Positions 1 to 64,000 of a stretch of 64,000 nucleotides of DNA are shown in pieces. The notes below the pieces were generated by a model. It saw only the letters and a program-made list of their open reading frames with translations, did not search any database and was not told the origin of the DNA. The stretch's first letter is position 1, and each line of letters starts with the position of its first letter. Source of the stretch: Pseudoxanthomonas koreensis (GTDB lineage: Bacteria; Pseudomonadota; Gammaproteobacteria; Xanthomonadales; Xanthomonadaceae); NCBI RefSeq assembly GCF_010093225.1, contig NZ_PDWM01000006.1, forward strand, positions 27,094 through 91,093, in the 5' to 3' direction. A program made the translations under genes and the position numbers.

Positions 1-15
1 AAAGATCGGCGGACA
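1..15 (-). CDS. Start of an unidentified gene (5' end only)
   Basis: Only the first five codons (M-S-A-D-L) lie in the window, reading leftwards off the edge. The ATG is preceded on the minus strand by a good GAGGAG ribosome binding site about six bases upstream. The gene follows the ArsR gene in the same direction with a gap of about 57 bases, so it is probably the third gene of the rhodanese/ArsR operon. Comparable BigR/SqrR operons often encode a sulfur dioxygenase of the metallo-beta-lactamase fold here, but nothing visible proves that. Confidence 0.45.
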
Positions 16-72
16 TGGTTTTCTCCTCGGTGTCCAAGGGTTGCTGGCCGGGCGGCGACCCGGGCCGGACGC

Positions 73-435
73 TCATCGTTTCCTGCCGCCGGCACCGCGG
101 CGCCGCACCGGTGCGCAGTAGATCCCGTGCAGGGTCTGCATCACCGCCGCGGCCGGCCCCGGCGCAATCGAATAGAAGATGCTCTGGGCGTCGCGCCGGG
201 TCAGCACCAGGCCTTGCTCGCGCAGCACGGCCAGGTGCTGCGACAGCGCCGACTGGCCCAGATCGAGCTGGCCCTGCATCTCGCCGACCGAGCGCTCGCC
301 GCCCGCCAGCAGGCACAGCACCTGCAGCCGTTTCTCGTTGGCCAGCGCCTTGAGCAGCTGCGCCGCGTCGCCGGCATGGGCCTGCATCGCCTCCAGGTCG
401 AAGGCCGGTTGCGCCTGGGTACGGGCCATCGTCAT
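73..435 (-). CDS. ArsR-family repressor, BigR/SqrR-like persulfide sensor
   Basis: A 120-residue winged-helix ArsR/SmtB repressor; the recognition helix is in the segment LGQSALSQHLAVLREQG (about residues 59-75). Two cysteines are placed at residues 41 and 107. SqrR of Rhodobacter capsulatus uses Cys41 and Cys107, and BigR of Xylella and Agrobacterium uses equivalent cysteines, to sense reactive sulfur by forming a disulfide or polysulfide bridge. The usual ArsR metal-binding motif ELCVCDL is absent. The ATG overlaps the stop of the upstream rhodanese gene, so the two are translationally coupled. It probably represses the AT-rich divergent promoter at 841-877. The fold is certain; the ligand is inferred from the cysteine positions. 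Confidence 0.85.
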   Translation of the reverse strand: MTMARTQAQPAFDLEAMQAHAGDAAQLLKALANEKRLQVLCLLAGGERSVGEMQGQLDLGQSALSQHLAVLREQGLVLTRRDAQSIFYSIAPGPAAAVMQTLHGIYCAPVRRRGAGGRKR

Positions 436-821
436 TCCATGCTCACGGGCAGGCCTGCATTGCGCCACGCCTGGAACCCGCCGGCAAGCGACCGGACGTC
501 CCCGAAGCCGAGCTGGCGCAGGCTGTCGGCCGCCAGCGCGGAACGGCCGCCGCTGAGGCAGTAGAGCAGCAGCGGCCGCGACGGCTGCGCCAGCGCATCG
601 CTGGTGCTGCACGCCATCGCCGGATGCGCATGCACCTGGAACTCGAGCACGCCGCGCGGCAGGTTCACCGCCCCGGGCAGGTGGCCGCCGGCGAACTCGG
701 CCGGCTCGCGCACGTCGATCAGCACCACCTCGCCGGCAGGCCAGGCCGCGCACTCGCCCGGCTCGACCTCGCGGATGCGCGAGCGGGCGGCGGCGACCAT
801 TTCATTCACGGTCATGGGCAC
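432..821 (-). CDS. Rhodanese-domain sulfurtransferase
   Basis: A single-domain rhodanese of 129 residues, presumably cytoplasmic because no signal peptide is seen. Domain landmarks are VVLIDVREPAEFAGGHLPGA (about 32-51) and the active-site loop CLSGGRS with the persulfide-carrying Cys at residue 88. It would move sulfane sulfur between small thiols and acceptors. A GTG at 821 has an AGGA ribosome site seven bases upstream; an ATG two codons later is the alternative. It is first in an operon with the ArsR regulator, an arrangement known for hydrogen sulfide/polysulfide detoxification operons. Confidence 0.88.
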   Translation of the reverse strand: MPMTVNEMVAAARSRIREVEPGECAAWPAGEVVLIDVREPAEFAGGHLPGAVNLPRGVLEFQVHAHPAMACSTSDALAQPSRPLLLYCLSGGRSALAADSLRQLGFGDVRSLAGGFQAWRNAGLPVSME

Positions 822-840
822 GGGAAGTTCCTGATATCAG

Positions 841-877
841 TTGACGCTAATATAAGACAATGCTAATTTGATTGCAA
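841..877. promoter_or_regulatory. Overlapping divergent promoters in an AT-rich operator region
   Basis: This is a sharply AT-rich patch in GC-rich DNA between the rhodanese/ArsR operon and the RND operon. On the minus strand, TTGCAA (877-872) and TATATT (854-849) are separated by exactly 17 bases, a good sigma-70 promoter for the rhodanese gene. On the plus strand, TTGACG (841-846) can pair with TAATTT (864-869), also at 17 bases. A direct repeat GCTAAT occurs at 846-851 and 862-867. The overlap suits simultaneous control of both operons by the ArsR protein; the exact operator is not defined here. Confidence 0.6.
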
Positions 878-921
878 GCCGATGGAACCCGTCCATCGCA
901 TCGCAGACAAGGAGATCTCCC

Positions 922-1125
922 ATGAACATCGATCGCGCCGTCCTCGCCTTCGCCGGCACCATGATCCTGGCCAGCGTGGCGCTGGTGTATTTCGTCTCGC
1001 CGTGGTGGTTGCTGCTGACCGCCTTCGTCGGCGTCAACCTGCTGCAGTCCAGCGTCACCGGCTTCTGCCCCACGGCGGTCGTGCTCCGCAAGCTGGGCGT
1101 CTCCAGCGGCAGCGCGTTCAAGTGA
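922..1125 (+). CDS. Small YgaP-like membrane protein (DUF2892)
   Basis: A 67-residue protein beginning MNIDRAVLAFAGTMILASVA. It has two closely spaced transmembrane helices (about 7-25 and 30-47) and the TGFCPTAVVLRKLG segment typical of the DUF2892/YgaP transmembrane domain. In other bacteria this domain is fused to rhodaneses or lies beside them. The ATG at 922 follows a strong AAGGAG at 909-914, so the longer frame upstream is not used. It is the first gene of the rightward RND operon, opposite the rhodanese/ArsR pair, which links it to sulfur handling by context only. Confidence 0.82.
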   Translation: MNIDRAVLAFAGTMILASVALVYFVSPWWLLLTAFVGVNLLQSSVTGFCPTAVVLRKLGVSSGSAFK

Positions 1126-1135
1126 GGCCGATGCC

Positions 1136-2173
1136 GTGAGGACGGATGCGACCGGCGCCCTGCGCCTGCTGGCTCCGCTGGCACTGGCCGTCGCGCTCGC
1201 CGCCTGCGGCGGCACCGGGGACATGCCCGCGCCGGCGCCGATCGAAGGCCTGGAGACGCAGGTGGTGTCCACCGCCGCGGACGGCGGCGCGCGCGCCTGG
1301 GACGGCGTGGTCGAGGCCGTCCGCGAAGCCGGGCTGACCGCGCAGACCCGCGGGCGGGTCGCCGAAGTCCTGCACGACGTCAACGACCGCGTGGCCGCCG
1401 GCGAGGTACTGGTCCGGCTGACCGCGGTCGAACAGCAGGCCGGCGTCGATGCCGCCCGCGCGCAGCTGCAGCTGGCCGAGGCCACCTACAGGCGCATGGC
1501 CGGCCTGGCCGAGAACCAGTACGTGTCGAAGATGCAGCTCGACCAGGCGCGCGCCGAGCGCGACGCGGCGCGCGCGCGCCTGGTCGATGCCGGCCAGCAG
1601 AGCACCTACACCACGATCCGCGCGCCCTACGCCGGCATCGTCAGCGCGCGCGAGGTCGAGCCGGGCGAGAGCGTGGGCATCGGCCAGCCGCTGATGACCG
1701 TATTCGCGCCCGATGCGCTGCGCATCGAGTTGAGCGTGCCGCAGTCCGATGCCGATGCGATCCGTGCGGATCCGGCCGCACGGATCGCCTTCGACGATGG
1801 CCGCAACGTCGGTGCCACCGACGGGGTCGTGTTTCCCGCCGCCGACGTGGCGACCCACGCGGTCAGGGTGCGCGTGCAACTGCCGCAGCTCGCCCCGGCG
1901 CCGCAGCCGGGCATGACCGCCAAGGTCGCCTTCCCCGCGCTGGCCGGCGCCGCACGGCCGCGCGTGCCCGCCTCGTCGCTGGTGCGGCGCGGCGAGGTCA
2001 ATGCGGTCTACGTCCTGGCCAACGGACGGCTGATGCTGCGCCAGCTGCGACTGGGCGCCCGCGACGGCGACAGCGTCGAAGTGATCGCCGGGCTGGAGCC
2101 GGGCGAGGTCATCGCCGCCGATCCGGTGGCCGCGGTGCAGGCACTGGTGGCCGCGCGCAGGAACGAAAAGTGA
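1136..2173 (+). CDS. RND efflux periplasmic adaptor (HlyD/MFP family) lipoprotein
   Basis: A 345-residue membrane-fusion protein. It opens with a lipoprotein signal whose lipobox places the lipidated Cys at residue 24. It then shows the split biotinyl-lipoyl domain (GRVAEVLHDVNDRVAAGEVL and later TIRAPYAGIVSAREVEPGE), an alpha-helical hairpin rich in Ala, Arg and Gln between them, and a beta-barrel/membrane-proximal domain. It would link the pump encoded next to an outer-membrane channel. The GTG at 1136 is used; the gene starts 11 bases after the preceding stop and ends one base before the pump gene. No outer-membrane factor gene is present nearby. Confidence 0.9.
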   Translation: MRTDATGALRLLAPLALAVALAACGGTGDMPAPAPIEGLETQVVSTAADGGARAWDGVVEAVREAGLTAQTRGRVAEVLHDVNDRVAAGEVLVRLTAVEQQAGVDAARAQLQLAEATYRRMAGLAENQYVSKMQLDQARAERDAARARLVDAGQQSTYTTIRAPYAGIVSAREVEPGESVGIGQPLMTVFAPDALRIELSVPQSDADAIRADPAARIAFDDGRNVGATDGVVFPAADVATHAVRVRVQLPQLAPAPQPGMTAKVAFPALAGAARPRVPASSLVRRGEVNAVYVLANGRLMLRQLRLGARDGDSVEVIAGLEPGEVIAADPVAAVQALVAARRNEK

Positions 2174-2174
2174 C

Positions 2175-5100
2175 ATGAATGCGCACGACAGCCCCCGCCT
2201 GGGTATTTCCGGCCGCATCGCCCGCGCCTTCCAGGAAAACCCGCTCACGCCGATCCTGGCGATCGTGGGCCTGCTGCTCGGCCTGGTCGCAGTAGCGATC
2301 ACCCCGCGCGAGGAAGAGCCGCAGATCGACGTGACCATGGCCAACGTCATCGTGCCGTTCCCCGGCGCCGATGCGCGCCAGGTCGAACAGATGGTGGCCT
2401 TCCCGCTGGAGCAGAAGCTGGCGGAGATCGAACAGGTCAAGCACACCTATTCGATCAGCCGCCCGGGCATGGCGGTGCTGACGGTCGAGTTCGAAGTCGG
2501 CGTGGAGCGCCAGCCGGCGCTGGTGCGCCTGTACGACAAGGTGTTCTCCAACCAGGACTGGATGCCGCAGGGCCTGGGCGTGGGCCAGCCGGTGATCAAG
2601 CCCAAGGGCATCGACGACGTGCCGGTGATGGCGCTGACCCTGTGGACCGACGATGCCGATGCGTCGGCACGCCAGGGCTTGCCGTGGCGCAGCGCCATCG
2701 AGCTGGCCGAAGTGGCGCACAGCCTGGAGAACGAGCTCAAGCGCATCCCCGGCACCCGCGACGTGGCCACCATCGGCGCCCCGGAGCGGGCGCTGATGGT
2801 GACCCTGGATCCGGCGCGCCTGGCCAGCCACGGCCTGACCGTGGGCGACCTGGCCGGTGCCCTGCAGGCGGCCAACCTGGCCCGCCAGGCCGGCGAACGG
2901 GTCGGCGGCGACGGCGTATCCCAGGTCACCTCCGGCCAGTTCCTGGCCGACCGCCAGGACGTGGCCAGCCTGGTCCTGGGCATGTCCGGCGGCCAGCCGG
3001 TGCGGCTGCAGGACGTGGCCACGATCACCGATGCGGCCGACACCCCCGCCCGCTACGTCTGGCACGGTGCGCCGGCCGGCCGCGACGGCCCGGCCAGCGG
3101 CATGGCACCGGCGGTCACCCTGGCCATCGCCAAGAAGCCGGGCGCCAACGCGGCCGACATCACCGGCGCGGTGCAGGAGCGGGTCCAGGCGCTGCGCGGC
3201 CAGGTCATTCCCGAAGGCGTCCAGGTCACCGTCACCCGCGACTACGGCCAGTCGGCCAGCGACAAGGCCTGGACCCTGATCAAGAAGCTGTTCTTCGCCA
3301 CCAGCCTGGTGGTGCTGCTGGTGCTGTTCGCGCTGGGCCGGCGCGAGGCGATCGTGATCGGCTCGGCGGTGGTGCTGACCCTGGCGGTGACCCTGTTCGC
3401 CTCCTGGGCGATGGGCTTCACCCTCAACCGGGTGTCCCTGTTCGCGCTGATCTTCTCCATCGGCATCCTGGTCGACGACGCGATCGTGGTGGTGGAGAAC
3501 ATCCACCGGCACATGGCCCGGGGAGGCAAGACCCTGCGCGAGGCGATCCCTCCGGCAGTGGACGAGGTCGGTGGCCCGACCATCCTGGCCACCTTCACCG
3601 TGATCGCCGCGCTGATGCCGATGGCCTTCGTCAGCGGCCTGATGGGCCCGTACATGCGCCCGATCCCGGTCAACGCCTCGGTCGGCATGCTGCTGTCGCT
3701 GCTGATCGCGCTGGTGGTCACGCCGTGGCTGTCGCTGAAACTGCTCAAGCGGCATGGCCCGGCGCTGGCCGATGGCGCGCACGCCGATGACGGGCGGGGC
3801 GACGGACACGCGACCGGGACGATGGCCGCGCGCCTGCACCGCCTGTTCGAGCGCCTGATGGGGCCGTTCCTGGATCCGGAACACGGCACCCGCCGGCGCC
3901 GGCTGCTGTTTGCCGCGATGGCCGCGCTGGTGCTGCTGGCCGCCAGCCTGGCCGGATTCAGGCTGGTGGTGCTGAAGATGCTGCCGTTCGACAACAAGTC
4001 CGAGCTGCAGGTCGTGGTCGACCTGCCCGAGGGCCGCACCCTGGAGGACACCTCGGCGCTGCTGGCCGAGCTGGCCACCGTGCTCGACCGCACCCCGGAA
4101 GTGCTCCACTACCAGGGCTATGCCGGCACCGCCGCGCCGATCAACTTCAACGGCCTGGTGCGCCAGTACTACCTGCGCCAGGGCGCCAACGCCGGCGACC
4201 TGCAGGTCAACCTGGTCGACCGCCACCAGCGCAGGCGCAAGAGCCACGACATCGCCGTGGCGCTGCGCCCGCAGTTGTCGCGGATCGGCGAGCGGCACGG
4301 CGCCTCGGTGAAGGTGGTGGAAGTGCCCCCGGGGCCGCCGGTGCTGTCGCCGATCGTGGCCGAGGTCTACGGCCCGGACTACGACCGCGTCCGTGCCCTG
4401 GGCCGGGCGCTGGAACAGCGCTTCCTGGCCACCGAAGGCATCGTCGACGTCGACACCAGCGTGGAGGCCGACGCTCCCCGCGAAATGCTGCTGGTCGACC
4501 GCGTCCGCGCCGCGCGCCTGGGGGTGTCGCAGGCCGACATCGCCCAGACCCTCGCGTCCGGCCTGCAGGGCCTGGATGCCAGCCACCTGGTCGACGGCAG
4601 CTCCAAGTACCCGAGGCCGATACGCCTGCGCCTGCCACCGGCAGACCAGGCCAGCCTGGACGGCCTGCTCGCGCTGCGCGTGCGTGGCGGCACAGGCCAG
4701 CTGGTGCCGCTGTCCGAACTGGTGCAGGTGCGCCGCGACGGCTGGGACGGCGCGATCCACCACAAGGACCTGCTGCCGGTGGTGTACGTGACCGGCGACG
4801 AGAGCGGCGACGCGGACAGCCCGCTGTACGGCATGTTCGACCTGGTCGGCCAGGTGGCCGGCAACCGCATCGCCGGGCAGGTCCTGTCGCAGTCCTTCAT
4901 CCGCCAGCCGGCCGATACCGCCGGGTTCTCGATCAAGTGGGACGGCGAATGGCAGATCACCTACGAGACCTTCCGCGACATGGGCATCGCCTACGCGCTG
5001 GGCATGGTCCTGATCTACCTGCTGGTGGTGGCGTACTTCCGCGACTACGTGGTGCCGCTGGTGATCATGGCCCCGATCCCGCTGACCGTGATCGGGGTGA

Positions 5101-5480
5101 TGCCCGGCCACGCATTGCTGGGCGCGCAGTTCACCGCCACCTCGATGATCGGCATGATCGCCCTGGCCGGGATCATCGTGCGCAACTCGATCCTGCTGGT
5201 GGATTTCATCAACCACCTCGTCGCGCGCGGGCACGCGCCCGGGCAGGCGGTGATCGATGCCTGCGCGGTGCGCGCCCAGCCGATCGCGCTGACCGCGCTG
5301 GCGGCCATGGGCGGGGCGCTGTTCATCCTCGACGATCCGATCTTCAACGGCCTGGCCATCTCGCTGGTGTTCGGCATCCTGGTCTCGACCGTGCTGACCC
5401 TGGTGGTCATCCCGCTGCTGTACTACTCGCTGCTGTCGTTCCGTTCGCGCAAGTGCAAGCCCGAGGAGTCCTTCGCATGA
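2175..5480 (+). CDS. RND efflux pump permease (AcrB-superfamily)
   Basis: At 1101 residues this is a full-length proton-driven RND transporter. It has an N-terminal membrane helix (about 27-45), two large periplasmic loops, and two sets of six helices beginning around residues 365 and 930. TM4 carries the paired acidic residues in GILVDDAIVVVENI (about 430-443), which relay protons. Strings of charged residues around 530-560 form a longer cytoplasmic linker than usual. Substrate cannot be read from the sequence; the position beside a sulfur-responsive regulator suggests a sulfur-derived or electrophilic compound. Translation is probably coupled to the lipoprotein gene that follows (ATGA overlap). 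Confidence 0.92.
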   Translation: MNAHDSPRLGISGRIARAFQENPLTPILAIVGLLLGLVAVAITPREEEPQIDVTMANVIVPFPGADARQVEQMVAFPLEQKLAEIEQVKHTYSISRPGMAVLTVEFEVGVERQPALVRLYDKVFSNQDWMPQGLGVGQPVIKPKGIDDVPVMALTLWTDDADASARQGLPWRSAIELAEVAHSLENELKRIPGTRDVATIGAPERALMVTLDPARLASHGLTVGDLAGALQAANLARQAGERVGGDGVSQVTSGQFLADRQDVASLVLGMSGGQPVRLQDVATITDAADTPARYVWHGAPAGRDGPASGMAPAVTLAIAKKPGANAADITGAVQERVQALRGQVIPEGVQVTVTRDYGQSASDKAWTLIKKLFFATSLVVLLVLFALGRREAIVIGSAVVLTLAVTLFASWAMGFTLNRVSLFALIFSIGILVDDAIVVVENIHRHMARGGKTLREAIPPAVDEVGGPTILATFTVIAALMPMAFVSGLMGPYMRPIPVNASVGMLLSLLIALVVTPWLSLKLLKRHGPALADGAHADDGRGDGHATGTMAARLHRLFERLMGPFLDPEHGTRRRRLLFAAMAALVLLAASLAGFRLVVLKMLPFDNKSELQVVVDLPEGRTLEDTSALLAELATVLDRTPEVLHYQGYAGTAAPINFNGLVRQYYLRQGANAGDLQVNLVDRHQRRRKSHDIAVALRPQLSRIGERHGASVKVVEVPPGPPVLSPIVAEVYGPDYDRVRALGRALEQRFLATEGIVDVDTSVEADAPREMLLVDRVRAARLGVSQADIAQTLASGLQGLDASHLVDGSSKYPRPIRLRLPPADQASLDGLLALRVRGGTGQLVPLSELVQVRRDGWDGAIHHKDLLPVVYVTGDESGDADSPLYGMFDLVGQVAGNRIAGQVLSQSFIRQPADTAGFSIKWDGEWQITYETFRDMGIAYALGMVLIYLLVVAYFRDYVVPLVIMAPIPLTVIGVMPGHALLGAQFTATSMIGMIALAGIIVRNSILLVDFINHLVARGHAPGQAVIDACAVRAQPIALTALAAMGGALFILDDPIFNGLAISLVFGILVSTVLTLVVIPLLYYSLLSFRSRKCKPEESFA

Positions 5481-6151
5481 ACCCGACCCCGTTCCGCTTC
5501 ACCGCCCTGGCCGCGTGCCTGGCTATCGCCACCACCGCCGGTTGTGCGCGCCTGCCCGCGGCCGCCGCCACTGCCAGCGATGCCGGCACGCCGACGCCCG
5601 CTGCACCGGTGGCCGCCGACAACGATGCCGGCCTGGCCCGGGCCAGCGCCGCCGCCATGGCCTTCAGCAGCCAGTTACGCAGCGAACTGCTGGCGGCGAT
5701 GGCCGCCGGTGGCCCGGTCGCCGCAGTGGACGTGTGCCACACCCGCGCCCCACGCATCGCCGGGATGGTGATGACCGAACACGGCGTGCAACTGGGTCGG
5801 GTCGCCCTGCCCGGTCGCAACCGCAATCCAGCCCAGGCCGCCGACGACTGGAGGCTGGCCACGCTGCAGGTGTTCCAGCAGGCGGTGGACGCTGGCGCAC
5901 CGGCGGCCGAACAGGTCTCGGTGGTCCGCGACGGCCTGCCCGACGGCGTGGCGTTGCGGATGATGCGCGGCATCGCGACCGAGCCGGCCTGCCTGGCCTG
6001 CCATGGCAGCGAAGTGGCCGGTCCGGTCCGCGCAGCCATCGCCAAGCGCTATCCCGGCGACCAGGCCACCGGCTTCGCCGTCGGCGACCTGCGCGGCGCG
6101 TTATGGGTGGAGGTGCCGACCCCCGCCGCGCCAGGACCGGCCGCGCCGTAG
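5477..6151 (+). CDS. Tll0287-like (DUF3365) lipoprotein with a CxxCH haem motif
   Basis: A 224-residue exported protein. The signal peptide ends in a lipobox (TTAGC, lipid-modified Cys23) and is followed by an Ala/Pro/Thr-rich linker. The globular part matches the Tll0287-like domain found in haem-containing redox sensors, with the motif CLACH at residues 172-176 able to bind a c-type haem. The ATG overlaps the pump stop codon. A haem-binding periplasmic lipoprotein coupled to an RND pump is unusual; it may sense or buffer a redox-active ligand. Family assignment is good, role unknown. Confidence 0.8.
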   Translation: MNPTPFRFTALAACLAIATTAGCARLPAAAATASDAGTPTPAAPVAADNDAGLARASAAAMAFSSQLRSELLAAMAAGGPVAAVDVCHTRAPRIAGMVMTEHGVQLGRVALPGRNRNPAQAADDWRLATLQVFQQAVDAGAPAAEQVSVVRDGLPDGVALRMMRGIATEPACLACHGSEVAGPVRAAIAKRYPGDQATGFAVGDLRGALWVEVPTPAAPGPAAP

Positions 6152-6248
6152 GCAGCCTGCCGATCCGGACTGGCGCACGTCCGCGGAGATGATCGCCTGG
6201 CCTGCGTTGCAGCCGCCCTCCAGGCCACGCGGCCGCGCACGGCGGCGG

Positions 6249-10745
<4,497 letters not shown>

Positions 10746-10767
10746 TCTGCTGACGGGGATCCAGGGC

Positions 10768-10800
10768 ACGGGCGCGGCGCAAGCCGCGCCCGTTTCTTTT
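10768..10800 (+). terminator. Rho-independent terminator after nirS
   Basis: Perfect 11-base stem ACGGGCGCGGC / GCCGCGCCCGT (10768-10778 and 10783-10793) with a GCAA tetraloop, followed by TTCTTTT. It lies 22 bases past the nirS stop and separates nirS from the convergent mnmG gene. Confidence 0.88.
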
Positions 10801-10850
10801 CCCGGCAACCAGGAAGCCGGCGGGACGGGCGGTTGCCCCTGATGGCGTGG

Positions 10851-12746
10851 CTACACCGCGACGCGGGTACTGCGCCGCTGCCGCTCCAGGTGCACCAGCA
10901 GCAGCGAGATCGCCGCTGGGGTCATGCCGGGGATGCGCTGGGCCTGGCCGATGGTCTGCGGGCGTACCCGCTCCAGCTTCTGCTGCACTTCGGCCGACAG
11001 GCCGCGCACGGCGGCGTAGTCGAACTGCGCGGGAATCGCGGTTTCCTCGTGGCGCTGCTGGCGCGCGATCTCCTCGCGCTGGCGGTCGACGTAGCCGGCG
11101 TACTTGACCCCGATCTCGACCTGCTCGGCCACCCGCGCATCGTCCACGCCCGGGCCCAGCGAGGGCACCCGCATCAGCGCCGCGTAACCCAGCTCCGGGC
11201 GCCGGATCAGGTCCAGCGCACTGGTCTCGCGGCTCACCGCCACGCCCAGCGTCGCTTCCACTTCGCGGCCCAGTGCGTTGGCCGGCGTGGCCCACAGCGC
11301 GCGCAGGCGCGCGGTTTCCGCCTCGATCGCCTCGCGCTTGGCGGCGAAGCGCGCCCAGCGCGCATCGTCGACCACGCCCAGTTCGCGGCCCTTCGCGGTC
11401 AGGCGCAGGTCGGCGTTGTCCTCGCGCAGCTGCAGCCGGTACTCGGCGCGGCTGGTGAACATGCGGTACGGCTCGCTGGTGCCGTGGGTGACCAGGTCGT
11501 CGACCAGCACGCCCAGGTAGGCCTCGTCGCGGCGCGGCGCCCAGCCTTCCTGCCCGCGCACATGGCGCGCGGCGTTGAGGCCGGCGAGCAGGCCCTGCGC
11601 GGCGGCTTCCTCGTAGCCGGTGGTGCCGTTGATCTGGCCGGCGAAGAACAGGCCCGCCACCGCCTTGGTCTCGAGCGTGGCCTTCAGCCCGCGCGGGTCG
11701 AAGAAGTCGTACTCGATCGCGTAACCGGGCCGGGTGATGTGCGCGTGCTCGAAGCCGCGGATGCTGCGCACCAGTTCCAGCTGCACGTCGAACGGCAGCG
11801 AGGTGGAGATGCCGTTGGGATAGATCTCGGCCACGTCCAGCCCCTCGGGCTCGACGAAGATCTGGTGCGAAGCCTTTTCGGCGAAGCGCACCACCTTGTC
11901 CTCGATCGACGGGCAATAGCGCGGGCCGACGCCTTCGATCTGGCCGCTGTACAGCGGCGAGCGGTCCAGCGCGCCGCGGATGATCTCGTGGGTGCGCTCG
12001 CTGGTGTGGGTGATCCAGCACGGGACCTGGCGCGGGTGCTCGCCCGCGTCGCCCAGGAACGACATCACCGGCAGCGGGTCGTCGCCGGGCTGTTCGTCCA
12101 TCACCGAATAATCGAGCGTGCGCCCGTCGATCCGCGGCGGGGTGCCGGTCTTGAGCCGGTCCACCGCGAACGGCCGTTCGCGCAGGCGCGCGGCCAGGGT
12201 GGTGGCCGGCGCGTCGCCCATGCGCCCGGCGCTGTACTGGGTCTGGCCGATGTGGATCCTGCCGGCGAGGAAGGTGCCGGCGGTGAGCACCACCGCGGGC
12301 GCCTCGAAGCGCAGGCCGGTGCTGGTGACCGCGCCACGCACGGCGTCGCCTTCGATGAGCAGGTCGTCGACCGCCACCTGGAACACGGCCAGGTTTTCCT
12401 GCGCCTCGACGATCCGCCGGATCGCGCTGCGGTACAGCGCGCGGTCGGCCTGGCAGCGGGTGGCGCGCACCGCCGGGCCCTTGCTGGCGTTGAGCGTGCG
12501 CCACTGGATACCGGCCAGGTCGGCCGCGTGGGCCATCGCCCCGCCGAGCGCGTCGATCTCCTTCACCAGGTGGCCCTTGCCGATGCCGCCGATGGCCGGG
12601 TTGCAGCTCATCGCGCCCACGGTCTCGATGTTGTGGGTCAGCAGCAGGGTGCGCGCGCCGGCGCGCGCCGAGGCCAGCGCGGCCTCGGTGCCGGCGTGGC
12701 CGCCGCCGATCACGATCACGTCGTAGCGGTGGAAGGAGGAATTCAT
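10851..12746 (-). CDS. mnmG: tRNA uridine-5-carboxymethylaminomethyl modification enzyme MnmG (GidA)
   Basis: A 631-residue FAD protein that, with MnmE, installs the carboxymethylaminomethyl group on wobble uridine 34 of certain tRNAs in the cytoplasm. The N-terminal dinucleotide fold is [11 protein letters not shown], the family signature [22 protein letters not shown] lies at about residues 48-69, and the C-terminal helical domain binds tRNA and MnmE. Length and sequence are ordinary for the family. mnmE is not in the window. It is transcribed towards nirS and away from the candidate small RNA. Confidence 0.97.
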
Positions 12747-12811
12747 CGGGGTGTGACGCGGATCACGATGGAAGAAAACGGCGCGATTCTACGCCAGCGC
12801 CTGGCAGCGAC

Positions 12812-12828
12812 TTGGCACGCTTCCTGCG
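12812..12828 (+). promoter_or_regulatory. Sigma-54 (RpoN) type promoter
   Basis: TTGGCACG-N4-CTGC matches the -24/-12 consensus YTGGCACG-N4-TTGC at every base of the -24 element and three of four bases of the -12 element. The invariant GG and GC are ten bases apart. No coding gene starts downstream on this strand; the next element is a strong terminator, suggesting a short non-coding transcript starting near 12839. Confidence 0.6.
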
Positions 12829-12838
12829 GTAACTATCC

Positions 12839-12960
12839 CGTGCACCCACCGCGGCAAAGTGTCGGGGGACGCCGGCTGGAATTGGAACAGGGGCCAGCCA
12901 TGCGCGCGGAGGGGAAGCCGAGGGGCCGGCAGTCGGGGGACTGCCGGCCCCTGTTTTTTT
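12839..12960 (+). ncRNA. Candidate small RNA, sigma-54 dependent, with repeated GGA motifs
   Basis: The stretch from the predicted sigma-54 start site to a very strong terminator is about 120 bases and has no credible reading frame. It contains six GGA triplets (12867, 12878, 12884, 12908, 12913 and 12938). One is in the 14-base loop of a hairpin closed by GGCTGG (12874-12879) and CCAGCC (12894-12899); another sits at the loop of the terminator hairpin. Repeated exposed GGA motifs are the hallmark of RNAs that sequester CsrA/RsmA. No known RNA family was recognised. Position: divergent from mnmG. Confidence 0.5.
12921..12960 (+). terminator. Strong rho-independent terminator
   Basis: A perfect 14-base stem (12921-12934 with 12939-12952) closes a GGGG loop and is followed by seven T residues (12954-12960). 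It faces right and has no upstream protein gene on its strand, which supports a non-coding transcript ending here. Confidence 0.9.
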
Positions 12961-12992
12961 GCGCGGGCGCCGCGTCCGTGAATCGCGTCACG

Positions 12993-13024
12993 AAAACAGG
13001 CAGCCCGGCCAGGGGCCGGGCTGC
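12993..13024 (-). terminator. Probable terminator of the leftward lipoprotein gene
   Basis: An 11-base perfect stem (13000-13010 with 13014-13024) is followed on the minus strand by CTGTTTT. It lies about 160 bases beyond the stop of the lipoprotein gene at 13183. The rest of 12747-13182 that is not the candidate RNA or these hairpins holds nothing recognisable. Confidence 0.6.
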
Positions 13025-13182
13025 GGAAAGGGCGTCGACGTCCGACAGGGCCGGAACAGGGGGGATCCAGATTTCCCTGCCGGACATCGACATGGTCGTA
13101 GCCGTGCGGGTCAGAACCTGACGCGTCCGGTCACTTCGCCGGGCTAGCTTGCGACCAGTCCACGGCCAAAGCAAGGCCTTTC

Positions 13183-13929
13183 TCAGGGGTTCTCCGTGCT
13201 CTCCGTCGCATTCTGGCGCCGGCTCGTGGAATTGCGCGAGTGGCCGGCGGGACGCGAATCGCCGCGCGCTTCGGCCCGCCGCTCGCGCGGCTGCGCCTGC
13301 CGCGGTGACGGCTCCGCTTCGCGGTTGGCGAAGCGTGGGCCGACGGCGGCACCGGTGCGTGGACCGGCGTCGCCCCCCTGGTAGCCAGGACGCGGGCCAG
13401 CGAACGGACGCTGCGCCGGTGAAGGACCGCGACCGGCCTGGCCATCGCTACCCGTGAATTCCCCGGCACCGATCGCGCCGGCGCGCGGCGTCCGCGGCGG
13501 GCGCGGTGCGTTGCCATCGACGATCCGGTCCAGGTCCCGCCAGGGTGCGCGGTCCAGCGGCGGATTGGCGCCGGCGTGCGGCGGCGGACGGTCGGGCTGG
13601 CCGCCAGGGCGCGGCGGATGCACGGGCGGACGCGGGTAGTGGTGCGGCGGCCGGTAATAGCCGCCTCCCGGGTAGGCGTAGGGCCGCGAGTAGTAGTACG
13701 GAGAGCCGTAGCCGACGCCGAGCGCCCAGCCCGGGGTGTAGCGGTAGCCGTAATAGGGCGAACCGTAGCCGTACACGCCATAGCCGTAACCGCCGTAGCC
13801 CGGCACGTGGTTGTACTGCACCGACGAGCCGCCGCTGTAATAACCGCCGCCGTCGTCGACGTAGCCGTAGCTGGCGCAGCCGCCCAGGGCCAGCGCGCAT
13901 GCCAGGCCGGTGAACAGTCGCAGTTTCAT
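13183..13929 (-). CDS. Low-complexity Gly/Tyr- and Pro-rich lipoprotein
   Basis: A 248-residue predicted lipoprotein of unknown function. The signal peptide ends in ALGGC with the lipidated Cys at residue 18. Residues 20-95 are rich in Gly and Tyr (repeats such as GYGGYGYGVYGYG). Residues 95-135 are rich in Pro and His. The C-terminal 100 residues are rich in Arg, Gly and Pro and probably disordered. Such compositions occur in surface or cell-envelope proteins, but no domain is recognised. Codon bias supports real translation despite the repetitive sequence. Confidence 0.7.
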   Translation of the reverse strand: MKLRLFTGLACALALGGCASYGYVDDGGGYYSGGSSVQYNHVPGYGGYGYGVYGYGSPYYGYRYTPGWALGVGYGSPYYYSRPYAYPGGGYYRPPHHYPRPPVHPPRPGGQPDRPPPHAGANPPLDRAPWRDLDRIVDGNAPRPPRTPRAGAIGAGEFTGSDGQAGRGPSPAQRPFAGPRPGYQGGDAGPRTGAAVGPRFANREAEPSPRQAQPRERRAEARGDSRPAGHSRNSTSRRQNATESTENP

Positions 13930-14074
13930 GGCGCCCCCCTCGGTGTTACATGCAATTACACGATGCGGCCAGCATCGGCAGCGCGGATTGAATCCGTGCT
14001 TAACCCCGCCCGGACCTTGCTGTACCGCTCAGCCCGCGGACAGCCGCCCCGGCCCATACGTTAACCTTTGCCGC

Positions 14075-15031
14075 ATGAGCGACGACCTCCCGACCGCCGA
14101 CGACGTCCTCGCCGCCGCCGCGCGGATCGCCGGCCACGCCAGCCTCACCCCGGTGCTGCGCTCGCGCACCCTCGACGCGCTGGCCGGCTGCGAGCTGCAT
14201 TTCAAGGGCGAACACCTGCAGCGCGGAGGCGCGTTCAAGTTCCGCGGCGCCTGCAACGCGGTCTGGTCGCTGCCCGAAGCCGAGGCCGGCCGCGGCGTGG
14301 TCACCCATTCCTCCGGCAACCACGGCGCGGCCCTGGCCCTGGCCGCGCGCAGCCGCGGCATCCCCTGCCACGTGGTCGTGCCCGACGGCGCGGTCGCGGC
14401 CAAGCTGGCCAACATCCAGCGCCACGGCGCGACCCTGTGGCGCTGCGAGGCGACCCAGGCCGCGCGCGAGGCCACCTGCGCCCAGGTCCAGGCCTCCACC
14501 GGCGCGCACCTGGTCCATCCCTATGCCGACGCGCGGGTGATCGCCGGCCAGGGCACCGCGGCGCTGGAACTGGTGGCCCAGGCCGGGATCCCGGACATCG
14601 TGGTGGTGCCGGTGGGCGGCGGCGGGCTCGCCGCCGGTACCGCCCTGGCCCTGGCCAGCGCCGCACCGGGCTGCCGCCTGGTACTGGCCGAACCGGCCGG
14701 CGCCGCCGACACCGCCCGTTCGCTGACCGCCGGCGAGCGCCGCATCGATTTCGTCCCCGACACCGTCTGCGATGGTCTGCGCGGCGCACTGGGCGCGCCC
14801 AACTTCGCCCTGCTGCAGGCCAGCGGCGCCGAGGCCATCGTGGTCGACGACGCGGCGACCCTGGCGGCGATGCAGCTGGCCTGGCAGGTGCTGAAGCAGG
14901 TGATCGAACCGTCTTCGGCGATCGCGCTGGCCGCGGTGCTGGCCGAACCGGCGCGTTTCGCCGGCCGCCGCGTCGGCGTGGTCCTGTCCGGCGGCAACGT
15001 CGACCTGGGGGCGCTGCCTTGGCGCGGCTGA
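14075..15031 (+). CDS. PLP-dependent threonine/serine dehydratase family protein
   Basis: A 318-residue fold-type II PLP enzyme. The Schiff-base lysine is Lys55 in GGAFKFRGA, the substrate/carboxylate loop is SSGNHG (about 87-92), the phosphate-binding Gly-rich loop is VGGGGLAAG, and the C-terminal SGGN binds the pyridine nitrogen. These features fit catabolic threonine/serine dehydratase or serine racemase-like enzymes without an ACT regulatory domain. The exact substrate is not decidable. The stop overlaps the start of the YdcF-like gene. Confidence 0.88.
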   Translation: MSDDLPTADDVLAAAARIAGHASLTPVLRSRTLDALAGCELHFKGEHLQRGGAFKFRGACNAVWSLPEAEAGRGVVTHSSGNHGAALALAARSRGIPCHVVVPDGAVAAKLANIQRHGATLWRCEATQAAREATCAQVQASTGAHLVHPYADARVIAGQGTAALELVAQAGIPDIVVVPVGGGGLAAGTALALASAAPGCRLVLAEPAGAADTARSLTAGERRIDFVPDTVCDGLRGALGAPNFALLQASGAEAIVVDDAATLAAMQLAWQVLKQVIEPSSAIALAAVLAEPARFAGRRVGVVLSGGNVDLGALPWRG

Positions 15032-15639
15032 AGGGCGCCGGCAAGACGCGTCGCCGCGGCATCGGCGGCTGGCTGTGGCGCCTGCTGCTGCTGGCCGTGC
15101 TGTGGCTGGCGGCGGTGGCGGCATGGATCGTCTGGGTGGGCCAGCGCGACCAGGCCGCGCAGGCCGACGCGATCATCGTGCTCGGCGCGGCGGCCTACGA
15201 CGCGCGGCCTTCGCCGGTGTTCGAGGAGCGCATCCGCCATGGCCTGGACCTGTACCAGCGCGGCTACGCGCCGGTGCTGATCTTCACCGGCGGCTATGGC
15301 AACGGCGCGCGCTTCGCCGAATCGCAGGTGGCGCGCCGCTATGCGCTCAGGCGCGGGGTGCCGGAGTCGGCGATCCTGATCGAATCGGCCTCGCGCACCA
15401 CCCGCCAGAACCTGGTGCAGGCTCGCGCGCTCATGCAGAAGCGCGACCTGCACCGGGTGATCGTGGTCAGCGACCCGCTGCACATGTCCCGCGCGCTGCG
15501 CCTGAGCGACGAACTGGGCATCGACGCGCTGGGCTCGCCCACGCCGAGCACGCGCTTCCGCACGGTGCAGACCCAGTGGCGCTTCCTGCTGCAGGAGGTG
15601 TACTTCTTCCACCGCGACCTGGTGGCCCGGGCGGCGTGA
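15019..15639 (+). CDS. YdcF/SanA-like membrane protein (DUF218)
   Basis: About 206 residues: a short basic N-terminus, one transmembrane helix (about 17-37), then a DUF218 domain beginning ADAIIVLGAAAYD and including GVPESAILIESASRTTRQN and VVSDPLHMSRAL. Such proteins act in envelope biogenesis (SanA, ElyC and YdcF relatives), but the reaction is unproven. There is no ATG before the helix; TTG at 15019, inside the end of the preceding gene, is the best start and implies coupling. Confidence 0.8.
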   Translation: MARLKGAGKTRRRGIGGWLWRLLLLAVLWLAAVAAWIVWVGQRDQAAQADAIIVLGAAAYDARPSPVFEERIRHGLDLYQRGYAPVLIFTGGYGNGARFAESQVARRYALRRGVPESAILIESASRTTRQNLVQARALMQKRDLHRVIVVSDPLHMSRALRLSDELGIDALGSPTPSTRFRTVQTQWRFLLQEVYFFHRDLVARAA

Positions 15640-15700
15640 CGAAACGCGGCGTGGCTGTGCGTATCATGGCCGCGCCCCAACCATGCTCCGCAGGCGAACG

Positions 15701-16129
15701 ATGAAGATCGATGGCACCCGCCGCCAGGACCGCGCGATCGAACTCGTGCTGGGCTACTACGCCGCGTTCAACCGCGGCGACCGCGAAGGCATGCTCGCGC
15801 TGCTGGCCGACGGCGTGATCCACGACCTCAACGAGGGCGAGCGCCAGATCGGCAAGGAGGCGTTCGCCGCGTTCATGCAGCGCATGGACGCCAGCTACCG
15901 CGAACAGCTGCGCGACATCGTCGTGTTCGCCAGCCAGGACGGCGACCGCGCCGCGGCCGAGTACGTGGTCCACGGCGAATACCTGCGCGACGACGAGGGC
16001 CTGCCACCGGCGAAGGGCCAGAAGTACGTGCTGCCCGGCGGCGCCTTCTTCGACATCCGCGACGACCGCATCGCGCGGGTGACCAACTACTACAACCTGC
16101 AGGACTGGATCGGCCAGGTTTCGCGCTGA
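15701..16129 (+). CDS. SnoaL-like / ketosteroid-isomerase-related protein
   Basis: A 142-residue cone-shaped alpha+beta (NTF2-like) protein: VLGYYAAFNRGDREGMLALLADGVIHDLNEG, then a beta-rich half ending ITNYYNLQDW-like. The fold forms a hydrophobic pocket used by isomerases and cyclases; the substrate is unknown. ATG at 15701 is used here, with an in-frame ATG at 15683 as the alternative. It stands alone between the YdcF-like gene and a REP pair. Confidence 0.75.
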   Translation: MKIDGTRRQDRAIELVLGYYAAFNRGDREGMLALLADGVIHDLNEGERQIGKEAFAAFMQRMDASYREQLRDIVVFASQDGDRAAAEYVVHGEYLRDDEGLPPAKGQKYVLPGGAFFDIRDDRIARVTNYYNLQDWIGQVSR

Positions 16130-16134
16130 CGCTT

Positions 16135-16277
16135 TTCCTGTAGGAGCCCACTTCAGGGGGCGACCCGACGACGCTGGAAGGCGCTGCGCTCAACGCGTCG
16201 CTTCCGGATGGGTTGCGTTGAACGTGGTTCCTGCCCGACTCCACCGGGTCGCCCCCTGAAGTGGGCTCCTACAGGAA
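16135..16277. repeat. Inverted pair of GTAG-headed REP-like elements
   Basis: Two 33-base arms (16135-16167 and 16245-16277) are perfect inverted copies of each other, 77 bases apart. Each reads inward from TTCCTGTAGGAGCCCACTTC, with a GTAG head and an imperfect GCCCAC/GGGGGC stem. This is the layout of REP pairs (for example SMAG repeats in Stenotrophomonas) mobilised by RAYT transposases. It separates the SnoaL-like gene from convergent bioC and could fold in the transcripts of both. Confidence 0.85.
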
Positions 16278-16288
16278 GGCAGGTGCCG

Positions 16289-17176
16289 TCAGGGCTGGGG
16301 GCGGCGGCGGATGGGGATGCGGGACAGGGGGACGGCGGCGATCTCGTGGCCGCCTTCGCGGATCGGAGCTCCCGGCGGCGGCGCCCAGGCGTGCGCGTAG
16401 AGCACTTGCCAGGTGCTGGGCAGGCGACCTTCGCCGGTGCGCAGGGTTTCGTAGGCCGCGGTCGCCGCGGCGAAGCGCGCGCGGCCGGTGAGGCTGCGGC
16501 GGCGCGCGGCCATGGCGTTGGTCGCGCCGATCACGCGCAGTTCGTGCATCAGCGCCGGCAGGTCCGGATAGGTGAGGGTGAACAGGTCGCGGTCCAGCAC
16601 CGGGTCGCGGAATCCCGCCGCCACCAGCGCATCGCCGAACTGGGCGATGCTGGCGAACGGACTCACGTGCGGCACGGCATCGGCCTGGGCGAACGACTCG
16701 CGCAGCTCGCCCAGCGTCTCCGGTCCGAAGCTCGAGCACAGCAGCAGCCCGCCCGGCCTGAGCACGCGGCGGAACCCGGCGAACACCGCCGGCAGGTCCT
16801 CCACCCACTGCAGGCACAGGTTGCTGAAGACCACGTCCACGCTGCCTTCGGCCAGCGGCAGCGCGCGCGCATCGGCGCACACGCGCGCGAACGGCTTCCA
16901 CCAGCCGGCCTGCTTCTTCGCCTGGCGCAGCATCGGCAGCGCCAGGTCCAGCGCGACCACCTGCGCCTTGGGCCAGCGCTTGCGCATCGCCGCGGCGGCG
17001 TGGCCGGTGCCGCTGCCCACGTCCAGCACCACCTGCGGCACCTTGTCTTCCAGATAGGCCAGCGATTCGAGCAGGCGCGCGAGCACTTCCTGCTGCAACG
17101 CCGCCGCGGCGTCGTAGCCGGCGGCCGCACGGGAAAAGGCGCGGCGCACGTGGCGGGGGTCGAACAGCGGATCCAT
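16289..17176 (-). CDS. bioC: Malonyl-ACP O-methyltransferase BioC
   Basis: A 295-residue class I SAM methyltransferase that masks the free carboxyl of malonyl-ACP so the fatty-acid pathway can build pimeloyl-ACP for biotin. SAM motif I is VLDVGSGTGHAAAA (about 49-62), followed by VVALDLALPML and FSNLCLQWVEDLP, all characteristic of BioC. The start at 17176 (MDPLFDPRHVRRAF) is chosen because the family begins this way; the frame extends upstream but overlaps bioH. It is the last gene of the leftward biotin operon, 16 bases after bioH. Confidence 0.93.
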   Translation of the reverse strand: MDPLFDPRHVRRAFSRAAAGYDAAAALQQEVLARLLESLAYLEDKVPQVVLDVGSGTGHAAAAMRKRWPKAQVVALDLALPMLRQAKKQAGWWKPFARVCADARALPLAEGSVDVVFSNLCLQWVEDLPAVFAGFRRVLRPGGLLLCSSFGPETLGELRESFAQADAVPHVSPFASIAQFGDALVAAGFRDPVLDRDLFTLTYPDLPALMHELRVIGATNAMAARRRSLTGRARFAAATAAYETLRTGEGRLPSTWQVLYAHAWAPPPGAPIREGGHEIAAVPLSRIPIRRRPQP

Positions 17177-17192
17177 GCGGGGAATGCGTGCG

Positions 17193-17957
17193 TCAGGGCG
17201 CGCTATTGTCGGCGAAAGCGGCCAGTTCCGCCGCCACCGCGTCGACATGGCCCAGGAACGGCGCGTGCGCGGCCCCGGCCAGTTCGACGAAACGCGAGCG
17301 CGGCGCCAGCGCGGCGGCCGCTTCCATCCCGCGCGGATGCACCAGGCGGTCGCGGCGCCCGCCCAGCCACAGGCTGGGCACGCGCAGGGACGGCAGGCTG
17401 CGGCGCAGGTCGCTGGATTCGAGCAGGCGCAGGCCCTGCTGCAGCGCTTCCGGATCCGGCGCACCGCGCTCGGACAGCAGCGCGCGCAGCAGCTTCAGTT
17501 CGGCGCGGCCGTGCTCGGAGCCGAGCGTGTCCAGCGCGATGAAACGGTCCAGGGTGCCGGCGTAGTCCTCGCCCAGTTCCTGGCCGAAGCGCGCGAACAC
17601 CTCCGGCGCGACCGCGTGCGGCCAGTCCTCGGCGCGGACGAAGCGCGGCGTGGCCGCGACCATCGCCAGCCCGCGCACGGTCGGCAGCGTGGCCGCCGCG
17701 CGCAACGCGAACAGCCCGCCCAGCGACCAGCCCAGCCACACCGCCGGCGGCACCCGCGCGGCGATCGCGCTGGCCACGGCCGCCAGTTCCAGCGGCGTGC
17801 CGGGATCGCGGCTGAAGCCGTGCCCGGGCAGGTCGACCAGGTGCAGGCGGAAGCGCGATGCCAGGCGTTCGGCCAGCGGCGCGAACACACCGCCGTGCAG
17901 CGCCCAGCCGTGGATCAGGACCAGGTCCGGGCCGCTGCCGAGGGTTTGGATGTGCAT
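17193..17957 (-). CDS. bioH: Pimeloyl-ACP methyl ester carboxylesterase BioH
   Basis: A 254-residue alpha/beta hydrolase that removes the methyl group added by BioC to release pimeloyl-ACP. The oxyanion region is LIHGWALHGG, the nucleophile is Ser78 in GWSLGG, and Asp203 and His231 complete the triad. Length and motifs are those of BioH. The gene lies between bioF and bioC on the minus strand with short gaps. Confidence 0.93.
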   Translation of the reverse strand: MHIQTLGSGPDLVLIHGWALHGGVFAPLAERLASRFRLHLVDLPGHGFSRDPGTPLELAAVASAIAARVPPAVWLGWSLGGLFALRAAATLPTVRGLAMVAATPRFVRAEDWPHAVAPEVFARFGQELGEDYAGTLDRFIALDTLGSEHGRAELKLLRALLSERGAPDPEALQQGLRLLESSDLRRSLPSLRVPSLWLGGRRDRLVHPRGMEAAAALAPRSRFVELAGAAHAPFLGHVDAVAAELAAFADNSAP

Positions 17958-17982
17958 CGCGCCATTGTCGCCGACGCAGGGC

Positions 17983-19172
17983 TCAGGCGGCGGCGCGGGC
18001 GGCGTGGGCGCGGGCTTCGGCGAGGGCGCCGAGCAGGGCGTTGACCTGCTGCGGGGTGTGCAGCGCCGACAGGGTCACGCGCAGGCGGGAGCGGCCTTCG
18101 GCGACGGTCGGCGGGCGGATCGCGGTGACCAGGAAGCCGGCCTGCTCCAGCGCCGCGGACATCGCCGTGGCGGTGGCTTCGGCGCCGCACAGCACCGGCT
18201 GGATCGGCGTGTTCGAGGCCATCAGTTCCAGCCCCAGGCGCCCGGCGCCGATGCGGAACTGGCCGACCAGCTCCTGCAGGCGCGCGCGGCGCCAGTCGTC
18301 GCGGCGCGCCAGCTTCACCGCCGCCAGGGTCGCGGCGGCCAGCGCCGGCGGCAGCGCGGTGGTGTAGAGGTAGGGCCGGGCCACCCCGGCCAGGTGCTCG
18401 ATGAGGTCGGCATCGCCGGCCACCACCGCGCCGTAGCCGCCCAGGGCCTTGCCCAGGGTGGCCAGCTGCAGCGGCACCTCGGCCACGCCCAGGCCAGCCT
18501 CGGCCACCGTGCCGCGGCCCTGCGGGCCGAGCACGCCGACGCCGTGGGCATCGTCCACGTACAGCAGCGCGTCCTGCGCCCGCGCCACCAGCGACAGCGC
18601 GCGCAGCGGGGCGACGTCGCCGTCCATGCTGAAGACGCCATCGGTGGCCAGCATCGCCGCGCCGCCGGACGCGTTGCGCAACTGGCGCATCGCCCCTTCC
18701 GGATCCAGGTGCGGGTAGCGGCGCAGGCGCGCGCCGGCCAGGCGGGTGGCATCGATCAGGCTGGCATGGTTGAGCCGGTCCTGGACGCAGCGTCGTCGTC
18801 CTCCAGCAGCGCCTGCTGCACCGCCAGGTTGGCGGCAAACCCGCTGCCGAACAGCAGCGCGCGCGGCACGCCGAGCCATTCGGCCATCTCGCGCTCGAGC
18901 TGTTCATGCAGCGCATGGTGGCCGCAGACCAGGTGCGAGGCGGTCGAGCCGGTGCCCTCGCGCGCCACCGCGTCCTGCAGTGCGGCGCCGACCTCGAACT
19001 GCGAGGCCAGGCCCAGGTAGTCGTTGCTGCAGAAGCCGGTCAGCCAGCGGCTGTCGACTTCCACGCGCACGCCGTCGCGGCGGTCGATGGTGCGGCGCTG
19101 GCGCAGGCGACCCTGCGCGGTGCGCAGGCGCCGCAGCGCTTCGATGCGTTCGTGGATGTCGATCCGTGCCAT
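17983..19172 (-). pseudogene. bioF: 8-amino-7-oxononanoate synthase BioF, interrupted by a frameshift
   Basis: Two overlapping frames together make one BioF. The first (from ATG 19172) runs [16 protein letters not shown] through [13 protein letters not shown] and LLEDDDA; the second resumes at [18 protein letters not shown] and continues to 17983 with [19 protein letters not shown] and the PLP-lysine segment [13 protein letters not shown]. The join falls at about 18780-18800. The span is 1190 bases, one short of a multiple of three, so a single-base loss (or a two-base gain) explains it. No clear slippery heptamer is seen. Either the enzyme is truly broken or the base is a sequencing or assembly error; the rest of the gene looks well conserved, which favours an error or a very recent mutation. 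Confidence 0.85.
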
Positions 19173-19209
19173 GGTGTCTGCCCCTCCCCCCCGGGAGCGC
19201 CGTGCATGC

Positions 19210-20259
19210 TCAGGCCGCGCATCCGCACGCGGATGCCGGCTCGGTGATGTCGGCATGCACGGTAGCGCCTGTGGCCGCCACGGTTCCGTGACCGGGCTCA
19301 CATCGGGAGAGCGGCATCGGCCGCAGGCCCAGCCGCGCGAACAGCGCCTGGTCGCGTTCCACGTCCGGATTGCCGGTGGTCAGCAGCTTCTCGCCGTGGA
19401 AGATCGAGTTGGCGCCTGCGGCAAAACACAGGGCCTGCAGCTCATCGCTCATCTGTTCGCGCCCGGCCGACAGCCGCACCATCGAGCGCGGCATGGCGAT
19501 GCGCGCCACCGCGACCATGCGCACGAACTCGAACGGATCCAGTTCGGCGGTGCCGGCCAGCGGCGTGCCGGCCACCTGCACCAGGCGGTTGATCGGCACC
19601 GAATCCGGGTGCGCGGGCAGGTTCGCCAGCGCCTGCAGCAGCCCGGCGCGCTGCTCGCGGGTCTCGCCCATGCCGACGATGCCGCCGCAGCAGGTCTTCA
19701 GCCCGGCCTCGCGCACGTGGTCCAGCGTGTCCAGGCGGTCCTGGTACTGGCGGGTGTGGATCACCTCGCCGTAGAACTCCGGCGCGGTGTCCAGGTTGTG
19801 GTTGTAGTAGTCCAGGCCGGCGTCGCGCAGGGCGCCGGCCTGGTCGGCCGAGAGCATGCCCAGGGTGGCGCAGGTTTCCAGGCCCAGCGCCTTCACCCCG
19901 GCGATCATCGCCGCGACCTTGGGGATGTCGCGGTCCTTCGGGCTGCGCCAGGCCGCGCCCATGCAGAAGCGCGAGGCGCCGGCATCGCGCGCCTGGCGGG
20001 CCTTTTCCAGCACCTGCGCGGTGTCCATCAGCTTGCCCGCGTCCACGCCGGTGGCGTAGCGCTGCGCCTGCGGGCAGTAGCCGCAGTCCTCCGGGCAGCC
20101 GCCGGTCTTCACCGAGAGCAGGGTCGAGACCTGGACTTCGGCCGGGTCGAAGTGCTCGCGGTGCACCGCGGCGGCCCGGTACAGCAGCTCCGGCAGCGGC
20201 AGGGCGAGCAGGGCGAGCAGTTCCTCGCGGCGCCAGTCGTGGCGGATTTCCGTGGGCAT
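19210..20259 (-). CDS. bioB: Biotin synthase BioB
   Basis: A 349-residue radical-SAM enzyme that inserts sulfur into dethiobiotin. The [4Fe-4S]/SAM motif is [10 protein letters not shown] (about 54-63); the region [16 protein letters not shown] and the downstream cysteines ([15 protein letters not shown]) serve the second cluster. The ATG at 20259 ([13 protein letters not shown]) is chosen because the upstream extension is not BioB-like. It heads the leftward operon bioB-bioF-bioH-bioC, under the BirA-type operator at 20325-20358. bioA and bioD are not in the window. Confidence 0.96.
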
Positions 20260-20324
20260 GGGGGTGGTTTTCCTGACGGCGGCGCGGGGGCGGACGCGGG
20301 CAGTCTGGGAAGCCGGCTGCGGGG

Positions 20325-20358
20325 CTGTCAACCAGAAACGCAATTATCCGGTTTACAG
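20325..20358. promoter_or_regulatory. BirA (biotin repressor) operator upstream of bioB
   Basis: Half-sites CTGTCAACC (20325-20333) and GGTTTACAG (20350-20358) are inverted copies with one mismatch, separated by exactly 16 bases. The Escherichia coli bioO site has half-sites TTGTAAACC and GGTTTACAA at the same 16-base spacing. It lies 66 bases upstream of the bioB start and would let BirA-biotinyl-AMP repress the operon. A GATAAT -10-like element on the minus strand falls inside the spacer. Confidence 0.85.
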
Positions 20359-20506
20359 CAGCCGCCGGCAGGGCACGGGGAAGCCCTACCTCCGGCCGGT
20401 GCGGTGGCCGATACCGCGCACGGGACCGCCGCGGGATGGTGTGCACCCCTGTCGCGGCAGCACGGCCTTGCACTGGATCGAAGGAAAATCCCGGCCGGCG
20501 ATACGC

Positions 20507-21217
20507 GTGCCGGGCATCGTCGCGTTGGCCGGGTGGCTCGACCGGCTGCTGCCGGCGCGCTGCCTGGTCTGCACCGGGCCGGGCGAGGATGGACTGGACC
20601 TGTGCCTGGCCTGCCGGCAGGCGCTGCCGGTGGAAGCGCATGCCTGCCGGCGCTGCGCCTTGCCGCTGCCGCCCTTGCCGCTGCCCGCCGACGGCCTGTG
20701 CGGGCGCTGCCTGCGGCAGCCGTCGCCACTGCAGGCGACCCATGCGGCCTTCGCCTACGCCGCGCCGCTGGACCGGCTGCTGCCGCGTTACAAGTTCCAC
20801 CACGACCTGGCCGCCGGGCGCCTGCTCGCGCAGCTCATGGTCCCGGCCCTGGCCGGCGCGGACCGGCCGCAGGCGCTGGTGCCGGTGCCGCTGCATCGGC
20901 GGCGGCTGCGCGAACGCGGCTACGACCAGGCGCTGGAACTGGCGCGGCCACTGGCACGCAGCCTGGGCCTGCCGCTGCAGGCGGGGCTGCTGAGAAGGCT
21001 ACGATCGACGCTGCCGCAGTCGGAACTGGATGCGGACGCGCGGCACGCCAATCTGCGCGGGGCCTTCGAAGCGCGCTGTCACGGCACGCCGCCGGCGCAC
21101 GTGGCCCTGGTCGACGATGTGATGACGACCGGGGCGACGCTGCATGCGGCGGCGCAGGCGCTGCGGCGCGCTGGCGTCACGCGGGTGGATGCATGGGTGT
21201 GTGCGCGGGTGCCGTGA
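20507..21217 (+). CDS. ComF-family phosphoribosyltransferase-like protein
   Basis: About 236 residues. The N-terminal double zinc-finger-like part has four CxxC pairs (ARCLVC, LCLAC, ACRRC, LCGRC), and the C-terminal part is a PRTase fold with the signature LVDDVMTTGATLHAA. ComF proteins help DNA uptake and, in some species, DNA repair; none has a well-defined reaction. There is no ATG near the N-terminus: GTG at 20507 leaves the expected short lead before the zinc motif, and GTG at 20441 is the alternative. Transcribed divergently from bioB. Confidence 0.85.
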   Translation: MPGIVALAGWLDRLLPARCLVCTGPGEDGLDLCLACRQALPVEAHACRRCALPLPPLPLPADGLCGRCLRQPSPLQATHAAFAYAAPLDRLLPRYKFHHDLAAGRLLAQLMVPALAGADRPQALVPVPLHRRRLRERGYDQALELARPLARSLGLPLQAGLLRRLRSTLPQSELDADARHANLRGAFEARCHGTPPAHVALVDDVMTTGATLHAAAQALRRAGVTRVDAWVCARVP

Positions 21218-21264
21218 CATGGCGGGACAGACCGGTGCCGTGACATGGCGGCGCGGCGGCGGAT

Positions 21265-21425
21265 TTCCTGTAGGAGCCCACTTCATGGGGCGACCCGGTT
21301 GCGTCTGCACGCAGCCACGATCAACGCAACCGGGCCGGCGATGAAGCAACCGATCCGGAGATTCCGCGTTCAACGTGGCGCGTTCCGGCGCCGACGGGTC
21401 GCCCCCTGAAGTGGACTCCTACAGG
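21265..21425. repeat. Second inverted pair of GTAG-headed REP-like elements
   Basis: The left arm (21265-21297) starts with the same TTCCTGTAGGAGCCCACTTC as the pair at 16135. The right arm (21395-21425) is its inverted counterpart with a few substitutions (ATGGGG against the complement of CCCCCT, and GGACTCC for GGGCTCC). About 97 bases separate the arms. It fills most of the 360-base gap between comF and the first HdeD-like gene; the remaining 150 bases before that gene show nothing recognisable. Confidence 0.82.
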
Positions 21426-21578
21426 GGGCGTGCGTCGGGATGTCGAGGCGCCGCGGCGGCGGGACGTTGGAGTGTCGGGGCGGCGTGGCGGCAGGGGCTC
21501 CATTTGACAGTGGCCGAGCGGGCGGGGTATGCCGTGGCCGGGCCATTCCGGCTCCCGTCACGAAAGGCAGGACGCACC

Positions 21579-22133
21579 ATGGAAGCAGGTACCACCGAGG
21601 AAGTGCGCCGCACCTGGTGGGTGTCGGTACTGTTCGGGCTGATCGCCATCGCCTTCGGCCTGATCACCATGGCCAAGCCGTTCCAGGCGCTGGTGGCGAT
21701 GGCCTGGGCGTTCGGCATCCTGGCCCTGGCCGATGGCATCGCCAGCCTGCTGGCGCTGTTCGACAAGCGCGTGGCCATTCCGAAGATCTGGCTGCTGTTC
21801 TACGCGGTGGCGTCGATCGCCTTCGGCCTGATCGCCGTGGCCAACCCCAAGGCCACCGCCGGCATCCTGTTCCTGATGCTGTCGTTCTGGCTGATCGTGG
21901 CCGGCGTGTTCCGGATCATCTTCGCCATCCGCGTGCGCAAGGAGATCGTCGGCGAATGGCTGATCGCGCTCAGCGGCGTGCTGGCGATCGTGCTGGGCAT
22001 CATGTTCCTGCGCAACCCGGCCATCGGCCTGTTCGCCACCGCGTTCTGGATCGGCGCCGGCGCGCTGGTCTACGGCCTGTTCCAGGTGCTGGCGGGCTTC
22101 CGCTTCCGCACGCACAAGCCGCTGGCGGCCTGA
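21579..22133 (+). CDS. HdeD-like acid-resistance membrane protein (DUF308)
   Basis: A 184-residue integral membrane protein with six predicted helices arranged as repeated pairs (for example LFGLIAIAFGLITM, AWAFGILALADGIASLLALF). This is the DUF308 pattern of HdeD, linked to acid resistance at high cell density in E. coli. The ATG at 21579 is preceded by AAGGCAGG. A diverged paralogue follows 84 bases downstream, so the pair arose by tandem duplication. No other acid-stress gene is nearby. Confidence 0.85.
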   Translation: MEAGTTEEVRRTWWVSVLFGLIAIAFGLITMAKPFQALVAMAWAFGILALADGIASLLALFDKRVAIPKIWLLFYAVASIAFGLIAVANPKATAGILFLMLSFWLIVAGVFRIIFAIRVRKEIVGEWLIALSGVLAIVLGIMFLRNPAIGLFATAFWIGAGALVYGLFQVLAGFRFRTHKPLAA

Positions 22134-22217
22134 CGTCGACTGTCGCAACCGCGTCATCCGCGCCGGCGACCGTGTTCGCCGGCGTGGTTCCTTCCCGTCG
22201 CCGTCCTGGAGTCCGTC

Positions 22218-22760
22218 ATGTCACGAGCCTGGTGGGTGTTCCTGCTCTACGGGTTGCTTGCGATCGCCTTCGGCCTGTTCGCGCTCATCCGGCCGCAGTC
22301 CACGGTGTGGGTGATGATCATGGCCTTCGGCCTGCTGGCGCTGGGCGATGGCGTGGTCAGCATCATCAGCGTGCTGCGCAAGCAGGTGGCGCTGCCGAAC
22401 TGGCTGCTGGTGGTGTACGGCCTGGCCTCGATCGGCTTCGGCATCCTGGCGCTGTTGCAGCCGCAGATGGTGGCCACCGCGCTGGTGTGGCTGCTGGCGA
22501 TCTGGCTGGTGGTCGCCGGCATCGCCCGCATCGTGTTCGCGGTGCAGATGCGGCGGCTGGTGGAAGGCAACTGGCTGCTGGCGCTGAGTGGCCTGCTGGC
22601 GCTGCTGCTGGGCCTGCTGTTCCTGCTGCAGCCGGACATCGGCGTGGCCACCATCGCGATCTGGCTGGGCATCGGCGCGCTGCTGTTCGGCGTGCTGCAG
22701 CTGGCGCTGGCGTTCTACCTGTACCGGCGCTCGCGGCAGCTGACCACCGTCGGCCACTGA
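22218..22760 (+). CDS. HdeD-like acid-resistance membrane protein, second copy
   Basis: A 180-residue six-helix DUF308 protein, clearly paralogous to the preceding gene (LLYGLLAIAFGLFALIRPQS against LFGLIAIAFGLITMAKPFQ). It starts at an ATG after CTGGAG. The two probably form one transcript and may assemble together. Function in this organism is unknown. Confidence 0.85.
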   Translation: MSRAWWVFLLYGLLAIAFGLFALIRPQSTVWVMIMAFGLLALGDGVVSIISVLRKQVALPNWLLVVYGLASIGFGILALLQPQMVATALVWLLAIWLVVAGIARIVFAVQMRRLVEGNWLLALSGLLALLLGLLFLLQPDIGVATIAIWLGIGALLFGVLQLALAFYLYRRSRQLTTVGH

Positions 22761-22864
22761 GCGGGCGGCTGGCCAGGCGCCGGGCTGGCGGCCGCGGCGG
22801 GTTACGCTAGGCGCGGCGGCGGCATCCACGCACGCCGCCGCGCCTCTTCCCTTCCGGTCCCCGC

Positions 22865-23908
22865 ATGGCCCCGCGCAAACGCACGACTACCCGCGCCGTC
22901 ACCATCCTCGACGTGGCCCGGCACGCGGGCGTTTCGCCGATGACCGCCTCGCGGGTGATCAACGACAACCCGCGGGTGGCGCCGGAGCTGCGCGAACGGG
23001 TGCAGGCCTCGGTGCGCGAGCTGGGCTACCGGCCGAACCTGGCCGGGCGCTCGCTGCGCACCGCCGGCACCGCGCGGGTGGGCGTGCTGTATTCCAACCC
23101 CAGCGCGGCCTATCTCAACGAACTGATGCTGGGCATCCTCGAGCAGAGCAGCGCCAACGGCGTGCAGGTGCTGGTGGAGAAGTGCGGCGGCATCCACAGC
23201 CAGCGCGCGGCGCTGCAGCGGCTGCTGCAGGCCGGCGTGGACGGGATCATCCTGCCGCCGCCGCTGTGCGACTCGGCGCAGACCCTGCGCGAACTGGAGC
23301 AGCGGCGGATCCCGGTGGTCGCCGTGGCCACCGGCGCACCGGTGCCCGGGGTGGCCTCGGTGCGGATCGACGACTACCAGGGCGCCCGCGCCATGACCCG
23401 GCACCTGCTCGAGCTCGGCCACCGCCGCATCGGCTTCGTCCAGGGCGACCCGAAGCACACCCCGGCCGGGCTGCGCACCGCCGCCTTCCTCGAGACCATG
23501 GCCGAGGCCGGACTGCCGGTGCCGGCCGAGCTGCTGGCCGAAGGACTGTTCACCTACCGCTCCGGCCTGGCCGCCGCCACGCAGCTGCTGGCACGGCAGC
23601 CGCGCCCGACCGCGATCTTCTGCAGCAACGACGACATGGCCGCCGGTGCGATGGCGGTGGCCCACGGCCTGGGCCTGCGCATCCCCGGCGAACTGACCGT
23701 GGTCGGCTTCGACGACACCCCGGTGGCCACCACCCTGTGGCCGCAGCTGACCACCGTGCGCCAGCCGGTCAGCGCCATGGGCAAGGCCGCGATCGAGCTG
23801 GTGCTGGAGCAGATCCGGCGCCAGCGCGAAGGCCGCAGCGGCGAGGCGGTGCACCAGGTGATGAAGTACACCCTGGTCAAGCGCGATTCGGCGGCCGCAC
23901 CGGGCTGA
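22865..23908 (+). CDS. LacI-family transcriptional regulator
   Basis: A 347-residue repressor: N-terminal helix-turn-helix and hinge (VTILDVARHAGVSPMTASRVINDNPRV, then YRPNLAGRSLRTA), followed by a periplasmic-binding-protein-like sugar sensor (DGIILPPPL, CSNDDMAAGAM, GFDDTPVATTLWPQLTTV). It is followed by an AGE-family epimerase gene with a LacI-type palindrome between them. It probably senses a sugar related to the epimerase substrate (mannose, glucose or a derivative). Confidence 0.92.
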   Translation: MAPRKRTTTRAVTILDVARHAGVSPMTASRVINDNPRVAPELRERVQASVRELGYRPNLAGRSLRTAGTARVGVLYSNPSAAYLNELMLGILEQSSANGVQVLVEKCGGIHSQRAALQRLLQAGVDGIILPPPLCDSAQTLRELEQRRIPVVAVATGAPVPGVASVRIDDYQGARAMTRHLLELGHRRIGFVQGDPKHTPAGLRTAAFLETMAEAGLPVPAELLAEGLFTYRSGLAAATQLLARQPRPTAIFCSNDDMAAGAMAVAHGLGLRIPGELTVVGFDDTPVATTLWPQLTTVRQPVSAMGKAAIELVLEQIRRQREGRSGEAVHQVMKYTLVKRDSAAAPG

Positions 23909-23992
23909 ACGCGGCGGCGTGTCGCGCCGCCAGCACCCGCACCACGCCGACCGGCAGCACCGCAGTGCAGCATGTCGCTGAAATCCCGGGCT

Positions 23993-24004
23993 GGTAACCT
24001 TACC
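23993..24004. promoter_or_regulatory. Likely LacI-family operator
   Basis: GGTAACCTTACC is a 12-base perfect palindrome 53 bases before the epimerase start and 85 bases after the LacI gene. It has the form GGTAA-N2-TTACC seen in many LacI-family operators. The gene order makes the epimerase the most likely target. Confidence 0.55.
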
Positions 24005-24056
24005 TCGGACCCGGCACAGGACTGCCGGCGGGCAGCCAACGGCGAGGGCGCTGAGG

Positions 24057-25256
24057 ATGACGGCAGCACAGGCAGGCGCGGGTGCGACGCCCGATTTCCG
24101 CTCGCGCGAATTCCTGCTCGGGCACGTGCGCGACACGATGGCCTTCTACCACCCGCGCTGCATCGACCCGGCGGGCGGCTTCTTCCACTTCTTCAAGGAC
24201 GACGGCCGCGTCTACGACCGCCGTACCCGCCACCTGGTCAGCAGCACCCGCTTCGTCTTCAACTACTCGATGGCCTGGCAGGCCTTCGGCGAACCGGCGT
24301 ACCGCGACGCGGTGGCGCATGGGCTGGCGTTCCTGCGCGAGGCACACCGCAACCCGGACACCGGCGGCTACGTCTGGCTGCTGCACGACGGCCAGGTGCA
24401 GGACGCGACCAACCACTGCTACGGCCTGGCCTTCGTCGTGCTCGCCTACGCCAAGGGGCTGGAGGCGGGATTCGAGCAGGCGCGCGGATGGCTCGACGAA
24501 ACCTGGGCGCTGATGGAGCGCCATTTCTGGGAACCGCAACACGGCCTGTACGCCGACGAGGCCAGCGCCGACTGGGTCGTGTCCGGCTACCGCGGCCAGA
24601 ACGCGAACATGCACGCCTGCGAAGCCTGGCTGGCCGCGTTCGAGGCCAGCGGCGAGGAGCGCTACCTGCAACGCGCTGCATTGCTGGCCGAGAACATGAC
24701 CGGCCGCCAGGCCGCGCTGGCCGGCGGCCTGGTCTGGGAGCACTACGACCGCGGCTGGCGGGTGGACTGGGACTACAACCGCGGCGACCGCAGCAACATC
24801 TTCCGGCCGTGGGGCTTCCAGCCCGGCCACCAGGTGGAGTGGGCCAAGCTGCTGCTGCAACTGGACCGGCATGCACCGGCCGCCTGGCGCCTGCCGCGCG
24901 CGCGCAGGCTGTTCGACCGCGCCGTGGCGATGGCCTGGGACGGACAGCACGGCGGCCTGGTCTACGGCAACGAACCGGACGGGGCCTTCTACGATGAAGA
25001 CAAGTACTTCTGGGTGCAGGCCGAAGCGCTGGCCACCGCTGCGCTGCTGGGCGACCGCAGCGGCGAGGCCGCGTACTGGGACTGGTACGAGCGCATCTGG
25101 GCCTACAGCTGGACCCACTTCGTCGACCACGAACACGGCGCCTGGTACCGCATCCTCGCCCCGGACAACGGCAAGCTGACCGACGAGAAGAGCCCAGCGG
25201 GGAAGACGGACTACCACACGATGGGGGCGTGCTACGAAGTGTTGAAGGTGGTTTGA
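24057..25256 (+). CDS. AGE-family epimerase/isomerase
   Basis: A 399-residue (alpha/alpha)6-barrel enzyme of the N-acylglucosamine 2-epimerase superfamily. Visible landmarks are RFVFNYSMAW, the central histidine region DATNHCYGLAFVV, RGQNANMHACEAWL, and the catalytic-histidine stretch PWGFQPGHQVEWAKLLL, ending KTDYHTMGACYEVL. The sequence resembles proteobacterial mannose isomerase (mannose to fructose) more than GlcNAc 2-epimerase, but cellobiose 2-epimerase cannot be excluded. It is cytoplasmic, probably regulated by the LacI protein encoded just upstream. Confidence 0.87.
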   Translation: MTAAQAGAGATPDFRSREFLLGHVRDTMAFYHPRCIDPAGGFFHFFKDDGRVYDRRTRHLVSSTRFVFNYSMAWQAFGEPAYRDAVAHGLAFLREAHRNPDTGGYVWLLHDGQVQDATNHCYGLAFVVLAYAKGLEAGFEQARGWLDETWALMERHFWEPQHGLYADEASADWVVSGYRGQNANMHACEAWLAAFEASGEERYLQRAALLAENMTGRQAALAGGLVWEHYDRGWRVDWDYNRGDRSNIFRPWGFQPGHQVEWAKLLLQLDRHAPAAWRLPRARRLFDRAVAMAWDGQHGGLVYGNEPDGAFYDEDKYFWVQAEALATAALLGDRSGEAAYWDWYERIWAYSWTHFVDHEHGAWYRILAPDNGKLTDEKSPAGKTDYHTMGACYEVLKVV

Positions 25257-25285
25257 GGCGGCAGGGGCTGGCATACACTGCGCCC

Positions 25286-26116
25286 ATGCTCGACCTGCAC
25301 TACCACCTGCTGCCCGGCATCGACGACGGCGCCACCGACCTGGCGATGGCGCTGGAGATGGCGCGCATGTCGGTGGCCGATGGGGTCACCACGGTGGCCT
25401 GCACCCCGCACATCTATCCGGGGCTGTACGACAACACCCGCGACGGCATCGTCGACGCGATCGCCCGGCTGCAGGCGGCGCTGGACGATGCCGGCATCCC
25501 CCTGCGCCTGGTCGAGGGCGCCGACGTGCACCTGGATCCGGGCCTGGTCGAGGGCATCCGCGGCGGCCGCATCCCGACCCTGGCAGGCTCGCGCTACCTG
25601 CTGCTGGAACCGCCGCACCATGTCGCCCCGCCCAACTTCGAGGGCGTGGTGTTCGAGCTGATGGCCGCCGGCTTCATCCCGGTGGTCACCCATCCCGAGC
25701 GTCTCAGCTGGGTCGAGACCCACTACGACCTGTTCGTGCGCCTGGCCCGGCGCGGGGCCTGGATGCAGATCACCGCCGGCGCGCTGACCGGCCGCTTCGG
25801 CCGCCGCCCCGGCTACTGGGCCGCGCGTTTCGTCGACGAAGGCCACTGCATGATCCTGGCCACCGACGCCCACCACCCGCGGCGGCGCCCGCCGCTGCTG
25901 GCCGAAGCGCACGAGGCGGCGATCGCCCGGGTCGGCGCCGAGGAGGCCCGGCACATGGTCCAGACCCGCCCGGCCGGGATCGTCGCCAACCTGGCCCCGC
26001 ACGAACTGCCCCCCGCGCTGGACGGCCGCCTGCCGGCGGACCGCGAAGGCGCGCGCGGCCCAGGGCCGCTGACACGGATGCTGCGCCGGGTGGGCATCGG
26101 CCGCCGCGCGATGTGA
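25286..26116 (+). CDS. CpsB/CapC-type PHP tyrosine phosphatase
   Basis: A 276-residue PHP-domain protein. Metal-binding motifs are DLHYHLLPGIDDGATD at the N-terminus, CTPHIYPG, VTHPERL and ATDAHHPRRRPP. These are the markers of manganese-dependent phosphotyrosine phosphatases that reset bacterial tyrosine kinases controlling capsule export. The BY-kinase gene lies 870 bases downstream, so it is the likely partner. This gene begins the exopolysaccharide locus. The start is ATG 25286. Confidence 0.88.
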   Translation: MLDLHYHLLPGIDDGATDLAMALEMARMSVADGVTTVACTPHIYPGLYDNTRDGIVDAIARLQAALDDAGIPLRLVEGADVHLDPGLVEGIRGGRIPTLAGSRYLLLEPPHHVAPPNFEGVVFELMAAGFIPVVTHPERLSWVETHYDLFVRLARRGAWMQITAGALTGRFGRRPGYWAARFVDEGHCMILATDAHHPRRRPPLLAEAHEAAIARVGAEEARHMVQTRPAGIVANLAPHELPPALDGRLPADREGARGPGPLTRMLRRVGIGRRAM

Positions 26117-26243
26117 AAAGTGTGAACCGTGGAGCGGATTCCGGGTTGCGGCTATGATCGTGGCCTGTCCCGGGGGGGATCCAGTCGCCACGCCGTCGCC
26201 GGCAGCCCCGGGCCCGTCTGTCCGTGATGTCCTGGAAGCCGCC

Positions 26244-26948
26244 GTGAAAGCCGTCCTGTACCGCCTGTCCACTCCCTTGCTGCTGGTCCTGCTGGCCGGC
26301 TGCGTCAGTTCCGGCGAGATCCGCAACGTGGAGCAGGGCAGTTCGTTGCCGCCGCCGGACACCACCAACGCCATCGGCGCCTACGAAGGCACCAGCGAGT
26401 ACCGGCTGGGCGCCAACGACCAGGTCGAGATCACCATCTTCGGCGTCGAGGAACTGACCAAGACCGTGCGGATCAACTCCAACGGCCAGATCTCGCTGCC
26501 GCTGATCGGCAGCGTGCCGGTCGGCGGCATGACCATCCCCGAGCTGGAGACGGAGCTGACCCGCCGCTACGCCGCCAGCTACCTGCAGGACCCGCAGGTC
26601 ACCGTGTACGTGAAGGAATTCGCCAGCCAGCGGATCACCTTCGAGGGCGCGATCAAGCAGCCGGGGATCTATCCGCTGACCGGCAAGACCACCCTGCTGC
26701 AGGGCATCGCCACCGCCAAGGGCCTGGACACGCTGGCCGACATGGGCGGCGTGGTGCTGTTCCGCGAGGTCGACGGCAAGAAGATGGCAGCGGTCTACGA
26801 CATCCGCGACCTGCGCAGCGGCAGGGTCGAGGACCCGCAGCTCTACGGCGACGACATCGTCGTGATCGAACAGTCGGGCAGCAAGACCGCGCTGCGCCGC
26901 TTCATCGAATCGGTGCCGGCGATCGGCTTCTTCCTGACGCCGTTCTGA
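26244..26948 (+). CDS. Polysaccharide export outer-membrane lipoprotein (OPX, GumB/Wza-like)
   Basis: A 234-residue lipoprotein: signal ending LLAGC with the lipidated Cys at residue 20, the polysaccharide export domain YRLGANDQVEITIFGVEELTKTV (about 50-72), and a SLBB repeat (ITFEGAIKQPGIYPL). It is short, like GumB of the xanthan system, and lacks the long C-terminal helix of E. coli Wza. It would form the outer-membrane exit with the co-polymerase encoded next. A GTG at 26244, after GGAAG, fits the signal peptide; the frame extends to an ATG at 26154 that gives an implausible N-terminus. Confidence 0.9.
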   Translation: MKAVLYRLSTPLLLVLLAGCVSSGEIRNVEQGSSLPPPDTTNAIGAYEGTSEYRLGANDQVEITIFGVEELTKTVRINSNGQISLPLIGSVPVGGMTIPELETELTRRYAASYLQDPQVTVYVKEFASQRITFEGAIKQPGIYPLTGKTTLLQGIATAKGLDTLADMGGVVLFREVDGKKMAAVYDIRDLRSGRVEDPQLYGDDIVVIEQSGSKTALRRFIESVPAIGFFLTPF

Positions 26949-26984
26949 TCCCGTCTTCGCTTTCGACCCGGACACTCCCGCCGC

Positions 26985-29273
26985 ATGAACAACCCGAACC
27001 TGCCTGTCGGACCATTGGGTGAAGACCCGATGCAGCTTCCGGCGCGACGCGATGTCGAACAGGGGCTCGCTCCCCACCACAGCGCCGTGGTGCTGGACCT
27101 GCTCCGCGAAGGCCAGAAGGACAACCCCGACGAGATCGACCTGCTCGCCTACTGGCGGATGCTGGTCAAGCGGCGCTGGCTGGTGCTGTCGGTGGTGGCC
27201 GCCTGCGCCGCCATCGCGCTGGTGATGACGCTGATGGCCACGCCGATGTACCGGGCCACGACGGTGGTCAAGGTCGACAGCGTTTCGTCGCAGATGGTGC
27301 AGATCGGCGAACTCAGCACCCCCTTGTGGGGCGGTTGGGATCCCGAGTTCCTCACCACCCAGGTCGGCATCCTGACCAGCCGCAACCTGGCCGAGCGGAT
27401 CGCCGAGGACCTCAGGCTGGATCGCACCGCGCTGGCGAAGCTGCGCCCACCGTCCTGGCTGGAACGGCTCAAGGGCACCGTGCGGCCCACCGAAGCGGCC
27501 ACCGACGCCGTGCCCCCGGCCAGCGACGCGAAGATGGCCGCGGCCGATCTTGCGGCCGGCACCGGCACGATCATGGGCGGCCTGTCGGTCGAGCCGCAGC
27601 TGAACTCCAAGCTGGTCAACATCTCCTATTCCAGCCCGGTGCCGCAGTTCGCGGCGCGAGTGGCCAACGCGGTCGCCGATGGCTATATCGCCGCGGAACT
27701 GGAACGCGCCTACGGCGCCAACGCCTACGCCAAGAAGTACCTGGAAGACCAGTTGCAGGAGACCAAGGCCAAGCTCGAGCAGTCCGAGCGCGCACTGGTC
27801 GAATTCGCCCTGAAGGAAAACCTGGTCAACCTCGGCGAGGGCCAGTCGCTGGCCGGGCAGAACCTGGGCACGATCAACACCTCGCTGGCCGAGGTCCAGG
27901 CGCAGCGCATCCGCGCGCAGGCACGCTGGACGCAGCTGCAGGCCAACGACAGCCTGCCGCAAGACCTGATGGGCAGCTCGCTGGTGCCGACCCTGCGCCA
28001 GCAGCGCGCCGACCTGCAGCGGCAGTACCAGGAGAAGCTGCTGGTATTCAAGCCGGACTACCCGGACATGCAGCGGCTCAAGGGCCAGATCGACGAGATG
28101 GACCGGCAGATTTCCGCGGAGATCGGCAACGTGCGCCGTTCGGTGCGCGCCGAGTACGATGCTGCCATTGCCCAGGAAGAACTGCTGAAGGGCCAGCTGG
28201 CCTCGCTGCGCACCGAGTCGCTGGACACCGACAGCCGCAGCATCCAGTACAACATCCTGCGCCGCGAGGCCGACACCAGCCGCCAGCTCTACGACAGCCT
28301 GCTGCAGCGCTACAAGATGATCGGCGCGGCCAGCGACATCCGCCCCAACAACATCGCCGTCATCGACCGCGCCCAGGTCCCGGGCGGCGCCTACAGCCCC
28401 AACAGCACCACGAACCTGGCCGCCGGCCTGTTCATCGGCCTGCTGCTGGGCGTGGCCCTGGCGCTCCTGCTCGAGTTCCTGGACGACACGCTGAAGACCC
28501 CGGAAGACGTCGAGCAGAAGCTGCGCATGCCGGTGCTGGGCATCATCCCCAAACTGGGCGCGAAGCAGTCGGTGGCCGAGGCGACGAAGGACCTGCGCTC
28601 GGCATTCTCCGAGGCCTACCGTTCAGTGCGCACCGCGCTGCAGTTCTCCACCGACCACGGCGTGCCGAAGGTACTGCTGCTCACCAGCTCCGTCCCCGGC
28701 GAGGGCAAGTCGACCTCGGCGCTGGCGCTGGCACGCAACTTCGCCCAGCTCGGCAAGCGCGTGCTGCTGATCGAGGCGGACATGCGCAACCCGTCGCTGC
28801 ACCGGAGCCTGGCGCAACGCAGCGACCAGGGCCTGAGCAACCTGCTGGCCGGCGCGGCCACCCTGCAGGACGTGATCATCGACAGCGGCGACGCACGCCT
28901 GGACGTGATCCTCTCCGGCCCACTGCCGCCCAATCCCGCCGAACTGCTGTCCGGCTCGCGACTGGTGTCGCTGCTGAGCATCGCCGCCCAGCACTACGAC
29001 CAGGTTGTGATCGACGGCCCGCCGGTGATGGGTATTGCCGATGGCCCGCTGCTGGCCAGCAGCGCCGACGCCACGATGCTGGTGGTCGATTCCGGGCGCA
29101 CCAAGATCAGCAACGCGCAGACCGCACTCAAGCGCCTGCTGTCGACCCGTTCGCACGTGATCGGGGTGCTGCTGACCAAGTACGACGCCAAGGCCGCCGG
29201 CTACGGCTACCAGTACGAGGGCTACTACGCGTACGGCGGCGCCCCGGCCCGCCTCCCCGGGAAGAAGCGCTAG
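26985..29273 (+). CDS. BY-kinase: polysaccharide co-polymerase with tyrosine autokinase domain
   Basis: A 762-residue inner-membrane protein (Wzc/GumC-like) that controls chain length and export. Order: cytoplasmic N-terminus, TM1 (about 58-80), Wzz domain, long coiled coil (about 240-430), TM2 (about 475-500), and a cytoplasmic kinase with Walker A SVPGEGKST (about 569-577), Walker A' LLIEADMRNP and Walker B VVIDGPPV. The C-terminal tail is a tyrosine cluster (YGYQYEGYYAYGG) that is autophosphorylated in trans. The PHP phosphatase at 25286 should oppose it. Confidence 0.95.
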   Translation: MNNPNLPVGPLGEDPMQLPARRDVEQGLAPHHSAVVLDLLREGQKDNPDEIDLLAYWRMLVKRRWLVLSVVAACAAIALVMTLMATPMYRATTVVKVDSVSSQMVQIGELSTPLWGGWDPEFLTTQVGILTSRNLAERIAEDLRLDRTALAKLRPPSWLERLKGTVRPTEAATDAVPPASDAKMAAADLAAGTGTIMGGLSVEPQLNSKLVNISYSSPVPQFAARVANAVADGYIAAELERAYGANAYAKKYLEDQLQETKAKLEQSERALVEFALKENLVNLGEGQSLAGQNLGTINTSLAEVQAQRIRAQARWTQLQANDSLPQDLMGSSLVPTLRQQRADLQRQYQEKLLVFKPDYPDMQRLKGQIDEMDRQISAEIGNVRRSVRAEYDAAIAQEELLKGQLASLRTESLDTDSRSIQYNILRREADTSRQLYDSLLQRYKMIGAASDIRPNNIAVIDRAQVPGGAYSPNSTTNLAAGLFIGLLLGVALALLLEFLDDTLKTPEDVEQKLRMPVLGIIPKLGAKQSVAEATKDLRSAFSEAYRSVRTALQFSTDHGVPKVLLLTSSVPGEGKSTSALALARNFAQLGKRVLLIEADMRNPSLHRSLAQRSDQGLSNLLAGAATLQDVIIDSGDARLDVILSGPLPPNPAELLSGSRLVSLLSIAAQHYDQVVIDGPPVMGIADGPLLASSADATMLVVDSGRTKISNAQTALKRLLSTRSHVIGVLLTKYDAKAAGYGYQYEGYYAYGGAPARLPGKKR

Positions 29274-29281
29274 GCGACCGC

Positions 29282-30727
29282 ATGCCCAGGGAAGGTGCGC
29301 TGGCGCTGGCGATCGCCCTGTTCCAGGAACCGGGCCTGCGCCACGACTGGCGGCTGGAACCGCTGCCGGCGGACATCGGCCGGCTGCTGGCCCTGGTCGG
29401 TGGCGAACCGCGCCGGCTGGAACAGGCCGCCGCCGCGCTGGATACCGGGCCGGAGGACCTGCTGCAGGCGGCGCGGTTCTACGTCCAGGAGATCCTGCTG
29501 TTCGCCGGCGCCGACGACCGCCGCCTGCTCGGGCTGGCCGCCGGCGACGGCCCGGAGACCCTCCGCAGCCACTACCGCTACCTGCAGTCCTGGCTGCACC
29601 CGGACCGTGGCGGCGAGGGGCGCGCCGAAACCATCCACGCCGCCCGGATCAACGCAGCATGGAACCGGCTGCGTGCCGCCCCCTTCGAGACGGTCGCCCC
29701 GGCGCCCGAAGCGGGGGGAAGCCCCGGGCACGCGCCCGTGGCGATGCCGGCCACCCGCGTCCAGCACTGGGTGCGGGTGGAGGAAGAAGCGGAGCGGCGG
29801 CCCCGGCGCTGGTTGCTGGCGATCCCGGTGGCCATCGCCATCGGCGGTGGCTGGCTGTGCCTGGCCTCGCCCCCGCCGACCGCGCACGGCGACGCCTGGC
29901 CCGGCAACGGGGAAGGCGAAACGGCCGCGGCCACAGTGACGGCCGTCCGGCCAACCTCAGCGGACGCAACTCCCGCGTCCGAAGTGCCGCAGCAGGCTCT
30001 CACCATCCCGCAGCCTCCGCACCATGCCGGCGAAACGCCACACGGCATTCCAGCGGCGGTCCGGCCACCGGGGCCCGCGCCCCCCAGCACCTGGCGCCCC
30101 GCCACGGCGCATCCCGCGACATCCGTCGCAACCATGCCCGCCCCCGCCGATGCCCGATCGTCGCCTCGCGACGGGGTCGCCGACATCGCCGCAGGCGCCG
30201 CACACCCGATCCCGCCGGTTCCCGCGTCCGGCCTGCCGGCCGCCGTGCACGCCACCGCCACCGCCGCGACGCGGCCCCCCGGCACATCCGTTTCCGGCGA
30301 AGCCCCGGCCCCGGCGGCGAACGGGCAAGCACCACCGAACACGGACGCCACGGGACCGGTCTTCGCCGCCGCCGTCCCCGACCTCGCCGCACCCGACCTG
30401 GCCGGGCGCGACCTCGCCGCCCAGCGGCGCGGCGACACGCTGCTGGCCTACCTGACCCGCCGGCAAGCCACGCCACCGCCGATCTGGCACAGCGGCCAGG
30501 CACTGGACGCCGCCACCGCGATCCAGCGCGACCTGGCCGCAGGCGGCAGGCGCCGGCCGCAGGTCCTCCACGCCCAGGCGCACTGGCAGATCGAGTCCAG
30601 GCACGCGCGCCTGCAAGTGCCGGTCGAGCCGGCCGACCGCAGCGGCCCGCGCCTGCTGAGCGCCGGCCTGCGCTGGCAGAACGACGCCTGGTGGGTGGAG
30701 TCGATCGCGCTGGAGGACGTGCGTTGA
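29282..30727 (+). CDS. Membrane-anchored J-domain protein of the EPS locus
   Basis: A 481-residue protein of unknown function. Residues about 85-125 form a J-like domain with the invariant HPD followed by RGG (about 104-109), so it probably stimulates an Hsp70/DnaK ATPase. A transmembrane helix follows (WLLAIPVAIAIGGGWLCLA, about 178-196). Residues 200-375 are rich in Pro, Ala and Thr and likely extend through the periplasm. A small folded C-terminal domain (about 385-481, with WHSGQALDAATAIQRDL and LQVPVEPADRSG) is not recognised. It starts 8 bases after the kinase gene and its stop overlaps the next gene. A J-domain protein in a polysaccharide export operon is unusual. Confidence 0.75.
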   Translation: MPREGALALAIALFQEPGLRHDWRLEPLPADIGRLLALVGGEPRRLEQAAAALDTGPEDLLQAARFYVQEILLFAGADDRRLLGLAAGDGPETLRSHYRYLQSWLHPDRGGEGRAETIHAARINAAWNRLRAAPFETVAPAPEAGGSPGHAPVAMPATRVQHWVRVEEEAERRPRRWLLAIPVAIAIGGGWLCLASPPPTAHGDAWPGNGEGETAAATVTAVRPTSADATPASEVPQQALTIPQPPHHAGETPHGIPAAVRPPGPAPPSTWRPATAHPATSVATMPAPADARSSPRDGVADIAAGAAHPIPPVPASGLPAAVHATATAATRPPGTSVSGEAPAPAANGQAPPNTDATGPVFAAAVPDLAAPDLAGRDLAAQRRGDTLLAYLTRRQATPPPIWHSGQALDAATAIQRDLAAGGRRRPQVLHAQAHWQIESRHARLQVPVEPADRSGPRLLSAGLRWQNDAWWVESIALEDVR

Positions 30728-32052
30728 GGCCGGCGGCACGGGCGGCACTGCTCGCCGGGCTGGCCGTGGCCGCCACGTACTCGGGTTACCGGATCGTGGC
30801 CCACACTGTCGCCGACGACCTGGCGCGCGACGATCCCACCCGGGCGCTGCAGCTGCTGCCGGATCATCCCGGCGCGCTGCTTGCCCTGGCCGAGCGCCAG
30901 CTGGAAGCCGGCGACCACACCGGGGCCGCCCGGACCGCCGGCGAACTGGCGAAAGCCGCACCACTGGACGGACGCGCCTGGCGGATCCTGGGCCAGGTCG
31001 AGGCGGCCGCAGGAAACCGCGAGCAGGCACGCGCGCGGTTCGAACAGGCCGTGGCCCTGCGCCCCCGCGACACGCCGTCGCGCGCGTGGCTGGCCGACGA
31101 CCTGCTGGTGCGCGGCGAGTACACCGCAGCGCTGGGCCACATCGAGCGGATCATGGCCACCTCGCCACGCAACCGGCCCGCGATGCTGGCGGTACTGGTG
31201 AAGCTGTCGGCCGACCCGGTGTTCCTCGAAGCACTCACACCGCTGCTGGCCACCCGGCCGGACTGGCGCGCCGCCTACCTACAAGAACTGCAGCGCAGCG
31301 CCGGGCCGGACGTCTCCGCGCAGGTGATGGCCACCCTGGCCGGCCACGGCGGCCTGGACCCGGCCGAAGACGCCCGCTGGATCGACGACCTCATCCGCCG
31401 CGGCCTGTGGGGCCAGGCCTATGCGCACTGGGCCGGCACCTTGCCGGCGCTGGCCGTGCTGTCGCCGGTCTACAACGGTGGCTTCGAGGCGACGCCCTCG
31501 GGCACCGGGTTCGACTGGCGCACGCAGGTGATCCCGGGCCAGACCGTGACGTTCGAAGCAGGGCCGGCCGGTGCCTCGGGCCGGGTCGCGGCACTGGAGT
31601 TCCGCGGCCGGCCGGCACCGCGGGCCGGGCTGGAACAGGCCCTGCTGCTGGCACCGGGCCAGCATGAGCTCCAGGTCCGCATGCGCGCCGAAGATCTGCA
31701 CAGCGACGGCGGCCTGGAATGGGTGGTGGCCTGCGCCGACGGCCGCATCCTCGGCCTGGGCCCGCGCATCACCGGCAGTTTCGACTGGAAGACGGTGACC
31801 GCGGCGATCGAAGTCCCCGCCGACTGCCCCGGCCAGCGGCTGTACCTGCGCAATCCCGCGCCCACGGCGCGCTCGCAGTCGACCCGGGGACGGCTGTGGA
31901 TCGACAGTGCCGCCATCATCCGCGCGCCTGCGATTCCGCAGCCGGAACCCCCGACCCCTGTCGTTCCCGGCTTGGCCGACGGCGTCCCGGCGAAGCGGGA
32001 CGATAGGCTGCGGCTCTCCACTGTGGTACGTTTTGAGCCATCCATCACATGA
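30724..32052 (+). CDS. TPR-repeat membrane-anchored protein of the EPS locus
   Basis: A 442-residue protein. An N-terminal signal anchor (about 6-25) is followed by tetratricopeptide-type helical repeats (about 40-150: ALLALAERQLEAGDHTGAARTAGELAKAAPLDGRAW and similar). A C-terminal beta-rich domain (about 240-400: VYNGGFEATPSGTGFDW, LEFRGRP) resembles a carbohydrate-binding jelly roll. It could guide glycan or export components in the periplasm. Start at a TTG overlapping the previous stop (30724); no ATG is available. Coupled to the next gene by ATGA. Confidence 0.72.
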   Translation: MRPAARAALLAGLAVAATYSGYRIVAHTVADDLARDDPTRALQLLPDHPGALLALAERQLEAGDHTGAARTAGELAKAAPLDGRAWRILGQVEAAAGNREQARARFEQAVALRPRDTPSRAWLADDLLVRGEYTAALGHIERIMATSPRNRPAMLAVLVKLSADPVFLEALTPLLATRPDWRAAYLQELQRSAGPDVSAQVMATLAGHGGLDPAEDARWIDDLIRRGLWGQAYAHWAGTLPALAVLSPVYNGGFEATPSGTGFDWRTQVIPGQTVTFEAGPAGASGRVAALEFRGRPAPRAGLEQALLLAPGQHELQVRMRAEDLHSDGGLEWVVACADGRILGLGPRITGSFDWKTVTAAIEVPADCPGQRLYLRNPAPTARSQSTRGRLWIDSAAIIRAPAIPQPEPPTPVVPGLADGVPAKRDDRLRLSTVVRFEPSIT

Positions 32053-32462
32053 CGGTACCTTCCATCGTGAAGAAGTTCGTTTCCGTGTTCGCACTCGTGG
32101 CTGCCATCGGCTTCGGCGCGCCCGCCCTGGCACAGGAAGGCGGCATCGCCACCCTGGCCGCGCAGGCCGGCAAGGTTTCTGTCAGCAGCAACGGCGAATT
32201 CGCCGGCGTGCCGACCGGCCAGGTGCTGCGGCGCGGCGATCGCCTGATGCTGCTCGAGGATGCGTCCGCGACCCTGCGCCTCGGAAGCGGCTGCAGCGTC
32301 AATTTCGACAAGCCTGGCGTCTACGAGATCCCGGAGAAGTGCGGCAGGCCGCTGGCCGCCGGCACGGACTGGGCCGGTGCGGCCAAGGTCGCCGGTGGCG
32401 TTGCGGTCGTGGCCGCCATCCTCGCCGCGCAGGACGACAGCCTGGCCCCCGTCAGCCGCTGA
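32049..32462 (+). CDS. Small secreted FecR-like protein, first paralogue
   Basis: A 137-residue exported protein with a signal peptide ending ...PALA-Q. The mature part includes GGIATLAAQAGKVSVSSNGEF, then RLMLLEDASATLRLGSGCSVNFDKPGVYEIPEKC, like the beta-rich FecR-type domain, and a short hydrophobic C-terminal segment before a polar tail ending in PVSR. Two cysteines could form a disulfide. The ATG overlaps the preceding stop; a GTG at 32067 is possible. A paralogue follows. Function unknown; an accessory of polysaccharide assembly is inferred from position. Confidence 0.7.
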   Translation: MTVPSIVKKFVSVFALVAAIGFGAPALAQEGGIATLAAQAGKVSVSSNGEFAGVPTGQVLRRGDRLMLLEDASATLRLGSGCSVNFDKPGVYEIPEKCGRPLAAGTDWAGAAKVAGGVAVVAAILAAQDDSLAPVSR

Positions 32463-32543
32463 GTGGCGCGACGGCCCGGCGGTTTCCTGCCCCGGACTTC
32501 TGGTGATAGGCTCCCGCGGTTTCCCCTTGCAGGCGATACATCG

Positions 32544-32948
32544 ATGAAGACTCCGTCCCTGATCGCATTCGCAGCAGCCACCGCCTTCTTCTCCAGCGCA
32601 GTGCTGGCCGAAGACGCCACCGTTGCGGCCCTGGCAGCACAGACCGGCAACGTCACCCTCAGCACCAGCGGCGAGTTCGCCAGTGTGGCCACCGGGCAGC
32701 GCCTGCAGGCCGGCAACCGCCTGATGCTGACCGAAGGCAGCAGCGCCAGCCTGGCCTATGACAACGGCTGCATGATCAACTTCGACAAGCCGGGCGTGTA
32801 CACCGTCCCGGAAGAGTGCAAGCCCGTGGCTGGCGGCCCCAGCAATGGCGCGATCATCGGCGGCGTGGTGGCCGGTGCGGCACTCATCGGTCTCGCCGTT
32901 GGCGGCGGCGGTGACGACGACGACGACAGTCCGCCCGTCAGCCGTTGA
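32544..32948 (+). CDS. Small secreted FecR-like protein, second paralogue
   Basis: A 134-residue exported protein (signal peptide ending SAVLA-E). It repeats the plan of the preceding gene: VAALAAQTGNVTLSTSGEF, RLMLTEGSSASLAYDNGCMINFDKPGVYTVPEEC, a Gly/Ala-rich hydrophobic segment (IIGGVVAGAALIGLAVGGGG), a run of five Asp and the same PVSR ending. The shared NFDKPGVY core and the conserved C-terminus point to tandem duplication. Function unknown. Confidence 0.7.
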   Translation: MKTPSLIAFAAATAFFSSAVLAEDATVAALAAQTGNVTLSTSGEFASVATGQRLQAGNRLMLTEGSSASLAYDNGCMINFDKPGVYTVPEECKPVAGGPSNGAIIGGVVAGAALIGLAVGGGGDDDDDSPPVSR

Positions 32949-33029
32949 GCCCTCCGGGCCCGACCCGATGACATGCGGAAGTGGCTGCGGGGCGGGCGCG
33001 ATGCCTGCCCCGCTTCCGTATTGGCGCCC

Positions 33030-34343
33030 ATGAACCTGCGACACCCGCATCCATCACGCCTGCTGTTCCCGCTCGTCCTGCTCCTGCTGGCGATGGCCCT
33101 GCTCACCGGCGGCGGCTCGCAGGACCGCGGCTGGGGCGATGCCGCCACCCAGCTGCTGGCCTGGCCGGTGTTGCTGCTGGCGGCATGGCAGCTGACCGAC
33201 GCGGATGCGCCGCGCAACCGCCCCTGGCTGCTGGCCTTGGCCGCGGTCCTGCCGCTGGGCATCGCCCTGCAATGGCTGGTCGGCCTGACGCTCACGCCCT
33301 GGGCGACCGAGCGCGCGCTGTGGGCGGTGCTGCCGGCGGTGGCGGCATTCACCGCGGCGCTGGCGCTGCCACGGCGCGATCTGGCGACCCTGGCCTGGCC
33401 CTTCGCCGGCATGGCCGGCGCCAGCCTGCTGCTGGGCTACCTGCAGCTCGGCGCGCCGCAGGACAGCCCGCTCAATCCTTTTCCGGAATGGCCGCCCGCG
33501 CTCAACGGCCTGTTCGCCAATCCGAACCACCAGGCAACCTCGATCGCCGTGGCGCTGGTGCTCATCCTGGCTTGGCTGCTGCATCGCGATGACGACGACA
33601 ACCGCGACGGCCGCTGGTGGGCCAAGCGGGTCGCCCTGGCCGGCCTGGCCCTGTTCCTGCTGGTCGGCCTGCCGCTGACCGGATCGCGCGCGGCGGTGCT
33701 GATCGCCGCGGCCGCGCTGCTGGCGGTACCGCTGGCCAACGGCTGGCTGGGCCGCCGCCGCCGCCGCGGCAGCCGCCTGGGCCTGGCGGCCGCCATCGCC
33801 GGCGGCGTGTTCGCGATGGCGCTGCTGCTGGCCGCCAGCGCCTGGCTGCGGGTGGACCGCGAAAGCGAATCGCGCAGCGCGGTCTACGCCGCCACCGCGC
33901 GCATGGCCGGCGAGGCGATGCCGGCCGGCACCGGCATCGGCAGCTTCGTGCCCTGGGTCGAGGCGCATGCGCCGGACGCGCTGGTGAGCGGCACCTACTT
34001 CAACCACGCCCACAACGAGTACCTGCAGTGGTGGCTGGAAGGCGGCATCGCCGGACTGGCCTGGATCGCGCTGCTGGTGGCGTTCGTGGCCTGGACCCGG
34101 CCACGCCCCGGCCGCGGCCGGCGACCGCACTGGCTGGCCGTGGGCAGCTGGCTCGGGCTGGTGGTCATGCTCGCGCACAGCGCGGTCGACTACCCGCTGC
34201 GCACGCCGGCGCTGATGACCGTCGCCGCATTGCTGGCGGGCACCGCCGCCGCGCTGCGGAGCCCGCGCGAAGGTCGCCGCCGTCATGATGATGGTGCGAC
34301 AATCCAGGCCGGAAACAGCCGTCCAGCCGCATCGATGCACTGA
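33030..34343 (+). CDS. O-antigen ligase/polymerase family membrane protein (Wzy-like)
   Basis: A 437-residue polytopic protein with about ten to twelve helices and the Wzy_C domain: FANPNHQAT, LTGSRAAVLIA, and the periplasmic loop FNHAHNEYLQWWLEGGIAGL, whose His/Asn-rich motif is conserved in polymerases and ligases. It would polymerise lipid-linked repeat units at the periplasmic face. The ATG at 33030 is favoured over 33 extra upstream codons that read through non-coding sequence. A second polymerase-like protein (EpsG type) is encoded at 48711. Confidence 0.85.
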   Translation: MNLRHPHPSRLLFPLVLLLLAMALLTGGGSQDRGWGDAATQLLAWPVLLLAAWQLTDADAPRNRPWLLALAAVLPLGIALQWLVGLTLTPWATERALWAVLPAVAAFTAALALPRRDLATLAWPFAGMAGASLLLGYLQLGAPQDSPLNPFPEWPPALNGLFANPNHQATSIAVALVLILAWLLHRDDDDNRDGRWWAKRVALAGLALFLLVGLPLTGSRAAVLIAAAALLAVPLANGWLGRRRRRGSRLGLAAAIAGGVFAMALLLAASAWLRVDRESESRSAVYAATARMAGEAMPAGTGIGSFVPWVEAHAPDALVSGTYFNHAHNEYLQWWLEGGIAGLAWIALLVAFVAWTRPRPGRGRRPHWLAVGSWLGLVVMLAHSAVDYPLRTPALMTVAALLAGTAAALRSPREGRRRHDDGATIQAGNSRPAASMH

Positions 34344-34372
34344 ACGGAACGGGTCTTCACAGGGGAAGCTTC

Positions 34373-35659
<1,287 letters not shown>

Positions 35660-35687
35660 CACGCGCCATACAGGGAACAGTACGGAA

Positions 35688-36704
35688 ATGAAGGTCCTGG
35701 TCACCGGCACCGCCGGATTCATCGGCTCCCACGTCGCCATGCGCCTGCTCGAGCGCGGCGACGAGGTGGTTGGCATCGACAACCTGTCGGATTACTACGA
35801 CGTCGAACTCAAGAAGGCGCGGCTGGCGCGCTTCGCCGACGACCCGCGCTACACCCACATCACCGCGGACCTGGCCGACCGCACCGCGATCGAGGCCGCG
35901 TTCGCGGCGCACAAGCCGCAGCGCGTCATCAACCTGGCGGCGCAGGCGGGGGTGCGCTACGCCGCGCAGAACCCGCACGTCTACGTCAGCAGCAACGTCA
36001 CCGGGTTCCTGCACGTCCTGGAAGGGTGCCGACACCACGGGGTCGAACACCTGGTGTTCGCCTCCACCAGCTCGGTGTACGGCGCCGACACGAAGATGCC
36101 GTTCTCCGAACACCAGGGCACCGACCATCCGCTGACCCTGTACGCGGCCAGCAAGAAGGCCAACGAATCGATGGCCCACAGCTACGCGCACCTGTACGGC
36201 CTGCCGTGCACCGGCCTGCGCTTCTTCACCGTGTACGGCCCCTGGGGCCGCCCGGACATGGCGCTGTTCCTGTTCACCAGGGCGATCCTGGCCGGCGAGC
36301 CGATCAAGGTGTTCAACCACGGCAAGCACAAGCGCAGCTTCACCTACGTGGACGACATCGTCGAAGGCGTGATCCGCACCCTGGACAAGGTGCCGGGCAA
36401 GGATCCGGCCTGGAACGGCGACGCGCCCGACCCGGCCAGCAGCGGCGTGGCGCCGTACCGGCTCTACAACATCGGCAACGAACGCCCGGTGGAACTGCTG
36501 CGGTATATCGAAGTGCTGGAGCAGTGCCTGGGCCGCAAGGCGGTGATGGAGATGCTGCCGCTGCAGGCCGGCGACGTGCCCGATACCGAGGCCGACGTGT
36601 CGGAACTGGCCGCCGCGGTGGGCTACCGGCCGGTGGTGGATGTGGAAGAGGGCGTGGGGAATTTCGTGCGGTGGTATCGGGAGTACTACGGCACTACGGC
36701 ATGA
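35688..36704 (+). CDS. UDP-glucuronate 4-epimerase-like SDR enzyme
   Basis: A 338-residue extended SDR. NAD motif [48 protein letters not shown], and catalytic YxxxK in [26 protein letters not shown] and the C-terminal repeat are those of CapI/LspL-type UDP-glucuronate epimerases. It would interconvert UDP-glucuronate/galacturonate or their N-acetyl forms made by the preceding dehydrogenase. A short hairpin (36704-36710 with 36719-36725) follows its stop without a T-run. Confidence 0.88.
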
Positions 36705-36847
36705 CCGGGGCGTACATACCCCGGTAAGTCGGCCAAGCTCGTCAATGTCCGCGGGATTTTTCCCAAACCGCCACAGCCCCCCCTATGCCGCTACCGCGCA
36801 CAGGGGGTATCCTGCGCCCCATGTTCAACCCATGAACACCGGTCCCG

Positions 36848-37198
36848 ATGCCTGAAACCGCCGACGAACTCAGCGTGGCGCTGCTACGCCGCCTGGCCGA
36901 CGCCCCGCAGGCCAGCCAGCGCGAGCTGGCACGCGACACCGGCGTGTCCCTGGGCAAGCTCAACTACGCCCTGCGCGCCCTGATCGACAAGGGCTGGGTC
37001 AAGGCCGGCAACTTCGGCCGCAACCCCGACAAGCTCAGCTACGCCTACCTGCTGACCCCCAGCGGGATCGAGGCCAAGGCCCGGCTCACCCGCGCCTTCC
37101 TGGCACGCAAGATGGACGAGTACGAACGGCTGCGGGCGCAGATCGAGGACTTGCAGGCGGATCTGGGCGGGAACGAATTCACCGGCAGGCAGGGCTGA
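36848..37198 (+). CDS. MarR-family EPS-associated transcriptional regulator
   Basis: A 116-residue winged-helix protein of the family found inside exopolysaccharide clusters: ASQRELARDTGVSLGKLNYALRALIDKGWVKAGNF is the DNA-binding unit, and the C-terminal helix (ARKMDEYERLRAQIEDLQADL) is a likely coiled-coil dimer element. It is separated by 143 bases from the upstream epimerase and lies 3 bases before galE, so it probably starts a new transcript. Its targets are likely within this locus. Confidence 0.88.
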   Translation: MPETADELSVALLRRLADAPQASQRELARDTGVSLGKLNYALRALIDKGWVKAGNFGRNPDKLSYAYLLTPSGIEAKARLTRAFLARKMDEYERLRAQIEDLQADLGGNEFTGRQG

Positions 37199-37201
37199 CC
37201 C

Positions 37202-38215
37202 ATGCACATCCTGGTCACCGGCGGCGCCGGCTACATCGGTTCGCATACCTGCGTGGCGCTGCTGGAGGCCGGGCACGAAGTGACCGTGCTCGACAACCTG
37301 TGCAACAGCTCGGCGGTGGCGCTGGAGCGGGTGCAGGAGATCGCCGGCAAGCCGCTGGCCTTCATCCACGGCGACATCCGCAACCCGGACGACCTCGACC
37401 GCGCGCTGCAAGGTGGCGCCGACGCGGTGATCCACTTCGCCGCGCTCAAGGCCGTGGGCGAAAGCTGCGAAAAGCCGCTGGCCTACTTCGACAACAACAT
37501 CGGCGGCACCATCGCCCTGCTGCAGGCCATGGAGCGTGCCGGCGTGCGCCGCCTGGTGTTCAGCTCCTCGGCCACCGTGTATGGCGAACCGGACACGGTG
37601 CCCGTCACCGAGGACGCGCCCCTGCGTGCCACCAATCCGTATGGCCGCACCAAGCTGGTGATGGAACAGCTCATCGGCGACTGCTGCCAGGCCGTGCCGG
37701 AGATGGGCGCGGTGCTGCTGCGCTACTTCAACCCGGTCGGAGCGCACCCGTCAGGGCGCATCGGCGAGGACCCGGCGGGCATCCCCAACAACCTGATGCC
37801 CTACATCGCCCAGGTGGCCGTGGGCCGGCGCGAGCGGCTGCAGGTGTTCGGCGGCGACTGGCCCACGCCCGACGGCACCGGCGTGCGCGACTACCTCCAC
37901 GTGATGGACCTGGCCGAGGCCCATGTGCGGGCGTTGGAGTTCGGCCGCGACCAGGCCGGCGCGCGGGCGATCAACGTGGGCACGGGCCGCGGCTACAGCG
38001 TGCTGGAGCTGGTGCGCGCGTTCGAGCAGGCCAGCGGGAAGGTGGTGCCGTACGACGTCGTGGGGCGACGAGTGGGGGATGTGGCGGAGCTGTGGGCTGA
38101 GCCGGCGCTGGCCGAAGCGCTGCTGGGCTGGCGTGCGCAGCGCGGCCTGGCAACGATGTGCGCGGATGCGTGGCGATGGCAGGCGGGGAATCCGCAAGGG
38201 TATGACGGACCGTAG
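37202..38215 (+). CDS. galE: UDP-glucose 4-epimerase GalE
   Basis: A 337-residue SDR that interconverts UDP-glucose and UDP-galactose. NAD motif GGAGYIGSHTCVAL, catalytic SSSATVYGEPDTVPV and YGRTK, and the substrate region YFNPVGAHPSGRIGEDP all match GalE. Length is typical. It follows the regulator gene closely and supplies galactose donors for repeat-unit assembly. Confidence 0.95.
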   Translation: MHILVTGGAGYIGSHTCVALLEAGHEVTVLDNLCNSSAVALERVQEIAGKPLAFIHGDIRNPDDLDRALQGGADAVIHFAALKAVGESCEKPLAYFDNNIGGTIALLQAMERAGVRRLVFSSSATVYGEPDTVPVTEDAPLRATNPYGRTKLVMEQLIGDCCQAVPEMGAVLLRYFNPVGAHPSGRIGEDPAGIPNNLMPYIAQVAVGRRERLQVFGGDWPTPDGTGVRDYLHVMDLAEAHVRALEFGRDQAGARAINVGTGRGYSVLELVRAFEQASGKVVPYDVVGRRVGDVAELWAEPALAEALLGWRAQRGLATMCADAWRWQAGNPQGYDGP

Positions 38216-38325
38216 CCCGGGTCGTCTTTGCCGCCGCAGCGCGCAAGCCAGATGACCGTTGAAATGGTGGCGGAACAGGGGAGGCAGGGTCTGAAATGGC
38301 ATCAGGGGTATTACGGGGGATGAGC

Positions 38326-39528
38326 ATGGACGGGAATGCGGTGAGTACCACCAAGAAGATCAACACTACCGCCGACCTGGCGATCCATGGCGCGCCACCG
38401 GCATTCACCGAGCCGCTGCATGTGGGCCGCCCGAACATCGGTAACCGGGACGAGTTCATGCAGTTGGCGGGCGAAATGTTCGATCGTCGCTGGCTGAGCA
38501 ACAGTGGGCCGCTGGTACTCGAGTTCGAGCGCCGAGTTGCCGAGCACCTGGGCGTCAAGCACTGCGTCGCCATGTGCAACGGCACCATCGCTCTGGAAAT
38601 CGCCATTCGAGCGTTAGGCATGACAGGCGAGGTAATCGTTCCCTCCTACACGTTCATCGCGACCGCACACGCGCTGCACTGGCAGGGAATCACGCCGGTT
38701 TTCGCCGACATCGATCCGCGCACCCATAACCTGAACCCCGATGCGGTGCGAAGCATGATCACGCCGCGTACCACCGGCATCATCGGCGTACACCTGTGGG
38801 GCCGTGCCGCACCGGTGGAGGCGTTGCAGTCGATTGCCGACGAACATGGGCTACAGCTGATGTTCGATGCCGCCCATGCCTTTGGGTGCTCGCATGCCGG
38901 CCAGCGCATCGGAAACTTCGGTCGCGCCGAAGTCCTGAGCTTCCACGCCACCAAGTTCTTCAATACGTTTGAAGGCGGCGCGGTGGTCACCAATGACGAC
39001 GAGCTGGCCGAAACCATGCGCCTGATGCGCAACTTCGGATTTGCCGGTTTTGACAACGTCATCCATCCGGGCACCAACGGCAAGATGATCGAGGTCTGCG
39101 CGGCCATGGGCCTGACCAACCTTGACTACATGGACACGGTGATCGAGGCCAACCGCCGCAACTACCATGCCTATCGCGAGGCATTGGCGGGCTTGCCAGG
39201 CTTGAGCTTGGTCACCTTCGACAAGGATGAGCTCAACAATTACCAGTACGTGATCCTGGAGGTGGACGACGATTGCCCCGCCAGCCGCGACCAGCTGGTG
39301 GCGGCGCTGCACGCCGAGAACGTGCTGGCACGTAAATACTTCTGGCCGGGCTGCCACCGCATGAAGCCATATCGCGACCTGTTTCCACATGCGGGATTGG
39401 TGCTGGAGAACACGGAGAAGGTTGCTAATCGAGTGATCGTTCTTCCGACCGGAACCACGCTGTCCGTGCAGGACATCGGCGTGGTCGCGGCAATCATTGG
39501 CCAGGTTGTGGGGGGAAAACTGAAATGA
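38326..39528 (+). CDS. DegT/DnrJ/EryC1-family sugar aminotransferase
   Basis: About 400 residues. PLP-dependent enzyme that aminates a nucleotide-linked keto sugar. Motifs: CNGTIALEIAIRALG, VPSYTFIATAHAL, FDAAHAFGCSHAG, and the Schiff-base lysine in SFHATKFFNTFEGG, closest to VioA/FdtB-type dTDP-sugar aminotransferases. ATG 38326 has GGGGA five bases upstream; ATGs at 38320 and 38296 are alternatives. The stop overlaps the acetyltransferase gene, which would acylate the new amine. The dTDP-keto-sugar synthesis genes are not in the window. Confidence 0.88.
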   Translation: MDGNAVSTTKKINTTADLAIHGAPPAFTEPLHVGRPNIGNRDEFMQLAGEMFDRRWLSNSGPLVLEFERRVAEHLGVKHCVAMCNGTIALEIAIRALGMTGEVIVPSYTFIATAHALHWQGITPVFADIDPRTHNLNPDAVRSMITPRTTGIIGVHLWGRAAPVEALQSIADEHGLQLMFDAAHAFGCSHAGQRIGNFGRAEVLSFHATKFFNTFEGGAVVTNDDELAETMRLMRNFGFAGFDNVIHPGTNGKMIEVCAAMGLTNLDYMDTVIEANRRNYHAYREALAGLPGLSLVTFDKDELNNYQYVILEVDDDCPASRDQLVAALHAENVLARKYFWPGCHRMKPYRDLFPHAGLVLENTEKVANRVIVLPTGTTLSVQDIGVVAAIIGQVVGGKLK

Positions 39529-40196
39529 AATGCAACTTCTTCCATTGCCCTGATCCCGGGTTCTCGCGGCTGTATATCTTTGGTGCTGGAGGGTTCGGGC
39601 GGGAGGTTGCCTGGTTGGCCGAGCAGTGCTGGGGCGACAGAGTTGAGGTCTTTTTCCTTGTCGATCAGCGCGCCTATCTGACCCCGCCGGTCAACGGCGT
39701 GCAGGTGCAACTGGTCGACGAGGTAACAGCGCGAGAGGAGGATCGCTTTGTCGTGGCCCTGGGCGACCCCGGGCTGCGGCGGAAGGCCACGCTGACGTGC
39801 CAGGAGGCGGGACTGCAGCCGACGTGTCTGGTCCATCCGCGTGCAGAAATTTCGGCCCGCGTTGTGCTGAGCCAGGGCAGTATAGTCTGCGGTGGAAGCA
39901 TTTTGACCACGGATATCGTCGTTGGCGCGCACGTGCATGTAAACCTGGCCTGCACGATAGGCCACGATGTGCAAATTGGTGACTACACCACGCTCTCGCC
40001 AGGGGTCCATGTTTCCGGAAATGTCGAGATTGGCGAAGATGTCTTCATCGGCACCGGCGCCAATATCATCAACGGAAGTGCCGGCGCGCCATTGGTGATC
40101 GGCCGCGGCGCGGTGATCGCGGCCGGAGCGTGTGTCACCCGCCCGGTGGAGCCAGGGGCGCTGGTGGCAGGTGTGCCGGCGGTGAGGAAGCGATGA
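39525..40196 (+). CDS. NeuD/PglD-type sugar O/N-acyltransferase
   Basis: A 223-residue protein: an N-terminal Rossmann-like domain (LYIFGAGGFGREVAWLAEQ) followed by a left-handed beta-helix of hexapeptide repeats (IVVGAHVHVNLACTIGHDVQIGDYTTLSPGVHVSGNVEIGEDVFIGTGANI) with the catalytic His in GHD. It probably acetylates the amino sugar made by the preceding aminotransferase (as VioB/PglD do). ATGA overlaps at both ends show tight coupling with its neighbours. GC content begins to fall here. Confidence 0.87.
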   Translation: MKCNFFHCPDPGFSRLYIFGAGGFGREVAWLAEQCWGDRVEVFFLVDQRAYLTPPVNGVQVQLVDEVTAREEDRFVVALGDPGLRRKATLTCQEAGLQPTCLVHPRAEISARVVLSQGSIVCGGSILTTDIVVGAHVHVNLACTIGHDVQIGDYTTLSPGVHVSGNVEIGEDVFIGTGANIINGSAGAPLVIGRGAVIAAGACVTRPVEPGALVAGVPAVRKR

Positions 40197-41644
40197 CGTC
40201 GCTGAAACAACGCGCACTATCGGCGACAGCGTGGAGTGGAGCAGACATCCTGTTGCGCAATGGGGTCCAGTTTGTGGTGTCCGTGGCACTGGCCCGCCTG
40301 CTGAGTCCGGAAGATTTTGGCGTCATTGCAATGCTCTACCTGTTCACCGGAGTTGCAGGGGCATTTGTTGACAGTGGTTTCTCTACTGCCTTGATTCGGC
40401 AGCAAGACACTACGCATGTCGACGAGTCAACCGTGTTCTGGTTCAACCTGGCAATTGGTTCCGTACTTGCCCTTTCGATGGTGGCGCTCTCGCGCCACAT
40501 CGCAGCCTACTTTGGTCACCCAGTGCTGGTCCCATTGGCATGGGCGATGGCGGCAAACATCTTCATTTCCGCGCTGAGCTCCATCCATGTCACGTTGCTG
40601 ACAAAAAAACTTGAATTCCGAAGCCAAATGAAGATCGGCTTGGCTGCCTCTCTTGTTTCGGGCGCAGTGGCAATCTGGATGGCAAAGGCGGGTTCCGGCG
40701 TGTGGGCCTTGGCGGCACAGGTTGTATCGGCCAGTGTCTGTACCACGGCCATGCTCTGGTGGGTCTCGAGCTGGCGCCCTCGTTGGGAATTCAGCTTTTC
40801 ATCCGCGCGGCGACTGTTCGGATTTGGTAGCTATATGTTGGGATCGAGTCTTCTCGACATTTTCTACACCCGTTTGTACTCCGTGCTTATCGGCAAACAG
40901 TTCGGAGCCAGAGATCTCGGCTTCTACAGTCGTGCAGACGGCACAAAGCAACTGCCGGTTGGCGTACTGACCGGGATACTTTCCCGCGTGGCACTTCCGG
41001 TCTTCTCAAAGGTGTCCGGCGACCCCGAGAAGCTGCGCCGCGGTGTGCGCATGTCCCTCAGCGGGATGATGCTGATCAATGTGCCCATGATGTTCGGACT
41101 GGCCGCGGTCGCAGAAGTGTTCATCGTTGCGGTGCTGGGCGAACAGTGGCTACCTGCAGCGCCGATTCTGCAGGTGCTTTGCCTGGCAGGCGTGTTCTGG
41201 CCGTTGCACGTGATCAACCTCAATGTTCTGCTGGCACAAGGCTATTCCAACTTGTTTTTCCGGCTGGAAGTGATCAAGAAGGTGCTGGGCATCAGCTTGC
41301 TCTTGCTGGGCTCCCTTTACGGAATCATGGGTATCGCCTGGAGTACGGTGCTTTTCGGCGCATTGGCTTTTCTCATCAACGCCTACTACACAAAGCAGTT
41401 CCTTGATTACGGCGCCTTCCAACAAACCAAGGACTTCCTTCCCGTTACCCTGATCTCGCTGATCATGTTTGCCATCGTTCGCCGGGCTTCGACCTCTTGG
41501 GCACCCCAGCCAGCCATCGAACTCATGGCATTGGTGGCACTTGGCGCGTTGGTCTTTGTTGGCCTGGCCCACCTTCTCAGCATCAGATCCTATCGGGATG
41601 CGGCCGCCACTCTCAGGTCAGCTTTGGCGAAAAATCAGGAGTAG
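40193..41644 (+). CDS. Lipid-linked oligosaccharide flippase (Wzx/MOP superfamily)
   Basis: A 483-residue polytopic protein with about twelve to fourteen helices, opening LKQRALSATAWSGADILLRNGVQFVVSVALARLLSPEDFGVIAML, a hallmark of the polysaccharide biosynthesis/MOP family. It would flip undecaprenyl-linked repeat units across the inner membrane for the polymerases. The ATG overlaps the previous stop. Base composition is lower in GC than the flanking genes. Confidence 0.9.
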   Translation: MTSLKQRALSATAWSGADILLRNGVQFVVSVALARLLSPEDFGVIAMLYLFTGVAGAFVDSGFSTALIRQQDTTHVDESTVFWFNLAIGSVLALSMVALSRHIAAYFGHPVLVPLAWAMAANIFISALSSIHVTLLTKKLEFRSQMKIGLAASLVSGAVAIWMAKAGSGVWALAAQVVSASVCTTAMLWWVSSWRPRWEFSFSSARRLFGFGSYMLGSSLLDIFYTRLYSVLIGKQFGARDLGFYSRADGTKQLPVGVLTGILSRVALPVFSKVSGDPEKLRRGVRMSLSGMMLINVPMMFGLAAVAEVFIVAVLGEQWLPAAPILQVLCLAGVFWPLHVINLNVLLAQGYSNLFFRLEVIKKVLGISLLLLGSLYGIMGIAWSTVLFGALAFLINAYYTKQFLDYGAFQQTKDFLPVTLISLIMFAIVRRASTSWAPQPAIELMALVALGALVFVGLAHLLSIRSYRDAAATLRSALAKNQE

Positions 41645-41653
41645 GGTCCGGCA

Positions 41654-42604
41654 ATGACACCTAATAGGCAGAATTGCACCGACTACGAGATCAGCGACCC
41701 TTCGCAACTGTCGTCTTCTCCGACGGTAAGCGTACTGATGCTGGCGTATAACCATGAGGCTTACGTCCGGCAAGCCATCGAAAGCATTTTGGCGCAGGAA
41801 GTTGAGTTTCCGTTTGAGATTGTTGTTGGTGAAGACTGTTCAACCGATGGCACACGCGAAATTTTGCTGGAATACCAAGCTCTGCGTCCGGACCTTGTAA
41901 GAATAGTTTCCTCCGACGCCAATGTCGGGATGAACAGAAATTTGGCGAGAATCCTCACGACTAGCCGTGGTGCATTTATTGCAATTTGCGAATGTGATGA
42001 TTATTGGGTTTCAAGTGTAAAGCTTGCTAAGCAAGTAAGTTTTCTTCAGTCAACTAGAGGCGCATCGCTGGTTTTTAGTGACAGGCTTGTGGTAAGTGGG
42101 TCGAAAGTGTCATCCACATGCTACGAACAGCGAAACTACTCGCTGAAAGATATTCTCGAAGGATTTATTCCTCCAACTCAGACTATGATGTGGAGGAGAT
42201 CAGATGGCCTGATTGGCAAGATTCTCGCCTATCCGGACAACCCTTCGGGCGATCGATTGATTGCCTACCACTGCGCCTTGTTAGGGAGTATTGCAAAGGA
42301 TTCTTTTGTTTCCGCCGCCTATCGAGTGACTGGCGATGGCGTCTGGTCTTCTCTTCCTAAAAAGGACCACAGGAGATTGAAGTATTTGCGCCTAGCAGAG
42401 TTCCATCGGCAAATGGGCGTGAACGACGCATCTTCATTGGCGCGCTGCGTGGAGGGATTGTTGCTCGATTCTTTTCATTCAATCCGAAAAATGGACGGTG
42501 CGTTTGCAGCGCTTGGTGATGTTGTTTATTTCACTAAGCTGGCTGGAATCAGCAGGGCACTGGCAGCTGTTTGTGGAAAATTCTTGAAAAGATCGCGCCA
42601 ATGA
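41654..42604 (+). CDS. Glycosyltransferase family 2
   Basis: A 316-residue inverting GT-A glycosyltransferase. Nucleotide-sugar motifs are SVLMLAYNHEAYVRQAIESIL, EIVVGEDCSTDGTREIL and the DXD-like CECDDYW. Soluble or membrane-associated on the cytoplasmic side. GC content and codon use (many AT-ending codons) differ strongly from the rest of the window, as expected for a transferred serotype-specific gene. Donor and acceptor are unknown. Confidence 0.87.
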   Translation: MTPNRQNCTDYEISDPSQLSSSPTVSVLMLAYNHEAYVRQAIESILAQEVEFPFEIVVGEDCSTDGTREILLEYQALRPDLVRIVSSDANVGMNRNLARILTTSRGAFIAICECDDYWVSSVKLAKQVSFLQSTRGASLVFSDRLVVSGSKVSSTCYEQRNYSLKDILEGFIPPTQTMMWRRSDGLIGKILAYPDNPSGDRLIAYHCALLGSIAKDSFVSAAYRVTGDGVWSSLPKKDHRRLKYLRLAEFHRQMGVNDASSLARCVEGLLLDSFHSIRKMDGAFAALGDVVYFTKLAGISRALAAVCGKFLKRSRQ

Positions 42605-42810
42605 TGATTGCGATTGCCATCTCTGAATTCGAGCCGGAGCGAGTCATTGCTAGGGCACTATCTTTGTCATTGGAGCCGAGCATTGGCTATCACCTGATCG
42701 CTAGTGGATGCGGCACCTTCGTCAACTCAAGGAGCACTCTTCTGCAAGGGGAATCTTATCCATTTCCAAGCTCCTTGTTCAAAGCAATTTTGGCGCGTGG
42801 TTCCAAATGA
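42601..42810 (+). CDS. Small ORF nested between two glycosyltransferase genes
   Basis: A 69-residue frame (MMIAIAISEFEPERVIARAL...) that starts in an ATGA overlap with the stop of the preceding glycosyltransferase and ends in an ATGA overlap with the start of the next one. The perfect stop-start links on both sides suggest coupled translation. The protein is not recognised; there is no clear membrane helix or motif. It could be a real small protein or the remnant of a decayed gene that keeps the translational relay intact. Confidence 0.45.
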   Translation: MMIAIAISEFEPERVIARALSLSLEPSIGYHLIASGCGTFVNSRSTLLQGESYPFPSSLFKAILARGSK

Positions 42811-43775
42811 AATTTATTGCTTCCGTGGTTATTCCATGCTTCAACGCAGCTCGATGGATTTCTTTAGCCGTTGACTCGGCAATCAAGCAGGATGCGGATG
42901 GAATCGAGATCGTTGTTGTAGACGACGGCTCGAATGATGAGACTCAAGAAATACTCGCCGGGTATGGCGACAAAGTAACTGTTATTAGGCAAAGCAACTC
43001 CGGAGTAAGTTCTGCGAGAAGAAATGGTGTGCTTCATGCCCGGGGCGAATACGTTCAGTTCCTTGATGCTGATGACTTGCTGCCTGTTGGCTCTTTGAAC
43101 AGGCTGCTTGATGTCGCCAGAAGGTTTCCGGGAGAGGCGCTGATCGGGAGATCGCTAGAGATTGGATGTGACGGAAATGTGGTCGGCGACGCCATGTACA
43201 ACATTGGATATCTGCCAAGTCATCTTGAGATTGTCAGACCAGAGTTCCTTTTGACACAGGCCACGCACAGCAGCCTTTGGTTCTTGCCAAGGCTTTCCGT
43301 ACCGTGGACCACATTGTTCGATCCGCGATTGAGTCTTGGCGAGGAATACTGGTTCTGTATTGGGATGATAAGCAGTGGAATTCCTATCAGATTTGCCGAC
43401 CAAGTTTCATTCCTTGCGAGAGTACATGAATCTCCGAATCGGCTTTCTAGAAGCAAAGATGAAAGCAGGCATCTGAGTCAGGCTGCCCTGATTGATGAAT
43501 CGGTAAAATTCATCAATGCTGAAATAGAGGGCTTCTCATCGGAGGCCACAGCGCAAATCGCCCGCCTTTGTTGGTCCAGAGGCAGGCATTGCCTCCGAAT
43601 CGGACTTGAAGATGCCGCGAAGACCTATTTTTCGTTAGCTATGGAGATTGATGGAGATGCCGTTCCAGTTGGCAGCCTTCCATACAAAGCCGCCTGCACG
43701 ATTGTTGGCCCAAGGCCTACAGAGAGAGCCTTTGAGTTCTTGAAACGCATTTTGCCGGGACGCCCACCGGGATGA
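42807..43775 (+). CDS. Glycosyltransferase family 2
   Basis: A 322-residue GT-A enzyme: IASVVIPCFNAARWISLAVDSAIKQ, EIVVVDDGSNDETQEIL, and the metal-binding region YVQFLDADDLL. The longer frame beginning at 42708 adds 33 residues that do not resemble the family, so ATG 42807 is preferred. Low-GC, atypical codon use. It is coupled by ATGA overlaps to the small ORF before and the glycosyltransferase after it. Specificity unknown. Confidence 0.88.
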   Translation: MKFIASVVIPCFNAARWISLAVDSAIKQDADGIEIVVVDDGSNDETQEILAGYGDKVTVIRQSNSGVSSARRNGVLHARGEYVQFLDADDLLPVGSLNRLLDVARRFPGEALIGRSLEIGCDGNVVGDAMYNIGYLPSHLEIVRPEFLLTQATHSSLWFLPRLSVPWTTLFDPRLSLGEEYWFCIGMISSGIPIRFADQVSFLARVHESPNRLSRSKDESRHLSQAALIDESVKFINAEIEGFSSEATAQIARLCWSRGRHCLRIGLEDAAKTYFSLAMEIDGDAVPVGSLPYKAACTIVGPRPTERAFEFLKRILPGRPPG

Positions 43776-44896
43776 ATCAAATTTCCATCCTCCTCCCTGA
43801 CCTCCGTGGCGGTGGCGCCGAGCGCGTCTGCCTGAATCTTGCCAATGACTTCGCAAGTCGTGGCGTGCCAGTACAGATGGTGCTGATGCGTGCAGATGGC
43901 GAGTTGCTGCCACGGCTTGACCAGAGGGTGGAAGTTGTTGATCTGGGGGTCGTGCGGGTGCGCAACGCGCTGTGGCCGCTGCTGCAGCATCTACGGCAGT
44001 CGTCGCCTGCCGCCCTGTTGGCCAACATGTGGCCGCTGACTTTCCTGGCTGCGCTGGCGCGCTGGTGGTCGCGGGTGCCTTGCAGGCTGTTAGTGGTGGA
44101 GCACACCACCTGGTCCACTTCGCCGCTGATGCAGCGATGGCTCACACGGCTGGCATTCAAAGCCAGTATGCGCTGGATGCGGCCCCGGGTCGATGCGGTG
44201 ATGACTGTGTCGCAGGGCGCGGCAACCGATCTGGAGCGCTTCGTCGGCCTACCGGCGGGCAGCATATTGGCGTGCTACAACCCGGTTACTGGCGTCCCTG
44301 CCTCGCACGCTGCCTCCATCCACCTGGCGCCCAGTGCGGCAGCCTGGGCGCAGGGCCCACAGCGGCGCGTGCTCGCGGTCGGTGCGCTCAAGGCGGCAAA
44401 GAATTTCCCCCTGCTACTGGACGCCGTCGCCCGCTTGCGCCAGCACATCGATGCCCGCCTGCTGATCCTGGGCGAAGGCGACCTGCGCCCAGCGCTGGAG
44501 GCACAGGTGCGGGCACTGGACCTGCATGATGCCGTTTACCTGCCCGGCTTCGCCATGGAGACCGTACTCTTTTACAGCCACGCCGACCTGTTCGTGCTGT
44601 CCTCCGATTACGAAGGCTTCGGCAACGTCATCGTCGAAGCCTTGGAGCACGGCGTGCCGGTGGTCAGCACCGACTGCCCCAGCGGGCCACGTGAGATCCT
44701 GGAGGACGGCCGGCATGGCCGCCTGGTCCCGGTAGGCGATGCCCAAGCCCTCGCCGACGCCATGCTCGAAGCTCTGCAATCCCCCCACGACGCCGCCGCG
44801 CTGAAACGGCGGGCGCAGGACTTTTCCGTGGACAGGATCGCCGACCAGTACTTGGACTTGCTGCTGCCCGGCTGGCGCGGGCAGAGCACAGCATGA
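43772..44896 (+). CDS. Glycosyltransferase family 4
   Basis: A 374-residue GT-B enzyme. The N-terminal acceptor half starts with ISILLPDLRGGGAERVCLNLANDF. The donor-binding half has VLAVGALKAAKNFPLLLDAVARL and the GT4 signature SSDYEGFGNVIVEALEHGVPVVSTDCPSGPREIL with the two catalytic/donor-binding glutamates. High GC returns within this gene, marking the right border of the AT-rich core. Sugar specificity unknown. Confidence 0.9.
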   Translation: MNQISILLPDLRGGGAERVCLNLANDFASRGVPVQMVLMRADGELLPRLDQRVEVVDLGVVRVRNALWPLLQHLRQSSPAALLANMWPLTFLAALARWWSRVPCRLLVVEHTTWSTSPLMQRWLTRLAFKASMRWMRPRVDAVMTVSQGAATDLERFVGLPAGSILACYNPVTGVPASHAASIHLAPSAAAWAQGPQRRVLAVGALKAAKNFPLLLDAVARLRQHIDARLLILGEGDLRPALEAQVRALDLHDAVYLPGFAMETVLFYSHADLFVLSSDYEGFGNVIVEALEHGVPVVSTDCPSGPREILEDGRHGRLVPVGDAQALADAMLEALQSPHDAAALKRRAQDFSVDRIADQYLDLLLPGWRGQSTA

Positions 44897-46092
44897 CTTC
44901 CCCCCTTCTCTACATTTCCTACGACGGCATGCTGGAGCCGCTGGGCCAGTCGCAGGTACTGGCCTATCTGGAGCGTCTGGCCGCCGGGCGGCCCATCCAC
45001 CTGCTCAGTTTCGAGAAACCCGAGGACTGGGCGCAGCGCGGGGCACGCGATGCGCTGGCTGCGCGCATCGCCGGGGCCGGCATCCACTGGCACCCGCGCC
45101 GCTACCACAAGCGCCCCAGCGCGGTGGCCACCGGTTGGGACATCGGCATTGGCGTGCTGGTCGGGCTGTGGCTGGTGCTGCGCCACCGGATCGGCATCGT
45201 GCATGCGCGCAGCTATGTGCCGGCGGTGATGGCGCTGGCACTGAAGCGCCTGGCCGGAGTGAACTTCGTGTTCGACATGCGCGGCTTCTGGGCCGACGAG
45301 CGCGTGGACGGCGGGCTGTGGCCGCGTGACGGGCGTATGTACCGGGTGGCCAAGTGGTTCGAACGCCGGTTCCTGCTGGGCGCCGACCACGTGGTGTCGC
45401 TCACCCACGCGGCGGTGGCGGAGATGCAGCGCTTCGACTACCTGCAAGGGCGGATGCCGCCGGTCACGGTAATCCCCACGTGCGCGGACCTGTCCCGCTT
45501 CGCGCCCATCGACGGCCAGCGTGATCCGCAGCATTTCACCTTGGGATATGTGGGGTCGGCGGGGACGTGGTACCTGTTCGATGCCACGGTGGCGGCCTTC
45601 CGCGCCCTGCAGCGCCTGCGGCCCGATGCACGCCTGCTCATCGTCAACCGTAACGAGCACGCTTTGATCCGCACGAAGCTGCAGGCCGGTGGCATCGATC
45701 CCGCCACCGTTGAGCTGTTGCAGGCCGAACCGGCCGCCATCCCCGGACTCATGGCGCGGATGGATGCAGCCGTGTTCTTCATCAAGCCGGTATTCTCCAA
45801 GCAGGCTTCGGCCCCCACCAAGCTGGGCGAATTCCTCGGCTGCGGCATCCCCTGCCTGGCCAACACCGGCGTCGGCGACATGGCCGCGATCCTGCGCCAG
45901 GACCGCGTCGGTATTGCCGTCGATGCGATGGACGACGCCAGCCTGCAACAGGGCATCACCGACCTGCTTGCGCTGTGCGCGGATCCTGGCGTCCGCGAAC
46001 GCTGCGTCGCCAGCGCGCAGGCGCACTTTTCGTTGGAGGAAGGTGTGGCGCGATACCGTGCCATCTACCAGTCGCTGGGATCTGCCAGGTAA
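44893..46092 (+). CDS. Glycosyltransferase family 4-like
   Basis: A 399-residue GT-B protein: YDGMLEPLGQSQVLAYLERL at the N-terminus, FVFDMRGFWADERVDGG, VTVIPTCADLSRF, and the donor half TLGYVGSAGTWYLFDATVAAFRAL with SAPTKLGEFLGCGIPCLANTGVGDM. It starts in an ATGA overlap with the previous gene and ends in a TAATG overlap with the next. It adds a sugar to the repeat unit; donor unknown. Confidence 0.87.
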   Translation: MTSPLLYISYDGMLEPLGQSQVLAYLERLAAGRPIHLLSFEKPEDWAQRGARDALAARIAGAGIHWHPRRYHKRPSAVATGWDIGIGVLVGLWLVLRHRIGIVHARSYVPAVMALALKRLAGVNFVFDMRGFWADERVDGGLWPRDGRMYRVAKWFERRFLLGADHVVSLTHAAVAEMQRFDYLQGRMPPVTVIPTCADLSRFAPIDGQRDPQHFTLGYVGSAGTWYLFDATVAAFRALQRLRPDARLLIVNRNEHALIRTKLQAGGIDPATVELLQAEPAAIPGLMARMDAAVFFIKPVFSKQASAPTKLGEFLGCGIPCLANTGVGDMAAILRQDRVGIAVDAMDDASLQQGITDLLALCADPGVRERCVASAQAHFSLEEGVARYRAIYQSLGSAR

Positions 46093-47183
46093 TGCGCCTG
46101 TTGATGCTTCCCCGCTACGATGCGTTGGGCGCCAGCAGCCGGCTGCGCATGCTGCAGTACGTCCCCTCGCTGGAACAGGGCGGGTTCGAGACCGTGGTGG
46201 CCCCGCTGCTGGCGGATGGCTACGTGTCCGACCTGTATGCCGGCAAGGTGTCCGCGCCCCGGGTGTTGCGGTCCTACGCGCAACGCCTGGCGCGGCTGGC
46301 AGGAAGCCGCCGGTTCGACGCGCTCTGGGTGGAGAAGGAACTGCTCCCCTGGCTACCCCACTGGCTGGAACGGCTTGCGGTATCGGGCGCGCCGCGCATC
46401 GTCGTGGACTACGACGATGCCGTCTTCCATCGCTATGACATGCATCGCTCAGGCACGGTTCGCACGTTGCTGGGCCGCAAGATCGACCAGGTAATGCGCC
46501 GGGCCGACCTGGTCACTGCCGGCAACGACTACCTGGCCGACCGCGCCCGCTCCGCTGGCTGCCGGGACGCGCAATGGTTGCCGACCGTGATCGACCTGGA
46601 TCGCTATCCATTGGTGCCCAGGCCCGCGCAGGCGGATGCGGTGACCATCGGCTGGATCGGCTCACCCGCTACAGCCGGGTATCTGCGCCCGTTGGTGCCA
46701 GCACTGGAGGCATTGGCGCAACGTCATTCGATCCGCTGCGTTGCCGTGGGCGCCCGGCCGGAGCAGGTACAGGGCACGCCCTTCCAGGCGCTGCCCTGGA
46801 GCGAGGCGGATGAGACGGCCCTCCTGCGCACATTCGATATCGGCATCATGCCCCTGCCCGACGCGCCCTGGGAGCGCGGCAAGTGCGGCTACAAGCTGAT
46901 CCAGTACATGGCCTGCGGCCTGCCCGTGGTTGCCTCGCCGGTTGGCGTGAACACCACGATCGTGCAACCTGGGATCAACGGCAATCTGGCGACGACCACG
47001 GAAGAATGGATGCATGCGCTGGAGCGCTTGGTCGTCGATCCGGACCTGCGCACCCGCTGTGGTGCCGCCGGCAGGCACCAGGTGGAAGAGGTGTATTCGT
47101 TGCAAGCCCAGGCACCCCGCCTGGTCGCCATGCTGGGGGGCATTGCGTCCGCTACTCCCCTTGTGCGGCAAGCCAATCGCTGA
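46092..47183 (+). CDS. Glycosyltransferase family 4-like
   Basis: A 363-residue GT-B protein: LLMLPRYDALGASSRLRMLQY, IVVDYDDAVFHRYD, TIGWIGSPATAGYLRPLVPAL, and KCGYKLIQYMACGLPVVASPVGVN in the donor domain. ATG 46092 shares a base with the preceding stop. Its last 32 bases overlap the convergent Fic gene. It ends the main run of coupled glycosyltransferase genes. Confidence 0.87.
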   Translation: MRLLMLPRYDALGASSRLRMLQYVPSLEQGGFETVVAPLLADGYVSDLYAGKVSAPRVLRSYAQRLARLAGSRRFDALWVEKELLPWLPHWLERLAVSGAPRIVVDYDDAVFHRYDMHRSGTVRTLLGRKIDQVMRRADLVTAGNDYLADRARSAGCRDAQWLPTVIDLDRYPLVPRPAQADAVTIGWIGSPATAGYLRPLVPALEALAQRHSIRCVAVGARPEQVQGTPFQALPWSEADETALLRTFDIGIMPLPDAPWERGKCGYKLIQYMACGLPVVASPVGVNTTIVQPGINGNLATTTEEWMHALERLVVDPDLRTRCGAAGRHQVEEVYSLQAQAPRLVAMLGGIASATPLVRQANR

Positions 47184-48516
47184 ACTGCGAGGGCCGCAAG
47201 CGGTACCTTGCGATGTTGCCCTCATGAAGCTGGTGCAGTTCGTTGATCACCAGCGCAACAACCTCGTTGAGATCATCCTGCGGAACATCCGGTCGCACCA
47301 CGCGCCTGATGGCATCCGCGTCGCCGCGCCGCACGCCAGCGGCGACGATTTCGCCCACGGCATTCTGCAGGACTTCGCGATACCGCAACCGCAAAGGGTC
47401 CGGTTCCGGCATCGCATCACGGATGACAGTGAATCGCTGGCAGGAGCGTTCGTAGGCCCAGGTGAACACATCGCGCAGCAGTTCGATCCGGTTGAGTTCG
47501 TAGATGCCCAGCGTGCCGTCGATGTATTCGTCCCTGGGTACGTCCACGAACGAAAGCGGGGCAAGGTTCTGCCTGATCAGCGGGATGTTCGCAGCCAGCC
47601 GCGACACGCGCTTGTTGACGTCATCGAAGGGCTGCAGGTAGGGCAGCTGCACCATGACGAAGAAGGCCTGTTCGAACGGGTCTTCGATCGCAGTGGCCTT
47701 GTCCAGCAGCAGGTCGAAGTACTCCTCGATCTGCTGGGGGACGGCGAGCGGATGGAAAACCGAGTTGGTGATCCCCACGTCGATGCGCCGCAGCCTGCCT
47801 CCGGCAGCAGCGTCCGGAAGGAGGTTGTCCGCCAGCAGGGCATGCAGGTTCTGCACGGTGTAGCGGTTGAAGCCAATCCCCCCGGCCTGGTCGACCAGCA
47901 TTTCGATGGCCGCCTTGTGGTTGAGGATCATCTGTGCCTCCAGGCGATCCTTGCCCTCGGCCTCATGCCCGAACTGGATCAGATTCTGCGTATCCAGGCG
48001 GTTGTAGGTGTTGCCCTCCAGTCGGCTGGACGACCACGACAGGTCGATCAACAACCGGTCCAGGACTTGCCGTGCATAGGTGCCGGCGTAGCTGTCGGTG
48101 ACCGGCGAACGTCCCATCCGCTGCAGGTGCTGGCGCAACGGTCCGGGCAGGTAGGCCGTCCGGTTCGGCACGTAGTCGGCCAGGAATCCGCGCGCATACC
48201 CCACCGGCGTGCGCTGCTCGATCGGGCGACGCACGAGCGCACGGACTTCCACGCCTTCGCTGGAGAGCGGGATTGCCGGAACGGTGCGTCCAGTGCCGGC
48301 GGCACCGTGGTTCGCCGCCGCGGCCGGCCTGTAGATGCGTGCCCGCGCCCGGCCCTGTGCAACCAGCCTGCCGTCGGCGACCAGGTCCGCCAGGTGGCGC
48401 TGCAGGGTCCGCCTGGCAACATCCGGGAAAGCGCGCTGCAACCCTTCCAGACCCAGGCCCGGCGGATCCTGGCCCACCGTCTGGACGATTGCAGCCCGGA
48501 GGTCTCTGGGAGGCAT
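47152..48516 (-). CDS. Fic-domain protein with N-terminal DNA-binding helix and altered active site
   Basis: A 454-residue protein. The N-terminal 60 residues look like a winged helix (LQRAFPDVARRTLQRHLADLVADGRL). An inhibitory-helix motif SSSRLEGN lies near residue 165, the [S/T]xxxE[G/N] form that blocks ATP. The core motif is LQPFDDVNKRVSR: where active Fic AMP-transferases have HPFxxGN(G/K)R, this has Gln at about residue 295 instead of the catalytic His, and DVNK as in some subfamilies. It may therefore not AMPylate in the usual way. ATG 48516 follows GGAG; a GTG two codons earlier is possible. Upstream lie six 11-base direct repeats. It convergently overlaps the last glycosyltransferase gene. 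Confidence 0.88.
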   Translation of the reverse strand: MPPRDLRAAIVQTVGQDPPGLGLEGLQRAFPDVARRTLQRHLADLVADGRLVAQGRARARIYRPAAAANHGAAGTGRTVPAIPLSSEGVEVRALVRRPIEQRTPVGYARGFLADYVPNRTAYLPGPLRQHLQRMGRSPVTDSYAGTYARQVLDRLLIDLSWSSSRLEGNTYNRLDTQNLIQFGHEAEGKDRLEAQMILNHKAAIEMLVDQAGGIGFNRYTVQNLHALLADNLLPDAAAGGRLRRIDVGITNSVFHPLAVPQQIEEYFDLLLDKATAIEDPFEQAFFVMVQLPYLQPFDDVNKRVSRLAANIPLIRQNLAPLSFVDVPRDEYIDGTLGIYELNRIELLRDVFTWAYERSCQRFTVIRDAMPEPDPLRLRYREVLQNAVGEIVAAGVRRGDADAIRRVVRPDVPQDDLNEVVALVINELHQLHEGNIARYRLRPSQFSDWLAAQGE

Positions 48517-48527
48517 GGCCACTCCAA

Positions 48528-48602
48528 TGGCGCCAATGTGGCGCGATTCTGGCGCGATACAGTCTGATGTGGCGCGATTCTGGCGCTATTGTGGCGCGAT
48601 TT
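48528..48602. repeat. Two blocks of three 11-bp direct repeats (TGGCGC iterons) upstream of the Fic gene
   Basis: TGGCGC starts at 48528, 48539, 48550, 48570, 48581 and 48592: two groups of three with exact 11-base spacing, split by a nine-base spacer. The full unit is TGGCGCGATTC with small variations (TGGCGCCAATG, TGGCGCGATAC, TGGCGCTATTG, TGGCGCGATTT). One helical turn per unit places all copies on the same DNA face. The nearest copy abuts the Fic ribosome binding site, so autoregulation by the Fic protein's own DNA-binding domain is the simplest reading. Confidence 0.8.
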
Positions 48603-48710
48603 CAACATGGAAGGGCGCTGGCTGGAACATTCCCTGAAGGACTGTAACCATGCACCGGATTGATCCGGCCACCAGGGTCACCAACACACGTACCGGTTGA
48701 GCGACCGCTG

Positions 48711-49754
48711 ATGCTGCCATTCTGGTTGATGTTCCTGCTGCCGGCCTGGGCGGTACTGGTGCCCCGGCGGCTGCCGGCACGGCAGCAGTCCGTCGTCTGG
48801 TGGTCCGTTGGCCTGGTCTTCGCGCTGATGATCGGCCTGCGCCACGAAGTGGGCGGTGACTGGTTCAGCTATCTGGATCACTTCAAGTCCGTGGGCTACA
48901 TGGACTTCAGCGATGCCATGAAGAAGGGCGATCCCGGGCATTACCTGGTCAACTGGCTGGCGACCCGGGCCGGCGGCAGCGTCTACTGGGTCAATCTGCT
49001 CTACGGCGCGGTGCTGATGTGGGGCACCGTGGTGTTCTGCCGCAAGCAGCCATGGCCATGGATTGCCCTGCTGGTGGCGGTGCCGTACATGCTGATCGTG
49101 GTCGGCATGGGTTACAGCCGCCAAGCGGTGGCGCTGGGCTTCGCTTTGGTGGGCCTAGTGGCGCTGGGCGAGCACCGCATCCGCGTGTTCGTGGTCTGCA
49201 TCGCACTGGGCGCATTGTTCCACAAGTCGGCGGTGTTGCTGCTGCCGATCGCGGTGCTGGCCAACAGCCGCAACCGCTTCCTCACCACCGGCATGGTCGG
49301 CCTCACCTTCGTGCTGCTGTACTACCTGTTGCTGTCCCACGACGCCGACGCACTGTGGACCAACTACGTCGAATACCAGATGCACTCACAGGGCGCGAAG
49401 ATCCGGGTGCTGATGAACGCGGTGCCGGCAGCGTTGATGCTGCTGTACGGCAAACGCCTGGCCGCGGATGCACAGGAACGCAGGCTGTGGACCATCATCG
49501 CCCTGCTGGCCCTGCTGTGCCTGCCGCTGGTGTCCTTCGCCTCCACCGCGGTGGACCGGGTGGCGCTGTACCTGATCCCGCTGCAGCTGTTCGTGTTCTC
49601 GCGGCTGCCGCTGCTGGCAGGCAACAACGTGCGCCTGCGCACCGGGCTGGTGCTGGGGGTGATTGGCTACTACGCCGCCGCCCAGTTCGTGTGGCTGAAC
49701 TTCGCTACGCATGCGCGGTACTGGGTGCCGTACCAGTTCGGGCCGTTTGTTTGA
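48711..49754 (+). CDS. EpsG-family polysaccharide polymerase-like membrane protein
   Basis: A 347-residue polytopic protein with about nine helices. The stretch GLRHEVGGDWFSYLDHF matches the periplasmic motif of EpsG/Wzy-type polymerases (GLRxxxGxDxxxY), and YSRQAVALGFALVGLVAL and LGALFHKSAVLLLPIAVLA follow. It may polymerise a glycan alternative to, or together with, the Wzy-like protein at 33030. ATG 48711 is chosen because the family begins at the first helix. Confidence 0.83.
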   Translation: MLPFWLMFLLPAWAVLVPRRLPARQQSVVWWSVGLVFALMIGLRHEVGGDWFSYLDHFKSVGYMDFSDAMKKGDPGHYLVNWLATRAGGSVYWVNLLYGAVLMWGTVVFCRKQPWPWIALLVAVPYMLIVVGMGYSRQAVALGFALVGLVALGEHRIRVFVVCIALGALFHKSAVLLLPIAVLANSRNRFLTTGMVGLTFVLLYYLLLSHDADALWTNYVEYQMHSQGAKIRVLMNAVPAALMLLYGKRLAADAQERRLWTIIALLALLCLPLVSFASTAVDRVALYLIPLQLFVFSRLPLLAGNNVRLRTGLVLGVIGYYAAAQFVWLNFATHARYWVPYQFGPFV

Positions 49755-49784
49755 GGAAGTCCGCCACGAGCGCCCTTGGCCTGT

Positions 49785-49893
49785 TCCCGTTCGGGACAAT
49801 GATATTGACGCGAGCGCAGCTTCGGGCGAATAATCCCGCTCGGGAATAATCCGTCTCCATCTGCCTGATGATCTCCATATCTTCCCGTACGGG
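49785..49893. promoter_or_regulatory. Promoter with three evenly spaced CCCG-N2-CGGG operators (hipBA)
   Basis: Palindromes CCCGTTCGGG (49786), CCCGCTCGGG (49835) and CCCGTACGGG (49884) start exactly 49 bases apart. A promoter TTGACG (49805-49810) with AATAAT (49829-49834) at 18 bases puts the middle palindrome at the start site, the first upstream of -35 and the third just before the hipB ATG. HipB repressors are known to bind several spaced palindromes and loop the DNA, which fits. Confidence 0.75.
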
Positions 49894-49903
49894 TTCACCC
49901 TTG

Positions 49904-50134
49904 ATGCTGGCCGACGTCGGCACCCTGGGCATGGCCGTGCGCCAGGCGCGCAAGGCCCACGGCCTGACCCAGGCCGGGCTGGCCGGCCTGGCCGGCACCG
50001 GCCCGCGCTTCATCAGCGAGCTGGAGCGTGGCAAGGCCAGCGCCGAGCTGGGCAAGGTGCTGGATGTGCTTGCCGTGCTGGGCCTGCGCCTGTTGCTGGC
50101 CGGGGCGGACGCGGGCAAGGGGGCAGGTACATGA
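49904..50134 (+). CDS. hipB: HipB-like XRE-family antitoxin
   Basis: A 76-residue helix-turn-helix protein: MAVRQARKAHGLTQAGLAGLAGTGPRFISELERGKASAELGKVLDVLAVLGLRL is the HipB/y4mF-type antitoxin domain. It would bind and neutralise the HipA kinase and repress the operon. ATG 49904 keeps all three palindromes upstream of the gene; ATG 49868 would place one inside. The stop overlaps the hipA ATG (ATGA). Confidence 0.87.
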   Translation: MLADVGTLGMAVRQARKAHGLTQAGLAGLAGTGPRFISELERGKASAELGKVLDVLAVLGLRLLLAGADAGKGAGT

Positions 50135-51399
50135 CCGGGCGGCTGGAGGTGGAGCTGTTCGGGCAGTCGGCGGGGACGCTGGAGATTTCCGGGCCCTTGC
50201 GCAGCCCGGAGGACTGGGTCTTCACCTATCACCAGGCCTACGTCCGCGCCGGAGCGCCCGCGCTCTCAGTGACGATGCCCGTACGCGAGGCGGCCTGGAC
50301 CGGTGCGGTGGCGCGCAACTGGTTCTGCAACCTGTTGCCCGAAGGCGCGGTGCGGCAGGCCATCGTGCAGCGGCTGCGGATTCCCCACGATGATGATTTC
50401 GACCTGCTGGCCGCCATTGGCGGCGAGTGCGCCGGCGCGGTCAGCCTGCGCGTGCCGGAGGCGCCGGCGGACGCGGCCGACACGGCGGACGCGGACCAGA
50501 CCGATCTGGAAGCGGTCCTGTTCCTGCAGGGCGAGGATGGCGGCGAAGGCAGCTGGGCGCTGGCAGGCACGCCGATGCGGCTGTCGCTGGCCGGCGCACA
50601 GGACAAGCTTGCGGTGGTGGCCGAGGCCGACGGCCGCCTGCGCCTGCCGCACCGCGGCGAACCCAGCACCCACATCCTGAAACCCGATAGCCACCGCTTC
50701 CGTGGGCTGCGCGATGCCGAGGCGCTGGGGCTGGCGCTGGCCCGCAACGTCGGCCTGGACGTTGCGTCGGCGCGGCTGGTCGAAGTGCTGGACCGGCCCG
50801 CCCTGCTGGTCGAACGCTACGACCGCGTCCGTGCGCCGGACGGCACGGTGCAGCGCCTGCACCAGGAGGATTTCTGCCAGGCGCTGGGCTATCCGGATGG
50901 ACTCAAATACGAGGCTGGCGGTGGCCCCGGCCTGGCCGCGTGTTCGGCGCTGGTGCGCAAGCTCGCTCTGGGCCCCGCGGCGGTACAGGGCCTGCTGGAC
51001 TGGGTGGTGTTCAACGCGCTGATCGGCAACGCCGATGCCCACGCCAAGAACCTGTCCCTGCTGTGCGACCGCGACGGACGGCGCCGGCTGGCACCGCTGT
51101 ACGACCTGGTGCCGACGGTCTACCTCCCGGAGTCGCTGGTGGACCGTACGCCCGCCCTGCGCATCGGCCAGGCCGCGCGTATCGACCAGGTGGGTGCGGA
51201 CGACTGGACGGCCTTCGCCACGGCCGCCGGCTACCGCAAGCCCTACGTGCTTGAGCGGGTGCGGTCGTTAGCCGACGCAATCGATGGCTGCCTGGCGGAG
51301 GTGGGCGCCGGGATCGTGGAGCAGGGTGGCGATCCGGAGCTCGTTGAGCGCGTGATGGCCGCTGTTGCCAACAATATCCGGACAACGGGGCATCGATGA
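50131..51399 (+). CDS. hipA: HipA-family serine/threonine kinase toxin
   Basis: A 422-residue HipA: N-terminal subdomain (LEVELFGQSAGTL, NWFCNLLPEG), the activation/Gly-rich loop region SLAGAQDKLAV, nucleotide-binding STHILKPD, and the catalytic/metal motif NALIGNADAHAKNLSLL followed by LAPLYDLVPT. E. coli HipA phosphorylates glutamyl-tRNA synthetase and induces dormancy; the target here is inferred from family only. It forms a standard module with hipB inside the EPS locus. Confidence 0.92.
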   Translation: MTGRLEVELFGQSAGTLEISGPLRSPEDWVFTYHQAYVRAGAPALSVTMPVREAAWTGAVARNWFCNLLPEGAVRQAIVQRLRIPHDDDFDLLAAIGGECAGAVSLRVPEAPADAADTADADQTDLEAVLFLQGEDGGEGSWALAGTPMRLSLAGAQDKLAVVAEADGRLRLPHRGEPSTHILKPDSHRFRGLRDAEALGLALARNVGLDVASARLVEVLDRPALLVERYDRVRAPDGTVQRLHQEDFCQALGYPDGLKYEAGGGPGLAACSALVRKLALGPAAVQGLLDWVVFNALIGNADAHAKNLSLLCDRDGRRRLAPLYDLVPTVYLPESLVDRTPALRIGQAARIDQVGADDWTAFATAAGYRKPYVLERVRSLADAIDGCLAEVGAGIVEQGGDPELVERVMAAVANNIRTTGHR

Positions 51400-51433
51400 G
51401 GCACGGAGACATGGGACCCAGGGGCGCCAGGAC

Positions 51434-53353
51434 ATGTGCGGGCTGACCGGCTTCTGGCAGCCCGGGGCGCAGGCCGATGCGCTGGCACCGGTGGCGCGGG
51501 CGATGGCCGCGCGCATCGCCCACCGCGGCCCGGACGACGACGGGGTGTGGGCCGATGCCGAGGCTGGCATCGCCCTGGCCCATCGGCGCCTGTCGATCCT
51601 GGATCTCTCGCCGGCCGGGCACCAGCCGATGCCTTCGGCCAGCGGGCGCTGGGTGATCGCCTTCAATGGCGAGATCTACAACCACCAGGATCTGCGCGCC
51701 GAACTCGAGCGCGCCGGCGCGGCGCCGGCCTGGCGCGGCCATTCCGATACCGAGACCCTGCTGGCCGGCATCGAGGCCTGGGGCGTGGACGCCACCCTCA
51801 AGCGCTGCACCGGCATGTTCGCCTTCGCCGCCTGGGACCGGGCCGAACGCCGCCTGTGGCTGGCCCGCGACCGCATCGGCGAGAAGCCGCTGTACTACGG
51901 CTGGCAGGGCGACACCTTCCTGTTCGGCTCGGAGTTGAAGGCGCTGCGCGCGCATCCGGCGTTCACCGGCGGCGTGGACCGCGGTGCGTTGGCCCTGCTG
52001 CTGCGGCACAACTACATCCCGGCGCCGCACTCCATCCATCCGGGCATCGCCAAGCTGCCGCCGGGCACCTGGCTGGCGCTTTCAGCCGGCCAGCGCGACG
52101 CGGCACCGGTGGCGTACTGGTCGCTGGGCGAGGTGGCCGAGCGCGGCATGGCCTCGCCGTTCGCCGGCGGCGATGACGAGGCGGTGGCGCAGCTGGAGCA
52201 ACTGCTGGGCGATGCGGTGCGCGGGCAGATGGTGGCCGATGTGCCGCTGGGCGCGCTGCTGTCCGGCGGCATCGATTCCACGCTGATCACCGCCTTGATG
52301 CAGGCCCGCAGCGCGCGACCGGTGCGCACTTTCACCATCGGGTTCGAAGAGGGCGCCTACGACGAGGCCGCGCATGCGCGCGCGGTGGCCGCGCACCTGG
52401 GCACCGAGCACACCGAACTGCGGCTTTCGGCCGACGACGCGCTGGGGCTGATCCCGGCGTTGCCGTCGATGTACGACGAGCCGTTCGCCGACTCCTCGCA
52501 GCTGCCCACCCACCTGGTGATGAAGCTGGCGCGGCAGCACGTGACTGTGGCCCTGTCGGGCGATGCGGGCGATGAGTTCTTTGGCGGGTACAACCGCTAT
52601 TTCCTCGGGCCGCAACTGTGGCGCAAGGTGGGCTGGCTGCCCGCACCGGTGCGCAATGCGCTGTTCCGCTCGGCGCCTGCCTTGCCATCCGGCCTCGCGG
52701 CGCGCCTGGGCGCCGCACAGGCGCACGACAAGTTGCACAAGCTGGCGCGGGTGTTCTCCGGGCGCTCGATCCGCAACCTGGACGACCTGTATTGCGGGCT
52801 GGTCTCCGAATGGCTCGATCCCGCCGGCATGGTCGTGGATGGCCACCTGCCCCCCAACCTGCTCGACGACCGCACCCGCTGGCCGCAGCTTTCCAACCCG
52901 GTGGCGCGGATGATGGCCCTCGACGGCCTCACCTACCTGCCCGACGACATCCTGGTGAAGGTGGACCGCGCCTCGATGGCGGTGTCGCTGGAAACCCGCG
53001 CCCCGTTCCTGGACCACGCGGTCATGGAGTTCGCCTGGTCCCTGCCGATGCACATGAAGCTGCGCGACGGCCGCGGCAAGTGGATCCTGCGCCAGCTGCT
53101 GGACCGGCACGTGCCGCGCGCGCTGGTGGAGCGGCCGAAGATGGGCTTCGGCATCCCTCTGGACGACTGGCTGCGCGGCCCGCTGCGCGACTGGGCCGAA
53201 GCGCTGCTGGACGAATCGCGCCTGCGCCGCGAGGGTTACCTGGATCCGCGGCCGGTGCGCGCGGCGTGGCACCGCCACCTGTGCGGCGAGGCCAGCTTCG
53301 GCTACCGGCTGTGGTCGGTGCTGATGTTCCAGGCGTGGCTGGAGCAGGGCTGA
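51434..53353 (+). CDS. asnB: Asparagine synthase (glutamine-hydrolysing) AsnB-like
   Basis: A 639-residue enzyme. Class II glutaminase domain with the nucleophile Cys2 (MCGLTGF), RGPDDDG and FNGEIYN, followed by an ATP-pyrophosphatase synthetase domain with LLSGGIDST (about 274-283) and VALSGDAGDEFFGGYNRY. The start is fixed by the need for N-terminal Cys. Copies in polysaccharide loci are thought to amidate uronic-acid sugars or simply supply asparagine. It retains both active sites, unlike the lasso cyclase encoded at 56950. Confidence 0.92.
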   Translation: MCGLTGFWQPGAQADALAPVARAMAARIAHRGPDDDGVWADAEAGIALAHRRLSILDLSPAGHQPMPSASGRWVIAFNGEIYNHQDLRAELERAGAAPAWRGHSDTETLLAGIEAWGVDATLKRCTGMFAFAAWDRAERRLWLARDRIGEKPLYYGWQGDTFLFGSELKALRAHPAFTGGVDRGALALLLRHNYIPAPHSIHPGIAKLPPGTWLALSAGQRDAAPVAYWSLGEVAERGMASPFAGGDDEAVAQLEQLLGDAVRGQMVADVPLGALLSGGIDSTLITALMQARSARPVRTFTIGFEEGAYDEAAHARAVAAHLGTEHTELRLSADDALGLIPALPSMYDEPFADSSQLPTHLVMKLARQHVTVALSGDAGDEFFGGYNRYFLGPQLWRKVGWLPAPVRNALFRSAPALPSGLAARLGAAQAHDKLHKLARVFSGRSIRNLDDLYCGLVSEWLDPAGMVVDGHLPPNLLDDRTRWPQLSNPVARMMALDGLTYLPDDILVKVDRASMAVSLETRAPFLDHAVMEFAWSLPMHMKLRDGRGKWILRQLLDRHVPRALVERPKMGFGIPLDDWLRGPLRDWAEALLDESRLRREGYLDPRPVRAAWHRHLCGEASFGYRLWSVLMFQAWLEQG

Positions 53354-53396
53354 GCCCGCGGGTATCGAGTGGCGGGTTCCTGCAGAAAGGATGGAT

Positions 53397-53432
53397 TATT
53401 GCATGTTAGCAATATATTGCTAACATGCAATA
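53397..53432. promoter_or_regulatory. 36-bp perfect palindrome at the start of the TumE/TumA module
   Basis: The 18-base half (53397-53414, beginning TATTGCATGTTAGCAATA) is repeated exactly in inverse at 53415-53432. It is AT-rich in a GC-rich setting and ends three bases before the toxin ATG, leaving no room for a ribosome binding site between. It is probably the operator for the module; a transcript starting inside it would be nearly leaderless. Confidence 0.75.
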
Positions 53433-53435
53433 CAA

Positions 53436-53720
53436 ATGAGCGCCCGCGCCCTCATCCAGGTCAAGGAAGTCCACGATGACGGCACCATCGTCCAGATGGT
53501 GGTCTGGGCGTTGCCGGAACCCGTACCGCCTTGCCTGCATCGATACAAGTACAGACTCTTTTACGGAACGGCGGGCGCATGTCGGATCCGGTACGACAAC
53601 GAGCGGGGCAAGGGAGACCACCGGCACCTCGGCGAAATGGAAGCGCCGTATGACTTCACGACGCTGGAGCGGTTGCTTGCCGACTTCCAGCATGATGTTG
53701 AGCACTGGAGTGCACCATGA
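53436..53720 (+). CDS. TumE-family toxin-like protein (DUF6516)
   Basis: A 94-residue protein: VHDDGTIVQMVVWALPEPVPPCLHRYKYRLFYG, ...RIRYDNERGKGDHRHLGE..., and a C-terminal helix (TLERLLADFQHDVEH). The conserved RYDNERGKGDHRH patch is typical of the TumE toxin family, paired with an HVO_A0114-type DNA-binding antitoxin. Mode of action is not established here. The stop overlaps the antitoxin ATG. Confidence 0.75.
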   Translation: MSARALIQVKEVHDDGTIVQMVVWALPEPVPPCLHRYKYRLFYGTAGACRIRYDNERGKGDHRHLGEMEAPYDFTTLERLLADFQHDVEHWSAP

Positions 53721-54070
53721 AAGCGATCATCGATCTTGCGCCCCGCGGTTCGGCCTTCACCACGGCCGCTGCCCAGTTGCGTGTTACCGAATACGGTGCA
53801 AGCACGGATTTCCGGCTGCATTTCGAGTCGGCCCGTTCGCTGTTCTCCGCGCTGACACCGGCCCGCATCGAGCTTCTGGATACCTTGCGCAAGGCCGGGC
53901 CCTGCAGTGTGTATGCGTTGGCAGGGGCGGCGCAGCGCAACTACTCCAACGTGCATGGCGATGTCGCTGCGCTGGAGGAACTGGGGTTGGTGGCACGCAC
54001 CGAACAGGGCACCGTGTACGTGCCGTTCGAGTCCGTCGAAATCCACTTGGCCCTGGCTGACGCGGCATGA
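53717..54070 (+). CDS. TumA-like antitoxin / HVO_A0114-family DNA-binding protein
   Basis: A 117-residue protein with a winged helix in its second half (LTPARIELLDTLRKAGPCSVYALAGAAQRNYSNVHGDVAALEELGLV). This matches HVO_A0114-type DNA-binding proteins that partner TumE. It is likely to bind the 36-bp palindrome upstream of the module and to neutralise the toxin. ATGA-coupled to the toxin gene. Confidence 0.75.
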   Translation: MKAIIDLAPRGSAFTTAAAQLRVTEYGASTDFRLHFESARSLFSALTPARIELLDTLRKAGPCSVYALAGAAQRNYSNVHGDVAALEELGLVARTEQGTVYVPFESVEIHLALADAA

Positions 54071-54116
54071 GGGAGGGGTTGCTCCGCGCGCGGCAACGGG
54101 CACGTCCGGCACTCAT

Positions 54117-54209
54117 GCAGCAGAAGCTGCGCCTTCTGGCGCGTCATCTGGCGACAGCTGCCGGGTGCCTGGGATGAAGCCCTCCATCTTCGCCAATTGT
54201 TTCTCATAG
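54117..54209 (+). pseudogene. Remnant copy of the AbiEii 3' end and glycosyltransferase 5' end
   Basis: 54117-54179 aligns without gaps to 55392-55454, 53 of 63 bases identical. In the matching frame both encode QQKLRLLAR-x-L-xx-AAG-x-L-x-stop, the last 20 or so residues of the AbiEii-like protein. The match continues into ATGAAG and encodes MKPSIFANCFS-stop, a short version of the glycosyltransferase start MKIVLFANTD. The fragment is what remains of an older AbiEii/glycosyltransferase junction, now separated by an inserted XRE/AbiEii module. Confidence 0.75.
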
Positions 54210-54245
54210 TTGACATTTCAATCTATATGTCTAGCATGAGAAACA
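54198..54245. promoter_or_regulatory. Inverted-repeat operator/promoter of the XRE/AbiEii module
   Basis: TGTTTCTCAT (54198-54207) and ATGAGAAACA (54236-54245) are perfect inverted 10-mers 28 bases apart. Between them lie TTGACA (54210-54215) and a weak -10 TAGCAT (54232-54237). The arrangement places the promoter between two operator arms, as expected for autoregulation by the XRE protein encoded 18 bases downstream. Confidence 0.65.
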
Positions 54246-54263
54246 GTTTGTGGATCAACCCGT

Positions 54264-54734
54264 ATGCCGGCCATCGATATCACCGCAGATGCCAAGGAGC
54301 TGGGGCGCGCCCTGCGTGCCCGCCGCAAGGCGCTGGGCATCTCCATGGTGGCCGCGGCGGAAGCAGCGGGGATTTCGCGGATCACCTGGCATCGCCTGGA
54401 GAAGGGCGAACCCACGGTCGCACTGGGATCGCTCCTGGCCGCGGCACGCGTGCTCGGCATCGGGCTGTACACCACAGACGCCGGCACGACGCCTGCGCAG
54501 GCGCAGGCGCCCGAGGCGTCGCTGCCTTTGCGCATCCGGCCTGCGGATCATCCGCAGCTGGGGCGCCTGGCCTGGCAGATGGATGCGGACGCGACCACGC
54601 TGGCACCTCGTGAGGCGTTCGGCCTGTACCAGCGGAACTGGCGGCATGTGGACGTGGCTGCACTGCAGCCTGGCGAGCTGTCGCTGATCCATGCACTGCG
54701 CGAAACCTTCGGCGGGGACTGGCCCGGTGTTTGA
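54264..54734 (+). CDS. XRE-family regulator, probable antitoxin
   Basis: A 156-residue protein with an N-terminal helix-turn-helix (LGRALRARRKALGISMVAAAEAAGISRITWHRLEKGEPTVALGSLLAAARVLGI). The C-terminal half (PLRIRPADHPQLGRLAWQMDADATTL...ETFGGDWPG) is not recognised but is typical of antitoxins paired with AbiEii-type toxins. Its last eight bases overlap the toxin start. Confidence 0.8.
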   Translation: MPAIDITADAKELGRALRARRKALGISMVAAAEAAGISRITWHRLEKGEPTVALGSLLAAARVLGIGLYTTDAGTTPAQAQAPEASLPLRIRPADHPQLGRLAWQMDADATTLAPREAFGLYQRNWRHVDVAALQPGELSLIHALRETFGGDWPGV

Positions 54735-55452
54735 GCGTGCGCACCATCGTCGCGTCGCGTGGGTGCTGGAACACCTGGATGCGGAACTCCTGCGCTCCCT
54801 CCACTGCTGGTTTGGCGGAAGTACCGCCATCGCGCTGCGCTGTGGTGAGTTCCGGGAGTCGGTGGGCGTCGATTTCCTGGTGTCCGAACAGGCCGGCTAT
54901 CGCGAATTGCGCCAGCGCATGCGCGGCACACGAAATCTTCTTCCCCTGGCACGGCCCGGCGCTCCTCCGATTGCGTTGGAGAACGAAGCGCGTGTGGACC
55001 AGTACGGGATTCACGCGTTCGTGCTGGTGGACGGCATGCCAATCAAGTTCGAGATCATCAGCGAGGGCCGCATCTCCCTCGACACGCCTTCGAATACCGA
55101 TGTGACCTGTGGTGTCGCGACGCTGACATCGACCGACCTGGCGGCCAGCAAGCTGCTGGCGAACTCGGACCGGTGGTCGAATGACAGCGTGTTCGCGCGC
55201 GACGCCATCGACCTGGCCATGCTGGACCTGCCGCCCAGGCGCCTGGCGCCCGCGCTGGAAAAGGCCGTTTCGGCGTACGGCCCGGCCGTGGTGGATGACA
55301 TGCACGCGGCGCTGCGGCGACTGCGTGAGCACCCCGAGTGGCTGCGACGCTGCCTGGAGGCGCTGTCCATCCACCTGCCGCCGGCATCGGTGCAGCAGAA
55401 GCTGCGCCTGCTGGCGCGACGGCTGACAAATGCTGCCGGGCGCCTGGCATGA
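54727..55452 (+). CDS. AbiEii-like nucleotidyltransferase toxin
   Basis: About 241 residues. It has a pol-beta-type nucleotidyltransferase core: CWFGGSTAIALRCGEFRESVGVDFLVSE (GGS at about 30-32 and the acidic residue near 49), then LVDGMPIKFEIISEGR and TDLAASKLLANSDRW. AbiEii/MenT toxins transfer nucleotides to tRNA or a similar acceptor. One of the usual two aspartates of the G-S-x-x-D-x-D signature appears to be Gly here (VGVD). The GTG at 54727 overlaps the XRE gene. The stop overlaps the following glycosyltransferase ATG. Confidence 0.78.
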   Translation: MFERAHHRRVAWVLEHLDAELLRSLHCWFGGSTAIALRCGEFRESVGVDFLVSEQAGYRELRQRMRGTRNLLPLARPGAPPIALENEARVDQYGIHAFVLVDGMPIKFEIISEGRISLDTPSNTDVTCGVATLTSTDLAASKLLANSDRWSNDSVFARDAIDLAMLDLPPRRLAPALEKAVSAYGPAVVDDMHAALRRLREHPEWLRRCLEALSIHLPPASVQQKLRLLARRLTNAAGRLA

Positions 55453-56618
55453 AGATCGTCCTGTTCGCCAACACCGACTGGTACCTGTGGAACTTCCGCC
55501 GCTCGCTGGCGCTGGCGGCGCGCGATGCCGGCTACGACGTGCTGCTGCTGTCGCCCCCGGGCGAATACGGCGCGAAGCTGCGCGGGCTGGGCCTGCGCTG
55601 GGAAGCGGTGCCGATGGACCGGCGCAGCCTCAACCCGCTGCGCGAGGCGGCTGTGCTGGCGCACCTGTGGCGGCTGTTCCGGCACGAGCGACCGGACCTG
55701 GTGCACGGCTTCACCATCAAGTGCGCGGTGTACGGCTCGCTGGCCGCGCGCCTGGCCGGCGTGCCAGCGCGGGTCAACGCAGTGACCGGGATGGGTTACG
55801 TGTTTACCAGCGAGGACGCGAAGGCGCGTGCGCTGCGGCCACTGGTGCGCACGTTGATGCGCGCCGCGCTCGATGGCCGCGATGTGCGCCTGATCCTGCA
55901 GAACCCGGACGACGTTGCCGTGTTCGAGCGCGCGCGCCTGGTCGCGCCGGAGCACATCCGCCTGATCCCCGGCTCCGGCGTGGACTGCGCACGCTTCGCC
56001 CCGAAAAGGGGCCAGGGAGATTTTCCGATTGAAACAGGAATTCCCCCTGGCCCCTTTAGTGCTGGCCCCTTCAGGGTGCTGCTGCCGGCGCGGCTGCTGT
56101 GGGACAAGGGCGTGGCCGAGTTCGTCGAGGCGGCACGCCAGCTGCACGGCGAAGGGCGCGCGATCGAATTCCTGCTCGCCGGCGACCCGGACCCGGGCAA
56201 TCCGGCTGCGGTACCCGAAGCCACCGTACGCGGCTGGGTGGAACAGGGCGTGGTCCGCTGGCTGGGCCACGTGGATGACATGCCGGCGCTGTTCGATTCG
56301 GTGGACGTGGTGGCCCTGCCCAGTTACCGCGAAGGCCTGCCCAAGGGGCTGATCGAAGCCGGTGCGAGCGGCAAGGCGCTGGTGACGACCGACGTCCCGG
56401 GCTGCCGCGAGGTGGTGAGCGATGGCGTGGACGGCCTGCTCGTGCCGGTGCGCGATGCCGCCGCACTGGCCGCCGCCATCGCACGGCTGCACGACGACCC
56501 GGCGCTGGGCCGCCGGCTGGGTGATGCCGCACGCGAACGCGCGCTGGCGGAGTTCGACGAGCGGATCGTGATCGAACGTACGCTGGCGGTGTACCGGGAG
56601 TTGCCGATCGGCCGCTGA
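55449..56618 (+). CDS. Glycosyltransferase family 4 with an in-frame palindromic insertion
   Basis: A 389-residue GT-B enzyme: IVLFANTDWYLWNFRRSLALAARDAGYDV, DLVHGFTIKCAVYGSLAARLAG, VNAVTGMGYVF, IPGSGVDCARFAP, RVLLPARLLWDKGVAEFVEAA, and the signature ALPSYREGLPKGLIEAGASGKALVTTDVPGCREV. It resembles GT4 enzymes acting on undecaprenyl-linked oligosaccharides. About 20 residues (near 186-207, KRGQGDFPIE...GPFSAGPF) interrupt the linker between the two domains and derive from a 53-bp palindrome. It is ATGA-coupled to the AbiEii gene, which has been inserted between it and the rest of the locus. Confidence 0.9.
   Translation: MKIVLFANTDWYLWNFRRSLALAARDAGYDVLLLSPPGEYGAKLRGLGLRWEAVPMDRRSLNPLREAAVLAHLWRLFRHERPDLVHGFTIKCAVYGSLAARLAGVPARVNAVTGMGYVFTSEDAKARALRPLVRTLMRAALDGRDVRLILQNPDDVAVFERARLVAPEHIRLIPGSGVDCARFAPKRGQGDFPIETGIPPGPFSAGPFRVLLPARLLWDKGVAEFVEAARQLHGEGRAIEFLLAGDPDPGNPAAVPEATVRGWVEQGVVRWLGHVDDMPALFDSVDVVALPSYREGLPKGLIEAGASGKALVTTDVPGCREVVSDGVDGLLVPVRDAAALAAAIARLHDDPALGRRLGDAARERALAEFDERIVIERTLAVYRELPIGR
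56005..56057. repeat. 53-bp palindromic element inserted within a glycosyltransferase gene
   Basis: Perfect 13-base arms AAAGGGGCCAGGG (56005-56017) and CCCTGGCCCCTTT (56045-56057) enclose a 27-base loop of lower GC. The element lies in frame inside the coding sequence, at the junction between the two domains, and GGCCCC is repeated again just after it (56064-56069). It behaves like REP-type intragenic palindromes that tolerate translation. Confidence 0.7.
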
Positions 56619-56740
56619 CCTATTGCGCCGTCCTCTGCAGGCGCAGTTTGCACCTACTGTTCCAAGGTCAGTGCGCAGCTCTTAGCCTGCACACGGGGAG
56701 GTACCCGTGGCGGCTGATAAGGGACCCGCTTCGGTCTTAG

Positions 56741-56923
56741 CTACGGCCTGTAATTTCTGCAGCCCCCGATATTTGGGAAGATATAACACCAGAAGCCACC
56801 ATCCTGGTTGATCTCCCTAGTCGCGCCGGTGCCGCTTGCAGTCAAGTCGGAAACATTGCCGAAAGCGGCCAAATGTGGCGCATGCCATGCGCGCAGTTCC
56901 GAAATCCCATCTTCGGCCTGCAT
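56741..56923 (-). CDS. Lasso-peptide precursor
   Basis: A 60-residue precursor if it starts at ATG 56923; an upstream ATG at 56989 would add 22 residues and overlap the cyclase. The leader has the RRE-recognised pattern W-x2-P-x-L-x3-G-x5-T (WHAPHLAAFGNVSDLT), with Thr at the penultimate leader position. Cleavage after LTA gives a 31-residue core starting SGTGATRE, where Ser1 could form a macrolactam with Glu8 (eight-residue ring). Ser1 has precedent in streptomonomicin. The tail is FWCYIFPNIGGCRNYRP with Cys17 and Cys26, able to form a disulfide, and the last residue is Pro. A 31-residue core is long for the class. It is the last gene of the leftward kinase-cyclase-precursor operon. Confidence 0.72.
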   Translation of the reverse strand: MQAEDGISELRAWHAPHLAAFGNVSDLTASGTGATREINQDGGFWCYIFPNIGGCRNYRP

Positions 56924-56949
56924 CTGGAATGACTCTTCTACGGTCCCGA

Positions 56950-58932
56950 TCACTTCCTTCCCCCCGATTGGCGCACCTCCCCATCCCATGGGGCCGTGCT
57001 TCCCATCACATTAACAATTGGACCCCCGTCAAGTCCACAGCCCCCCCCCCGTGATAGCCAACGCCCCAGCGCGTACATACATAGCAGCCTCCCCAGCGCT
57101 GGATCGCGGGCCGGCCCATCCAATTGCCTGATGAGCATTTCGGCCTGCGATGAACCGATCCATGTCGACAGCTGTGAACAAAGCTCACGTGAATTTGGGG
57201 GGGGTTCGGGCCCCCGATGCCCCCAGAGGATCAACTCCAGCCGCCAACCGAGATGCTGTTTGTCCACTCGCAACCGCACGGGCTCTGGCATGCGGCCGCT
57301 CATGGCGTGGCGCAGGATCGGCTTGCTCCAGCCGTCGCGCAGCCGCTGGCGGTCCGGAAAGTGCACGCATAACTCCAGCAGCCGGCGCTCGGTGAATGGG
57401 TGCAGGGGGGTGACGCCATGGCGCGCGGCCACTCGGTAATAGCGCTCGAGACCGACCACCGGGAACGTGTGCATCAGCGCCTCGGCAGCCTCCGGCTCCG
57501 GCGCTGGCAGGGGGGAAAGCGAGCGCAACGCGCGCAGGCGCTCCAGTCGTTCCTCCAGGCGGATACGCTCTGCGAACTCTGGTGCGATCAACGACTGCTC
57601 GACGTAGTGGCGCCGGCGATGCCGGGAGCGCATCGGCCACAAAAGGCGGCGTAGCCAAGCCGGCATTATCGCCGAACGGGCCGCTGGCAGAAGATGCTGC
57701 CAAGGCTGGCCACCATGGATGCGAGCAAGACCACGGGCATTCTCGCGGGCAGCTATCCAGTGACCGCTACGGATTTGTCGGCGCAATGCATCACCAGCGC
57801 TGAACAAGCCGTCGCCGTCGACGCCGTCTATTACTGAATCGACACCTGCCTCCGCTGCTGCCAGATACTGGGCATCCAGAAGCGACATGTTTGCATCGAA
57901 GGGCTCGTCAAACTCATCCAAAAAGGTCAGCAGCCTGGGAAAGCGATCACCGAGGTCAGCCAGATCGGTGACATAAGGCTCGAAGATCGGCATATCGAGG
58001 AGTTGGCAAACCGCTTCGGTTTCTTTGCAGCCGGGCAAGCCACTGTGGATAGCCGAAAAGGTAGGGAGTCTCGTTCGGCCCGCACGCTGGAGCTGTTCTC
58101 CGGCGATGATGGCCAGCGAGGTGGAGTCCAACCCACCGCTGAGCATGCTGCCTACGCGCTCCGGACCCGCCAGGCGTTGAGCCACGGCACGCTCCATGGC
58201 TGCGGTGAGCGCCTCAGCCCACTCGTCGTCACCCTTGGGAAGCGGGCCAATACAGCCCGGCTCCAACTGCCAGTATCGGCTCAGGTGGCATTTCTCTGGG
58301 GTGACCAGCAGGGTGTGCCGAGGTGGGAGGCGCTCGATCGCCAAGTGGAATGTGGATGTGAAGTCCACGCCCTCCAGGCCTTCGATCAGGAAATCTGCGA
58401 TACGCGCCTCGTTGAGATCGTGTGGCACACGTGGATGCGCCAACACGGCTGGCGAACTACTGCCGAAGGCCAGCAGTTTACCCGGCAGATAGTGCACATA
58501 CAGTGGGCGCCCGGCCATACGATCGCGGGCAAGGAATAGACAGGATTTTCGCGGATCGTAGATCGCAAAGGCGAAATCACCGTCGATTCTCTCGGCGCAG
58601 TTATCGCCCCAGCGCAGCCAAGCGAGCAGGATCAGGTCGACAGCGCTCATGGCCACGGATAGGGGGATTTCCAAGGCATGGCGCAGGGCGTCGGACTCAT
58701 CCAAACGTGCATCGGCGACCGCTACGCAGCCCGTTTCCGGGTGGCGAGCGATGAGCTTGGGTATGAGCAGGCCCGACTGCGGCGACCACCAAGAAGCACC
58801 AAAGCCGAGTGACCCTTCGCTCCATTGCGTCAGATGCGGCTTGGCACAGTGCACGCCCGCATGCCGCATCGCGGTCAACGCGCCAGCGTCCGGAACACCG
58901 TCGAGTGCCCAGTAGCCAAAGATCGCCTTCAT
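56950..58932 (-). CDS. Lasso macrolactam synthetase (asparagine synthetase-like cyclase)
   Basis: A 660-residue homologue of asparagine synthetase that adenylates the ring-forming Glu/Asp and closes the macrolactam. The N-terminal glutaminase-like domain lacks Cys2 (MKAIFGYWALDG), so it cannot hydrolyse glutamine. The synthetase domain has MLSGGLDSTSLA (about 263-274) and VIDGVDGDGLFSAGDALR, both typical of lasso C proteins (McjC-like). Near the C-terminus, a C8 run (in the PEPPPNS segment) and a G10 run (in SRGGGCG) make the frame length-sensitive. Its ATG overlaps the kinase stop. Confidence 0.87.
   Translation of the reverse strand: MKAIFGYWALDGVPDAGALTAMRHAGVHCAKPHLTQWSEGSLGFGASWWSPQSGLLIPKLIARHPETGCVAVADARLDESDALRHALEIPLSVAMSAVDLILLAWLRWGDNCAERIDGDFAFAIYDPRKSCLFLARDRMAGRPLYVHYLPGKLLAFGSSSPAVLAHPRVPHDLNEARIADFLIEGLEGVDFTSTFHLAIERLPPRHTLLVTPEKCHLSRYWQLEPGCIGPLPKGDDEWAEALTAAMERAVAQRLAGPERVGSMLSGGLDSTSLAIIAGEQLQRAGRTRLPTFSAIHSGLPGCKETEAVCQLLDMPIFEPYVTDLADLGDRFPRLLTFLDEFDEPFDANMSLLDAQYLAAAEAGVDSVIDGVDGDGLFSAGDALRRQIRSGHWIAARENARGLARIHGGQPWQHLLPAARSAIMPAWLRRLLWPMRSRHRRRHYVEQSLIAPEFAERIRLEERLERLRALRSLSPLPAPEPEAAEALMHTFPVVGLERYYRVAARHGVTPLHPFTERRLLELCVHFPDRQRLRDGWSKPILRHAMSGRMPEPVRLRVDKQHLGWRLELILWGHRGPEPPPNSRELCSQLSTWIGSSQAEMLIRQLDGPARDPALGRLLCMYALGRWLSRGGGCGLDGGPIVNVMGSTAPWDGEVRQSGGRK
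57041..57050 (-). repeat. G10 homopolymer in the lasso cyclase gene
   Basis: Ten consecutive G on the coding strand near the cyclase 3' end. With ten, the frame runs to 56950. With nine or twelve it would stop at 57006 after RGGAVDLTGVQLLM (or one Gly more); with eleven it would stop after RGGGLWT. Such tracts are prone to slippage, so the tract may vary in the population or may be misread in the assembly. An eight-base C run (coding strand) lies at 57197-57204. Confidence 0.75.
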
Positions 58933-59900
58933 GCCTGCAAGGTTCCGATGTGCTGCTCAAGCAGACCGGTCAATCGGCCGTTTCCAGCATAGTCACGTGG
59001 ATACAGCAACTTGAATGCAGGGATCCGGCGCAGCACCTCTGCGGCCTGCCCGAGCAGCGCGGCAGTATGCGAAGCCGATCTCATGTCTAGCCGGAAGCTG
59101 TGCTCGACGATCGCCATACAGGCCGCGGCGGACGACAGTGGGACGATAGCGTGTTCGACAGCAACCACAGTGGGGTCATTGAGTAGATAGATCGCGTGCA
59201 CCGGTCGAGGGTGACTCATGCCGACTTGTGTCACGGGTACTCGCCGCTTGCGCGAGTATGCTGCCACGGAAGTAGTAGCCTGCCCCTCACCGAAAGTCTG
59301 GCCGATGCTGTCTCCGTAAAGGCGCAAACTGGGGTAGGTGGGCACGGCGGTAACATCCAAGTTCTCCGTACCCAACAGAGCGCAGTCGTCGGACAGAAGG
59401 CGATGGCCGGCATGGTGCAGCATGCCCGCCAAGGTGGACTTGCCCCAGCCGCTGCGGCCAAGAAACAGCGCGGTACGCGTACCTATCTCAACCGCACTGG
59501 CGTGAATGACCAGTTCACCACGATGGGCGAGCAATCGAGGCAACACCTGGTCCACGAGGAGGTGTTCAAAGGTGTCGAGAGACAGACCGGCCCTTGGCTC
59601 GGCAGTGATGCGGGTGGCACCGAGATCGATAAGAAAATCGCAAAGACCAGGAAAGCGCAACCTGTACGCTTCGGCACAGCGGGCCAGCGAAAGCACGCAG
59701 GCACTACCACCATCCTCATGCCAATGATGCAGCCATGTGTCCACATGGAGCGGGTTCTCACAAGGCGTGACGACCACAACTTCGATCACACCGCCTTCTG
59801 CTGCGCCTTCTTCTCCGGGCTGCAGAGCCTGCAAGGTGACGTCCGTTCGGACCAGGTGGGCGCCAAAGCGATAATGATGATAGGCCGGGATGGATTGCAT
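58929..59900 (-). CDS. HPr-kinase-like protein of the lasso cluster
   Basis: A 323-residue protein with the HPr kinase/phosphorylase C-terminal fold. The P-loop is FLGRSGWGKSTLAGML (about 145-160) and RLLSDDCALL follows, as in the HprK family; VIHASAVEIGTRTA precedes it. In paeninodin-type lasso clusters a kinase of this type phosphorylates the side chain of the C-terminal Ser. Here the predicted tail has no Ser or Thr, so its substrate is unclear. First gene of the leftward lasso operon; a TAGAAT -10-like element lies at 59915-59910. Confidence 0.82.
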   Translation of the reverse strand: MQSIPAYHHYRFGAHLVRTDVTLQALQPGEEGAAEGGVIEVVVVTPCENPLHVDTWLHHWHEDGGSACVLSLARCAEAYRLRFPGLCDFLIDLGATRITAEPRAGLSLDTFEHLLVDQVLPRLLAHRGELVIHASAVEIGTRTALFLGRSGWGKSTLAGMLHHAGHRLLSDDCALLGTENLDVTAVPTYPSLRLYGDSIGQTFGEGQATTSVAAYSRKRRVPVTQVGMSHPRPVHAIYLLNDPTVVAVEHAIVPLSSAAACMAIVEHSFRLDMRSASHTAALLGQAAEVLRRIPAFKLLYPRDYAGNGRLTGLLEQHIGTLQA

Positions 59901-60024
59901 ATGTCGGGCATTCTAAGGCCTTGCTGCTGCGCGTAAGACTACGGGTCCTGATACTGTTTCCGGGCACGCCCCTGCTGACGCGGGCATTCGGAGCAGCTAC
60001 GGTGCGGATGAGTCGGAGAGCTGT

Positions 60025-61110
60025 ATGAGTGGGCAGCGCGGAGCGCTTGCAGCCGCATTGGCCGGATCTTTGCCTGCCTCGCGGACTTGTGTAGGGGATT
60101 CCCGGGCTCTGTTGGACTGCGCCTGGCACGAAGGAGTCCTTGGCCTGCTGGCGGCGCGGGTAGATGGGCAGCCTGAAGTACCCGAGCCCGTGCGTGCCGC
60201 TTGTGCCGACTGGATCCGCGCACAAACGGCGGTTTTGATGATGCGCCAAGTGCGATTGCGGCAGGTGCTTGTGGCGCTGGATGAGGCGCGGATACGACCG
60301 CTGGTGCTCAAGGGCGCAGCGCTGTCGCAGTGGCTGTATCCCTCCCCCCACCTGCGTGAAGCGTCCGATGTGGACCTGTTGTTTGCCAGTCGTATCGATG
60401 CAGAACGCGCCTCCGCAACCTTGGCGTCACTGGACTTCTTCACACCTTACCGGCCGGGTCGTTTCCAGCACGAGCTCTTGTGCCGTTCTGCTGATGGGAA
60501 GCTCGACCTGGACCTGCACTGGGCACTGAGCGACTGGCCGATGTTGGGCCAAATACCCGATTTCACTACTCTGCTCGAGGCTTCGATCCCGCTGCCCGGA
60601 CTGGGTACGCATGCACGCGGCCTCGACGCCCCGCACGCCCTGCTCCACGCCTGCATCCACCGCGCCTCCAACCTTGCAGCCGGCCTCGGCGACCGCCTCA
60701 AGTGGCTGTACGACCTGCACCTGCTGGCGGCCGTGCTCGATCGCGATGGCCACTGGCCGCGGTTCGTGGCCGCCTGCCTACAGGCGCAGGCCTGCGGCAT
60801 CGCCGACGAAGGCCTGGCCGCGAGCGCAGGCCTGTTCGGCACTGTGGTGCCTGGGCCGGTGAGGCAGGCACTTGCCGATGGCCGCAAGTCCGAACCGCTG
60901 GACGCCGGCAGGTTGTCCGACTGGCGCTACATCCAGCGACTCAACTTCCGCGCGTTGCCGGGCTGGGGGGCGAGGCTGGCCTGGCTCGGCGACCGCCTGC
61001 TGCCGCCGGCCGGACACCTGCGCGCGCTGTACGGCGAGGACCTTGGCTATCCGCGGCTGCTGTGGCGGCGCCTGCGCCGCGCCGGGTCACGCCTGGTCGG
61101 GCTGGGCTGA
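60025..61110 (+). CDS. Nucleotidyltransferase-fold protein of the lasso cluster (NTP_transf_5-like)
   Basis: A 361-residue protein with the NTP_transf_5 signature: LVLKGAALSQWLYPSPHLREASDVDLLF (about 92-119), then DLDLHWALSDWP, and a helical C-terminal half (APHALLHACIHRASNL...LKWLYDLHLL). Homologues occur in lasso and other RiPP clusters beside HPr-kinase-like genes and are thought to modify the peptide or its phosphate. ATG 60025 follows GGAGA. It is divergent from the kinase and its end overlaps the convergent B2 gene by 24 bases. Confidence 0.83.
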   Translation: MSGQRGALAAALAGSLPASRTCVGDSRALLDCAWHEGVLGLLAARVDGQPEVPEPVRAACADWIRAQTAVLMMRQVRLRQVLVALDEARIRPLVLKGAALSQWLYPSPHLREASDVDLLFASRIDAERASATLASLDFFTPYRPGRFQHELLCRSADGKLDLDLHWALSDWPMLGQIPDFTTLLEASIPLPGLGTHARGLDAPHALLHACIHRASNLAAGLGDRLKWLYDLHLLAAVLDRDGHWPRFVAACLQAQACGIADEGLAASAGLFGTVVPGPVRQALADGRKSEPLDAGRLSDWRYIQRLNFRALPGWGARLAWLGDRLLPPAGHLRALYGEDLGYPRLLWRRLRRAGSRLVGLG

Positions 61111-61539
61111 GGCGCGCGCGAAGGGTAGATAGCCGGCGTCGGAAGTCAGCAACGGCGCGCCCTCCAGTTCGACCCATGCATGCGCGCGGAACGGGCCGTC
61201 TGCGTGCGCGGGCACGCCCAGCTGCAGCACGGGCCGCAGGCCGCGCCGGCGCAACCAGCCGTAAAGCAGCAGCGCCCGACGCAGGCAGGCAGCCTCGCCC
61301 AGGCTGTGCAGGCCGGCGCTGGCGGCCAGCCGCGCCAGCGCGCGGGCGTCGGCCAGGTCGGCTTCGCTGGCCGGCTGCGGCGAGGGATGCATCGACAGGC
61401 GTTCGACCAGCCGCCGGGTGCGGGCGTAGCCCAGCACGGCCAGGCTGGCGTGCAACGGCCACAGGCCGGCGACGCAGCCGAGCAGGCGGCGCCTGTCGCG
61501 CCAGTCCATTTCGCGCCAGCGTGCGAGCCGGCGCCCCAT
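61087..61539 (-). CDS. Lasso leader peptidase B2 (transglutaminase-like cysteine protease)
   Basis: A 150-residue McjB C-terminal-like protein that cuts the leader from the precursor. Catalytic triad: Cys85 in LGEAACLRRALLLYGWLRRRGL, His120 in PFRAHAWVELEG, and Asp134 in TSDAGYLPF. The ATG starts one base after the B1 stop. Free-standing B1 and B2 proteins are one of the two common arrangements; McjB has them fused. Confidence 0.88.
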   Translation of the reverse strand: MGRRLARWREMDWRDRRRLLGCVAGLWPLHASLAVLGYARTRRLVERLSMHPSPQPASEADLADARALARLAASAGLHSLGEAACLRRALLLYGWLRRRGLRPVLQLGVPAHADGPFRAHAWVELEGAPLLTSDAGYLPFARASAQPDQA

Positions 61540-61540
61540 C

Positions 61541-61834
61541 TCAGTCGATCCTGACCAGCCCCGCCGCGGACAGCTCGCGCACCAGCCCCAGCAGGTCTTC
61601 CTGGATGCGTTCGGGTTCGGCTTCGAATTCGGTGCACAGCACCGCATGCACCTGCGCCAGTGCGGCGCCATCGGCCATCAGTTCCCAGATGCGCGTGCCG
61701 ACCGGGTCAAGGCCGAAATAGCGCTCGCTGGCCAGGTCCAGCAACACGACTTCGTCGCCCACTTCCTGCTTCAGCACTTCGTCGGACGGGTGCACGCTGT
61801 GGGCGAGCGTGACGGGTTGCGGCGTTGCGGTCAT
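61541..61834 (-). CDS. PqqD-like lasso B1 protein (RiPP recognition element)
   Basis: A 97-residue PqqD-family protein: EVLKQEVGDEVVLLDLASERYFGLDPVGTRIWELMADGAALAQVHAVL. The fold binds the leader through its W-x2-P-x-L-x3-G motif and presents the precursor to the B2 protease. It lies upstream of B2 on the same strand and is divergent from the ABC exporter, with 48 bases between the start codons. Confidence 0.88.
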   Translation of the reverse strand: MTATPQPVTLAHSVHPSDEVLKQEVGDEVVLLDLASERYFGLDPVGTRIWELMADGAALAQVHAVLCTEFEAEPERIQEDLLGLVRELSAAGLVRID

Positions 61835-61882
61835 GCTAGGGACTTCGGACCCGGATCGGGCGACAGGGTAGGCGAGCGGGGC

Positions 61883-63544
61883 ATGCGGGGTAAAGGGGAA
61901 GCGCGGGCGCAACTGCGGCGGTTGCTGCGCCCGCACCTGCCGGCGTTGGCGCTGGCTTTGGGGCTGATGTTCGTGCAGAGCGCCGCGGCGCTGGCCCAGC
62001 CCTGGGTCGCGGGCCAGCTGACCTCGCGGCTGGTGTTCGCCGAGGGCCTCACCGACCTGCTGTGGCTGCTGTTCGCGCTGGTCGCCGCGCAGGCGGCGCT
62101 CGGGTATGCGGTGTCGGTGCAGCTGCAGGCGGTGTCCGGCCGGCTGGTGGCCGACGCCGGCGCGCAGCTGTACGCGCACCTGCAGTCGCTGCCGCTGGCC
62201 TGGCACCAGGAGCGCCGCCGCGGCGACGTGCTGTCGCTGCTCACCGGCGACATCTACCGCCTGGGCGGCTACCTCACCGGTACCCTGGTGCCGCTGCTGC
62301 CGCTGCTGTTCACCCTGGTCGGTGCGCTGGTGATGATGCTGCGCCTGGCGCCGGCCATCGCAGTAGCAATTGCGGTGCTGATGCCGCTGCTGTTCATCGT
62401 GCTGAAGCTGGTCGGGCGGCAGCTGCGGCCGCTGGGTAATGCGGCGATGCAGGCCTGGGCCGAGCAGTCGGCGCTGGCCGAGCAGAACCTGGCGATGCTG
62501 CCGGTGATCAAGGGCTTCGACACCGGGCAGCTGGAAGCCGGGCGCTACGGCCGCAGCGCCCTGGACCTGCACCTGGTCACCCTGCGCCAGGCGCGGCTGG
62601 AAGGGGCGATTTCGCCAGTTGTGCGGGTACTCAGCGCCGGCGTGATCCTGCTGCTGCTGGGCGTGGCCGGGCGCCTGGTGGTGCGCGACGAGCTGACGGC
62701 CGGGCAGCTGGTCAGCCTGTTCCTGTACGGCCTGGTGCTGGTGGCGCCGGTCAGCCAGCTGTCGCAGCTGTACGGCCACACCCAGTCGGCGCGCGGCGCG
62801 CTGGACCGGCTGCTCGAGGCCATGGCCGCGATGCCCGAGCGCGACGACGGCACCCGCGTGCTGCAGGACCTGCGCGGCGAGGTGCGTTTCGAAGGCGTGC
62901 ATTTCGCCTATCCGGGGCGGCCGCCGCTGTTCGAAGGGCTGGACCTGCACGTGCGCGCCGGCGAAACCCTGGCGCTGACCGGCCCCAACGGCGCCGGCAA
63001 GAGCACCCTGGCGCACCTGCTGCAGCGGCTGGTGGAGCCGCAGGCCGGCCGCATCCTGGTCGACGGCATCGACCTGCGCGAAGCGACCCTGTCTTCGCTG
63101 CGCGCGCAGGTCGGCGTGGTCGCGCAGCAGGTGCTGCTGTTCAACGCCACGGTGGCCGAGAACATCGCCTATGGCCGCGCCGATGCGGACGGCGAGGAGA
63201 TCCGGCGCGCGGCGCACGCGGCGCGTGCCCACGACTTCATCATGGCCCTGCCGCAGGGCTACGACACGGTGATCGGCGACCAGGGCGTGAAGCTGTCCGG
63301 CGGGCAGAAGCAGCGCGTCTCGCTGGCGCGGGCGCTGCTGCGCGACCCGGCGGTACTGGTGCTGGACGAGGCCACGGCGATGTTCGATCCGGACGGGGAG
63401 CGCGAGTTCATCGATGAATGCCACGCGCTGCTGGCGCGGCGCACGGTGCTGCTGATCACCCATCGCCCGGCCAGCCTGGCGCTGGCCGACCGCATCGTGC
63501 GGCTGGACGGAGGGCGGCTGGAGGAAGTCGCGCGCGACGGATGA
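61883..63544 (+). CDS. Lasso-peptide ABC exporter (McjD-like)
   Basis: A 553-residue half-transporter: six-helix exporter domain (about 15-290), then an ATPase with Walker A GPNGAGKST (about 367-375), signature LSGGQ (about 471) and Walker B VLVLDEATAMFD. It would export the mature peptide and give self-immunity. The N-terminal C39 peptidase found in some bacteriocin exporters is absent, consistent with leader removal by B2. Its stop overlaps the VanZ-like gene start. Confidence 0.87.
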   Translation: MRGKGEARAQLRRLLRPHLPALALALGLMFVQSAAALAQPWVAGQLTSRLVFAEGLTDLLWLLFALVAAQAALGYAVSVQLQAVSGRLVADAGAQLYAHLQSLPLAWHQERRRGDVLSLLTGDIYRLGGYLTGTLVPLLPLLFTLVGALVMMLRLAPAIAVAIAVLMPLLFIVLKLVGRQLRPLGNAAMQAWAEQSALAEQNLAMLPVIKGFDTGQLEAGRYGRSALDLHLVTLRQARLEGAISPVVRVLSAGVILLLLGVAGRLVVRDELTAGQLVSLFLYGLVLVAPVSQLSQLYGHTQSARGALDRLLEAMAAMPERDDGTRVLQDLRGEVRFEGVHFAYPGRPPLFEGLDLHVRAGETLALTGPNGAGKSTLAHLLQRLVEPQAGRILVDGIDLREATLSSLRAQVGVVAQQVLLFNATVAENIAYGRADADGEEIRRAAHAARAHDFIMALPQGYDTVIGDQGVKLSGGQKQRVSLARALLRDPAVLVLDEATAMFDPDGEREFIDECHALLARRTVLLITHRPASLALADRIVRLDGGRLEEVARDG

Positions 63545-64000
63545 GCACAGACGATCCGACGCTGGCCGCGGGGGCAGGCCTGGCCGGGACGGTGCCGGCG
63601 GCTGCGGGCAAGGCGTCGCAACCGGCCTGGCTGACCTGGCTGGCGCGTGCTGCCCTGGTGCTGGCCTTGCTGGTGGTGGCGGTCGCCGTGCTGCTGCCGA
63701 ACACGCAGCTGGCCGCGCTGCGCGTCGCCAGCCCGTGGCTGAGCCATGCGATCTCGCGGACCGAAATGCTGTGGCCGGCCGTGGACATGGTGCATGTGGT
63801 GATGTTCGCCGCCGTGGGCCTGCTGGCCGCGCTGGCCTTCCCCGCGGTGCGCTTCGGGCGGTTGCTGCTGGTGTTGTTCGTGCTGGCGGCGTCCACCGAG
63901 TTCGTGCAGATCTGGGTGCCGGGGCGGACGTCGAGCCTGTTCGAGGTGGTGCTGGACGTGGTCGCGGGGGCGGTGGGGCTGGGGGTGGTGTTTGCGGCCC
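63541..64000 (+). CDS. VanZ-like membrane protein, cut by the window edge
   Basis: At least 153 residues are visible. A polar N-terminus of about 30 residues is followed by membrane helices (about 37-55, 83-100, 105-122) and the VanZ signature STEFVQIWVPGRTSSLFEVVLDVVAGAVGLG. VanZ relatives alter sensitivity to envelope-acting antibiotics such as teicoplanin, or accompany polysaccharide loci. ATGA-coupled to the exporter gene; no stop before 64000. Confidence 0.75.
   Translation, partial: MSTDDPTLAAGAGLAGTVPAAAGKASQPAWLTWLARAALVLALLVVAVAVLLPNTQLAALRVASPWLSHAISRTEMLWPAVDMVHVVMFAAVGLLAALAFPAVRFGRLLLVLFVLAASTEFVQIWVPGRTSSLFEVVLDVVAGAVGLGVVFAA

Follow-up and report, generated by a model that had tools for sequence, protein, structure and literature searches.

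Expression of the small RNA asX1 has been reported for X. campestris (PMC4652430) and for Xylella cells (PMC12189769), and passages of both sources place asX1 in lists of conserved noncoding RNAs. A text passage of the latter also mentions that asX1 and others "have been linked to virulence," a remark made in passing and with no mechanism given there. In the titles, abstracts, and text passages that made up the literature surveyed, neither a sigma-54 promoter nor a facing partner is described for asX1. Several described systems resemble what we propose for this locus. sX13 (RF02232) acts through C-rich loops on G-rich motifs, according to passages of PMC3771888. In the GlmY/GlmZ pair, a decoy RNA controls another small RNA by way of the protein RapZ, and glmY has sigma-54 promoters (parts of PMC7073468 and PMC6075780). 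Part of another report (PMC8687705) describes a trans-acting sRNA and a cis-encoded antagonist that come from the same place.

We analyzed a 64,000-nucleotide stretch of Pseudoxanthomonas koreensis DNA (the window) in which asX1 appears to be faced, on the opposite strand beyond it, by a second and apparently undescribed RNA gene (here called the partner). Like sX13 and other C-rich-loop RNAs, the predicted partner has a C-rich apical loop complementary to G-rich motifs; unlike sX13, which has three C-rich loops, it has one long hairpin with one invariant loop. The sX13 gene of the window's genome is located elsewhere, and no RF02232 match was found at 12960-13200 up to an E value of 1. The likeness to GlmY/GlmZ lies in a possible decoy RNA with a sigma-54 promoter, but asX1 and the partner, which are encoded face to face, are predicted to pair directly through their loops. 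As in the system of PMC8687705, the small RNA and its putative antagonist would come from one place; here, however, the predicted genes face each other, do not overlap in the window, and match only in their loops.

The small RNA beside mnmG is the known RNA asX1 and is not new as an RNA. The Rfam search matched RF02235 at 12843-12957 on the plus strand with 103.1 bits (cut-off, 70) over all 115 of 115 model positions, and the predicted start is at about 12839 to 12843. What lies outside the Rfam model is the sigma-54 element and the facing complementary RNA. The gene sits between mnmG (10851-12746; TIGR00136, 896 bits), its divergent neighbor, and a lipoprotein-like open reading frame from the ORF list (13183-13929) upstream of the partner, both on the minus strand. 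The latter frame has no Pfam or NCBIfam match, and a gene like it lies upstream of the partner in many relatives, where a G run is often found ahead of its start.

The asX1 fold is well supported by covariation: 95.7% of alignment cells were paired, 18 of 25 pairs had changes on both sides, and none of 500 shuffles scored as high. The earlier note had called a small RNA gene beside mnmG with a 14-bp GC-rich terminator and a T run, and both calls agree with these results, the terminator (12921-12960) being a 14-pair stem at 12921-12952 with a GGGG tetraloop at 12935-12938, followed by T's. Among the 65 distinct asX1 sequences, conservation of unpaired letters was seen in the loop GAACAGGGG, in parts of the linker (GGGG..GC), and in the terminator's GGGG tetraloop. 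Together, the RF02235 match and the covarying fold argue for an RNA.

The same note had read this RNA as RsmY/Z-like, that is, as a sequesterer of RsmA/CsrA. An RsmA-sequestering RNA, RsmU, has already been described in Xanthomonas (in a part of PMC7694677), and asX1 shares with RsmY, RsmZ, and CsrB the character of a small structured RNA with several GGA motifs, six in the window copy, one of them in an open loop. The count of six was correct but hardly exceeds chance (dinucleotide-shuffle mean, 3.5; P = 0.05). Placement of two GGA motifs in hairpin loops was likewise borne out in part: in the predicted fold, GGA reaches into the apical loop of hairpin 1 (GGGGGAC) and that of hairpin 2 (UUGGAAC), but the terminator GGA straddles loop and stem. 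Unlike those of the Rsm/Csr RNAs, the GGA motifs of asX1 are neither canonical nor conserved. A-N-GGA occurs somewhere in asX1 in 14 of 75 loci and not at all in the window copy; GGA is present in the hairpin-1 segment in just 3 of 75 loci; and GGAACAGG of hairpin 2 is absent in 12 of 75, while AACAGGG, the GGGG terminator loop, and the terminator persist (74 of 75 loci retain GGGG in the 3' terminator part). Loss of GGA with retention of the terminator is the pattern that had been named beforehand as speaking against the RsmY/Z reading. In the Rfam search, no CsrA-binding RNA family was matched. We reject that reading, and sequestration of RsmA/CsrA by asX1 seems extremely improbable.

The earlier claim of a sigma-54-type promoter was strengthened. 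With both strands of the window considered, only TTGGCACGCTTCCTGC at 12812-12827 matches TTGGCANGNNNNNTGC exactly; the element (12812-12828, plus strand) has a -24 part TTGGCACG and a -12 part TGC with GG-N10-GC spacing. Since shuffled windows contained a mean of 0.35 exact matches and 29 of 100 had at least one, the single match is weak evidence by itself, and it is conservation that carries weight. RF02235 was searched in 299 genomes of the order, and 75 had a match at an E value of ≤0.001 (68 of these over the cut-off), all of them among the 79 genomes sampled from the window's family. In the flanks of these loci, the best-scoring site had TGGCA, TGC, and exact GG-N10-GC spacing in 75 of 75, always with 12 to 15 nt between the GC and the RNA; as a whole, the promoter reads TTGGCA..TGC ahead of asX1 in these 75 loci. 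Three of the 4 family genomes that lacked an RF02235 match (G091, G245, and G280) keep a diverged copy and the promoter beside mnmG, and the fourth (G247) has lost asX1. rpoN was present in 15 of 15 genomes searched, including the window's own. From the conservation of this promoter, we infer that asX1 is under sigma-54 control in the cell. In G245 (locus L224), the start of mnmG occurs twice in tandem ahead of the diverged asX1 copy.

The element extends beyond the family. In families f3, f11, and f12, 26 of 26 loci inspected have a sigma-54 element between the partner and the mnmG side (6 by a looser pattern). In the single loci inspected from f2, f10, and f5, the patterns used found no sigma-54 element, and no sigma-54 RNA was seen beside the partner. 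The f5 locus (L297, genome G005) carries GGGAACAGGGGCT in the interval from mnmG's side to the partner, where these patterns show no sigma-54 element, as if the putative sponge were under a different promoter there. A second sigma-54-like element was seen about 250 to 300 nt beyond the partner at position ~5012 of L249 (f12) and ~5283 of L250 (f3), where it precedes a small ORF (63 amino acids in L249); many f12 loci have a similar element, in several cases with a CRP-like palindrome just before it.

No clear activator site was found upstream of the asX1 promoter, only a CRP-like palindrome, TGTGA-N6-TCACA. It was present at 9 or 10 of 10 letters in 9 of 75 loci, versus 0.1 expected in base shuffles, and 8 of the 9 are Xanthomonas-type loci (L002 to L008 and L015), where the palindrome stands 23 nt upstream of the -24 element. 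The window has a CRP/Clp-like palindrome with 9 of 10 letters at 12752-12767, 45 nt before its -24 element.

Beyond asX1, a second GAACAGGGG motif starts at a distance of 43 to 233 nt in 73 of the 75 loci. One exception is a locus whose sequence piece ends there (L037), and the other is a locus of changed order (L022, G225:C14). The motif belongs to the predicted partner gene on the minus strand (about 12994 to 13139), whose hairpin, matched by our partner model R2 at 13023-13093 (G000:C66:40116-40186), carries the loop region GGAUCCCCCCUGUUCC at 13053-13068. Among 45 sequences, 95.5% of the hairpin cells pair, 12 of 15 pairs are changed on both sides, and 0 of 500 shuffles scored as high. In the arms of 72 distinct loci, we counted 1,122 Watson-Crick, 192 G-U, 19 A-C, and 33 other cells. 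Because G-U and A-C swap on the other strand, a tenfold excess of G-U points to transcription from the minus strand; the pair list was taken from the minus-strand fold, which biases the count toward minus, but hardly tenfold. The alignment fold scored -27.5 on the minus strand versus -6.8 on the other.

With a permissive pattern, a minus-strand promoter-like element (TTG... and.A...T) was recognized ahead of the partner in 64 of 72 loci; 60 of the 64 have a spacer of 17 or 18. In the window, it consists of a -35-like TTGCTT (13169-13174) and a -10-like CAAGCT (13146-13151) separated by 17 nt; both are weak relative to the consensus, and a stricter scan of 10000-16000 returned no sigma-70 site. 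A terminator-like hairpin with a short T run follows at 12993-13024 (minus strand). Such a separate hairpin was found in 50 of 73 loci, and in several Arenimonas loci the partner hairpin itself ends in T's.

The loop is near-invariant (GGAUYCCCCCUGUUCC); part of this invariance is built in, since loop letters served as the anchor for the loci and for alignment A2. Among R2 matches outside the family, the loop text GGAACAGGGGGAATCC (plus strand) was present in 27 of 29 loci inspected, and the other 2 had one extra base. In the Rfam search, no family exceeded its cut-off at the partner; the only hits were to CC0196, at 18.9 and 15.4 bits (cut-off, 35), and fell on the terminator. We regard the partner as a candidate for a new RNA family, with conservation that spans a bacterial order. 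It may already have been listed without a name, for example, as one of sRNAXcc-5 to -29 (in a part of PMC3744752).

We also considered that the second element might be a small peptide gene or a DNA palindrome instead of an RNA regulator. In the 73 loci examined (a set anchored on the loop letters), a frame encoding IPPVP runs across the loop, and the element is a long inverted repeat. Against a peptide, substitutions are spread evenly over codon positions (96/112/117), the frame ends anywhere from 2 to 582 codons after GTT, and 11 of 73 loci have no in-frame start codon; on these grounds, we reject a leader peptide. A palindrome acting as DNA is at variance with the G-U excess, which is that of an RNA made from one strand. 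Either possibility is very unlikely.

The two predicted RNAs differ in distribution. At an E value of 0.01, the asX1 model R1 had matches in 129 of 398 genomes of the order (125/129 of the window's family). Nine of ten weaker or outlying matches inspected had a -24/-12 element and the partner motif; the tenth (G169) had neither and looks false, and the partner match of that genome lies elsewhere. At an E value of 0.001, R2 matched 265 of 398 genomes, with a single match in every genome listed: 128 of 129 genomes of the window's family and, for the rest, genomes of six other families. In a class-wide sample, 5 of 369 genomes matched, all five within the order. An exact scan of a named collection for the promoter plus GAACAGGGGC matched at least 119 stretches, and 98 of the 119 listed had the partner motif within 500 nt. 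The 21 listed without it comprised 14 from other orders or phyla as judged by record title, all without a partner (chance matches), 4 that end within 117 nt of the match, and 3 relatives (L109, L126, and L210). One matching contig, from a record titled Bacillus subtilis SK7B5 (L136), carries asX1, the partner, and a Stenotrophomonas-like lipoprotein gene and is probably mislabeled or contaminating.

The two elements stay together even where their arrangement differs. In G225, the partner (688177-688248) and asX1 (688370-688481) are both on the plus strand, with mnmG then on the same strand; both members were kept despite the changed order, and the pair therefore need not face each other. At this locus, asX1 and its promoter are inverted relative to mnmG and the partner. 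The genome that lost asX1, G247, retains the partner.

The loop of asX1 hairpin 2 (GGAACAGGGG, 12884-12893, plus strand) is complementary to the partner loop. Among 82 asX1-partner pairs, the shared match was 10 nt in 57, 9 nt in 21, 7 nt in 2, and 6 nt in 2; complementarity thus spanned 9 or 10 nt in 78 of 82, with a median shuffle fraction of 0.01 (largest, 0.87). In L073, the asX1 loop has drifted to ACAGGGGGG with a 9-nt match kept, and in L246, an A-to-G change leaves 6 exact nucleotides, where a G-U pair would remain. Outside the family, three of four f11 loci match the other side of the partner loop, CAGGGGGAATC(C), over 11 to 12 nt (0 of 200 shuffles), and the fourth has a 7-nt match (shuffle fraction, 0.03); matches in f3 and f12 were 5 to 7 nt, mostly within the shuffle range. 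A sigma-54 RNA that is complementary to the opposite side of this loop, as in three of the four f11 loci, favors real pairing.

In the window, opening of ACAGGGG and CCCCUGU is predicted to cost 1.7 and 0.4 kcal/mol, the loops being nearly open, and the net energy is -9.5 kcal/mol. The G-rich loops of asX1 could meet other C-rich RNAs too, and asX1 might be a broad sponge of C-rich-loop RNAs, sX13 included, with the facing RNA as only one mate. sX13 was found in 26 of 26 genomes searched, its loops contain CCCCUG, and it acts through such C-rich loops on G-rich motifs (PMC3771888). However, the predicted net energies of asX1 with sX13 sites of the same genome are much weaker (-4.2 and -3.6 kcal/mol), and a match longer than CAGGGG occurs only with the partner. 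We set sX13 aside as the main mate on the basis of this weaker pairing and regard the broad-sponge explanation as improbable.

The two genes, the conserved sigma-54 element, the covarying structures, and the conserved complementarity, as established at the level of sequence, lead us to favor, by a modest degree of confidence, a model in which asX1 is a sigma-54-dependent sRNA that pairs loop to loop with the facing C-rich-loop RNA, most likely as its sponge or decoy. What we infer beyond the sequence is that asX1 depends on sigma-54 in the cell, that the partner is transcribed, and that the two RNAs pair, along with the direction of control and the targets. A sigma-54 activator would fire and asX1 would be made, while the partner would be produced from the facing gene by a housekeeping-type promoter. 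The C-rich loop of the partner would act on G-rich motifs in mRNAs, as in sX13. By pairing through its conserved loop AACAGGGG, asX1 would offer the partner the same letters as the targets do, titrate it, and release its targets, which are probably G-rich-motif mRNAs. That the partner is found more widely than asX1 and persists in G247, where asX1 is gone, suits a regulator with targets of its own. Several findings count against the sponge: the weak partner promoter, the 5- to 7-nt match in f3 and f12, the presence of the partner without asX1 in G247, the lack of a sigma-54 RNA in the f2, f10, and f5 loci inspected, and the failure of our searches to find an activator site or a conserved target.

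The same loop complementarity would serve the opposite direction of control, in which the partner inhibits and asX1 is the effector. The partner, as an antisense-type RNA present at a steady level, would then silence asX1 until sigma-54 raised asX1 above it, whereupon the G-rich loops of asX1 would act on mRNAs; that asX1 keeps more unpaired G-tracts (the linker GGGG and the terminator tetraloop) is in line with this. Since the partner has a broader distribution than asX1 and persists where asX1 was lost (G247) or not found (f2 and f10), it seems to have a function of its own, and we consider the inhibitor role unlikely, though less so than the broad sponge.

Motif searches before start codons found no conserved mRNA target. 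GAACAGGGG-N2-12-ATG was present in 14 of 14 genomes, at 66 places versus 10 in a backward control in which codon usage is not preserved; asX1 itself accounts for 3 of the 66. Among 30 of the 66 places read, no recurrent gene was seen. In one genome (L321, G106), GAACAGGGG lies 16 nt before the start of rpoN, which as a target would make a feedback loop. Twenty further rpoN genes from 14 genomes had no GAACAGGGG within 150 nt before the start; G247 has GGACAGGG, and G000 and G001 have GGCAGGG near the start. We dropped rpoN as a target, since the motif is not conserved. For the lipoprotein-like gene, CAGGGG preceded the start in 2 of 32 ORFs from named loci (a few of them other frames); GAACAGGGG was found before this gene in G274 and G286.

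A sigma-54 promoter and a facing RNA would tell what turns asX1 on and what asX1 acts on. Confirmation would make the locus a case of a decoy pair whose sigma-54 member contacts the other RNA directly, loop to loop, and would raise the question of the targets of a nearly frozen C-rich loop. More tentatively, as a reading that we judge plausible yet somewhat short of probable, much of the order may possess a two-RNA switch: an RNA present in one copy, whose 16-nt C-rich loop is nearly frozen, and an adjacent sigma-54-fired antidote RNA whose match with that loop has taken different forms, covering the 3' side of the loop in the Xanthomonadaceae and the 5' side in another family. Such a switch, if true, would couple sigma-54 signals to a G-rich-motif regulon posttranscriptionally.
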